From the IMG/VR virus record IMGVR_UViG_3300047121_000433, positions 1-36,297 of that record: 36,297 nt of DNA; one strand, given 5' to 3'. The position numbers were made by a program, and so were the translations under genes. Positions 1 through 36,297 of the stretch are shown here, piece by piece. This stretch comes from a virus. Below the pieces are notes generated by a model, which made no database searches, was not told the origin of the DNA, and worked only from the letters and a program-made list of their open reading frames with translations. How positions within the stretch are numbered: position 1 is the first letter of the stretch; each line of letters starts with the position of its first letter.

Positions 1-397
1 TCTTTGTGCCGGCCGTCGAAATCGTCGCATTCGTCAGCGTGGCATAACTCAGAAGGTCAACCAGCATCATCACGCACGGCACAGTCGTTGCCGCTGCCGT
101 GAACGCAGAAGCATTCAGCAGAACCTTGTAGTCAGTCGCACTCGCCCCGACGTTGCCGCCGTGCTGGATGCCGCCATGCGTCGTGCCGATGTCGTATTGC
201 GGCTTCTGAACCAGCGTGACGCCAGAGCCCAGCGCCGTATTGGCAACCGGATTGCCTGCGCCGCCCGCCAGGAATTGCCACGAGCCTGCGACAACCGTGC
301 CGCCCGTCGCGTGGTTCTTGTTCCAGTCAGCGCGGAAGAACTTCCCCGAGTTGGAGACGTTCGTCACGAGGTTATCGAGCGAGGAAAAGCCAGCCAT
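1..397 (-). CDS. Phage structural protein, 3' part cut by window edge
   Basis: The reading frame starts with ATG at 397, directly after the stop of the preceding gene, and is still open at base 1, so only about 132 N-terminal residues are visible. It begins MAGFSSLDNLV and has an FFRADW segment, then a stretch ending TTVPCVMMLVDLLSY. That stretch lines up with TTTAVPLPCILCDYLLYY in the neighbouring upstream gene, so the two are probably tandem, diverged paralogues. The position behind portal and decoration-like genes suggests a virion or virion-assembly protein. I recognise the type from phage genomes but know no biochemical role. If the two window ends were joined, this frame would read straight into the ORF at the other end. 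Confidence 0.75.
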   Translation of the reverse strand, partial: MAGFSSLDNLVTNVSNSGKFFRADWNKNHATGGTVVAGSWQFLAGGAGNPVANTALGSGVTLVQKPQYDIGTTHGGIQHGGNVGASATDYKVLLNASAFTAAATTVPCVMMLVDLLSYATLTNATISTAGTK

Positions 398-1261
398 CTA
401 GTTCCACACCGTTTCGATTGTGCCCATGATCTGCGCACCCGACAGCGTCCCGCTCGGGTAGCAGATCAGATTGAGGTAAGCGTCGCTCTTGATCTCAGCC
501 AACTGGACGCCGTCCAGGATCATGTCGCGCTCAACCGGCGCCGTGATGTCGTGAACCGCGAACGAAGCCAGCGGCTTGACCAGAACCAGCGTTATCAGCC
601 CCACATCGCCCGTGAGGAATGTGCAGCTCTCGATTGATCGCACGCCACTGTCACCAGCCTGGAGCGGGATGAACGGCCCGGCGCATCCAAGCGTCGCCGG
701 CGCCGTCGAGATGATCGTGCCGTTCACCGTCTGCGTGTTGCAAGTGACCGTCGCGCTTGTCCGTCCCGCAACGCCGTTCGAATTGGTATAGTTCACGTTG
801 AACGAAACGCCGCCAATCTGCGAGGCAACCTCAACAGCCATGATCTGAACGCCCGCCCCGGTCGGGTATCGCGGCAACGCATCGCCAACGATCATCGACT
901 GAGCGTCCGTGACGCTCATGTCCACGAAGGGGTAATACAGCAGGTAATCACACAGGATGCAGGGCAGCGGGACCGCCGTGGTCGTTACCGTCATCGCCAG
1001 TATGCGGCGCAGGTGTTTGGTGTACGTCCCGCCCGGCGTCGCGCCGTGAAACAGCCCACCGTCAGCCGATTGCGTCAGCGCCTTACCGATAAGCGGAGCA
1101 GCCGCATAGAAGTTCGGGACCGGATTGCCCGGCGACATCGAGAGGTCGAACCAGATGCCCGAGCCCGTCGTCTGGGTCGGGACTTTCCGCCATCCGAACA
1201 GCGTGGCCTGTCCAGCCTCTTCGGCGTCAATCAGCTCCTTGAACGAGCGAAACGCGGTCAT
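398..1261 (-). CDS. Phage structural protein (late operon, unknown role)
   Basis: This 287-residue protein is typical of conserved phage proteins found between portal and connector genes. It has a pattern of short beta-rich segments, including LLYYPFVDMS, LPRYPTGAGVQIM, NVNYTNSNGVAGR, CAGPFIPLQAGDSGVRSIES and a closing YPSGTLSGAQI. No signal peptide or membrane segment is visible. The start ATG at 1261 overlaps the TGA of the small gene upstream by 4 nt, so translation is probably coupled. The N-terminal half resembles the next gene downstream. It is probably a virion component, but the sequence alone does not show which. It does not look like a known HK97-fold major capsid protein to me, though I cannot exclude that without a structure search. 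Confidence 0.8.
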   Translation of the reverse strand: MTAFRSFKELIDAEEAGQATLFGWRKVPTQTTGSGIWFDLSMSPGNPVPNFYAAAPLIGKALTQSADGGLFHGATPGGTYTKHLRRILAMTVTTTAVPLPCILCDYLLYYPFVDMSVTDAQSMIVGDALPRYPTGAGVQIMAVEVASQIGGVSFNVNYTNSNGVAGRTSATVTCNTQTVNGTIISTAPATLGCAGPFIPLQAGDSGVRSIESCTFLTGDVGLITLVLVKPLASFAVHDITAPVERDMILDGVQLAEIKSDAYLNLICYPSGTLSGAQIMGTIETVWN

Positions 1262-1422
1262 GGCGCAGGCTCAGGTTCGGGCTCGGGTGGAGGCTCAGGC
1301 GGAGGCTCGTCCTCGCTCACCACGTCAGCAGGAGAGACACAGGCACAAGCCTTCCACGCTTGATTATCTTCAACCCTCGTGAGGAGCCCGCACTGGGTGC
1401 ATGTGTGCCGATAGATAATCAT
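1258..1422 (-). CDS. Zinc-ribbon-like miniprotein with Pro/Glu tail
   Basis: A 54-residue ORF fits exactly between its neighbours with 4-nt ATGA overlaps on both sides, which supports it as a real gene despite its size. It has a CxxC pair (C8, C11) and a CxC pair (C26, C28), spaced like a small zinc-binding knuckle. The last 17 residues are an acidic, proline-rich run of PEP repeats. No function is known to me. The place in the operon, between decoration-like and structural genes, suggests a small assembly or structural factor. Confidence 0.65.
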   Translation of the reverse strand: MIIYRHTCTQCGLLTRVEDNQAWKACACVSPADVVSEDEPPPEPPPEPEPEPAP

Positions 1423-1862
1423 CAGTCCTCAGTGCCGTCCAGGTCGCCTGCGCCAAACTGCGGCTGAATGCCTGAGCTGATCGCCAGCGAAGCCGATAGC
1501 GCGCCCTTGTAGAGAATCTTGCCCGTGCTGGTTGACGCCGTGCCAATCGCAAAGTGCGTGGCTGTCTCGCTTGAGCCCGTGCATTGCGGGAACTGGATCA
1601 GCGCAGCATTCGTCACCGTGTTGCCGCTCACCGTCCAGCCAGCGCCAGAGCGCGCCACGGCTACGCGGGCATAACTCGTATACGCGCACTCGCTCGTGGT
1701 CTGCGTGCCAGCCTCGCCAGGATCGCCCGTATGCAGCGAAACGTACAGCGAGCCCGCCGTTGACGAGCCACGAAGGCCGGTCGCGTCACCGATCAACGCC
1801 GCGTCGGTGTTGTTAAACACCAGCGTTAAGAGTTCAGTTTCCCACGTATTCCCTTTTGACAT
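1422..1862 (-). CDS. Decoration/head-associated phage protein family
   Basis: This 146-residue protein follows the portal gene by 9 nt. It carries a sequence signature I recognise from many siphovirus and podovirus genomes: SLYVSLHTGDPGEAG, then TSYARVAVAR and GWTVSGNTVTN, then THFAIGTAST and a C-terminal IQPQFGAGDL. Members are usually annotated as hypothetical, tail-fibre or head-decoration proteins. The Thr/Ser/Ala/Gly-rich, beta-type composition fits a small virion surface protein. No catalytic residues are apparent. A capsid-associated role is inferred only from gene order. Confidence 0.8.
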   Translation of the reverse strand: MSKGNTWETELLTLVFNNTDAALIGDATGLRGSSTAGSLYVSLHTGDPGEAGTQTTSECAYTSYARVAVARSGAGWTVSGNTVTNAALIQFPQCTGSSETATHFAIGTASTSTGKILYKGALSASLAISSGIQPQFGAGDLDGTED

Positions 1863-1871
1863 GCGCTATCC

Positions 1872-4496
1872 CTATTCAATCTTGATCTTTGAACCGTCAG
1901 GCCGTGTCGCCGTCTTTGGCCGGCCAAGCACCTCGGCAAGAGCCTGAAGCCCCATGCCTACCGCATCCGAACTCTTGTCCGGCTTCTCGGATTCGGCCTT
2001 CTCGTTCTTCTTGGCGTTGGCCTCACGGTCGTAAGCAGCCATCGTCTGTTCGTGATTGAAGCCCTGCTCACGCGCAGCGCTCGCATCCGCAAGCCGCGCC
2101 ATCTCGATGTTGGTCTTGGCTTCGATTTCCTGCGCCTTCAGCTCAAGCTCACGCTCTTTAATTGCTGTCTCGCGTTCCTTCAGCGAGACTTCCCGCTCCT
2201 TGAGGGAAAGCTCCTGCTGCTTGATGTTCAGCTCGCCACTCTTGAAGCCGATATCCGCTTCAGCCGTAGCCGCGGCCATCGGGTCAGCCGGCTGGACAGC
2301 TTCCGGCATCAACAGCTTCTGCGTCTCGGCGCGTATCTTCTCGATGGTCGCAATCTTCTCATCGACATCAAGCTGGCCGTCGCCGCCTTCAACCATGCCG
2401 CGTTCGAACGCGATCTTGCCCGCCTCGTGGAACAGCTTCTCGGCTTCCTTGGCGGTCTTCTTCGTCTGCTGTTCCTTGAGGTCGTTATCCAGTTCAAGGC
2501 TGCGAAGCTCTTCCTTCGCCAGCGCCGCCTGATGCTCATCAAGCGGGCTCGGACCTTCAATGAACGCCTTGGGCCAGTCTGCAATGTTCGCCGCCTGAAG
2601 CTCCTGCTCCTGTATCCAGCGGTTATCGATGCCGGGCTGGCCTTTGAACTGAGCCAGATACTGCGCACGCATCATGCGCTGCATGTCGGTCACGGAGCGG
2701 GGATCTGCGCCCGGCGCAACGTCCATGTTCTTGAGGTCGAAGTCCTTTGCCAGTTCAGCAAGCGCCTCGGGGCTAAGCTGGACAGGCTGCGGCCTAGGCT
2801 TCGGCTGCTGCATCATGCCAGCGCCAGGCATCGGAGGCGGCGGCGCAGCCATCTCAGGCTGTTGGGGCATCTCAGGCGCACCCGGAGGCATCATGCCGTT
2901 GGGGACCATCAGCCCGCTCGGGCGCTGTTGCATCCCCGGCATCGCTGGCCCGCCCATGCCCATCATCGGCATCTGCTGCGAGCCCGGAGGCGGCATCCCC
3001 ATCAATTCGAGGAACAGTTCCTCGTCATCAAGAAACTCGGCATAGATGGCCGGGTCCAGATACCGCGCATTGAGGCGCATGAGGAGGCGGAACTCCTTGC
3101 GCATCGCCCGGTATATGCGCGTGTAGATCGTGGAGAAGACCTGCATCCCCTGCTCGATCAGGGCAAGGGTTGCTCCCATCGCCTGACCGCTCGGGGCCTC
3201 GCCCGTCATCACGTCCTTGACGCTGGTAATGTCTGCGGCTGCTCCAAGCAGGAACTCGACCAACTGGAACAGCACAGGGCTTGGGCCTGCAAACTGAAGC
3301 TCGTGGATGGCGTCCGAGACACGGCCAGGAACGTTCACGTTCAGGAACTCTGCCGGCTTGATGCGGACTTCCCCGCCCCGAAGCCTGAGCCCCTGTGAGA
3401 TGAACCCGCCGCCCGCGTTCTGCCTGTGCGCTGCGTCGAATATCTGGTTCAGCGCCGTGTTGATCGCAGAGCCGAGGCTTTCGAGAAGCTGGCCGAAGCC
3501 CATGCCGTAGACCGAGCCCTCAATATCCGGCAGGAAGCTGTAATCGATCCACGGGCTCTCCCGCATGATCGTCTCAACCTTGCCGTCCATCGAGTTGACG
3601 CGGATCGAGTTCGAATAGAACGCAGCCTCAAGCCTCACCAGCTCGCGCTCATCCTTGGAGATGGTGGCGATATAAGGCTCCATCATCCCGTCGCCGTCGA
3701 GGTCGTAATACCTCACTTGCTCCAGGTAGATGCACGGCTTCTGGCTGTCCTCGTCCTTCTGGCCCTCGTAATCCCGCTTGTGGTTCAGCCACTTGCCCGA
3801 GCCTATCAGGCGATCGATCTCGTAAGGGTACATCGTCGTGGGCTGCGTCATGCGCGGAGCACGGTCGAAGCTCGGCGCGTCGTTGGCGACAACCACATCC
3901 TTCGCTGAGGTAAACTCCAGCGTTGGCCGGCCCATGTCTGCGCGCCAGTAGCCCTTGCGGAACCCTGCGCCGATCACGGGGAGCATGTGCAGCAGCTTGT
4001 CGGTGCCGCTGTCCCACTCGTCCATCATGTACATGAGCTGGTAGTTGCCAAAGCGGCTGAGACGATCAGCGCGCTTGGCCTTCAGCCCTTGCGGGTCTTC
4101 TCCGACAACTTTGCAGATCATCGGCTGGTCGGAACGGGTTATCGCGCCATAAGCACGAGCCCCGAACTGGTTCATTGCTGTGGTGAGCAGCGGGTATTTG
4201 ATGTTGCTTGCACCCTCGAAAGGGTAATTCTTCTTCTCGGGCTTCTGCCGGGCGTTCTTGATGGCGCGGTCTACGCCGTTCAGCCACTCTTCACGGCTTT
4301 TCTCGTCATGCTCGTATTCACGCACAGCCTCTTCGGCCATGCGCTTGCGGTCTTCTTCGCTCAAACGCTCTGCGAGGTTGCCGTCATATTCGGCAATGCT
4401 CGCCAGGTTCTGCGCTGTTTTGCGCGAGCCTCGGCCCTTGCCCAGCTTGTCGGCATCGCCGTCCAGCTCGCGGTTATAGGCGAGGTTCTTCGCCAT
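1872..4496 (-). CDS. Portal protein, P22-like, extended C-terminus
   Basis: This 874-residue protein is placed directly after the large terminase genes, where podoviruses encode the dodecameric portal, the DNA entry and exit ring of the head. The N-terminal 480 residues have portal-type features: a charged alpha-helical start, NYPFEGASNIKYPLL, the DVVVANDAPSFDRAPRM region and the GMGFGQLLESLGSAIN helix. Residues about 500-570 are an unusual Met/Pro/Gly-rich linker. Residues about 620-830 are long coiled coil with repeated KERE heptads near 759-789, reminiscent of the helical barrel of P22 portal. The start ATG at 4496 overlaps the preceding stop. At 874 residues it is longer than P22 gp1 (about 725). 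Confidence 0.9.
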   Translation of the reverse strand: MAKNLAYNRELDGDADKLGKGRGSRKTAQNLASIAEYDGNLAERLSEEDRKRMAEEAVREYEHDEKSREEWLNGVDRAIKNARQKPEKKNYPFEGASNIKYPLLTTAMNQFGARAYGAITRSDQPMICKVVGEDPQGLKAKRADRLSRFGNYQLMYMMDEWDSGTDKLLHMLPVIGAGFRKGYWRADMGRPTLEFTSAKDVVVANDAPSFDRAPRMTQPTTMYPYEIDRLIGSGKWLNHKRDYEGQKDEDSQKPCIYLEQVRYYDLDGDGMMEPYIATISKDERELVRLEAAFYSNSIRVNSMDGKVETIMRESPWIDYSFLPDIEGSVYGMGFGQLLESLGSAINTALNQIFDAAHRQNAGGGFISQGLRLRGGEVRIKPAEFLNVNVPGRVSDAIHELQFAGPSPVLFQLVEFLLGAAADITSVKDVMTGEAPSGQAMGATLALIEQGMQVFSTIYTRIYRAMRKEFRLLMRLNARYLDPAIYAEFLDDEELFLELMGMPPPGSQQMPMMGMGGPAMPGMQQRPSGLMVPNGMMPPGAPEMPQQPEMAAPPPPMPGAGMMQQPKPRPQPVQLSPEALAELAKDFDLKNMDVAPGADPRSVTDMQRMMRAQYLAQFKGQPGIDNRWIQEQELQAANIADWPKAFIEGPSPLDEHQAALAKEELRSLELDNDLKEQQTKKTAKEAEKLFHEAGKIAFERGMVEGGDGQLDVDEKIATIEKIRAETQKLLMPEAVQPADPMAAATAEADIGFKSGELNIKQQELSLKEREVSLKERETAIKERELELKAQEIEAKTNIEMARLADASAAREQGFNHEQTMAAYDREANAKKNEKAESEKPDKSSDAVGMGLQALAEVLGRPKTATRPDGSKIKIE

Positions 4497-5254
4497 CAGT
4501 AGCCCGTCACGCTGTCAGCAGAGCGGCGCGCGTTCTGGCGCTCGGCTTCCTCGCCAGCCGCTTCGTTGCCAAAGCGCGCATAGCGGAGGCCCGTCATCAT
4601 GAGATACCGTGTCGCGTCCATCAGGTGATCGTTCTCTTTCACGATATGCACATGCAGGCCGCGCGGTGTCTGGCTCTCGACGCGCCGGTAAAGCCTGAAC
4701 TCTGCAAACCAGTTGCGGCAGGTCGTGAACACCTTCAGGCGCCCACTCTCAAGCCTGCGGGTGATAGCCATGATGCCCGCCTCAACCGCGTTGTCTGCGG
4801 GGTAAAGCTCAAGCCCTAGCTGTCGGTACTCTTCCAGCAGGTTGGAGCCGTCCTTCTGGTTCGAGCCGGCAGAGGCAGGATCGATCGCGCCCGGAATGTC
4901 GCCTGCGCCCTTGATGGCGTCAGCATGGATCTGAGGCGGGCGCTGGCCCTGATAGTATTCGGCGTAAATGTAGACCGTGTCGGTATCCCGATCGTGCGCG
5001 CCCCAGATGGCAGCAGTGCGCTTCCAGCCTACGTCAAAGCCATAGGCCCGCGGCCACCAATCGGGAATGCGGAACGGCTCAACTGTGAAGATGCTCTCGT
5101 CTATCGGGTAGATGGCGCCAGCCCCAAGCATCGGGATGCCCTTGGCGCGTGCGTCGCGCTGGTGGGCGGGATAGCTCTGAAGCATCTCTTCCTGATCGGC
5201 CTGCGGAATGTGCGGGACATCCGCCCAGCCAATCTGCTGCATGTACTTGCTCAT
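4496..5254 (-). CDS. Terminase large subunit, nuclease half
   Basis: This 252-residue ORF encodes the RNase H-fold headful nuclease domain that normally forms the C-terminal half of a single terminase polypeptide. Candidate metal-binding acidic residues are D74 in YGFDVGW, D125 in AIDPASAG and D213 in HLMDATRY. The DVPHI, HQRDARAKGIPMLG and ADNAVEAGI segments are also typical of P22-type large terminases. ATG at 5254 overlaps the stop of the ATPase half by 4 nt (ATGA). A -1 slip there would fuse the two halves without loss (TVS then MSKYM). It could therefore be a genuine two-polypeptide terminase, a frameshift product, or the result of a one-base sequence error. Confidence 0.9.
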   Translation of the reverse strand: MSKYMQQIGWADVPHIPQADQEEMLQSYPAHQRDARAKGIPMLGAGAIYPIDESIFTVEPFRIPDWWPRAYGFDVGWKRTAAIWGAHDRDTDTVYIYAEYYQGQRPPQIHADAIKGAGDIPGAIDPASAGSNQKDGSNLLEEYRQLGLELYPADNAVEAGIMAITRRLESGRLKVFTTCRNWFAEFRLYRRVESQTPRGLHVHIVKENDHLMDATRYLMMTGLRYARFGNEAAGEEAERQNARRSADSVTGY

Positions 5255-5982
5255 GAGACAGTCGGCGCGAGATGGGGCATGAACTGCAACGTAACCTCGG
5301 TCATGCCCTCGATCGGCGTGAAGGTCGCCATGATCATCCCGCCCGTCGTCAGCGTCCGGGTCAGGCCCTCGACGTAGATGTCCATGGGCGGCTCCTCATC
5401 GAACCACACAACGTCACGCTCAGTGCCCTGCCACGCCTTGCGGCCCTGGTCGTAAGAGCGGAACTGGATGATGGAAAACCCGCCCGCCACATGCCGGACG
5501 AGCGCGAAGTCCACATGGTTCGGGATGCCCATAGCTGGCGCGATACGCCCCAGCCGCTTGCCCGGTATCAGCCCCGTACCCCGCGCACTTGGCGGGCCTA
5601 GAAGCTTGCCCACGAGAATGTCGCGGGTCGTCGTTCCCGTGTCGCCTCCACAGAGGATGTTGACTGGCTTCTCGAAGCGCCTGCCCGGCCACCAGTCGGG
5701 ATAATCACCCGTCAGGTGCAGGGCTACCTCATAGCCGCCTAGGCCCTCGGTCTTGCCTACCCTGTTGGCAGCGATTGCAGCCCGCTCGCGGTGCTCTTTT
5801 CCAGCAGCGAAAAAGGCAAGATGTTTCGCATAGAGCGCACGGCGTAGCGGTCCCTCGTCCGGGTAGTACGCATCAATCTTGCGCTGGGCCTTCGCATTCT
5901 CACGTCTGCGCGCAAGTTCCTTTCTCGCGGCCTTCAGCAGCGCGAGACGCGCCCGCTCCTGCGGGTCACTCGTCGCCAGCAT
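5251..5982 (-). CDS. Terminase large subunit, ATPase half
   Basis: This ORF holds the packaging-motor ATPase. From ATG 5982 the Walker A motif AANRVGKTE lies near residues 71-79, Walker B VVWFDEE near 191-197, and the coupling motif ATFTP near 219-223. The protein stops about 20 residues later, just where the linker to the nuclease domain begins, and the nuclease is encoded by the next ORF. An in-frame TTG at 5991 is an alternative start. ATG 5982 is preferred because it is canonical and overlaps the small-terminase end by only 17 nt. It works with the small subunit and portal to translocate DNA into the prohead. Confidence 0.9.
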   Translation of the reverse strand: MLATSDPQERARLALLKAARKELARRRENAKAQRKIDAYYPDEGPLRRALYAKHLAFFAAGKEHRERAAIAANRVGKTEGLGGYEVALHLTGDYPDWWPGRRFEKPVNILCGGDTGTTTRDILVGKLLGPPSARGTGLIPGKRLGRIAPAMGIPNHVDFALVRHVAGGFSIIQFRSYDQGRKAWQGTERDVVWFDEEPPMDIYVEGLTRTLTTGGMIMATFTPIEGMTEVTLQFMPHLAPTVS

Positions 5983-6298
5983 CTTCGCCAAGCTGGGCTA
6001 TCAGCTCCTGAACCTGATCATCCGTCATGGTCCCGAGCGCGCCGACAATCGCCAAAGGCCCGCCATTTGCGCCTGTGATGGCCTGTGGGGGCTTTCCGAA
6101 GCGTCGGTCTAGCAGGGAGTTAGCTGCAACGGCTCTGGCCGCTGGCGGGGCTTCCTTGTCCAGCGCAATGGTCTTGAGCGTGACAACCATCTGCTTCAGA
6201 TCCACATTGCTGTCGATCAGGTCGCGGACTTCCTGCGTTCCCTTGTTTCGCTGGCCTTTCTTGCGGCCTGCGTTGTCTCTCTTGCCGCCTCTGGGCAT
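5966..6298 (-). CDS. Terminase small subunit candidate
   Basis: The 110-residue product starts MPRGGKRDNAGRKKGQ, the basic N-terminal signature of a widespread phage family encoded just before large terminases. A short alpha-helical region with AARAVAANSLLDRRFGKPPQA follows, then an acidic tail. Small terminases recognise the pac site and load the large subunit. Here the role rests on position and family resemblance. An upstream in-frame TTG at 6346 would add 16 residues. ATG 6298 is chosen because the conserved part begins there, although only a weak ribosome-binding site is visible. Confidence 0.75.
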   Translation of the reverse strand: MPRGGKRDNAGRKKGQRNKGTQEVRDLIDSNVDLKQMVVTLKTIALDKEAPPAARAVAANSLLDRRFGKPPQAITGANGGPLAIVGALGTMTDDQVQELIAQLGEDAGDE

Positions 6299-6396
6299 TT
6301 CTGAATTCTCTGATTGTTTTTCGATTTCTCGATGACGCAGCGTCAAGCCGCTTTGATAGTGCGGGAGCGACGGTCCAGCCCATCTGCCTTCCTTGG

Positions 6397-6636
6397 TTAG
6401 CTTGTTGCAGGCTCGCCGCGGACGGTTACCGCCTCTGCGTTCCTTGCGTCCTCGTGTTGGGCCGCTATGCGTGCGTGCTCGCAGGCAAGGTCGTATTCGG
6501 CGCGGAGGTCTTTCATCGCCTGGCTTAGAAAGCTTTTGCGGTGATCGGGGCGCATCCTGCGGAAGTTGCCGGGGAATTTCACCACAGCCTTGCCGCCATG
6601 GTGGAAGCCGATGATCTTCACAACGGTTCGGAGCAT
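6397..6636 (-). CDS. Small conserved phage protein, unknown
   Basis: A 79-residue protein starting MLRTVVKIIGFHHGG at ATG 6636, which overlaps the upstream stop by 4 nt (ATGA). It is basic in the middle (NFRRMRPDHRKSF) and then helical and charged. No domain is recognised. The longer frame upstream of this ATG runs antiparallel in another frame through the previous gene and is not used. As a small gene just ahead of the terminase genes it may be a regulatory or packaging accessory, but nothing in the sequence proves that. Confidence 0.6.
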   Translation of the reverse strand: MLRTVVKIIGFHHGGKAVVKFPGNFRRMRPDHRKSFLSQAMKDLRAEYDLACEHARIAAQHEDARNAEAVTVRGEPATS

Positions 6637-7217
6637 CAGCGCCTCGGTGTCAGCTTTGCTTTGGCTTTGGGAGGCTGGGTTGGCGTCGGTTTGGCCGATA
6701 AAGCCGCAACCTTCAGCCGGGGCGCAACTGGCTCTGCCTTGCCGGGCGGGCTGTGGATATCTGACCACGCTTCCTTAATGGGGCGCTTGGTTTCCAGCTT
6801 CAGGGTCGGGGCTCTGTTGACCTCGACGACGACCTCGCGGATGCCGCTCTCCCCGGCGATGCGGTGTCCGACCCAAGGTCGGATCACAGCCGTATTGCCG
6901 GTTATTAAGGCCTTTGCGTCGGGCCAGTGATCTGTGACCTGGATGTGCAGGCCGGGGTGAATCTCCGCGTATTCGCGGGCAATGGCGTGGCGGGCTAGTT
7001 CCTCAAGATGCGCCTCGGCGTTTTCAGCCGGCATGGAAGCAACGTCCACGCCCTTGACGGCCTTGATGACAGCCTGACGGATCTTCTCGTCTGTCCAGTC
7101 GTTAGCTCTGACGATGCCGACAGGCTCAATCCGGGTCTTGCTGAAGAACCATGCGCCGATCGCGACAGCGAAGGCCAAGGCAATCAGGATCAGGGCGTAG
7201 TCGCCTACGTTGAGCAT
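6636..7217 (-). CDS. Membrane-anchored phage protein, unknown
   Basis: Starting at ATG 7217, which follows a GGAGG run at suitable distance, the 193-residue protein has one N-terminal hydrophobic helix (about residues 5-25, YALILIALAFAVAIGAWFF). A soluble mixed domain (about 30-150) and a Pro/Lys/Ala-rich C-terminal tail follow. An earlier ATG at 7244 lacks a ribosome-binding site. It is the first gene after the 194-bp non-coding gap behind the nusG-like gene, so it may be the first late gene. No function is recognised. The topology suggests one membrane anchor with the bulk of the chain on one side. Confidence 0.65.
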   Translation of the reverse strand: MLNVGDYALILIALAFAVAIGAWFFSKTRIEPVGIVRANDWTDEKIRQAVIKAVKGVDVASMPAENAEAHLEELARHAIAREYAEIHPGLHIQVTDHWPDAKALITGNTAVIRPWVGHRIAGESGIREVVVEVNRAPTLKLETKRPIKEAWSDIHSPPGKAEPVAPRLKVAALSAKPTPTQPPKAKAKLTPRR

Positions 7218-7411
7218 GGGAGCCCCCTCCCTGATTTTGGACATGGCTCTGGTTACGGTCGTTTTGTACGACCAACCTCGCGGGACGCTCGGTTGCTAAC
7301 CTACTCGCGGTGAATGCCGCGTATGCCCCGGTCGATAGCTGTCACGAACAGCACGAAAACAGCCCTGCCCTATTCTTGCCTCGCTTCGCGCGCGAACACA
7401 ACCCCTAGTGG
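7218..7411 (-). promoter_or_regulatory. Non-coding gap between early and late operons
   Basis: This is the only sizeable gene-free stretch in the leftward arm between the switch and the window start. It sits directly after a NusG-like gene and before the membrane-protein/terminase genes. It holds two perfect short inverted repeats, one at 7257-7273 (GGTCGT with a 5-nt loop) and one of 5 bp near 7359-7373 (GCTGT-N5-ACAGC on either strand). Neither is followed by a T-run on the minus strand, so neither is a classic intrinsic terminator. I see no clear sigma-70 promoter. By position it could hold a late promoter or an antitermination (qut-like) site, which is inference. Confidence 0.4.
7257..7273. 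repeat. Perfect 6-bp inverted repeat, possible operator or hairpin
   Basis: GGTCGT and ACGACC flank a TTTGT loop. It lies in the non-coding gap about 40 bp before the ATG at 7217. It could be a protein-binding palindrome or an RNA hairpin in the late leader. Confidence 0.4.
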
Positions 7412-7933
7412 TCAAGCAGCTTTGGAACACTCCGAGACGGGAATGCGCAATTCCGTTTCCCGGCCCATCATCACCAGATCGAAGATCGCTTCCCCGCGCT
7501 GAATGTCTTTCACCCGAAGCTCAAAGCCTGCGAAGGACGGGCTGTCGATCGTGACCATCTCGCCGACCTTGAACGCCGCTTCCAGATGGCGGAAGTGCTT
7601 GAAATAGTCCGGCAGGTTGAAGTCATCGAAGCCGAGGAAGTCCGACAGCCCCTTGGGGTGAAGCTGGGCCGGGCGCCCGTTGTAGCTGACAACGCTCCGG
7701 ATCAGGTGGCAGTTGTGAACCTCCATCCACGGATTGCCCTTGGTCCCGACGAACACATAGCCAGGGGCTGCGACATATTCCTTGTCCGTCCGCTTGCCGT
7801 TGATCCATTTCCCAAAGCGGCGCTCCTGCTTCGTGAAGGCTTGATGCCCCCTGTAGATCAAAGCCTTTTTGACCATGTCCTCGCGCTGGCTGATGACGCG
7901 CAAGGCGTACCAGTTCATGTCCCCCGTGGTCAT
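7412..7933 (-). CDS. NusG-like transcription (anti)termination factor
   Basis: This 173-residue protein has the two-domain plan of NusG, RfaH and LoaP. The N-terminal NGN domain shows NWYALRVISQRED at residues 7-19 and the family-defining APGYVFV at 56-62. A C-terminal KOW-type beta-barrel runs from about 121 (FKVGEMVTI) to 167. NGN domains bind the RNA polymerase clamp and suppress pausing or termination; KOW domains contact ribosome or Rho partners. The gene is the last of the early leftward operon, directly before a non-coding gap and the late genes. Lambdoid phages keep the Q antiterminator at that place. A role in late-gene read-through is therefore inferred. ATG 7933 overlaps the upstream stop by 4 nt. 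Confidence 0.85.
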   Translation of the reverse strand: MTTGDMNWYALRVISQREDMVKKALIYRGHQAFTKQERRFGKWINGKRTDKEYVAAPGYVFVGTKGNPWMEVHNCHLIRSVVSYNGRPAQLHPKGLSDFLGFDDFNLPDYFKHFRHLEAAFKVGEMVTIDSPSFAGFELRVKDIQRGEAIFDLVMMGRETELRIPVSECSKAA

Positions 7934-8079
7934 CGCCGTTTCCTTTCGTGTCCAATGGAGCCGATAGCCAGCAGGCTCAGGGCGAGGACGCCGAAGCCTG
8001 ACAGGATGATGTTCAGCGACTGCGGCGCGTACAGAAACAGCGCCACGAGGCCGAGAATGCAGAGCGCGGATATCCTCAT
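7930..8079 (-). CDS. Membrane miniprotein (49 aa)
   Basis: The 49-residue ORF starts MRISALCILGLVALFLYA at ATG 8079, which overlaps the preceding stop by 4 nt, and it ends overlapping the nusG-like start by 4 nt. It is almost entirely hydrophobic, with two possible membrane helices (about 2-18 and 22-42) and a basic end HERKRR. It is the third of three tiny membrane genes in a row. It could act as a holin-like, inhibitor or membrane-stress protein; none of this is shown. Confidence 0.6.
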   Translation of the reverse strand: MRISALCILGLVALFLYAPQSLNIILSGFGVLALSLLAIGSIGHERKRR

Positions 8080-8192
8080 GATCCATCCCCGCCCTTGCTG
8101 TGCCACTTGCCCCACGCCCACGTTCCGCCGATCACGAGGGCCGCGATGCCGCCGAACAGGGCGATGATCAGAAGCCAGTTGGGTTCAGTCAT
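8076..8192 (-). CDS. Membrane miniprotein (38 aa)
   Basis: This 38-residue ORF (MTEPNWLLIIALFGG...) has a single hydrophobic helix at about 6-27 followed by a short Gly/Lys-rich tail. Its start overlaps the upstream miniprotein gene and its stop overlaps the start of the next by 4 nt. The tight packing supports it as a real gene. No function is recognised. Confidence 0.55.
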   Translation of the reverse strand: MTEPNWLLIIALFGGIAALVIGGTWAWGKWHSKGGDGS

Positions 8193-8292
8193 GCTTGCGC
8201 CCCCATCCGAAGACGAAGCTGAGCGCCGGGAGCGCGAGGCAGATGCCCAGCAGCACGAGGCAGACGTAAAAGCCCTGCGAGATCCAATCCAT
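8185..8292 (-). CDS. Membrane miniprotein (35 aa)
   Basis: A 35-residue ORF starts at ATG 8292, an ATGA overlap with the preceding gene, and reads MDWISQGFYVCLVLLGI. It has one membrane helix (about 7-28) and a charged end GRKHD. It is the first of three consecutive membrane miniprotein genes before the nusG-like gene. No function is recognised. Confidence 0.55.
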   Translation of the reverse strand: MDWISQGFYVCLVLLGICLALPALSFVFGWGRKHD

Positions 8293-8831
8293 CAGGCGTC
8301 CTCCGTCTCGCGCTTGAAGATGCCCCACGGGTTGAACTTCTGGCGGTCATGCACGGCCTTGGGGTCGTACCAGTCGTGAGCCTTGGCGAGTGCGTCAGCT
8401 TCGGGGTTGGTCGGCGGCTGATCGACTACAGGCGCGTATCCCTCGGTCTGGGGCTCGTTCCATTCGGGCTGGGGGAGCGGGTCAGCTTCGGGATACGGCT
8501 CCTGCGGCTCAAGCATCGGCTCAATGGCGGGGTCGCCTGTCAGGTCGCTGATGAACTCGACGGGCTCGTCCACCACCACATCATCCGCGCTTGGCGGGAG
8601 TGCGTGGTCTGATGCCAGTTGCTCGCTGGCAACTTCCTGCTCTGCTTCGAACAGCTCTGGCTGCTCGTCTGTTAGCGCAGGCTCAAGCGCTGCGATGGCG
8701 CGGTCGAGGTCTTCAGCCCTGCGCAGATACGTGTCGCGTTCGCCCATCCAGCGCTGCACCAACGCATCGCAGCGAGTGGCTTCTACCACCGCCCAATCAT
8801 GCATTTCTTTCAGTTCGTTCAGTACGCTCAT
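8292..8831 (-). CDS. Acidic, proline-rich phage protein, unknown
   Basis: A 179-residue protein. Residues 1-55 form a likely coiled coil (MSVLNELKEMHDWAVVEATR onward). Residues 60-150 are strongly acidic and proline-rich with no clear fold, and the C-terminus has HDRQKFNPWGIFKRE. The low-complexity middle suggests a flexible linker between two short interaction ends. It lies in the early operon, so an accessory replication or host-interaction role is possible but unproven. Confidence 0.65.
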   Translation of the reverse strand: MSVLNELKEMHDWAVVEATRCDALVQRWMGERDTYLRRAEDLDRAIAALEPALTDEQPELFEAEQEVASEQLASDHALPPSADDVVVDEPVEFISDLTGDPAIEPMLEPQEPYPEADPLPQPEWNEPQTEGYAPVVDQPPTNPEADALAKAHDWYDPKAVHDRQKFNPWGIFKRETEDA

Positions 8832-8858
8832 CTGTGGTCCCTTTGATTGTGTGAAACG

Positions 8859-9119
8859 CTACGCCCGCTTGCGCGGAAAGATCTGGTCCTGCGTCCATGC
8901 GTATGCCTTGGGCGCGGGCTGCTCTGGTGACTGGCGATCGGTGAGCGTCAGAAGCTTGCGGGCGCAGGACGGGCAGTAGGTCTTGCCCTCCGTCGGCTCT
9001 GAGCACTCGTAAGCGCTGCCGTGCCGGTAGCTGACCTTCTTGCAGAACTGGTTCGGTTCCTTGGGCTTGTTCGTCCAGCGTTCGGTGCCGCGAGGCTTGG
9101 GATAGTATACGGATGACAT
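8859..9119 (-). CDS. Small Cys-rich (zinc-knuckle-like) phage protein
   Basis: Starting at ATG 9119, which follows a GAGGAGG ribosome-binding site and abuts the upstream stop, the 86-residue product has a basic N-terminus and four spaced cysteines in FCKKV, YECSE and YCPSCARK. They may form a zinc-binding site. The YCPSC motif resembles half of a zinc ribbon. In the early operon such proteins can be nucleic-acid binders. No specific family is recognised. Confidence 0.65.
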   Translation of the reverse strand: MSSVYYPKPRGTERWTNKPKEPNQFCKKVSYRHGSAYECSEPTEGKTYCPSCARKLLTLTDRQSPEQPAPKAYAWTQDQIFPRKRA

Positions 9120-9685
9120 TACGCTGCCTCCTCGCTCTCGCATGACCAGACTTCGCTCTGGCGCTGGATGTCGGTTGGCCAGCCCGTGTCATCGGTGAAG
9201 CTGCGCTCGATGAACAGGACGCGGTTTGTCGGCTGGGCCGTGAAGCGTCCGTTCCTCAATGCCAGGAACATGAATTCTTTGCTCTGTTCAGGCTCTGCGC
9301 TGAAGCCATCGTTGAGCGGGCAAACGGTGAATAGGTACTCGCCCAGATGCTCTGCGCTTGCGCATTTGACGCGGGCTTCAAGGCCGTGCAGATACGTGTA
9401 GCGCACGAGCGAGAACTGGTCGCCGTAGCAGTCCCAATGCTGGCTTTGCTCAAGCGTCCACGGCTCGGCGTTAGCGTGCTGGGCAAGCGCATGGAGCGGC
9501 AGATCACGGACGACTGCGCCGTTCTCAAGCATGACGTGACAGCCCCATGCGCGGCCCGGATAAGCGCGAAGGCCAAACCACACCGCGGGCTCTGTGCCGG
9601 TCTGCTCGCCAGTGCGGACAAAGCTGCGCTCAACGTGGCAGTAGATGTGCTGGGGGAGGCTTCCTGATCCGGTGCAAAGGGTCAT
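9119..9685 (-). CDS. Conserved phage protein, unknown function
   Basis: The 188-residue protein starts at ATG 9685, a 4-nt overlap with the dnaA-like gene. It has several strongly patterned segments (PQHIYCHVERS, VWFGLRAYPGRAWGCHVMLE, PLHALAQHA, HWDCYGDQFS, GEYLFTVCPLNDGFS, PEQSKEFMFLALRNGR) that I recognise as a conserved protein of alphaproteobacterial phages. It looks like a compact soluble domain rich in aromatic, His and Cys residues. No enzyme motif is identified. Its place in the replication operon suggests an early function. Confidence 0.75.
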   Translation of the reverse strand: MTLCTGSGSLPQHIYCHVERSFVRTGEQTGTEPAVWFGLRAYPGRAWGCHVMLENGAVVRDLPLHALAQHANAEPWTLEQSQHWDCYGDQFSLVRYTYLHGLEARVKCASAEHLGEYLFTVCPLNDGFSAEPEQSKEFMFLALRNGRFTAQPTNRVLFIERSFTDDTGWPTDIQRQSEVWSCESEEAA

Positions 9686-10155
9686 GCTGCCACCAGTTCG
9701 CCGTCGAGAGCGTGCCACGACATCAGATCGATCGACGCCACGACGACATCCGGCTTTGCGATCTGCATCGGAGGCGGCGGGGTCCAATCGGAGGACGAGC
9801 CCGCAGGCACAGACACCAGCTTGCCGATGCGCAGCGACACAAGCTCTGCGATACGCGCCCGGCATTCGTTCAGGCGTGCAGCCAGCTTGGCGTCTTCCGG
9901 TTCTCGCAGAGACACCTTGCGATCCGCATAGAGAACCGTTGTGTGATCCCGGTCCCCGAAGTGACGGGCGATCTGCGGATAGCTTGCGTTGGTCAGCTCC
10001 CGCGCCAGCTTCATGGCCTCTTGTCGCGGTCCCGAAAACATCCGCTTGCGACAGGCGCCTTCCAGCACGTCCACCGTCAGGCCGTGCATCTCAGCCACGA
10101 CGGTTTTCACCTCGTGGATCTTCGCTTTGAATGTTGTTGTTCCCAGCCCAAACAC
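9682..10155 (-). CDS. DnaA domain IV-like DNA-binding protein
   Basis: The 157-residue protein consists mainly of a region resembling the C-terminal DNA-binding domain of the bacterial initiator DnaA. It has a helix around PRQEAMKLARELT, then YPQIARHFGDRDHTTVLYAD, which carries the RDHTTV signature that reads the DnaA box. There is no AAA+ ATPase domain, so it cannot form the ATP-dependent initiator helix alone. It may mark the phage origin, compete with host DnaA for boxes, or act as a regulator. It lies downstream of the DUF1376 and loader-like genes. The C-terminal 60 residues are of unknown fold. Confidence 0.85.
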   Translation of the reverse strand: MFGLGTTTFKAKIHEVKTVVAEMHGLTVDVLEGACRKRMFSGPRQEAMKLARELTNASYPQIARHFGDRDHTTVLYADRKVSLREPEDAKLAARLNECRARIAELVSLRIGKLVSVPAGSSSDWTPPPPMQIAKPDVVVASIDLMSWHALDGELVAA

Positions 10156-10156
10156 G

Positions 10157-10906
10157 TCATGCTCCCTTTTCGAGTTGTTGGATTTCCTTGGCGATTGCGT
10201 CCCGCTTCCGCAGGCTGCTGTCAGTCAGTTCGGGATACTTGGCAGCGACACGCTCAGCCGCTTCCAGTTCGCCACGAAGCTGATGCAAGCGCTCCGCATG
10301 CGGATCGTGCGGCAGCGCCTTTTCCTTGTAGCGCGTGCCGCCGTCGATCATGTCCATGAGACGGTCGCGGATCATCTGGCGCGGCTCAACGAACTCATCC
10401 AGGCGGTCGGCCAGTTCGCCCCATGTCGGGAACCATGTGCCGCGATAGGCGTGCAGGACTTCCCGCGCCGCATCGCCTGGATACTCACGCAGGTGAGCCG
10501 TGTAGACGCTCAGCGCCAGTTCGGATTCGTTGCTTGTCTCGCGCCGACGCGCAGTCTTCACGGCCAAGGCTGCAAGCCATTCCTCAAGCTGTTCCGTTGA
10601 AGCCGGGTACATGGCTTCACGAATGACGCTCAGAGCCGATTTGAGGTCAGCCGACGCGGCGGTATTCACCGTCAACGATGACGCCTTCTGCCGGAACGTC
10701 GATTCCCCGTTCATCCCCTCCGGAAACACCGTTTCCATTTTGACGCTGCAAGTGACGCCGAATTGCTGCATCCGCGATAGAGCCGCGTCCAGATTGGCCC
10801 GCGCTGAGCGCGCCGTGACCGCTGGATGCATATCGCGCTGCGGGTTGGCTGGCAGAGCCGGATCCATGACGACGCGGCTCACCGCCGCCGAAATTGGCGT
10901 TGACAT
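10157..10906 (-). CDS. Replication accessory protein, helicase-loader-like
   Basis: The 249-residue product starts at ATG 10906, which has a very good GGAGG site 7 nt upstream although it lies 260 nt inside the DUF1376 gene in another frame. The C-terminal part has the pattern YTAHLREYPGDAAREVLHAY then WFPTWGELADRLDEF, followed by a coiled coil. I associate this pattern with phage proteins encoded next to DUF1376-type replication genes, which may load or recruit DnaB. That assignment is tentative. The first 85 residues share DNA with the upstream gene and look poorly conserved. Confidence 0.7.
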   Translation of the reverse strand: MSTPISAAVSRVVMDPALPANPQRDMHPAVTARSARANLDAALSRMQQFGVTCSVKMETVFPEGMNGESTFRQKASSLTVNTAASADLKSALSVIREAMYPASTEQLEEWLAALAVKTARRRETSNESELALSVYTAHLREYPGDAAREVLHAYRGTWFPTWGELADRLDEFVEPRQMIRDRLMDMIDGGTRYKEKALPHDPHAERLHQLRGELEAAERVAAKYPELTDSSLRKRDAIAKEIQQLEKGA

Positions 10907-11591
10907 CAGACACCTCCGGATTTGGGCGAAGACGCTCGTCGCGCGCCTCGATGATTGCTTTTTCGAAATAGCTTAGGGATTTGACCTGCCGCCTTTTGCT
11001 GTGAAGCCACGCGGCGGTCGTGGTGATGCCGCGCTCCACGTCGGCTTCGATGCAGGCCGGTCCGCTTGCTGGCTTCAGAAGGCGAATGATCGGATCGAGG
11101 CTGTGAGCGCTGGGAAGCGTCAGGTTCAACGAACCGTTTGCCCACTTCTGACACTTCGCTTCGAGCGCTTCGAAATCGTTCGCGCGCTCCTCCTCAACCT
11201 CTTCTTCTACTTCTGTATTTGGTTCTGGTTTTGATTCTGTCAGCGGTGGCTTTTCTTCAGCTTTGAAAGTCTTAGGTTTCGCTCCATTCTCAGCCTGTTT
11301 ATCCTGATATGATCTCTGCTTTTCGAGCACTTCATCTGCACGAGAATTCGAGATCATCCCGTTTTGAACGTGGAGTTTCCCCATCGCGACCAGTTCGTCG
11401 CGGACATGTTTCCACTTGCGAACGGAGCAGCCGACATAGCGCGAGAGGAAGCCAGGCTCATCGCTGACGGGACCGCCGCGCGTGTACATCAGGTTCAGGA
11501 CCATGATGTATGCGCCCTTCAATTCGAGGCTCATTTCCTGAGTGCCTTCGAAGAAGTCGCGGGGATACATGGGGTAATAGGGAAGGCTCAT
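10647..11591 (-). CDS. DUF1376-domain replication protein
   Basis: Starting at ATG 11591, an ATGA overlap with the upstream gene, the 314-residue protein opens with the DUF1376 pattern (YYPMYPRDFFEGTQ, then LELKGAYIMVLNLMYTRGG). This is a winged-helix-type domain found in phage initiators and primosome-like proteins. A Glu-rich linker follows (EVEEEVEEE), then a second domain with WLHSKRRQVKSLSYFEKAI. The last 85 residues are Gly/Ser/Arg-rich and overlap the next gene. In this operon it is the best candidate for the origin-binding replication initiator. Confidence 0.8.
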   Translation of the reverse strand: MSLPYYPMYPRDFFEGTQEMSLELKGAYIMVLNLMYTRGGPVSDEPGFLSRYVGCSVRKWKHVRDELVAMGKLHVQNGMISNSRADEVLEKQRSYQDKQAENGAKPKTFKAEEKPPLTESKPEPNTEVEEEVEEERANDFEALEAKCQKWANGSLNLTLPSAHSLDPIIRLLKPASGPACIEADVERGITTTAAWLHSKRRQVKSLSYFEKAIIEARDERLRPNPEVSDVNANFGGGEPRRHGSGSASQPAARYASSGHGALSAGQSGRGSIADAAIRRHLQRQNGNGVSGGDERGIDVPAEGVIVDGEYRRVG

Positions 11592-11920
11592 TCCGCGCCC
11601 CCCAGCACAGCGTTGCTGCGGTACTCCCAAAGCCCGTCCACGCCGTCCTCAGTGCGGCGGCGGCTTTCCATCGCCTCCTCGCCGTAGAGCTTGCGGATGT
11701 CTCTCAGGCGGGCTGAGAGGGAGGCTTCCGGGTCGCGCTTCCCGGTCGTGGCCTGGATGCGCGTCTGGATCTCTGCGAGGGTGCGCCAGCGGCCATCGGA
11801 CATGGCTTGCAAGACGCGGGTGAGCTGTGCGCCGAGGCGCTTTGCGTCGAGGTCAGCGTTGAAGGTGCGACCACCAAACGCGAAAAGCGGCAGATCGTCA
11901 GGGGCTTGCTGCTCGATCAT
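11588..11920 (-). CDS. Winged-helix-like phage protein
   Basis: A 110-residue protein with a pattern I recognise from many phages: a FGGRTFNADLDAKRLGAQL start, then VLQAMSDGRWRTLAEIQTRI, SLSARLRDIRKLYG and GLWEYRS. The DGRWRTLAEI/SARLRDIRK part looks like a winged-helix DNA-binding fold. ATGA overlaps join it to both neighbours. It lies directly before the replication initiator gene and may be a DNA-binding regulator or replication accessory. Confidence 0.75.
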   Translation of the reverse strand: MIEQQAPDDLPLFAFGGRTFNADLDAKRLGAQLTRVLQAMSDGRWRTLAEIQTRIQATTGKRDPEASLSARLRDIRKLYGEEAMESRRRTEDGVDGLWEYRSNAVLGGAE

Positions 11921-12132
11921 TTGCGCTTCACCGGCTTCGGGACGGATCGCGCCTCGGTTTTCGGCCCTATTTGGAGCTTTGCGTCGGGGAGGTTGAGGGC
12001 GAGGACTTGCGAAGCATGGCGCGCGATTTCCATGCTGAACCCGGTCGCCTTGGCGAAATCGTTCAGCGTCTTGCAGGAAGGCTTGGCTGCGATGGCTCTC
12101 AGCTCATCGGCGCGATCGATGATCTCGCTCAT
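11917..12132 (-). CDS. Small putative HTH protein
   Basis: A 71-residue protein whose middle (KTLNDFAKATGFSMEIARHASQVL) reads like a helix-turn-helix; a basic, proline-containing tail ends it. ATG 12132 overlaps the stop of a 24-codon ORF upstream, and its stop overlaps the next start by 4 nt. It is early in the leftward operon and may be a regulator such as a CII-type activator, but that is only a guess from position. Confidence 0.6.
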   Translation of the reverse strand: MSEIIDRADELRAIAAKPSCKTLNDFAKATGFSMEIARHASQVLALNLPDAKLQIGPKTEARSVPKPVKRK

Positions 12133-12203
12133 GCGCAGCGCTCCGCAGCATCCGCCGTGGAACGGTCAAACTTTTCGGGTATTGTCTTGAAGTCGGCTTG
12201 CAT
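12129..12203 (-). CDS. Leader-like miniprotein (24 aa)
   Basis: This 24-residue ORF starts MQADFKTIPEKFDR at ATG 12203 and ends in an ATGA overlap with the following gene. The overlap is like those throughout the operon, which favours real translation, perhaps as a coupling leader. A GGAAG/GAGA purine stretch lies upstream. No homology is recognised. Confidence 0.35.
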   Translation of the reverse strand: MQADFKTIPEKFDRSTADAAERCA

Positions 12204-12240
12204 CGGAATCTCAACTTCCGCGAGTGGTCGATAGTTTTGG

Positions 12241-12269
12241 CGAGCGGTCCGTTCACAGCGGGCCGCTCG
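12241..12269. repeat. 7-bp inverted repeat in early leader
   Basis: CGAGCGG at 12241-12247 and CCGCTCG at 12263-12269 flank a 15-nt loop in the non-coding interval between the Cro-like and downstream small genes. There is no T-run on the minus strand. With the neighbouring 12-bp repeat it suggests a structured leader. Confidence 0.4.
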
Positions 12270-12276
12270 TTTCGTT

Positions 12277-12390
12277 TCAGGATGGTCGGAAAAGGGTCAG
12301 CGACGCCGGGTGGGTGCCGGGGGGCTTGGATCCGGCGTCGCTGTTCGCGTGGGGTTGGGGACCGCGCGAAACTGAATGGGGGTGGGTCAT
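12277..12390 (-). CDS. Proline-rich miniprotein after the Cro-like gene
   Basis: A 37-residue ORF starts at ATG 12390, a 4-nt overlap with the Cro-like stop. The product (MTHPHSVSRGPQPH...) is rich in Pro, His and Ser with no fold visible. A strong 12-bp inverted repeat lies inside it, so the DNA may serve structure more than coding. It is weakly supported and rests on the overlap alone. Confidence 0.3.
   Translation of the reverse strand: MTHPHSVSRGPQPHANSDAGSKPPGTHPASLTLFRPS
12298..12343. repeat. 12-bp perfect inverted repeat
   Basis: CAGCGACGCCGG at 12298-12309 is exactly complementary to CCGGCGTCGCTG at 12332-12343 with a 22-nt G-rich loop. It lies in the early leftward leader just behind the Cro-like gene. 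No U-tract follows on either strand, so a plain intrinsic terminator is unlikely. An antitermination, attenuation or Rho-related RNA structure, or a protein-binding site, are possible. Confidence 0.6.
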
Positions 12391-12611
12391 GCGGCTACCC
12401 TTCCCTTACGGGAAGCGCGGGAAGCCTCGGGCGCCCAGCTATCGAGCGTCACAGCGCCGTCGGATACGTCACGAATTACAAGCATCAGCTCGTAAGACGG
12501 TGTAACCTTGCCCCGGCGCAGCTTCGAAATATGTGCGCGGTCACGGCGAAACATGCGCGCCGCTTTGGCGTCATCGATATGCGAAAGCTCTAACCACTTG
12601 GCGAATGTCAT
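12387..12611 (-). CDS. Cro-like HTH regulator
   Basis: The 74-residue protein starts at ATG 12611. A GTG at 12626 would sit inside the operator palindrome and is less likely. The first 60 residues hold a lambda-type helix-turn-helix: DDAKAARMFRRDRAHISKLRRG, with the recognition helix in AHISKLRRG. There is no dimerisation or protease domain beyond a short tail, as in Cro proteins. It is the first leftward gene, divergent from the repressor gene, with operators between them. It probably binds the GTGCAC-type operators and sets the lytic state. Confidence 0.75.
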   Translation of the reverse strand: MTFAKWLELSHIDDAKAARMFRRDRAHISKLRRGKVTPSYELMLVIRDVSDGAVTLDSWAPEASRASRKGRVAA

Positions 12612-12620
12612 GACCGGAAT

Positions 12621-12635
12621 GTGCACCTAGTGCAC
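12621..12635. promoter_or_regulatory. Operator O1 (GTGCAC-CTA-GTGCAC)
   Basis: This perfect palindrome sits 10 bp before the Cro-like ATG. Read leftward it is preceded by TTGACG, a good -35 match 17 bp from GCACAT, and is flanked by GACGTGCAC...GTGCACATT exactly as at 13080-13094. Binding here would block the leftward early promoter. Confidence 0.75.
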
Positions 12636-12664
12636 GTCGGCCGTCAATAGGGGACAAGAGAAAT

Positions 12665-12679
12665 GTGCACAGGATGCCA
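12665..12679. promoter_or_regulatory. Operator O2, imperfect copy
   Basis: GTGCAC-AGG-ATGCCA keeps one intact half-site with the same ATT flank and a degenerate second half. It lies between O1 and the repressor gene, 44 bp centre to centre from O1. Confidence 0.55.
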
Positions 12680-12713
12680 TAGACGCGAATGAGCGGGGGC
12701 GAACGATGCCGCC

Positions 12714-13037
12714 ATGATCAAGAAGCAACAACGGCAGCGCATCTTCCTCAAGGAATGGCGCAAGCACCGTGGCATCACCCAAGAAGGGCTTGCCGACCGG
12801 ATAGGCATTGACCGCACGATTGTTTCAAAGATCGAGAATGGCAAACTAGACTATCATCAGGCTTTTCTGGAAGCCGCAGCTTATGCGCTGATGTGCGAAC
12901 CGGCTGACCTGCTTGTGCGCGATCCCACAGCCCCAGACGCGATCTGGACGATTTGGGACCGCATCCCGCCAGCCGAACGCCCCAAAGCGCAGGCCGTTCT
13001 CCAGGCACTCACTAACACATCGAAAAAGTCCGCTTGA
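12714..13037 (+). CDS. XRE-family phage repressor, no protease domain
   Basis: The 107-residue protein has a classical XRE helix-turn-helix in residues about 8-50: LKEWRKHRGITQEGLADRIG then DRTIVSKIENGK. A short helical C-terminal region (PPAERPKAQAVLQAL) may dimerise. The LexA-type autoprotease domain of lambda CI is missing, so RecA-stimulated self-cleavage is not expected and induction would need another signal. The gene stands between two pairs of GTGCAC operators and diverges from the Cro-like gene. It is the most likely lysogeny repressor, although the two regulators could have swapped roles. Confidence 0.8.
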   Translation: MIKKQQRQRIFLKEWRKHRGITQEGLADRIGIDRTIVSKIENGKLDYHQAFLEAAAYALMCEPADLLVRDPTAPDAIWTIWDRIPPAERPKAQAVLQALTNTSKKSA

Positions 13038-13043
13038 ATAAAA

Positions 13044-13058
13044 GTGCATCCGGTGCAC
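13044..13058. promoter_or_regulatory. Operator O3 (GTGCAT-CCG-GTGCAC)
   Basis: A one-mismatch copy of the palindrome, 7 bp after the repressor stop, in a short AT-richer interval that probably holds the rightward promoter (TTGAAT about 17-19 bp before an AAATAA stretch). Confidence 0.65.
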
Positions 13059-13079
13059 AAATAAAGCTTGCAAGGTGAC

Positions 13080-13094
13080 GTGCACCTAGTGCAC
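13080..13094. promoter_or_regulatory. Operator O4 (GTGCAC-CTA-GTGCAC)
   Basis: A perfect copy identical to O1, with TTGCAA upstream at the same distance as TTGACG at O1 and the same GTGCACATT exit. It lies 30 bp before the next ATG and probably controls the rightward recombination/lysogeny operon. Confidence 0.75.
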
Positions 13095-13124
13095 ATTGCT
13101 CTCACACCAGTTGGGAGCCACCAG

Positions 13125-13487
13125 ATGACCTACACCCCAGACGAACTCAACCAGATGGCGCTGAACTTCACGCGCCGCCAATCCGAGGCGCTGGCGGCCC
13201 TTGAGCTGCCCCGCGCTACCGACATCGAGATGTTCGAAATGACGCTCGATCTCGTGGCGGACAACCTGAACCTCTGCGAACACGGCTGGGAGCTGTTTGC
13301 CTCCGCTTGCCGCATCGAGTTCTACGGCATCAGCGAGGTTCCCGCCGCCAAGCACCGCCAGTGGGTGTTCCTCTACAATCAGGCTTCCGATGCGCTGTAC
13401 GCCGCTGACGGTCGTTTTTCAGATGAAGACAAGGCCGACTATTACAACGATCTGGCCCGCGACGAGCGCATGATGGAGCGCGCGTAA
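13125..13487 (+). CDS. First gene of rightward operon, unknown
   Basis: The 120-residue protein starts MTYTPDELNQ at ATG 13125, preceded by GGGAG. A TTG upstream at 13068 would run through the operator and is rejected. The product is acidic and helical (EMTLDLVADNLNLCEHGWEL, FLYNQASDAL) and ends DERMMERA. No domain is recognised. As the first gene after the operators it is tightly repressor-controlled and may be an early host-interaction factor. Confidence 0.7.
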   Translation: MTYTPDELNQMALNFTRRQSEALAALELPRATDIEMFEMTLDLVADNLNLCEHGWELFASACRIEFYGISEVPAAKHRQWVFLYNQASDALYAADGRFSDEDKADYYNDLARDERMMERA

Positions 13488-13786
13488 TGGCAAAGCTCCG
13501 CACCCGCAAATTCTACCGCGAGAACGAGGACTGCGTAATCGTTACCTACACGCAGTCGCCGTTCATCCCCGCCAAGCTCTATGGCCGTCCCGAAGATTGC
13601 TACCCCGCCGAAGGCGGCGAGGTCGAGGTCATTAGCGTGAAGCTGGCGAGCGGCGAAGAAGCCTGGATGTCGGACGCTGAGGAAGACCAGTGGATCACCG
13701 ACATCATGGAGAACCCCGACGAGGACGACGGGCCGGATGCGGATGATCTGCGTGATGCGGCTCGTGATCGGGAGATTGGACAGTGA
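13487..13786 (+). CDS. Acidic small phage protein, unknown
   Basis: A 99-residue protein that shares one base with the upstream TAA stop (TAATG). It is beta-type at the N-terminus (FYRENEDCVIVTYTQSPFIP) and very acidic at the C-terminus (ENPDEDDGPDADDLRDA). The charge pattern is seen in DNA-mimic proteins, but this alone does not show that function. No family is recognised. Confidence 0.65.
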   Translation: MAKLRTRKFYRENEDCVIVTYTQSPFIPAKLYGRPEDCYPAEGGEVEVISVKLASGEEAWMSDAEEDQWITDIMENPDEDDGPDADDLRDAARDREIGQ

Positions 13787-14022
13787 ACCTCACCAAGCAC
13801 GACCTCACAAAAGACCGCGTCGAGACGCTTCACAGCCTGCTCGATGACGCCGCGAAGAAGGTCGGCCAGCAGCGCCTTCAGATCGCAAAGTTGAAAGCAC
13901 TGCTCGCTGACTGCGCCGAGTTTCTGGAGCCCTACAGCGACGTGAGCGACGGCGCTTACGGAGAGCCCGTTCCAAACGCTGCAATGGCCCTTCTCAGCGA
14001 GATCAATGAGGAAATCACATGA
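13783..14022 (+). CDS. Small helical phage protein, unknown
   Basis: The 79-residue product begins at a GTG at 13783 with a GGGAG site and GTGA overlap. Residues 10-45 form a likely coiled coil (VETLHSLLDDAAKKVGQQRL). No domain is recognised. It is followed by an ATGA overlap to the next ORF. Confidence 0.6.
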   Translation: MNLTKHDLTKDRVETLHSLLDDAAKKVGQQRLQIAKLKALLADCAEFLEPYSDVSDGAYGEPVPNAAMALLSEINEEIT

Positions 14023-14183
14023 GCTTCGATTTGACCCAGCACCTCGCCCGCTCTGCCGAGGTCACCGCGTTTGACCTCGCAGCGTGGCTGCGCCCTCGCC
14101 AGACAATCAACCTTGTGCGGACGACATGCGCAGTGAAGCGCCGCCCGCTCTCTGAGGCTCGCACCTTCGGGGGAAAGCAATGA
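14019..14183 (+). CDS. 54-aa protein with LRPRQT peptide motif
   Basis: This 54-residue ORF is joined to both neighbours by 4-nt overlaps. Its middle, LRPRQTINLVRTTCA at residues 24-38, reappears as LRPRQTVNVVRSTCA in the 27-residue ORF at 16611. The rest is unlike the other copy. No function is known to me; the shared peptide suggests a conserved, possibly basic or Cys-dependent, small motif used twice in this operon. Confidence 0.6.
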   Translation: MSFDLTQHLARSAEVTAFDLAAWLRPRQTINLVRTTCAVKRRPLSEARTFGGKQ

Positions 14184-14350
14184 GCAACGTCATCCACGTC
14201 GAGTTTCGCCGCCGTCCCGTCTGTCCTCTCGATGAAGCCTTCGCACGTCTCAGGCGCACAGAGCTGGCGATGGAGCAGGCTGCGGCTGAGATCGAGGCAG
14301 TCGCTAGGCGGATTGAGCAAGCTAATCAGAAGGATATGAACAATGGCTGA
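14180..14350 (+). CDS. 56-aa helical protein, unknown
   Basis: A 56-residue ORF starting MSNVIHVEFRRRP at ATG 14180, overlapping the upstream stop by 4 nt and the ERF gene by 8 nt. The C-terminal two thirds is a coiled coil (ELAMEQAAAEIEAVARRIEQ). The tight packing supports translation. No function is recognised. Confidence 0.55.
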   Translation: MSNVIHVEFRRRPVCPLDEAFARLRRTELAMEQAAAEIEAVARRIEQANQKDMNNG

Positions 14351-15119
14351 CGACATGAAGGCCCTGCCCGCCGTCTACCAGGCAATCGCTGCCGTGATGG
14401 AAGACGTGGGGCGCGAAGGCATCGCGAAGGGCCGCCGCAACGAGATGCAGAAGTACAACTTTCGCGGCATCGATGACGTCTACAACGCGCTTGCGCCGAT
14501 CCTTGCGCGGCATCGCCTGATTATCGTTCCCCGCGTCCTGACACGCGACAAAACAGAGCAGGCGTCCAAAAATGGCGGTGTCCTGTTCTACGTGGTTGTC
14601 CACGTCGAGTTCGATATCATCTGCTCTGTCGATGGCTCGCGCATCACAGCGGCGACCTATGGCGAGGCAATGGACAGCGCCGACAAGGCCACGAACAAGG
14701 CGATGAGCGCAGCCTACAAGTACATGGCGATGCAGACGTTCTGCATCCCGACCGAAGGCGACAATGACGCCGACGCGCACCACCACGAAGTCCGCAGGGA
14801 TGCGGCTCCCTCACCCTCTCCCGTGAGGAGCCAGCAAGCGACGGGCGCAGATGCAAGACCCCCCGCGTCTGCGCCCGTCCAGACCATGAGCAAGGGCGCC
14901 GCCCGTGGCGACTATGGCGTCATGGTCGAGGAGATGCGCCGCCTCACGTCAACGCGCGACCTCAAGGAATGGGGACGGATGAACGCCGAGCGCGTGAAGC
15001 TCCAGCCGAAAGACTGGCAGGCCGAAATCCGCAAGTCCTACCAGGAACTGATGGAGGGCCTGCAATACGCCGAACAAGCCAGCGCAGAAGCCGAACAGGA
15101 GCTTGAAGATGCGCGCTGA
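14343..15119 (+). CDS. ERF-family single-strand annealing recombinase
   Basis: The 258-residue protein matches the ERF family (P22 Erf, Essential Recombination Function). Conserved segments include YNFRGIDDVYNALAPILARH, GVLFYVVVHVEFDI, and GEAMDSADKATNKAMSAAYKYM followed by FCIPTEGD. ERF proteins form rings on ssDNA and anneal complementary strands during circularisation of phage DNA and recombination. The C-terminal 90 residues are a Pro/Ala linker and helical tail, the variable part of the family. The next genes, a coiled-coil protein and NinB, complete a recombination module. Confidence 0.9.
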   Translation: MADDMKALPAVYQAIAAVMEDVGREGIAKGRRNEMQKYNFRGIDDVYNALAPILARHRLIIVPRVLTRDKTEQASKNGGVLFYVVVHVEFDIICSVDGSRITAATYGEAMDSADKATNKAMSAAYKYMAMQTFCIPTEGDNDADAHHHEVRRDAAPSPSPVRSQQATGADARPPASAPVQTMSKGAARGDYGVMVEEMRRLTSTRDLKEWGRMNAERVKLQPKDWQAEIRKSYQELMEGLQYAEQASAEAEQELEDAR

Positions 15120-15816
15120 TATTGGACACAACAAGGCCGACGATGTCGAAGCCTATCGGGAGATGCTGGCGCGCTTCAAAGCCGACGCCGACGCCGTCAC
15201 CGAGATCACGGAAGCGAATGCGCAATTCGTCAGAGATCATGTCGGGTATGGCGGCAAGCTGGCGAAGGAGATCGACGCTACGCGCGACGACAAGAAGCGC
15301 CCGCATCTTGAGGCTGGCCGGCAGATCGATGGCGCATACAAGCCTCTGATTGAGGAATGCGACAAGATCATCAAGGGGCTCAAGCAAAAGCTTACCGCCT
15401 TCCTTGACGCCCGCGAACGCGAGGCCAAGCGCATTGCGGAGGAAGCCCGGCGCAAGCTGGAGGAAGCCGAACGCCTCGCCGCCAAGGCTGTTGAGGAACC
15501 GGAGGAAGACCCGTTCCTTGCCGCCACCGCGCCGACCGTGGACGTGAAGGCTGCGCACGTCGAGGCGAAGATTGCCGAGGGCCAGGCGCTTGCCGCCTCG
15601 CGCGTATCCTCTGCCGCTGGCGGGTTTGCTGCAACGTCGCTCAAGACGAAGCGCAGCGCCAAGGTCACGCACTATGCCACGCTGATAGCGCACTACGCCG
15701 GGCGCAACGAAATGAAAGAGTTGGCGCTCAAGTTGGCGAATGCGGACATCAGGCACGCCAAGGGCGAGGCAATTGAGATCCCCGGCGTTGAAATTGTCGA
15801 GGAGCGGGTTCTCTGA
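15109..15816 (+). CDS. Coiled-coil protein of the ERF module
   Basis: Starting at ATG 15109 with a GGAG site (an upstream in-frame TTG is weaker), the 235-residue protein is mostly helical. A long charged coil runs about residues 85-130 (REREAKRIAEEARRKLEEAE). The C-terminal 40 residues include ALKLANADIRHAKGEAIEIPG. It overlaps ERF by 11 nt. I know related proteins next to ERF genes in other phages but not their role; partner or modulator of the annealing protein is the likely option. Confidence 0.7.
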   Translation: MRADIGHNKADDVEAYREMLARFKADADAVTEITEANAQFVRDHVGYGGKLAKEIDATRDDKKRPHLEAGRQIDGAYKPLIEECDKIIKGLKQKLTAFLDAREREAKRIAEEARRKLEEAERLAAKAVEEPEEDPFLAATAPTVDVKAAHVEAKIAEGQALAASRVSSAAGGFAATSLKTKRSAKVTHYATLIAHYAGRNEMKELALKLANADIRHAKGEAIEIPGVEIVEERVL

Positions 15817-16208
15817 TGGGTCGGGCGCTTCTGGTCCTGCACAATGACGCAATGCGCGCCAAGGCGATCGACTGGATACGTCGCGCGCCGAGAGAAACGC
15901 GTGTCGAGTTCAAGGGACCAAAGCGCACCATCCCGCAGAATGATCGCATGTGGGCAATGCTCACAGAGCTTTCCACGCAGCTTCTCTGGCACGGGCAGCG
16001 CCTGTCTACGGAAGACTGGAAGCAGGTGATGCTCGCATCTCTGAAGCAAGAGATGCGCATCGTGCCGAACATTCACGGCGACGGCTTCGTCCAGCTTGGC
16101 CGGTCATCGTCGGATCTGTCGAAGGACGAGATGACAGACCTGATGACGATCATCGAGGCGTTTGCGGCTCGCTATGGCGTCAAGATGAAGGAGCCTGCCG
16201 ATGCATGA
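15816..16208 (+). CDS. ninB: NinB-family recombination protein
   Basis: The 130-residue protein resembles lambda NinB/Orf, a single-strand DNA-binding recombination mediator. Family-typical segments are FKGPKRTIPQNDRMWAMLTE, STEDWKQVMLASL, GDGFVQLGRSSSDLSKDEM and DLMTIIEAFAARYGV. It lies behind ERF and its coiled-coil neighbour, as expected for a phage recombination operon. ATG 15816 shares a base with the upstream stop. Length agrees with the family (about 140). Confidence 0.85.
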   Translation: MGRALLVLHNDAMRAKAIDWIRRAPRETRVEFKGPKRTIPQNDRMWAMLTELSTQLLWHGQRLSTEDWKQVMLASLKQEMRIVPNIHGDGFVQLGRSSSDLSKDEMTDLMTIIEAFAARYGVKMKEPADA

Positions 16209-16614
16209 CACGCTTCCCAAGCCTGAGAAGCGCCGCAGCTTCACGCCCAAGCAGAGGAACATGGTCGCCACTCGCCAGGAATGGCTGTGCAACGTCTGCA
16301 AGGTCGATCTGTGCGGCATCGCTTTCGATATTGATCATGTGCAGCGCCTCGATGCGCTCGGAAAACACGAGCCGGAAAACTGGCAGGCGCTGTGCAAACC
16401 TTGCCACGCTGAAAAGACGCGCGTGGATAATCGCGAGGCGAAAAAGGGCCGCAGAATACGCGGTGACAATAAGCCCCGCGTCACGAAGGCAATCCCCAGC
16501 CGCCCCTTCCCTGAGATGAAGCTCCGCAGATCGGAGCATCCAAAGAAGATCACCAGCGCGGGTTTCAACAAAACCCTGCGCCGCAAGATGAATGGAAAGG
16601 TCGAAGCACGATGA
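16201..16614 (+). CDS. HNH endonuclease
   Basis: The 137-residue protein has a classical HNH core: C30-x2-C33, then DIDHV with the catalytic-type His46, Asn60 in ENWQALC, and C65-x2-C68-H69 in LCKPCHAEK. The N- and C-termini are basic, suited to DNA binding. HNH proteins of this size are encoded in many phages; some assist packaging and others are nicking enzymes. Here it lies between NinB and a methyltransferase, so a recombination or DNA-processing role is more likely than packaging. Confidence 0.85.
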   Translation: MHDTLPKPEKRRSFTPKQRNMVATRQEWLCNVCKVDLCGIAFDIDHVQRLDALGKHEPENWQALCKPCHAEKTRVDNREAKKGRRIRGDNKPRVTKAIPSRPFPEMKLRRSEHPKKITSAGFNKTLRRKMNGKVEAR

Positions 16615-16694
16615 CAGCCGCTGATGAACTACGCCCGCGCCAGACCGTCAACGTGGTGCGCTCGACGTGCGCGAAGCTGCGGAGGGTGCTGTGA
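16611..16694 (+). CDS. 27-aa peptide with LRPRQT motif
   Basis: A tiny ORF fits exactly between HNH and methyltransferase genes, sharing ATGA upstream and GTGA downstream. Most of it, LRPRQTVNVVRSTCA, is a near copy of the segment in the 54-residue protein at 14019. Two independent copies with conserved peptide but different DNA argue that it is translated and selected. Confidence 0.5.
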   Translation: MTAADELRPRQTVNVVRSTCAKLRRVL

Positions 16695-17860
16695 GCGTCC
16701 GCGTGGTCATTGGCGACTGCCGCACCGAACTGGCAAAGCTGGCTGACGAGAGCGTCAACTGCTGCGTGACCTCACCGCCCTATTTCGGCCTGCGCGACTA
16801 CGGCGTGGACGGCCAGATCGGGCTTGAGAATACACCGGACGCCTTCGTGGCGGAACTGGTTTCAGTGTTCCGCGAAGTGCGCCGCGTGCTGCGGGATGAC
16901 GGGACGCTGTGGCTCAATCTGGGCGATAGTTATTGGAGCAACACTGCAACGCAAGGACGTAACGAGGACAAGTCAACCGGGAGCATCACGGGCGGAACTG
17001 CGAAACTGATAGCAGGCGGCTCAAGCACTTACCGGCGAAAGTCTGACCTGAAGCCGAAAGACCTCATCGGCATTCCGTGGCGTGTCGCGTTCGCCCTCCA
17101 AGCTGACGGCTGGTATCTCCGTCAGGACATCATCTGGGCCAAGCCCAATCCGATGCCCGAGAGCGTGCAGGACCGCTGCACGAAGGCGCATGAGTACGTG
17201 TTCCTGCTCTCCAAGTCGCCGCGCTACTGGTATGACGCTGAGGCTATTTCAGAGCCCGTAGTTTCCGACCATACCTCAGGCAATCAGTCCCACAAAGGCG
17301 CAACCGCCTATGAAGGCGGGGCCACCGAGCATCGCACGAAAGCAGGACTCGTCGCCTTTGCGCAACGCTCTCGCGTTCAATCCAAGCGCGCTGCCGAACT
17401 CGCCGAGAAGGCGGGACTGACGGACGAGCATCTTGCGGCCATCCGCGCTGTCGGCATCACCGACACTGGCAAGGCGCGCCAAACTCAAAGCGGGACCGGC
17501 AAAAACGATCCAGCGGTTCAGGCTCTCGCGGACGAGGCGAAGGCGGCGCTTGGCGGTTACTACCGCGAGTTTCTGACGGCGGACACTCGCAACGCCCGCT
17601 CCGTCTGGAACATCGCCACGCAGCCTTTCAGCGAAGCGCATTTCGCCACATTCCCGCCTGAGCTCGCCGAGCGTTGCATCAAGGCCGGATGCCCTGAAGG
17701 CGGGACGGTGCTTGACCCGTTCGGCGGCGCGGGGACCACCGGCCTTGTCGCTGACAGGCTCCAGCGCAGCGCGATCTTGATCGAACTGAACCCCGATTAC
17801 GCAGCGATGGCGAAGCGCCGGATCAAAAGCGATGCCGGAATGTTCGGAGAAATCGCATGA
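16691..17860 (+). CDS. Orphan DNA methyltransferase (N4-C or N6-A, beta type)
   Basis: From GTG 16691, with a GGAGG site 5 nt upstream, the 389-residue enzyme has catalytic motif IV TSPPY at residues 27-31 before the SAM-binding motif DPFGGAG at about 342-348, which is the beta-class order. Other family segments are DGTLWLNLGDSYW, DLIGIPWRVAFALQADGW and AKPNPMPESV. Methylated base and target cannot be read off. No restriction enzyme lies beside it, so it may protect phage DNA from host restriction or regulate genes. Residues about 200-290 are a more variable target-recognition-like insert. Confidence 0.9.
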   Translation: MSVRVVIGDCRTELAKLADESVNCCVTSPPYFGLRDYGVDGQIGLENTPDAFVAELVSVFREVRRVLRDDGTLWLNLGDSYWSNTATQGRNEDKSTGSITGGTAKLIAGGSSTYRRKSDLKPKDLIGIPWRVAFALQADGWYLRQDIIWAKPNPMPESVQDRCTKAHEYVFLLSKSPRYWYDAEAISEPVVSDHTSGNQSHKGATAYEGGATEHRTKAGLVAFAQRSRVQSKRAAELAEKAGLTDEHLAAIRAVGITDTGKARQTQSGTGKNDPAVQALADEAKAALGGYYREFLTADTRNARSVWNIATQPFSEAHFATFPPELAERCIKAGCPEGGTVLDPFGGAGTTGLVADRLQRSAILIELNPDYAAMAKRRIKSDAGMFGEIA

Positions 17861-17976
17861 CCCCCGACGAAATCGACCGCCTCTATCAATCCGTCATGCT
17901 CGCCGCGCCGATGGCTGCTGTGGGCGTGGTGATGTTCCTGGCGGTGTGGCTCTGGCCGATGGGAGGGAAGCGGTGA
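17857..17976 (+). CDS. Membrane miniprotein (39 aa)
   Basis: The 39-residue ORF joins the methyltransferase stop by ATGA and the next GTG start by overlap. It has one hydrophobic helix at about residues 16-36 (PMAAVGVVMFLAVWLWPMGG) and a basic end. No function is recognised. Confidence 0.5.
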   Translation: MTPDEIDRLYQSVMLAAPMAAVGVVMFLAVWLWPMGGKR

Positions 17977-18632
17977 CTGACCTAGACCCCCGCGCGCTGG
18001 AGGCGGCTGCAAGGGCTGCGTTCGCGCTTGAACACAGGTCCAAGCAGGGCTGGACGTTTGAGCAAGAGGCCGCTGACCCAGCTCTGCGCAAATACTGGAT
18101 GGACAGCGCCCGCGCCGCCGTCACCGCGTATCTCGACGCGATGCCTCCGCCCGTATCGCCAGAGCTGATTGCCAAACTCAACGCGCTGGCCTCACGGCTC
18201 ACGGAGATGGGCGAATACGAAGCGGTCGATCTTATCGACACTGTCGTGGCGCGCGTGACGCCTCTCTGCGCCCCTCCGGCAGCCGAGGCTGGCGATGGGT
18301 GGCGGGACATAGAGACTGCGCCGAAGGATGGGCGTGATGTGCTGGTGCATACGCTTCACGGGCTGCGGCGGGTCGCGTTTTGGGACACAGCTAGGGGCGG
18401 ATTATGGAGCTTATGGCCGGGCCGTGAGCCAGCCCAGCCAACCCACTGGCGTCCTCTCCCCGCCCCTCCAGCAGCACAGGACCCCCGCCAGCCAGAAATC
18501 CGCATCGGCCAGTTCGTCATCCGACACGCGCCCAAAGGGATCTGGATAGGTCGCCCCGGTGGCGAGGGTGGAGAGTTTGCGACCGCTGATGTTGAAGCAG
18601 CACTCGCGCAATTCTACCGCGCAAACTTTTAG
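17973..18632 (+). CDS. DUF551-like phage protein
   Basis: From GTG 17973 with a GGGAGGGAA site, the 219-residue product has an N-terminal helical part and then the pattern DGWRDIETAPKDGRDVLVH ... PTHWRPLPAPP at residues about 105-160. This is the small aromatic-rich domain (DUF551-like) common in phage lysogeny regions. A second short beta region follows. The biochemical role of this domain is not known to me. A longer frame upstream overlaps the methyltransferase end and is rejected. Confidence 0.7.
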   Translation: MTDLDPRALEAAARAAFALEHRSKQGWTFEQEAADPALRKYWMDSARAAVTAYLDAMPPPVSPELIAKLNALASRLTEMGEYEAVDLIDTVVARVTPLCAPPAAEAGDGWRDIETAPKDGRDVLVHTLHGLRRVAFWDTARGGLWSLWPGREPAQPTHWRPLPAPPAAQDPRQPEIRIGQFVIRHAPKGIWIGRPGGEGGEFATADVEAALAQFYRANF

Positions 18633-18651
18633 CAGCACAGGAGCCGCGCCC

Positions 18652-18954
18652 ATGAGCACGACGAGTGAGATTGTGGAGAGGCTGCGCAAGCCCACGGTCG
18701 CTCTTGAGCATCCGCTGAACCCGGAAGTTTTTTGCTACGTTCCAGACCCGCTTTGCGCCGAAGCCGCCGAAAAGATCGACGAGCTGGAGCGGGAGAATGC
18801 GAGGCTGCGGGAGGCCCTTCAGTTGATCGCCAACGCAATCCATCCGCGCTTTCGGACGGAAGACGACATTGACCTGCTGTACGCCAACGAGAAGGCATTC
18901 GGAAGCTGCATCAATCTCGCCCGCGCAGCACTAGCGGGGAGCGGGGAGAAGTGA
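18652..18954 (+). CDS. Small coiled-coil phage protein, unknown
   Basis: A 100-residue protein starting MSTTSEIVERLRKP at ATG 18652 with an AGGAG site. The middle holds a short leucine-rich coiled coil (AAEKIDELERENARLREALQ) and the end a helical segment. Such small proteins with an ELERENARLR coil are common in phage accessory regions. It ends in a GTGA overlap with the excisionase-like gene. Confidence 0.65.
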   Translation: MSTTSEIVERLRKPTVALEHPLNPEVFCYVPDPLCAEAAEKIDELERENARLREALQLIANAIHPRFRTEDDIDLLYANEKAFGSCINLARAALAGSGEK

Positions 18955-19298
18955 GCCTGGACCTGCTCACCACTGAACAGGTTGCACAGATCCTTAAGGT
19001 CAAGGATCGCAAAACCGTGCGGAAGCTCGTGAAATCGGGCAAGCTGCGCCGTGTTATCATGGGCGAGCGCAGCGTGAGGTTCCGTCCGGAAGACGTTGAA
19101 GCATATGTGCGAGGACTGCCGTGTCACTCACCCGCCGAGGCCGTATCTGGCACTACGAATTTGAAATCGCTGGAGAACGTTATCGCGGGACCACGCGGCA
19201 GACGGAAAAGCCCAAAGCGCGGATCGTTGAACGACGCGAATACGAGCGGCGCCGTGACCAGCTTACCTTGGGTGAAACAAAAGGAACCGTCACTCTGA
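18951..19298 (+). CDS. Excisionase-like HTH protein
   Basis: The 115-residue product begins at GTG 18951. Residues 1-60 form a winged HTH of the excisionase/MerR-like helix-turn-helix_17 type: LLTTEQVAQILKVKDRKTVRKLV, then SGKLRRVIMGERSVRFRPEDVEAYV. Placed just before the integrase, it is the natural candidate for the recombination directionality factor. The last 58 residues overlap the integrase start in another frame by 178 nt and are low-complexity, so the real folded domain probably ends near residue 60. Confidence 0.75.
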   Translation: MSLDLLTTEQVAQILKVKDRKTVRKLVKSGKLRRVIMGERSVRFRPEDVEAYVRGLPCHSPAEAVSGTTNLKSLENVIAGPRGRRKSPKRGSLNDANTSGAVTSLPWVKQKEPSL

Positions 19299-20197
19299 CG
19301 GACGCCTCGGTCGCGTGGTGGACCGCAAGGGGTCAACACCTGCGATCAGCCGGCACAGTCGCCATCCGGCTGGAAATCCTGCGGCGCTGCCTGGACTTCT
19401 CATTGCCCGCCCGATCGATCGACACGCCAGACGTTGAAAAGGCCATGTCTAAGCGTAGGGGCGAGGTCACGCACAATGGCAGGCTGACGACGCCATCAAC
19501 CGCGAACCGGGACATTATCGACACCCTGCGCCCGATCCTGAACTACGCCAGGCGCGTGATGAAGGTTCAGGGGATGCCAGAGATAGATTGGTCCGCGCTG
19601 CGCTTGCCAGAGCCAAAGGGCCGGGTTCGCGAGTTCACCGCAGCAGAGATGACAGCCATCCGGGCTAGGCTGGCGAGCGTCCCGCACCATCTGGCCGTGT
19701 TCGATTTCATCTCGACGTTCGGGGTTCGCCTGCGCGAAGCATGGTTCCCGCTGAACTGCCTTGACGTGGACGGGCGCCGCATCTCCCTGCGCAAGCGCAA
19801 GGGCGGGGACTGGCATACCATCCCGATCAATGAGGCATGGGCGCGCGACCTAGCCGCGCGCTCTGGACGGGCCACCAAAGCCCGCCTGCGCTATGTCTGG
19901 TTCTGGGAAGACCGCGACGGCTCAATCCACGAACTCTCGCCCAGCAGCTTCCAGCACTACATGGCCGACACGCTGGACGCCCTTGGCATCCATGACGCCC
20001 GCCCGGCCCACGACCTGCGCCACCATGCGGCCACGCAGTACGTCAGGCGAACGGGTAGCTTGGCCGGCGCAAAGCGTCTGCTGGGTCACGAGAACATCGC
20101 CACGACCGCACGCTATGCCCACGCCTCGGAGCAGGACGTGCGGGATGGTCTGTTCGGATCTGAGCCCGCTCCGGCCAAGCAGGACAAGGCGTCATGA
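19121..20197 (+). CDS. int: Tyrosine recombinase integrase
   Basis: The 358-residue protein begins at GTG 19121 with GAGG six bases upstream. Its first 60 residues have the arm-binding pattern RRGRIWHYEFEIAGERYRG. The catalytic domain shows Arg203 (FGVRLREAW), the His297-x-x-Arg300 box HDLRH, His323 in LGHENIATT and the nucleophile Tyr332 in RYAHAS. A Lys in the KRKGGDWHTIPI hairpin fits the fifth catalytic residue. It lies 100 bp from a tRNA-Leu fragment that is probably its attP core, and follows an excisionase-like gene. It would catalyse integration and excision. Confidence 0.93.
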   Translation: MSLTRRGRIWHYEFEIAGERYRGTTRQTEKPKARIVERREYERRRDQLTLGETKGTVTLTDASVAWWTARGQHLRSAGTVAIRLEILRRCLDFSLPARSIDTPDVEKAMSKRRGEVTHNGRLTTPSTANRDIIDTLRPILNYARRVMKVQGMPEIDWSALRLPEPKGRVREFTAAEMTAIRARLASVPHHLAVFDFISTFGVRLREAWFPLNCLDVDGRRISLRKRKGGDWHTIPINEAWARDLAARSGRATKARLRYVWFWEDRDGSIHELSPSSFQHYMADTLDALGIHDARPAHDLRHHAATQYVRRTGSLAGAKRLLGHENIATTARYAHASEQDVRDGLFGSEPAPAKQDKAS

Positions 20198-20240
20198 GAA
20201 CAGGCGCTGAACCTTTTGCGGGGGCTATTGCGTGGACCGC

Positions 20241-20277
20241 ATTCCCTGCTAATCCCCATGTTCCCCCAATATTCCCC
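20241..20277 (+). repeat. Short TTCCCC repeats, possible integrase arm sites
   Basis: Four related heptamers (ATTCCCT, AATCCCC, GTTCCCC, ATTCCCC) occur about 10 bp apart between int and the tRNA fragment. Regular spacing next to attP suits arm-type integrase or accessory-factor binding. This is inference from position. Confidence 0.4.
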
Positions 20278-20298
20278 CTCAGAACGGGAAAACACCAT

Positions 20299-20343
20299 GC
20301 GGGTGTGGCGGAATTGGTAGACGCACTGGTTTTAGGTTCCGGT
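20299..20343 (+). other. attP core: 5' half of tRNA-Leu(UAG)
   Basis: The 45 bp begin GCGGGTGTGGCGGAATTGGT and go through D-arm, anticodon loop TTTAGGT (anticodon TAG) and the 3' side of the anticodon stem, then stop resembling tRNA. No T-arm or acceptor 3' end follows, so this is not a functional tRNA gene. A partial tRNA 100 bp after an integrase gene is the usual mark of an attachment site. Phage genes lie on both sides, so it is attP. Crossover would fall in or near the anticodon stem-loop. Confidence 0.8.
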
Positions 20344-20347
20344 CAGT

Positions 20348-20375
20348 CTGCGTTGCAGAACAATAGCTTACGCAG
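20348..20375. repeat. 6-bp inverted repeat beside attP
   Basis: CTGCGT at 20348-20353 pairs with ACGCAG at 20370-20375 across a 16-nt loop, directly after the tRNA identity. It might be a recombination-factor site or end structure of the leftward late transcript. No T-run is seen. Confidence 0.3.
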
Positions 20376-20415
20376 CCCGAGCCACTGGATTGTGGGGGCT
20401 AATGTGCAGTTGTCG

Positions 20416-20649
20416 CTAGTTTTGTTGTTTGACGTGGATGCGGATCGCCCGTTCGGGAACCCAGCGCGATCCAGCCTCTACAAGACACGTCCCGTCCCTG
20501 TAGTGCGCGCGGAGGCCGCTGTCCTTCCACCGGCTGCTGCAATCTATGTGAAGCCCGGTGAGCCAGACCGCAGCCCCAACAGCCCCGGCGACGACAATCG
20601 CGAGGAGCGAAAGCGTCGCCGGGGATAGGGGTATCGTTATTCGCGTCAC
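20416..20649 (-). CDS. Small membrane protein at end of lysis cassette
   Basis: A 77-residue product starting at GTG 20649 with GTGA overlap to the gene before it. One strong membrane helix spans about residues 8-30 (PATLSLLAIVVAGAVGAAVW), followed by a short soluble domain with two Cys. It is the last gene of the leftward late operon, next to the candidate holin. It could be a holin partner, antiholin or accessory lysis protein; a role is not shown by the sequence. Confidence 0.6.
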   Translation of the reverse strand: MTRITIPLSPATLSLLAIVVAGAVGAAVWLTGLHIDCSSRWKDSGLRAHYRDGTCLVEAGSRWVPERAIRIHVKQQN

Positions 20650-20864
20650 ACGCCCCAGCGCTTGGCAAAATAGGGCCAGATGAACACGACCAGAGCGACG
20701 AAGTAGATGAAGCCCATCAGGCCCACCAGGAACTCAGGCGGCTGGATGACACCAAGAAACACGCCAGCAGCAAGGGCGCAGAGGACGGTCCAGAGCGCAG
20801 CCCTGAGCTGACGCCACATCTTCTTGACATCAACGTCCGGTACAGAAATTTGAGTTGTAGCCAC
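20646..20864 (-). CDS. Candidate holin
   Basis: This 72-residue protein starts at GTG 20864 behind a clear AGGAGA site. It has a short hydrophilic N-terminus, two membrane helices at about 21-40 (AALWTVLCALAAGVFLGVI) and 45-65 (FLVGLMGFIYFVALVVFIW) and a short basic end FAKRWGV. Size, topology and position beside spanins and endolysin suit a class II-like holin. The spanin genes stand between it and the endolysin, which is not unusual. Confidence 0.6.
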   Translation of the reverse strand: MATTQISVPDVDVKKMWRQLRAALWTVLCALAAGVFLGVIQPPEFLVGLMGFIYFVALVVFIWPYFAKRWGV

Positions 20865-20906
20865 GGCGTAGTCTCCTGTGAAAATGCGCCGAAGCGCGGG
20901 GTAAAC

Positions 20907-21173
20907 TTAAAGCTGACAGCCGAACGCGCGCCACGAAGCGGCTTCTCTGGCGGCGTAGTTGAGCAGGCCAACGTTCGCCTCTTCCTCGTTTGTCAGCATG
21001 TCGGGCTTGAGCGCGATGCAGGCGGCGTCCTTAACTTCCGCGCTGGTCTCCCGAACGATCACGGAGAATGACTTTGGCGATGGCTGGGGCTTGCTCGCGC
21101 AGCTCGTCAGCGCTAACAAACTCAGGCAGGCTGTCAGGAGCAGCAAGGGCCGCGTCCTTTGCGTCTTGAACAT
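20907..21173 (-). CDS. o-spanin (Rz1-like lipoprotein)
   Basis: The 88-residue protein starts at ATG 21173 inside the i-spanin gene in another frame. It has a basic N-terminus, a hydrophobic helix and a lipobox LTSC with lipidation Cys25. The mature part is short, with two Cys and one Pro cluster (KPQPSPKS). Outer-membrane spanin lipoproteins pair with an inner-membrane coiled-coil partner to fuse the membranes at lysis. Partial out-of-frame overlap of the two genes is characteristic of spanins. Confidence 0.85.
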   Translation of the reverse strand: MFKTQRTRPLLLLTACLSLLALTSCASKPQPSPKSFSVIVRETSAEVKDAACIALKPDMLTNEEEANVGLLNYAAREAASWRAFGCQL

Positions 21174-21384
21174 TGTCCACTTCCTCTTGTGCTGTTGCGA
21201 TTACGCGTTCACGCTCTTTCTGCGTTTCGACTTCCTGTTCCAGCTTGACGCGCTTGCGGACGCTGCCGTCTCGCCATGCGAGGTAGAGGCCTAGCGTTCC
21301 GACGATCAGAAGGCCGATGATTATCCACTGGACCCAACGGTTCTTGGCGACGAAATCAAAGACGCCGAACAGAATGGCTTGCAT
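21031..21384 (-). CDS. i-spanin (Rz-like)
   Basis: The 117-residue protein begins MQAILFGVFDFVAKN at ATG 21384 (ATGA overlap with the lysozyme stop). It has one N-terminal membrane helix at about 17-37 (WVQWIIIGLLIVGTLGLYLAW) and then a periplasmic coiled coil (KLEQEVETQKERERVIATAQ). This topology, together with the nested lipoprotein gene 143 nt inside it, defines the inner-membrane spanin. A longer upstream frame would overlap the lysozyme tail and is not needed. Confidence 0.85.
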   Translation of the reverse strand: MQAILFGVFDFVAKNRWVQWIIIGLLIVGTLGLYLAWRDGSVRKRVKLEQEVETQKERERVIATAQEEVDNVQDAKDAALAAPDSLPEFVSADELREQAPAIAKVILRDRSGDQRGS

Positions 21385-22604
21385 CAGTAGAGACCTTGCG
21401 TTGCGGCCTTCTCGCCACGCTTGCGGCGCCAGTCTCCGTAGACCTTGACGATGTAGCCAGTGACCGCGATGCCGCCGACGACAACACCCGTGAGGACAAG
21501 GTTGCTGAGAACCGGATCGCCCTGAAGTGTTTGCGCCCCGCCCTGCAACGTCGTGCCGAACACGCCGAGCGAGCCGAGGCGGATCATCCCGATTCCCGCC
21601 TGCTGATACCAATAGCCTTTGGCGCGGTCGCTCTCCTCAAGAGGCTTGAGGCCAGCTTGCGGGTCGATCTTGTAAGGGACTTCAGCAGGCGCGACGGTGT
21701 TCGGGCTCTTGGCCTTCGTTCCAGCCGGAGCGGGAATTACCGCAGGCACAGAAGCAGGCGCCGGTCGAGCCGAAGGTACTGGCTGGGGAGCTGGGACCGT
21801 TGGCTTGACCGACACCGCTTCTGAGGAACCACCGACAGAAGGCTTGATTGCAGTGCCAGCCGACGCTGGGCCGGGCAGCGGCGCCGGCTGGACCGCCTTG
21901 CTTGCGATCGGCACGACCGCAGGCTCAGCTTTTGTTAGAACGAGTTCGGGCAGTTCATCGGGGAGCGGGTAGCGTTGCGCCACGGCGAGCACGTCCTTGA
22001 ATGCGGTCTTGCTCAGAACCCGGTCTGTGCCGACGTTGCCGGGTGGTCGTTCACGCACGAGGCCGATCGCGTCGTCAGCGCAGGCGACGGTCCATGAATA
22101 GCCCATCCACAAGCAGGATTCACTGTAGCGGCGTCTCAGCAGGCCCCGCAGCGCTTGCTTATGCTTGCCGCTTGTTGAGTAGAGCCACGCTCCAAACTGG
22201 TCGGCAGCGTTATCGAAGCGGTTGGCGTTCACATGCTTCAGCAGTGTTGATCCAGCGAGGGCGCTGATACCGCAGTTAAAGGCGAAACAGACGAGCGCCG
22301 AGAACTGGTTTGAGTTGAGCGGGACCGTCACCAGACGCTTGACCGCGGCTTCATACTCAATGAGCTGATCCGCCAGAAGCGCCCGCGCGCTTGCCTCGTC
22401 GCTGAGCCTGTCGGTTGGCAGAACCTCCATGCCGCCGAAAAACTTCGTGCAACCATAGCCAATGGTCAACATATCGCCAGGGCAGATGTACGGCTCCATT
22501 GCCGCGCCGCCCGGCGTCAACGGAACGCTACCGTCCTGCGGCCCCCGCTCGTACTCGGTGAGAAGTTCTAGGCCGAACTCGTTCAGCCTGTGATGATCGT
22601 TCAC
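21384..22604 (-). CDS. GH24 (T4-type) lysozyme with C-terminal membrane anchor
   Basis: The protein (about 406 residues from GTG 22604, which overlaps the Hsp70 stop as GTGA; a GTG at 22616 adds four residues) has a GH24 muramidase domain in residues 1-165. Glu in LLTEYERG is the catalytic acid candidate, followed by a Cys/Thr pair in YICPGDMLTIGYG. An insertion of about ten residues separates Glu and Cys compared with usual members. A long Pro/Ala-rich linker (about 205-310) and a final hydrophobic helix (about 370-390, LVLTGVVVGGIAVTGYIV) follow. There is no N-terminal signal. The C-terminal anchor is unusual for an endolysin. Confidence 0.85.
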   Translation of the reverse strand: MNDHHRLNEFGLELLTEYERGPQDGSVPLTPGGAAMEPYICPGDMLTIGYGCTKFFGGMEVLPTDRLSDEASARALLADQLIEYEAAVKRLVTVPLNSNQFSALVCFAFNCGISALAGSTLLKHVNANRFDNAADQFGAWLYSTSGKHKQALRGLLRRRYSESCLWMGYSWTVACADDAIGLVRERPPGNVGTDRVLSKTAFKDVLAVAQRYPLPDELPELVLTKAEPAVVPIASKAVQPAPLPGPASAGTAIKPSVGGSSEAVSVKPTVPAPQPVPSARPAPASVPAVIPAPAGTKAKSPNTVAPAEVPYKIDPQAGLKPLEESDRAKGYWYQQAGIGMIRLGSLGVFGTTLQGGAQTLQGDPVLSNLVLTGVVVGGIAVTGYIVKVYGDWRRKRGEKAATQGLY

Positions 22605-24124
22605 GTTGAGCCCCACTCAATGTCGCCGCACATTCCATAAGCCTCGCCCCGGCTGTTGAGGCCGACCGTGAACGGCACGCGAGCGCTGCGCGGATCACCC
22701 GGCTCCAACGGCACGTCGATGCTGTGAAGCAGCTCGCAGGACGCAGCGCGGTCATGGTCGCCGGCAACGATGCGAACAGGCATCACGCTCTGGCCGGGCT
22801 CGCGGTTCGTGAGGATGAACGGCAGAACGCGCTCGCTCGGATAAGGCGTTCCGCGGGGAATGACGACAGACGCCACGCCCTCCACTTTGTCGTAGACTTC
22901 CACCGCGATCGACCATGAGGTGATGTCCGAGATGGTCAGGTCAGACTTCCGGCCCTCAAGCACAGCAGCGCGGATCGCAGCGCCAAGCGCAACCGCCACT
23001 TCGCAATCGATGTCGGTCTTGGCTTCCTGCCCGAACACGTCTTTCGCCATCGCCTGAACAGCCGGCATTCTCGATCCACCGCCGACGAGGACCACGTCGT
23101 TTAGATCCCGCTTTGACGAGAAGTTGGCGTCTTTCCGTGTAGCCTCTGCGATGGCGACGAGGCACGCAGCGCGCATCCGCTTGAGGAGGTCTTGCGAGAG
23201 ATGTTCCAGCAACGGACGATCGACAATGTAGTCCATGTGGAGGTCCGTCCCGCCTGGGCTTCGGTCGAAATCCTTGATGCGGAACTCCGACTTGACCTTG
23301 CGCGAGAGGCGCTTCTTCACGTCCTCTGCTTCCTGAAGAACCAGCGACATCGCCGTGTCATCGACGGCGAGGTCAGTACCCTCATGATCGGTCGCCCACT
23401 TGTGGACAATGTACCTGCCAAGGATGGCGTCCACATCGCTCCCGCCCGTAATGCTGGAGCCGCCCGTGCCGAGAACCGTGACGAGGCCAGAGCCTGTCTG
23501 GATGATCGACACATCCGTGGTGCCGCCGCCCACATCGAGGACGGCAATGCGACGAACTTTTTTGAAATCGTAGCCATATGCGAGCGCTGCCGCGGTCGGC
23601 TCGTCCATCAGCTCGACATAGGCAAGGCCCGCCATCCGGCCTGCTTCCTCAACCGCCTTGCGCTGGCTTGGAGAGAACGTGGCCGGGACGCAGATCACCG
23701 CCGCATCCGGCTTCTCGCCCTTGAACTTTGCCGTCGCCGCATCGAGCAGCTTGGCAATGAGCATCGAGCAGATTTCAACGGGGCTGTACGTGTGTCCGTC
23801 CGGTCCTTGATAGTGCAGCGCGCCATCGGGAGCGCCTACCGTCTGGTAGCCCTGATCTTCGTCCGGGTGCCACATTTCACCCAGCTTCCGCTTTGCCAGC
23901 CTGAAGCAGAAATCGGGGAAACGCTTGCCCGATTCAATGCCATCAAGGCCGACGAATATCTGGCTTTCGCCCGGCCCTACGGCATCGGCAGGGACGATGG
24001 TGACGACCGAAGGCATGAGCGGCGAGCCATCAACGGAGATGACTTCCGGCACGCGCCCATTGTACCAGGCGATGCTGCTGTTGCTCGAACCCAAGTCTAG
24101 GCCCACGACTCTAGAAAGTTTCAT
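22601..24124 (-). CDS. Hsp70 (DnaK-like) chaperone without C-terminal lid
   Basis: The 507-residue protein keeps the Hsp70 nucleotide-binding domain: phosphate-1 loop GLDLGSSNSSIAW at 8-20, the DnaK-Lys70 equivalent K78 in AKRKLG, VPATFSP at 146-152, DEPTAAALAYG at 174-184, phosphate-2 loop DVGGGTTDV at 197-205 and adenosine motif LVGGGSRMPAV at 346-356. The hydrophobic linker and a beta substrate-binding domain (about 400-500) follow. The alpha-helical lid of DnaK is absent (507 against 638 residues). ATGA overlaps tie it to a membrane protein upstream, GTGA to the lysozyme downstream. I see no J-protein or GrpE gene here. Confidence 0.93.
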   Translation of the reverse strand: MKLSRVVGLDLGSSNSSIAWYNGRVPEVISVDGSPLMPSVVTIVPADAVGPGESQIFVGLDGIESGKRFPDFCFRLAKRKLGEMWHPDEDQGYQTVGAPDGALHYQGPDGHTYSPVEICSMLIAKLLDAATAKFKGEKPDAAVICVPATFSPSQRKAVEEAGRMAGLAYVELMDEPTAAALAYGYDFKKVRRIAVLDVGGGTTDVSIIQTGSGLVTVLGTGGSSITGGSDVDAILGRYIVHKWATDHEGTDLAVDDTAMSLVLQEAEDVKKRLSRKVKSEFRIKDFDRSPGGTDLHMDYIVDRPLLEHLSQDLLKRMRAACLVAIAEATRKDANFSSKRDLNDVVLVGGGSRMPAVQAMAKDVFGQEAKTDIDCEVAVALGAAIRAAVLEGRKSDLTISDITSWSIAVEVYDKVEGVASVVIPRGTPYPSERVLPFILTNREPGQSVMPVRIVAGDHDRAASCELLHSIDVPLEPGDPRSARVPFTVGLNSRGEAYGMCGDIEWGST

Positions 24125-25365
24125 TCTGCGGCCACTCCCATTGCGAGGGTGTCAATTGTCGAAGTCGGCCCGATGACAAGCAGGCGCTCGGTCTTGTCGG
24201 CCCGGCGCTGATGTTGAGCCGCAAGCCCGCCCAGACGTGAGCGGCGCTCCTGCTCCGTCATCTCAACCGGCTCGACCAGAACGATCGGCTCAGGCTCTGG
24301 CGTGACCACTGGTGCGGGTTCTGGCTCTGGGGCTAGTTCGATGGCCGGGGGAGGCTCAACCGCTACAGGCGGGGCAGCTACAGGCTCAGGCGGGGCTGAG
24401 TAGGCTGCAACCGCAGCGTTCGTCTCCGCGATGATCCGCGCCCGCTCCTGCTGGTGCCGCAGTGCTGCAAGCTCGTCGGTCCACTCCCGGTCGCGCTTGG
24501 CATCCGTTGAGCTGATGTCGGTGATGAGCGCCCACAAGGACAGCGAGCGAGCGCTTTCCAGAACGCACAGCATAATGATCAGCCACAGCCACGCCCACCA
24601 CGCCGCAGTAGCCTTATCAGCGTTCTCAATCTGTAGGAGCCGCTTGTCAGTGTTGGCTTGCTGTACGGGGCTTGCCTGCCCCGCCATGAGGCCATCCTCA
24701 CGCGCCCTGAGTGTCGCGAGTTCGCCTTGGATAGCTTCGCCCCGCGCACGCATCCCGGATTCGGTCTTGTCTTGCCTGATGCCATCGACGGAGCCGAAAT
24801 AAAGGCCCTGAGCGAGCAACAGCGATTGAGCCTTGGAGATGCCCTCTGGGGACATGCTCGCCATGATCTGCTGTTCGGTGCGAAGCTCTGCAATCTGCGT
24901 CCTGACACGCTCAAGCTCTGCGCCGGTCCCGCCGATGGCTGCTTCCTGCGCCGTCGCCAGTGTTGCCGCTTCCTCGCCGGCAAGCTCAGCCTCTGCTGCA
25001 AGCCTGCTGGATGAGACAGCGAACCGTTCCGGCCAGACGACCTTCGCCCCGTTCTCCGCATTGTGTACGCCGATCGCGGCCAAGCCGAGAAAGATGAAAG
25101 AGCCCGCCACTTTGCGCCACATCGTGGATGCCGTGAGCATCCTGATGAACGCCACGGTCGCGAGCAGTTCAGCGCCGAGGACCGCGAAAACCAGCGCGAT
25201 GATTGGCAGCGCAGAAAGCCACGACCAGTGGGCAGTTGCGACGACGCCAGTGACACTCAGCGAGGCGAGGCCAAACGTGATGATGATGACGGCCAGCAAC
25301 GCGCCCTTGCGGGTCGCGTCTGCCTCGTTCTTAAATTCGAGGAAAGTGTCCAGAAACTTGCCCAT
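24121..25365 (-). CDS. Four-helix membrane protein with coiled coil and PGB-like motif
   Basis: This 414-residue protein has membrane helices at about 21-43, 48-74, 87-103 and 255-278. Between helices three and four lies a coiled coil (118-170, 205-250) interrupted by residues 174-205, GISKAQSLLLAQGLYF and GSVDGIRQDKTESG. That segment resembles a peptidoglycan-binding repeat (L..LGYY.G.VDG..G..T). The C-terminal 130 residues are a Pro/Glu-rich run with repeated PEPEP. Its ATGA overlap with the Hsp70 gene suggests a joint function at the membrane. No named family is recognised. Confidence 0.7.
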   Translation of the reverse strand: MGKFLDTFLEFKNEADATRKGALLAVIIITFGLASLSVTGVVATAHWSWLSALPIIALVFAVLGAELLATVAFIRMLTASTMWRKVAGSFIFLGLAAIGVHNAENGAKVVWPERFAVSSSRLAAEAELAGEEAATLATAQEAAIGGTGAELERVRTQIAELRTEQQIMASMSPEGISKAQSLLLAQGLYFGSVDGIRQDKTESGMRARGEAIQGELATLRAREDGLMAGQASPVQQANTDKRLLQIENADKATAAWWAWLWLIIMLCVLESARSLSLWALITDISSTDAKRDREWTDELAALRHQQERARIIAETNAAVAAYSAPPEPVAAPPVAVEPPPAIELAPEPEPAPVVTPEPEPIVLVEPVEMTEQERRSRLGGLAAQHQRRADKTERLLVIGPTSTIDTLAMGVAAE

Positions 25366-25384
25366 GCCCTGCCCCTGTGTTGCG

Positions 25385-25813
25385 CTAAGCGCGTTCTGTG
25401 ATCCAGAAGATCAGCAGCGCGCTCAGGATGGTCAGCGCGAATCCGACCACGTAGCGGATGAACTCCTGCCGTGTGCGCTTGCTTTCCTCGGCAGCGCGCT
25501 CGTGCTGATGCAGCAGCATCATCTCGACACGGCTGATTATGGCCGCTGACTGCGCATCGTTTGCCGTTTTCACCAAGTCAGAAACGCCGTTCATTGCGTC
25601 GCGCAATGCCATCTCCCATTCACGCTTCAACTCTTTCAGGTCTTCGCCCGAAACCGATCGCTCAAGCTCTTTGAGGAACGTGTCGAACGCCGCCTCGAAC
25701 CGCGTTCTCAAGACCGCCAGATCGCGCTCAGCGTTGCCAATGCGATCAAGGCGCGCAAACGCATCGCGCTGCCGCTCGATCTCTGCGATCTCGCGGTGAA
25801 ATATCTCGGTCAT
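25385..25813 (-). CDS. Coiled-coil protein with C-terminal membrane anchor
   Basis: The 142-residue product has a long soluble helical part (residues 1-115, coiled coil) and one membrane helix at the C-terminus, about 119-138 (IRYVVGFALTILSALLIFWI). It is thus tail-anchored. It precedes the four-helix membrane protein and Hsp70 genes. It may be a partner in that membrane assembly or an accessory lysis protein; function is unknown. Confidence 0.65.
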   Translation of the reverse strand: MTEIFHREIAEIERQRDAFARLDRIGNAERDLAVLRTRFEAAFDTFLKELERSVSGEDLKELKREWEMALRDAMNGVSDLVKTANDAQSAAIISRVEMMLLHQHERAAEESKRTRQEFIRYVVGFALTILSALLIFWITERA

Positions 25814-25836
25814 TGCCCGCCCCGTAGCTCAGTCCC

Positions 25837-26352
25837 TCAATCACCGCGTCGCGTCAGCAGCCCAAGCAGACGGTCGATCGATGCCTCTCGCGGATTAGCC
25901 TGATCCGTCAGCATGTGCTCTCGCCGGAGCCGAGCCTTCTCGACGTTCAATTGCTCACTCAAGTGACGCTGGCGTGTCGCTGACAGCACCTGGATGACCG
26001 CCACGGCTTCCGCCTCGTCCTGCTCGAAAGCATCGAGAAGCATGTCGCCGGTCACGTCATCATAGCCCTCACCGACAGGCCCATAGTCCGACATGAGCGC
26101 ATCAGGCGCGGGAAGGAGCGGGGCTTCGGGTTCGGGCGCAGTCTTGACCGGAGGCGGTGACGGAATGTGCTTGCCGAATGGCGGCTCGGGCGGAAGCTCG
26201 TCAAAGCCATCAACCATGCCAACCAGGCGGCGCAGCTTATCGCGCCACTCGCACCATTCGGGAGAGGCAAACTCCCGCTCCACGGCGCGCATGATCCTCC
26301 AGTCCGAACGCTGAAGCTCAGCGCGGGCAAGGTAGTTCGGAAGCTTGCTCAT
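25837..26352 (-). CDS. Conserved late phage protein, unknown
   Basis: A 171-residue protein with a helical N-terminus (YLARAELQRSDWRIMRAVER), a proline-rich middle (PPEPPFGKHIPSPPPVK) and a helical C-terminus. ATGA overlap with the tail-fibre gene upstream. No membrane helix. No family is recognised; its position suggests a fibre chaperone or an accessory to the membrane/Hsp70 genes that follow, but neither is shown. Confidence 0.6.
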   Translation of the reverse strand: MSKLPNYLARAELQRSDWRIMRAVEREFASPEWCEWRDKLRRLVGMVDGFDELPPEPPFGKHIPSPPPVKTAPEPEAPLLPAPDALMSDYGPVGEGYDDVTGDMLLDAFEQDEAEAVAVIQVLSATRQRHLSEQLNVEKARLRREHMLTDQANPREASIDRLLGLLTRRGD

Positions 26353-27116
26353 GACAGTGTCACCGTTCCGCTGCGGACTGTTCCGTCTGATCCCTTGAAC
26401 TTGAAGGTCAGCGTCGTGTTGTTGGTCGCCTCGATCTCCAGGTCGCCATTCGCAGCAGGCGTTCGGGAGGCGCTGGGACGCAATGACAGGTCATCGCCAT
26501 AGATGACGCGTGGGCGCGTAGCGGTTGCGCCGATGTCGTATGAGCTATCAGTTGTTGGCTGTAGATGGCCGCTCGACGTGGCTTCCCAATGATTGACGCC
26601 GTTGAAGCCTATGGCGGTGCGGTCGTATTGAAACCGGACATGCCCGTGGTCCGTGCTATCGACGCGCCGTCTAAGTTCCAGCGCGTTCGTCTCGTGAGTA
26701 GCGCCGTTGGAAAAGCGATAGCTGCGGGTGATAATGCGCGTCTGGTTCGCGTCAGCCGTCTGGAGTGTGTGATAAACCTGTTCGTTGCCACTGACAGCGC
26801 CAAGGGCAGACGTTTCCCACGTCGCGGGGACGGAGTTGAAATTATTGTTGTAGTAATCGCGCGTGCTGAGCGTGGCCCCTGCCGTGTCCTTGTAGACAAG
26901 CTTGACCTCAACCGAGTCCGCTATCCAGCGTTCTGGAAAGCGTCCCGCTGCATCAGCCGTGATGGTTGAGCCCGCACCCGTTGATAGCGCGCGATCAGAA
27001 TAGACTGTTCGCGGCGTCGTGGTTCCGGCGTCATAGACCTCGATGGTCCCGCCCGGTTCCAAAGCTCCGCTATCATCCAGAAGCGTATGGACTAAGCCGA
27101 AAAGATTTCTTGCCAT
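26349..27116 (-). CDS. Tail fibre/tailspike with head-binding-type N-terminus
   Basis: The 255-residue protein has in residues 1-90 the pattern typical of podovirus tail-fibre head-binding domains: GGTIEVYDAGTTTPRTVYSD, then GAGSTITADAAGRFPERWI. The rest is beta-rich and Ser/Thr/Asn-rich (YRFSNGATHETNALELRR, GHLQPTTDSSYDIGATATR). It is short for a receptor-binding fibre, so it may be an adaptor joining a further fibre, or a compact spike. No enzymatic motif is visible. Confidence 0.8.
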   Translation of the reverse strand: MARNLFGLVHTLLDDSGALEPGGTIEVYDAGTTTPRTVYSDRALSTGAGSTITADAAGRFPERWIADSVEVKLVYKDTAGATLSTRDYYNNNFNSVPATWETSALGAVSGNEQVYHTLQTADANQTRIITRSYRFSNGATHETNALELRRRVDSTDHGHVRFQYDRTAIGFNGVNHWEATSSGHLQPTTDSSYDIGATATRPRVIYGDDLSLRPSASRTPAANGDLEIEATNNTTLTFKFKGSDGTVRSGTVTLS

Positions 27117-27123
27117 GATGATC

Positions 27124-27675
27124 CTAGCTCAGACTTGAGATCGAAACGCCGACAGTCACGAAGCAGGTTGCTGCGAGAAAGTCGGTGACAGTGCATTTCC
27201 AGACGGCTGAACGGTCTTCACCGGCTGCGACTGATCCGGTGAATGTGGTCGAGGCTGAAGAAGCTGTGTTCGCCGTGAATCCGGAGTCGCCGGAAATGTA
27301 TGTCCAAGCGTAGGTGTAAGGGCCTGTCCCGCCCGTTGGCGTAACCGTAACGCTTGGGGTCGTGACAGAGCCGCTTGTTGCCGTTGTGGCAAAGCAGGTG
27401 GAACGGCTGGCCGTGGCGTAAAAGATGGATGATCCCGATGTTCCAGCCGCCGCAGCTGCCGCCGCCGCTGCTGCTGCATCGGCGGCGGCTTGCGCTGCTG
27501 CTGCATCAGCCCGCGCCTGCGCTGCGCCACTTACCGCATTCGACACTGTGTCGGTTGTCTCGTCACCCGTGCGAAGAAGCAGCGTATTCCAGGCGTTGCG
27601 GAACCATTCGACAGGCGTGCCGTCTTCGTTGATGACCTTCATCCCAACTTGCAGGAACGGGACGTTGTTGGTCAC
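27124..27675 (-). CDS. Tail fibre-like protein with Ala-rich coil and Ig-like end
   Basis: The 183-residue protein starts at GTG 27675 with GTGA overlap to the gp10-like stop. The N-terminus reads PFLQVGMKVINEDGTPVEWF, a phage tail-fibre opening. An alanine-rich trimeric-coil stretch (about 50-90, QARADAAAAQAAADAAAA) and a beta-type, Thr/Ser-rich domain of about 85 residues (TGGTGPYTYAWTYISGDSGF) follow. That last part resembles PKD/Ig-like folds that bind surfaces. It probably forms part of the tail needle or fibre. Confidence 0.75.
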   Translation of the reverse strand: MTNNVPFLQVGMKVINEDGTPVEWFRNAWNTLLLRTGDETTDTVSNAVSGAAQARADAAAAQAAADAAAAAAAAAAAGTSGSSIFYATASRSTCFATTATSGSVTTPSVTVTPTGGTGPYTYAWTYISGDSGFTANTASSASTTFTGSVAAGEDRSAVWKCTVTDFLAATCFVTVGVSISSLS

Positions 27676-29042
27676 GAGCGCTGGCCTTCATTGATCCACG
27701 CGCCGTAGATCGTCATTCCGGCAGGGTCGGTCATGCGGATTGAGATGTTCGTCGCCTCGCCGGGTGACACCATGCCAAGGCCCCACATGACAGGCTTCTG
27801 GTAGCGTCCGTCAGCGCCGAGGGTGAGCGTGATTTCCGAGCGGGTGTCATCGCGGATCGTGCGACCGTCCGTCGAGACTTCGACCATGATGGTAGGATTG
27901 GAGCCCTGCCCGCTTATCGGACGCCCGAAGGCTTGCAGGTCCACGCAGAGCGAGCCAATTGTCTCATAGTCGGCAAAGGACGGGCGCAGCGTAGCAATGC
28001 GCTCAACCGTGTTCCCCGCATCGGTAAAGACGGTATTGTCCAGCGTGTAGAGGACAGACCCGCCCTCATCGGCCAGCACGGTGTAGCCGTATGCGTTGGC
28101 GTGGAATTGCGGGAGGTAGGTATCCTCCTCCCAATTCTGTTCGCGATGCCAGAAGCCGGTAGTGGTGTTGAGGACAAACGCCGCCTTATTCGGAATGCGG
28201 ACCTTGAAGAACTCGTTGGAGCCGTATTGATACGCCATGCATGTCACAGCCAGGCGTTCGCCCACGGACAGGGCAAGCAGATCGTCTTCCATCTCGCCGT
28301 TACGCGGGAGCGGATTGATGCTGAACCCGTTCATCACGTAGGGCGACAGGTTCCCGCCAATGAGGAACAGCTTGTCACCGCGGATCGCATAGGCTTCGGG
28401 GCTCAGGATGCCATCCGTCTCATCGATCGACTGGCCGGTGATGTTGGCGAACGGGAGCGTCGTGGATGTGGTTGCTCGGATGATCTCGATAGAGGCCGAA
28501 CCAAGTGCGAGGATCTGGCCTGACAGGCGGACCATGCGCCTGATCTCGTCGGGCCGCTGTTCCGCCGTGGCAAAGCCCAGCGCTTCCCATGCCGTCCCAT
28601 CCAGCACGGCTGACCAGTAGTAGGTATCCGCCCCGGCCTCCGATGCGACGAGGCGCTGAGACAGGACAAGCAGGCTGGTTGCATCTGGCGCGTCCACATC
28701 CGCAACCTGCGTCAGTGCGGAGCCATTCCAGCGCCACGGCTTGCCCGCTCGGGCGACATAGAGATTGTCACGCAGGCCGGCGAACACCGCATTGCCGCTG
28801 CCGCCGATTGCACCGATGGAGGTTGCAATCCACGATGACGAAATGCTGAAGAGCGTCCCGCCTGCGACTGCGAACAGCGCACCATTGCGGACGCCTGCCT
28901 CGCAGTAGATGCCTTGGATCTCTGCGCCGAGGTCAACACGCTGGACACGGCCCGGCGTTGGCACGAGAGCCGCCCGAACAGGTTTGCCCGTCTCCGCAGG
29001 AATGGGGACGGCGAACATGTTGAGCAGGCGCAGGGGCGCCAT
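27672..29042 (-). CDS. gp10-like packaged-DNA stabilisation/tail protein
   Basis: The 456-residue protein matches the P22 gp10-type family (Phage_stabilise): VPTPGRVQRVDLG near the start, the FAVAGGTLFSI and LYVARAGKPWRWNG blades, and YYWSAVLDGTAWEAL, which indicate a beta-propeller-like hub. Such proteins close the portal vertex and hold DNA in the head. The ATG at 29042 has no ribosome-binding site. The frame stays open and protein-like upstream, so the true start may lie at ATA 29093 (see findings). Confidence 0.85.
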   Translation of the reverse strand: MAPLRLLNMFAVPIPAETGKPVRAALVPTPGRVQRVDLGAEIQGIYCEAGVRNGALFAVAGGTLFSISSSWIATSIGAIGGSGNAVFAGLRDNLYVARAGKPWRWNGSALTQVADVDAPDATSLLVLSQRLVASEAGADTYYWSAVLDGTAWEALGFATAEQRPDEIRRMVRLSGQILALGSASIEIIRATTSTTLPFANITGQSIDETDGILSPEAYAIRGDKLFLIGGNLSPYVMNGFSINPLPRNGEMEDDLLALSVGERLAVTCMAYQYGSNEFFKVRIPNKAAFVLNTTTGFWHREQNWEEDTYLPQFHANAYGYTVLADEGGSVLYTLDNTVFTDAGNTVERIATLRPSFADYETIGSLCVDLQAFGRPISGQGSNPTIMVEVSTDGRTIRDDTRSEITLTLGADGRYQKPVMWGLGMVSPGEATNISIRMTDPAGMTIYGAWINEGQRS

Positions 29043-29124
29043 GCCGTACCGCTGGCGGCGGTCGGCCTGTGGAACGACTGGAATATACGGTATGTTCGGC
29101 CCCTGATTTGCTGAAGGGGTTGCT

Positions 29125-29262
29125 ATGCTGGGACTGGTCGGAGTCGGGCTGTTTCTGTGGGGCCTGTGGACGGGCCTAGGCGGAACGCCGTTTATCTTCT
29201 GCGCAATCGGACTAGTCTTGATTGTATTGAACGACGAGAACCGTAGACGCTCACTGTTCTAA
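29125..29262 (+). CDS. Membrane miniprotein of the moron (45 aa)
   Basis: A 45-residue ORF on the strand opposite the late operon, with GAAGGGG six bases before ATG. Nearly all of it is hydrophobic (LVGVGLFLWGLWTGL, FIFCAIGLVLIVL) with a charged end NDENRRRS. It lies 207 bp before the next rightward gene. A lysogenic-conversion or superinfection-exclusion peptide is possible, not shown. Confidence 0.45.
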   Translation: MLGLVGVGLFLWGLWTGLGGTPFIFCAIGLVLIVLNDENRRRSLF

Positions 29263-29411
29263 GCGAATACTTACGCTTTACTTCGCGGTACTTCACGAAG
29301 AGTTGATTTGGAGCGGCCCGTGTAACTTGGGGCTGTAACCTATCCCGCAATAGGCGAGTGCGTATGTTTGGGACATGCGCTGTGAAGCGCTGTGATGTTT
29401 GACAATCAATC

Positions 29412-29448
29412 GGGGCTGGCACGGCTCGAACCGTGTTTTCCCAGCCCC
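29412..29448. other. Strong stem-loop upstream of moron gene
   Basis: GGGGCTGG (29412-29419) pairs with CCAGCCCC (29441-29448), and inside it CACGG pairs with CCGTG around a CTCGAA loop, with a TTTTC bulge. The 13-bp composite stem ends 5 nt before the ribosome-binding purine run of the gene at 29469. It may regulate translation, act as an attenuator, or be a protein target. Confidence 0.6.
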
Positions 29449-29468
29449 TAACGGGAAAGGACCCCGCT

Positions 29469-29936
29469 ATGACGAAATATACGCAAGATCGTCCCTTTGA
29501 ACAGCAGGCTTGCCTCGCGTTCGTTGGGCTCTCGGTCGTGACGGCTACCCTCGGCTTCTGGGCCAAGGGTTGGCTGCCTGGAATGCTCCTGACGGTCGCA
29601 ATGGCCGTTATCGTGTTCCTCCTGTCGCGCGCTGTAGAGCGTGTGCAGGAAGCTTGGGAAACGAAGAACTGGTTCACCGCAGTCGTCGCTGGCACGCTCG
29701 CCCTCGGCTTCTGCTTCATTGAGGCTGGCCTCAACCACATCGGTTTGGAGCATCTCAATGCAGAATACCGGATCGCACCGGAATGGGCTTTGTGGCCCGC
29801 CTGCTTCTTCATCTCCCTCGTGAATGTCTTTGCATCGTTCGGCTTTGCCCGCACCCTGCGAGACAATCGGATACAGGCTCCGATCACGAACCCGGCCCGC
29901 CAGCTTGCGGAACTCCGCTGGAAAAAGTCCGCCTAG
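29469..29936 (+). CDS. Four-helix membrane protein (moron)
   Basis: From ATG 29469 with a GGGAAAGGA site, the 155-residue protein has four likely membrane helices (about 12-30, 31-48, 61-83 and 104-123), separated by short loops. It is coded against the surrounding late operon and followed by an intrinsic terminator, so it is an independent transcription unit. Such morons often alter the host surface or exclude other phages. The shorter start is taken rather than an upstream in-frame start lying within the stem-loop. Confidence 0.7.
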   Translation: MTKYTQDRPFEQQACLAFVGLSVVTATLGFWAKGWLPGMLLTVAMAVIVFLLSRAVERVQEAWETKNWFTAVVAGTLALGFCFIEAGLNHIGLEHLNAEYRIAPEWALWPACFFISLVNVFASFGFARTLRDNRIQAPITNPARQLAELRWKKSA

Positions 29937-29940
29937 AACG

Positions 29941-29973
29941 AAGCCCCTGCCTTAGTTGGCGGGGGCTTTTTCT
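29941..29973 (+). terminator. Rho-independent terminator of the moron
   Basis: AGCCCCTGCC pairs with GGCGGGGGCT over a TTAGTT loop (10 bp with one G-T) and is followed by TTTTTCT. It ends the rightward moron and overlaps the stop region of the leftward ejection gene. Confidence 0.85.
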
Positions 29974-32221
29974 ATTGTCCTGACGTTCCAAGACCTGTAT
30001 TCGGAGCGCCGCCCTTGGGCTTCTTGCCGGCGTAAATGCGAGCCAGGTTCTCAGGTGTTGCGCCTTCGAGCAACATCTGGCCCATGAGGTCGCGCTGGGC
30101 TTTGGTAAAGCTGCCGGACTTCGACATGGCCGCTAAGGCTGTCTGCATGGGGTTCGTACCCATGCGGATAAGGTCCGCAGCCGTGGGCAGGATGCCTCCC
30201 GCGCCCATCTCGGCTTGAGACGTGACGGAGCCAACGTTCGGGTTCATGCGCGAAGCGTTCTGCACGATCGATGCATCGGCCTTGAACCGCGCCTGCATCT
30301 CGTCGGCTGGACCCTTGCCGAACACGCGCTCCAGCTTCTTGCGCGCGCCTGCGCTCGTCAGGGACGAAACAGCGCCGCCCGCGCCTTCGGTCTTGCCAAC
30401 CATTGATCGGATGACGCCAGCTTGCAGCGCGGTCAGGGGCTGGCCTGTAACGCTCTCGGCAACGCGGGACACATCCTCTGCGGTGTAGCGCCCGCCAAGC
30501 AGGCCCTGCCCCTTTTTGAACGCCGCATTCATCTTCGGCGCTTCGCCGCCTAGCTCACGGGCTGCGGCGTATCCTTTCATCAGGTCGTCGAGTTCCACCA
30601 CAAGCGCTGCGCGTGCGCCTTCCAGCTTGCGAACCCTGATATCGTCCAGAGTGGCGCCGCTGTTGATGAGCTGTTGTTCCTTGGCGTCGATGTCGCGCTT
30701 GACCAGATCCCAGTATTCAAAATCGCTAAGGTCGCGGCCTTCGTTCGCTTTAGTCGCGGCGCGGTACTCGTCCACCGCCTTGATGTGCGAGCCGATGCCC
30801 TCGATCTTGGCAAGGCGCTCGCTTTTGACACTGCCTGCCGGGAATTTCTGTTTGAGGGCGTCGTAAGCGGGTTTCGCCTGCTCACGGGCAAGCTCCACCA
30901 TGCGATCAACGTCGCCAGCAATGGTCGCAGGTGACGCGCCGGTCGCGCCGCCAATGTCGCGCTCTAGACGACCGCCACGGGTCTGGATCAGATCCTCGCC
31001 GCGAGCACGCGCCGCCTCTCCGGTCGCACCCGGCAGGCGCGAAATGCCCGCCGTTGTGCTGACACCCTCTTGCGTCAGGTCAGCCACGGACGCGGGCTTG
31101 TCGCCAAACTTCGCGCGGGCAGCGTTCAGCGCGTCCTGCTCGGTCTTGATGCCGCCAGAGACAAGCGCCTTGCGCACCGCACGCGATGCCACGCGCTCAT
31201 CGAAGCCAGCACGAGAAGCCGGGCTCTGGACCATACGCGCCGCTGAGCGGAAGCCACGGCTTCCCGCGGCTGCAAGCGCACGGGGTCCGAATATGCCGAT
31301 TGCCGCCCCTGTCGCAGCGCCACCAGGCAAGCCGCCGCTGTCTCCATCGCCGGGAGCAGCCATTGCATCGCCAGTGCCGCCGAGCGTAGCCCCGACACCG
31401 CCGCCCACAATCCTATCCAGGTTCCGCCTCACGACACCGCGCCCAATGGGCTCAGGAGGGGCGCTGAAGGGCTTGGGAGCCTCGCTAGGCGGGGTGATGA
31501 CAGGCTCAGGCTTGGCCTGCGGCTTCACCACCTGTGGCGCGCGTGACGCCTGCACCGCTGCACGCTCTGCGCCGGCCATCGTCGTGGGCGCCGCACGTCC
31601 CGTAATGCCCTTGAGCGTCATCGAGCCCGGAAGCATCTGAAGTGCCGCATAGCTGCCCTGAATGGACGCTTGCTGCGCACCCTCAGCGGCTTTCGCCATA
31701 TCGCCTTCTATGAGGCCAGCACCTGCCTGCTTCACGCCCTGATAGGCGCGTCCGAGGTCGTCCACGGGGCTGATGAAATCCACAGCCTCGACAGCGCCGC
31801 GCACGGGGTCGCGCGTCGTGGTTTTCGCCCAGCCTTCCAGCGCATTTCCCGTCAGGCCCGCAATCGGAGCTTCGAGGCCACGCATCACGTCCGTGAACAC
31901 GTTAGGCTGCGACGTGTCGCCGGTTAGAGGTCCAACTACCTGCTGGGGTTGCGCCCTTGGCTTGGAAAAGCCTCCCGTGCTTGCAGGCGCAAGCGGGTCA
32001 GGGACATAGCCCATCGCCTTCATGCGTTCGGCATTTGGCGGCTTGGCAATGAACGCTTCGTAGCCGCCAGGAATGTTCGCCGCGGCTTCCTCGATGATAG
32101 CGTCAGTCTCGGAGCGGAGAGACGGGCCGGCAGGCGTGGCGCTCTGGCCTTCCGCCTCGGCGCGCTTGCGCTTTGCCTGCGCGACCGCAATCGCCCTTTG
32201 TTGTTCGATTGTGAGCGGCAT
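29972..32221 (-). CDS. Large ejection/internal virion protein
   Basis: The 749-residue protein is Ala/Gly/Pro-rich and lies at the end of the three-gene block that in P22-like phages codes for proteins injected with the DNA (gp7, gp20, gp16). Residues 1-70 are charged and disordered. A glycine-rich region about 270-320 (RIVGGGVGATLGGTG, LPGGAATGAAIGIFG) may insert into membrane. The C-terminal half is helical. Start ATG 32221 shares one base with the upstream stop. Assignment rests on order, length and composition. Confidence 0.65.
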   Translation of the reverse strand: MPLTIEQQRAIAVAQAKRKRAEAEGQSATPAGPSLRSETDAIIEEAAANIPGGYEAFIAKPPNAERMKAMGYVPDPLAPASTGGFSKPRAQPQQVVGPLTGDTSQPNVFTDVMRGLEAPIAGLTGNALEGWAKTTTRDPVRGAVEAVDFISPVDDLGRAYQGVKQAGAGLIEGDMAKAAEGAQQASIQGSYAALQMLPGSMTLKGITGRAAPTTMAGAERAAVQASRAPQVVKPQAKPEPVITPPSEAPKPFSAPPEPIGRGVVRRNLDRIVGGGVGATLGGTGDAMAAPGDGDSGGLPGGAATGAAIGIFGPRALAAAGSRGFRSAARMVQSPASRAGFDERVASRAVRKALVSGGIKTEQDALNAARAKFGDKPASVADLTQEGVSTTAGISRLPGATGEAARARGEDLIQTRGGRLERDIGGATGASPATIAGDVDRMVELAREQAKPAYDALKQKFPAGSVKSERLAKIEGIGSHIKAVDEYRAATKANEGRDLSDFEYWDLVKRDIDAKEQQLINSGATLDDIRVRKLEGARAALVVELDDLMKGYAAARELGGEAPKMNAAFKKGQGLLGGRYTAEDVSRVAESVTGQPLTALQAGVIRSMVGKTEGAGGAVSSLTSAGARKKLERVFGKGPADEMQARFKADASIVQNASRMNPNVGSVTSQAEMGAGGILPTAADLIRMGTNPMQTALAAMSKSGSFTKAQRDLMGQMLLEGATPENLARIYAGKKPKGGAPNTGLGTSGQ

Positions 32222-33630
32222 TACTGGAACAGCGCCTTCATCTCTTCGGGCATGAACTTCCAGTCTTCAGGGTCAACGCCGTCAGGGATGCCAGCTGCGG
32301 TCTGCGGCTTGGCAATCAGGGGCGGGACACCCACACGCGTCTTTGTCTCGCCTGCTGGCTTGGAGAGCGAGGCAAGCGACTTGCGCGACCTCTCGGCAGA
32401 CTTTTCCATGATCGCAATGAGTTCAGCCGCAGCCTGCTTGGCCGATTCCCAATCCTGCTGCTGGGCGCCAAGTCGCGTGATGGCTGCGGTAGCCTGCCGC
32501 CCTTCCACTTCGGTAATCGTGCCGCCGCCTTTGAGGCTTTCGAACGCCTGAAGGAATGCCGCGCCCTTGACCTGATCAATGAGCGCTTGCGCCGCTGCAT
32601 CTTCACCCGGAAACGCTGGCATCATGCCGCCAATGCCATAGCGGCCCGGCGCCTTCGGATTCGCCAGAATTTTGCGGACGATGGATATACTGTTCTCAGT
32701 GGAGCCAATGGCGTTTTCGAGCTTGGTGCGCTTCTCGCTGCGCTCCTGCTCGTCCTGAGTTTCCCACCTTTTCACCGTCTCTTCTTGGAATGGCGTCAGC
32801 TCACCCAGTTTGCCGGTGGCGGTAAACTTGCCGTCCGCAGTGTTGATCTGGCCCGCCTTCGCGCCGTATTGCGCAGCTTCTTCTGGGGTCGCGGGGCGGA
32901 AACTGTCTTTCGCGCCCTGCATCTGCGATGCTGGAATGGGAGCTTGCCCAAGGCTGACCCTGTCGGTCGGGTCGGCATCGTTGAAGGCGTAGATGCCGTC
33001 ACGCGTAGTGACGGGGGTGTATTTGGCCTTCTCGCCCTTCGCCAGCTTCACCCTCTCCGCAACGCTCATCGTCTGCATTGCGAAGTTGTCCAACTCGTCG
33101 TCCGTGATCTTGCCGTCTGCCGCTGCCTGTTGAATCTGGGCAAGGATTTGCGGGTTCGCATAGGGCGAGCTTTGGATTGCTTCGATCGCCGCCTGTCCGC
33201 GTGCTTCGGGGGCCACGCCCTTAAGGCTGAGCGCCGTCTGTCCGAGGAACTCCATGCCCTCGCCAAACTTCGCGGCTTGGTCCGCGTCCATGCCCTTGAG
33301 CGCTTCGTCCACCGCCATCATCGTGTTTGGGTCGCCCGCTTGCATCGCGGACGTGCGCAGGTTCTGCATTCCCGTGCGCCGGTCGGGTGCGTTGCCCAAG
33401 GCTGTTGCATAGCCCTGCTGCTGTTTGCGCGTTTGGGCCTGCTGGCCCAGCGTGTTGAAGTTGCTGGCCTCGTCCGTCAGCCCCTCGCTCATCAGCCCGG
33501 TGACTGCGCCCTCATAGTTTCCCATGCCGTAGGCTTCGGTAGCCTTGCGGCGAGCGTCGTCCTGACGCCGCACCTTGGCCTGCTGCTGACCGGCTTCTAG
33601 GCCCGTCTGGAATGCGCGGAACGTGCTCAT
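32221..33630 (-). CDS. Ejection/internal virion protein, gp20-like position
   Basis: The 469-residue protein has a helical, Gln-rich N-terminal third and a C-terminal region with a pattern known from phage virion proteins: GAAFLQAFESLKGGGTITEV followed by EGRQATAAITRLG. Spacing fits the second ejection protein. It shares 4 nt with the upstream gene (ATGA) and 1 nt with the next gene. It is predicted to be packed in the head and ejected to assist DNA passage; this is inferred from family and gene order. Confidence 0.7.
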   Translation of the reverse strand: MSTFRAFQTGLEAGQQQAKVRRQDDARRKATEAYGMGNYEGAVTGLMSEGLTDEASNFNTLGQQAQTRKQQQGYATALGNAPDRRTGMQNLRTSAMQAGDPNTMMAVDEALKGMDADQAAKFGEGMEFLGQTALSLKGVAPEARGQAAIEAIQSSPYANPQILAQIQQAAADGKITDDELDNFAMQTMSVAERVKLAKGEKAKYTPVTTRDGIYAFNDADPTDRVSLGQAPIPASQMQGAKDSFRPATPEEAAQYGAKAGQINTADGKFTATGKLGELTPFQEETVKRWETQDEQERSEKRTKLENAIGSTENSISIVRKILANPKAPGRYGIGGMMPAFPGEDAAAQALIDQVKGAAFLQAFESLKGGGTITEVEGRQATAAITRLGAQQQDWESAKQAAAELIAIMEKSAERSRKSLASLSKPAGETKTRVGVPPLIAKPQTAAGIPDGVDPEDWKFMPEEMKALFQ

Positions 33631-34631
33631 GAGATGCGGCTCCTGCCGAGGCCACCAGAACGCGCGCGGCCCGCCGTAGAGCCCGCGCTGCTGCCATATC
33701 CGACGCTGGTCCCGCCTGCCGTGCCGCCCATCGAGCCCATATTGCCCATGCCCCAGCCGATCCAGCTTGCGAGGTCGCCTGCCGTGTTCGCCTGGTTCTG
33801 GCCTTTCATCATCGCAAGGTTCGCAGCGTTCTGCCCGCCCTGCTGCGTGATGTTGGCTGCGCGATCCGCGAATGCCTGCCCGCCAGAGGCGATGCCGGTG
33901 TCTGCCGAGTAGCCGCGCTCCGTCACATCGCCCAGCGCGCCATAGTAGCCGCCGAAGTTGCGGAGCTTGGCTTCCTCGGAGACTTCCGCCATGCCGCGCG
34001 CCGTGCGTCCCGACAGTGACGAGCCCTGTGCGCCGGCAGAGGCTATGAAAGCGTCACGGGCGTTGTTGGCTTCCATCGTGCCGATCTTGCCCCAAGGGCT
34101 TGCCTCGAATGCCGCCCATGCCTGTTCCTGCGTCTCGGCAGGGGTCGCGGTCGGGTCTGGCGCTCCCGGCTGGCCCATGCCGCTTGTGGGCATGGCTCGG
34201 CCCTCGCCTGCGAAGTTCTGCGAATGCCAGCGGCCATACGCTGCCGGATCGCCGCCGAATTGCGCGGCTACCTGCGGCTTCGAGAACTCGGCTGCGAGAT
34301 CGGGATTGTTGCGGACATAGGCTGCGAAGTCGGGCTGTGTTGAGCCCATCGCGCCGCTGTATTGCCCGCCGCCTGCCGATGGCTGGTTGAGCCCGAGGAA
34401 TGCGTTCTGCCGACCGCGTGAGGCATTGCCTTCGACCGCGTACTTGCTGAGAACGTCACGCGCCTGATCGCGGCTTTCGCGCTGGAACTGAAGCGCCTGG
34501 TTCTGGGCTTGCTGCTGTTGATTGCCAGCGTTCTTGATCGCCTTTGACTGCTGGCTTCCGGCATAGAGCGCAGCGCCAGAGCCAACGACCGCAGACGCGA
34601 TCATAGCGGTTCCAAGCGAAATAGCAGCCAT
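33627..34631 (-). CDS. Ejection/internal virion protein, gp7-like position
   Basis: The 334-residue protein starts with a hydrophobic, alanine-rich helix (AISLGTAMIASAVVGSGAAL) followed by a Gln-rich coil (QQQQAQNQALQFQRESRDQA). This layout is typical of the first ejection protein of podoviruses. The C-terminal 60 residues are Gly/Ser-rich with GMGNMGSMGGTAGGTS. No enzymatic motif is seen. ATG 34631 shares one base with the acetyltransferase stop (TAATG or TGATG type junction). Confidence 0.7.
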   Translation of the reverse strand: MAAISLGTAMIASAVVGSGAALYAGSQQSKAIKNAGNQQQQAQNQALQFQRESRDQARDVLSKYAVEGNASRGRQNAFLGLNQPSAGGGQYSGAMGSTQPDFAAYVRNNPDLAAEFSKPQVAAQFGGDPAAYGRWHSQNFAGEGRAMPTSGMGQPGAPDPTATPAETQEQAWAAFEASPWGKIGTMEANNARDAFIASAGAQGSSLSGRTARGMAEVSEEAKLRNFGGYYGALGDVTERGYSADTGIASGGQAFADRAANITQQGGQNAANLAMMKGQNQANTAGDLASWIGWGMGNMGSMGGTAGGTSVGYGSSAGSTAGRARSGGLGRSRIS

Positions 34632-35047
34632 CAGGCGGCCCTCACAAACGAAAGTTCAATCGGCATGTATCCCGCCCGGTCATAGATCGGTGAAACGTCG
34701 CGACGGCCCATTATCATCACCATGTTGACCACCTGCGCGCCGCGTTCGTTGGCCCACGCTTCGAAGGCTTTCATCAGGCTCAGCCCGTTGGCCTCGGACC
34801 ACCAGAACAGCTCATTCGCCACACGCACGTCAGGCGAACACCAGAGCGGAGCAATGACCCCGCCAATGGCCCCACGATCATGCACCAGCAACGCTGCGTC
34901 CTCGCCCTCGATCATCCGCCGCAGCATGGCTTCCACCGCCGTCATATCGCGCGGAAACTGGCTGGTGAGCGGATGATAGGACAGGAACTCAGCCGCATAG
35001 CCCATGAGGCGCGGCAGGTCGTCCAGCGTCGCCGGGCGAACGTTCAC
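34631..35047 (-). CDS. GNAT-family acetyltransferase
   Basis: This 138-residue protein shows the GNAT plan: MNVRPATLDDLPRLMGYAAE at the start, a beta region AALLVHDRGAIGGVIAPLW, the acceptor helix AFEAWANERGAQVV, and a final ELSFVR strand after a YDRAGYMP segment. The acetyl-CoA loop is less canonical than in classical members. Such enzymes occur beside head genes in several podoviruses. Substrate unknown; modification of a virion or host protein is possible. Confidence 0.75.
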   Translation of the reverse strand: MNVRPATLDDLPRLMGYAAEFLSYHPLTSQFPRDMTAVEAMLRRMIEGEDAALLVHDRGAIGGVIAPLWCSPDVRVANELFWWSEANGLSLMKAFEAWANERGAQVVNMVMIMGRRDVSPIYDRAGYMPIELSFVRAA

Positions 35048-35226
35048 GAGAGGTCAGCGTAGCCCAGACGTTCCGCTTTCTTCGCGCGCGGGGCGGGCTC
35101 CTCGTCCTCGACCTTCTCGCGCTTCACCTGCTTCTTCGCAGGCTTGCCCGCGCTGATACCCAGCTTCGTGCGCAGCGCCTTGCGGAGAACGCGGATCGAG
35201 TCGTCAGTGATTTTTGGCTTGCTCAT
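35044..35226 (-). CDS. Basic small protein, unknown
   Basis: A 60-residue protein rich in Lys and Arg (VLRKALRTKLGIS, AKKQVKREKVEDEE), with ATGA overlaps on both sides. It has an N-terminal helix and a flexible charged tail. No family recognised; it may bind nucleic acid or an ejection protein. Confidence 0.6.
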   Translation of the reverse strand: MSKPKITDDSIRVLRKALRTKLGISAGKPAKKQVKREKVEDEEPAPRAKKAERLGYADLS

Positions 35227-35807
35227 GGATTATGCTCACTCTGTTGAGACGGGATGGCCCATGCCCGCCCGGTTCTGATTTCCCAAATCATCGAAGGTGT
35301 AATGCCGAACTCTGCCGCAATTTCTTTTGGACGACGCGCATCGTTGCGGATTTTCTCAGCGATGAGCGAGTTGATCTTGCGACGGCCATTCCGATCGCCA
35401 GCGTTGCTGGTGCCATGCTTGCGGCGCTCAAGCTGGTTTTCTGACGGGGTAAGCCAGCGAATGTGGTTCGGGTTTACGCACCCTTTGTGACCCTGCCCGC
35501 ACGAGTGCGCCGCCTCCAGCGCCGGTAGCTTTGGTTCTCCATGCTTCAGAATGCACATGTAGCGGTGCGCCCTGATGCGCTTTCCATCCACCGAAACCTC
35601 TGGATATCCGCAGTTAGGGAACGGCCAAAACAGACATTCTTGGGAAGCGTTCCCGACGTTGTCTTCGACAAATCTACGGCCCGCGCCCCTCTCTGTCATA
35701 CGCTTGGGTTCTGTCGTTCCATACTTTCGGAAGCGATCGTAATGGCTTGAGCACATCCCTTTAGCGAGAAACTTGCGCTCGCAACCTTCTACCGAACACA
35801 GCTTCAT
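35223..35807 (-). CDS. HNH endonuclease with zinc finger and HTH
   Basis: The 194-residue protein has an N-terminal Cys/His knuckle (C4, C9, C19, H22), a His-Asn-His core with H101 in EAAHSCG, N112-x2-H115 in VNPNHIRWL and N124, plus accessory Cys103 and Cys110. A C-terminal helix-turn-helix follows (PKEIAAEFGITPSMIWEIR). This is the layout of free-standing homing-type HNH enzymes in phages. It sits between gp4-like and later virion genes, joined by ATGA overlaps, and there is no intron. It probably favours its own spread between related phages. Confidence 0.85.
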   Translation of the reverse strand: MKLCSVEGCERKFLAKGMCSSHYDRFRKYGTTEPKRMTERGAGRRFVEDNVGNASQECLFWPFPNCGYPEVSVDGKRIRAHRYMCILKHGEPKLPALEAAHSCGQGHKGCVNPNHIRWLTPSENQLERRKHGTSNAGDRNGRRKINSLIAEKIRNDARRPKEIAAEFGITPSMIWEIRTGRAWAIPSQQSEHNP

Positions 35808-36297
35808 TCGCTCACCACGGAAAACCTAATGGAATGTCCGCGATCATAACCCAAAAACTCGTTGAGGTTGCCCGTTCCGCGCTCCAAAGCTGCTGCAACC
35901 GGTGACTTATCCGCAAGTCCTAGTGATTGTCCCGTCCGACCACCAACAAGGTCCATGAGGACATCAAAAGCCTCTTGCGGTATGTCCATAATGTCGGACG
36001 TGTTCACCACATCCTCGGGGACACGCTCATAGGAGATGCGCAGCGTACCTGCCGCAATCGTCGCATCGGGAACAGGCCAGATGTAAACCGTGGTGGATGT
36101 GCGCTGTCGATCGACGGCGAAGATGGTCGGGCGTCCCGTGCTGGTCTTGACCGGGATGCGCTCGTAATCGTCCATGTTCCATTGCTGCATCTCCAGGTCA
36201 TACCCGGCTGCGTTGCGGTAGTAGACGCGGTGGACGCGATCGGGACGCGGGCTGCACGTCACATAAGCCTGCGCTGCGGTCATGGCTGGCGTCTGCG
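35804..36297 (-). CDS. gp4-like head-tail connector, N-terminus cut
   Basis: The visible 164 codons match the C-terminal part of P22 gp4-like/tail-accessory connectors: RVYYRNAAGYDLEMQQWN, DDYERIPVKTSTGRPTIF, TTVYIWPVPD, GTLRISYERVPEDV, and MDIPQEAFDVLMDLV. Known members have about 80 more residues in front. The ATG at 36283 is internal to that fold and the frame is open to the window end, so the gene is probably truncated by the edge. The protein would sit below the portal and hold the gp10-like hub. Confidence 0.75.
   Translation of the reverse strand, partial: QTPAMTAAQAYVTCSPRPDRVHRVYYRNAAGYDLEMQQWNMDDYERIPVKTSTGRPTIFAVDRQRTSTTVYIWPVPDATIAAGTLRISYERVPEDVVNTSDIMDIPQEAFDVLMDLVGGRTGQSLGLADKSPVAAALERGTGNLNEFLGYDRGHSIRFSVVSE

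Follow-up and report, generated by a model that had tools for sequence, protein, structure and literature searches.

A NusG-family gene with a linked structured leader as a candidate Q-like late-expression cassette in a lambdoid-type phage genome

Phages have evolved several unrelated Q proteins for the control of late genes. In the lambda/21/82 type, the regulator is the last early gene and its site lies directly downstream, where a promoter-like box and a leader precede a single long late operon; allelic variants of regulator and site move together as a cassette. Specialised NusG paralogues are also resident on plasmids. Those of the UpxY, TaA and ActX kind lie beside their target operons, which are bacterial capsule, polyketide or conjugation operons. 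RfaH and LoaP work at the leaders of long operons (PMC7593976, PMC12691694); the former is a two-domain paralogue whose expected effect is less polarity in foreign operons of great length, and is tied to the ops element, while the latter, from Bacillus, is encoded next to its target operon and uses the dfn/mln leader RNA hairpin. A further dedicated antiterminator, GafZ of the Caulobacter gene transfer agent, serves one phage-like late cluster with an untranslated leader; it resembles no known antiterminator, uses host NusG and has a proposed site between -35 and -10 (PMC11150451). rfaH-like genes on prophages have been mentioned earlier (PMC7593976), and NusG/RfaH homologues of phages are present in BFVD and as PHROG 6386, by homology annotation only. 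What is known is the occurrence of NusG homologues in phages, from such annotation, and the specialised NusG paralogue as a kind of factor. The openly accessible full texts searched gave no account of position, leader or role for the annotated phage homologues, and in none of them was a phage NusG paralogue described as a late regulator with a cognate leader.

The window analysed here comprises 36,297 bases and is the whole of an IMG/VR virus record. End repeats are absent and a gene is truncated at the left end, so the genome is nearly complete at best. Its gene order resembles that of a lambdoid temperate phage, with the following landmarks:

12714, plus strand: repressor-like gene, facing the gene in the Cro position (12626, minus strand)
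19121-20197, plus strand: integrase
Early arm, minus strand: includes DUF1376 and DnaA-C replication-type genes
7412-7933, minus strand (ATG at 7933): NusG-family gene, NGN and KOW domains, 173 aa, final gene of the early arm
7218-7411: junction gap between nusG and the late genes, 194 nt
6636-7217, minus strand: first late gene, encoding 193 aa with a hydrophobic segment at the N-terminus and belonging to no family
Start at 6346: probable small terminase
Late arm, minus strand: terminase, portal, structural genes and phage lysozyme

All substantial open reading frames from 12626 to 7412 are minus-strand frames that overlap slightly or leave only short gaps, which bears out the first-pass annotation in naming the NusG-like gene as the final early gene. 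The same annotation described the gap behind it as the only one in the arm, followed by packaging genes. No gap in the early arm or at its junction is larger, but another of about 160 nt is found at 1262-1421; the terminase genes do follow, about 1 kb from the gap, but the membrane-anchored 193-aa frame and a frame of about 79 aa intervene. The late operon extends over ~23 kb, from 7217 down to 1 and, resuming at 36297, to about 20650. Its start codon, ATG 7217, is kept in the relatives L004, L007 and L018.

Several neighbouring genes are worth recording in their own right. Three tandem tiny membrane-protein frames (about 35-50 aa; 7930-8292) stand directly ahead of nusG, the last of them (MRISALC...) being shared, with its position, by L004, L005 and L007. 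The early arm also encodes a stand-alone DnaA C-terminal DNA-binding domain (9682-10155; PF08299, E=1.5e-20) and a protein (9119-9865) matching PHROG 3704 (E=2e-20), whose label 'ferredoxin' looks doubtful. The large terminase is split into overlapping ATPase (5991-5251, Terminase_6N) and nuclease (5254-4496, Terminase_6C) halves, within 4496-5991; the split recurs in L034, L037 and L039 and is therefore not a sequencing error, and the remaining relatives carry one single, unrelated terminase instead of the pair. In the late arm, a phage Hsp70 of the DnaK type (22601-24124, 507 aa, PF00012, E=2.5e-83) adjoins the lysozyme gene. A plus-strand gene for a 167-aa membrane protein (29433-29969) opposes the late operon, with a strong terminator behind it (29940-29969); L006 holds a DNA copy, ~75% identical and reversed, behind its first late gene, and the unit is mobile and moron-like.

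The NusG-family protein possesses an NGN domain (Pfam NusG PF02357, 37.8 bits against a cut-off of 22.2) and matches PHROG 6386, 'transcription antiterminator' (E=1.9e-14). The KOW domain is also present, since the family profile aligns Thermotoga NusG through both domains (residues 7-169). An AlphaFold model of moderate confidence (four relatives as input, mean pLDDT 69) consists of an NGN domain and a beta-barrel KOW with strands at E127-E172, and structure comparison of this model retrieves NusG and RfaH among solved structures; the autoinhibited alpha-helical KOW of RfaH does not appear in it. The protein scores below the cut-offs for housekeeping NusG (TIGR00922, 32.2 vs 135.7 bits), NCBIfam LoaP (25.2 vs 125 bits) and NCBIfam UpxY (34.5 vs 100 bits). 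The Q-family domains PF03589 and PF06530 are absent, and a Pfam search of the protein gives NusG alone. That the protein is a complete two-domain NusG homologue is strongly supported, and it is probably a specialised paralogue.

Relatives were gathered by scanning viral contigs with the NusG protein, the leader patterns and the portal. Identity of NusG to the window is 98% for L004 and L005, 85% for L006, 72% for L007, 66% for L018, 41% for L039 and 31% for L038. In all seven, nusG is followed by a gap and then by late genes, and the order nusG, leader, late genes, terminase is common to the window, L005, L006, L007/L015, L018, L038 and L039. The genes behind the leader vary: L005 and L006 have an unrelated first late gene and terminase in place of those of the window, and in L007 both terminase and portal are of another kind. 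Three leader hairpins described below (HP1-HP3) remain beside nusG despite these exchanges. Between the window and L005, identity runs at 39-40 per 40 positions through nusG, the leader and HP3 and drops to background from the boundary of the fourth hairpin (HP4) and the ATG; because it collapses at the first late gene, the leader belongs to nusG and not to the genes downstream. It is strongly supported by these comparisons that nusG and the leader form a linked cassette, behind which the downstream genes have been exchanged.

The joint movement and divergence of leader and protein gene, over 31-98% protein identity, speak against the possibility that the paralogue has a global action, whether by opposing Rho, by taking over the host or by competing with host NusG, and that the leader is a separate late 5' region driven by a promoter of its own. 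The housekeeping-like KOW of the model fits such a role, as does the absence of an ops-like site (none in 7218-7411 at up to 2 mismatches), but given that joint movement we regard this explanation as quite unlikely.

Some candidates from these scans were set aside. L010 is 50% identical over 32 residues, yet lacks a NusG domain; pattern matches in L019 and L023-L033 are chance hits in coding or unrelated sequence; and a leader better conserved than nusG is found for L004 alone (98.7 vs 94%). No prophage relative was found when the genome collection was scanned with NusG and portal alignments, and the nearest named portals and integrases belong to alphaproteobacterial, cyanobacterial and other phages. 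L042 is a portal relative without NusG; in the place where other relatives carry nusG and the leader, upstream of its terminase genes, there is a strong, GC-rich hairpin with a brief T-rich run behind it (5490-5630; GCCCGCC...GGCGGGCTTTCT).

The check proposed in the first-pass annotation, for a leader motif shared by related phages that carry this protein, yielded a promoter-like box and covarying hairpins. All elements of the leader are given on the minus strand:

7372-7401, minus strand: promoter-like box, TTGTGT (7401-7396), 18-nt spacer, AAGAAT (7377-7372)
7359-7365, minus strand: GGGCTGT, region where the late leader RNA presumably starts
7338-7352, minus strand: HP1, GCTGT-TCGTG-ACAGC, from stem search and covariation
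7322-7336, minus strand: conserved stretch ATCGACCGGGGCATA, HP1-HP2 interval
7306-7321, minus strand: HP2, CGCGG-cattca-CCGCG (CGCCG/CGGCG in L006)
7274-7305, minus strand: AGTAGGTTAGCAACCGAGCGTCCCGCGAGGTT, a conserved stretch that hardly varies across L004 to L006
7257-7273, minus strand: HP3, GGTCGT-acaaa-ACGACC, no T-run behind the hairpin
7218-7231, minus strand: HP4, GGGAG-GGGG-CTCCC, abutting ATG 7217, its loop being the G-rich ribosome-binding stretch

The box follows the pattern TTGNNN-N18-ANNNAY (TTG-N21-ANNNAY) just after nusG. Its TTG and spacing are kept in 8/8 leaders (the window, L004, L005, L006, L007, L018, L038 and L039), with the spacing constant from 98% down to 31% NusG identity and the spacer sequence variable; GGGCYGT likewise occurs in all eight, 36-38 nt downstream of the TTG. 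Among 2.9 million viral contigs the box pattern has 7 matches, representing four distinct alleles with some from near-identical contigs, and every one lies directly after a nusG-like gene. In L038 the box has a near-consensus TTGACG. The leader contains no match to a sigma70-consensus promoter, the -10 hexamers being mostly devoid of the A/T pair that sigma70 requires; the box may act as a promoter. The spacer is unlikely to be a binding site, because proteins 98% identical (L004/L005 vs the window) face quite different spacers, and a Q-type binding element (QBE) between the boxes, as in the lambda/21/82 type, is therefore unlikely here.

The hairpins were first found by an unfitted stem search. 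The two perfect short inverted repeats of the first-pass annotation are real, but the gap holds more than two, namely four perfect or near-perfect hairpins. All four are common to 6/8 leaders, while the leader of L038 has the box alone in common. A covariance model built only from the three near-identical leaders of the window, L004 and L005 retrieves L006 (5.8e-32), L018 (3.3e-18) and L007 (2.1e-08) and no convincing site elsewhere, the next best (E=0.003) lying within coding sequence of L033. Across six leaders, in an alignment fitted to the structure model, 119/120 paired cells (99.2%) can pair, against only 36-49% in slid-partner controls, and two-sided changes are found in 11 of the 21 pairs (0/500 shuffles). 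With MAFFT alignments as input, RNAalifold scores the four most different leaders at z = -3.3, and three further sets range from -2.0 to -3.2. Folded singly, the window leader has an ordinary energy (z = -0.7); what exceeds chance is its conservation among the relatives together with the compensatory changes. Related leaders known so far number only six to eight. No Rfam family was found in the window. As a coding sequence the leader was rejected, since a 44-aa frame open in the window and L006 has an early stop in L004.

Several of the pair variations are G-U pairs, which are meaningful only for RNA of the late-sense strand, so an RNA transcribed in the late direction is favoured over a DNA cruciform. 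The presence of sense-RNA G-U pairs among the compensatory changes also speaks against the gap as an element that works as DNA, for packaging (pac/cos) or replication for instance, which its distance of about 1 kb from the terminase genes might suggest; since the gap is moreover kept where the terminases, and in L007 the portal as well, are unrelated, this reading is extremely improbable.

HP4 stands apart from the other hairpins. No second GGGG-loop stem like it occurs on the window's minus strand. It differs whenever the first late gene differs, and because it changes with that gene it probably serves its translation. In a rival explanation the whole leader would serve the first late gene by governing translation or mRNA stability, HP4 gating the ribosome-binding site and nusG being a mere neighbour. 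The position of HP4 against the ATG, its kept G-rich loop, its covarying stems and a leader without a terminator all agree with it; the box, on the other hand, occurs only after nusG, and box and HP1-HP3 persist in L005 and L006 despite a replaced first late gene. As it covers HP4 and not the rest, this explanation is unlikely for the leader as a unit. On the opposite strand, HP4 and an invariant upstream AAAAT read in most leaders as a hairpin followed by GATTTTGG (7218-7238), a weak terminator, which possibly acts as an antisense terminator shielding nusG from opposing transcription.

No intrinsic terminator was found on the sense strand of 7218-7411, contrary to the read-through of a leader terminator envisaged in the first-pass annotation, and terminator-like sites across the late region occur at chance frequency only. 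Nothing visible thus needs read-through, which would leave Rho or pausing as the target; the paralogue is accordingly likelier to relieve Rho-dependent polarity or pausing than to read through a tR'-like terminator. A consensus elemental-pause pattern, compared by eye, was rejected as a conserved feature: it fits the window and L006 and fails in L007, L018 and L039. Paralogue and hairpin-bearing leader could instead work in the opposite sense, the phage NusG promoting pausing or termination there in an autoregulatory attenuation of the late genes. Some NusGs do stimulate pausing and termination, as reported for the Bacillus protein (PMC8060035). The specialised paralogues studied so far are antiterminators (PMC7819879), however, and in lytic growth there would be little point in having the last early product block the late genes, which renders attenuation very improbable.

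Taken together, the place of the gene, its linkage to a structured leader and the family of its protein suggest that the locus is a late-expression cassette. Judged from sequence comparison, Q's role is here probably taken by a loader of the RfaH/LoaP type, a NusG paralogue that would act at the leader and make late transcription processive. In such a scheme the last early gene would yield the specialised paralogue, which would load on host RNA polymerase during transcription of the leader, from the presumed promoter (7401-7372) through HP1-HP3, displacing or pre-empting host NusG. It would then stay on the polymerase and, along the ~23-kb late operon, keep pausing and Rho-dependent polarity in check. 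We infer that the leader RNA, as for LoaP, may be recognised rather than non-template DNA, as for RfaH, and that the outcome may be antitermination or anti-polarity.

The Q-like antiterminator suggested in the first-pass annotation therefore survives in layout, the arrangement of a Q-plus-site cassette fitting well, but not in its parts: a sigma70-consensus promoter, ops, membership of a Q family and a leader terminator were not found. Like Q of the lambda/21/82 type, the gene comes last in the early arm, directly upstream of its presumed site, a promoter-like box leading through a leader into one long late operon, and gene and leader move as one cassette in several alleles. In contrast to Q, the protein has the NusG fold instead of PF06530/PF03589, and its leader lacks a sense-strand terminator. 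LoaP has in common a NusG paralogue beside the target operon and a hairpin-bearing leader, but its UNCG-type hairpin is not conserved in the phage leaders, which are also without a leader terminator. With RfaH the protein shares the two-domain paralogue architecture and the expected relief of polarity, whereas ops is missing; with UpxY, TaA and ActX it shares residence beside the presumed target operon, and with GafZ the likely part of a dedicated regulator for one late cluster behind a leader.

Gene and leader together resemble lambda's Q and its site, a counterpart that may have arisen independently. The chances are about even that it represents a further class of phage late regulators, a NusG paralogue with a cognate structured leader RNA in exchangeable, co-diversifying alleles, unrelated to the known Q families. 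If this is true, late control derived from a universally conserved elongation factor would link paralogues of the RfaH/LoaP type to phage late switches and would suggest a phage route for their spread. To our knowledge, target recognition by NusG paralogues is understood in only a few cases, and the allelic series described here (31-98% identity), with its matched leaders, would offer a ready-made set for studying it.
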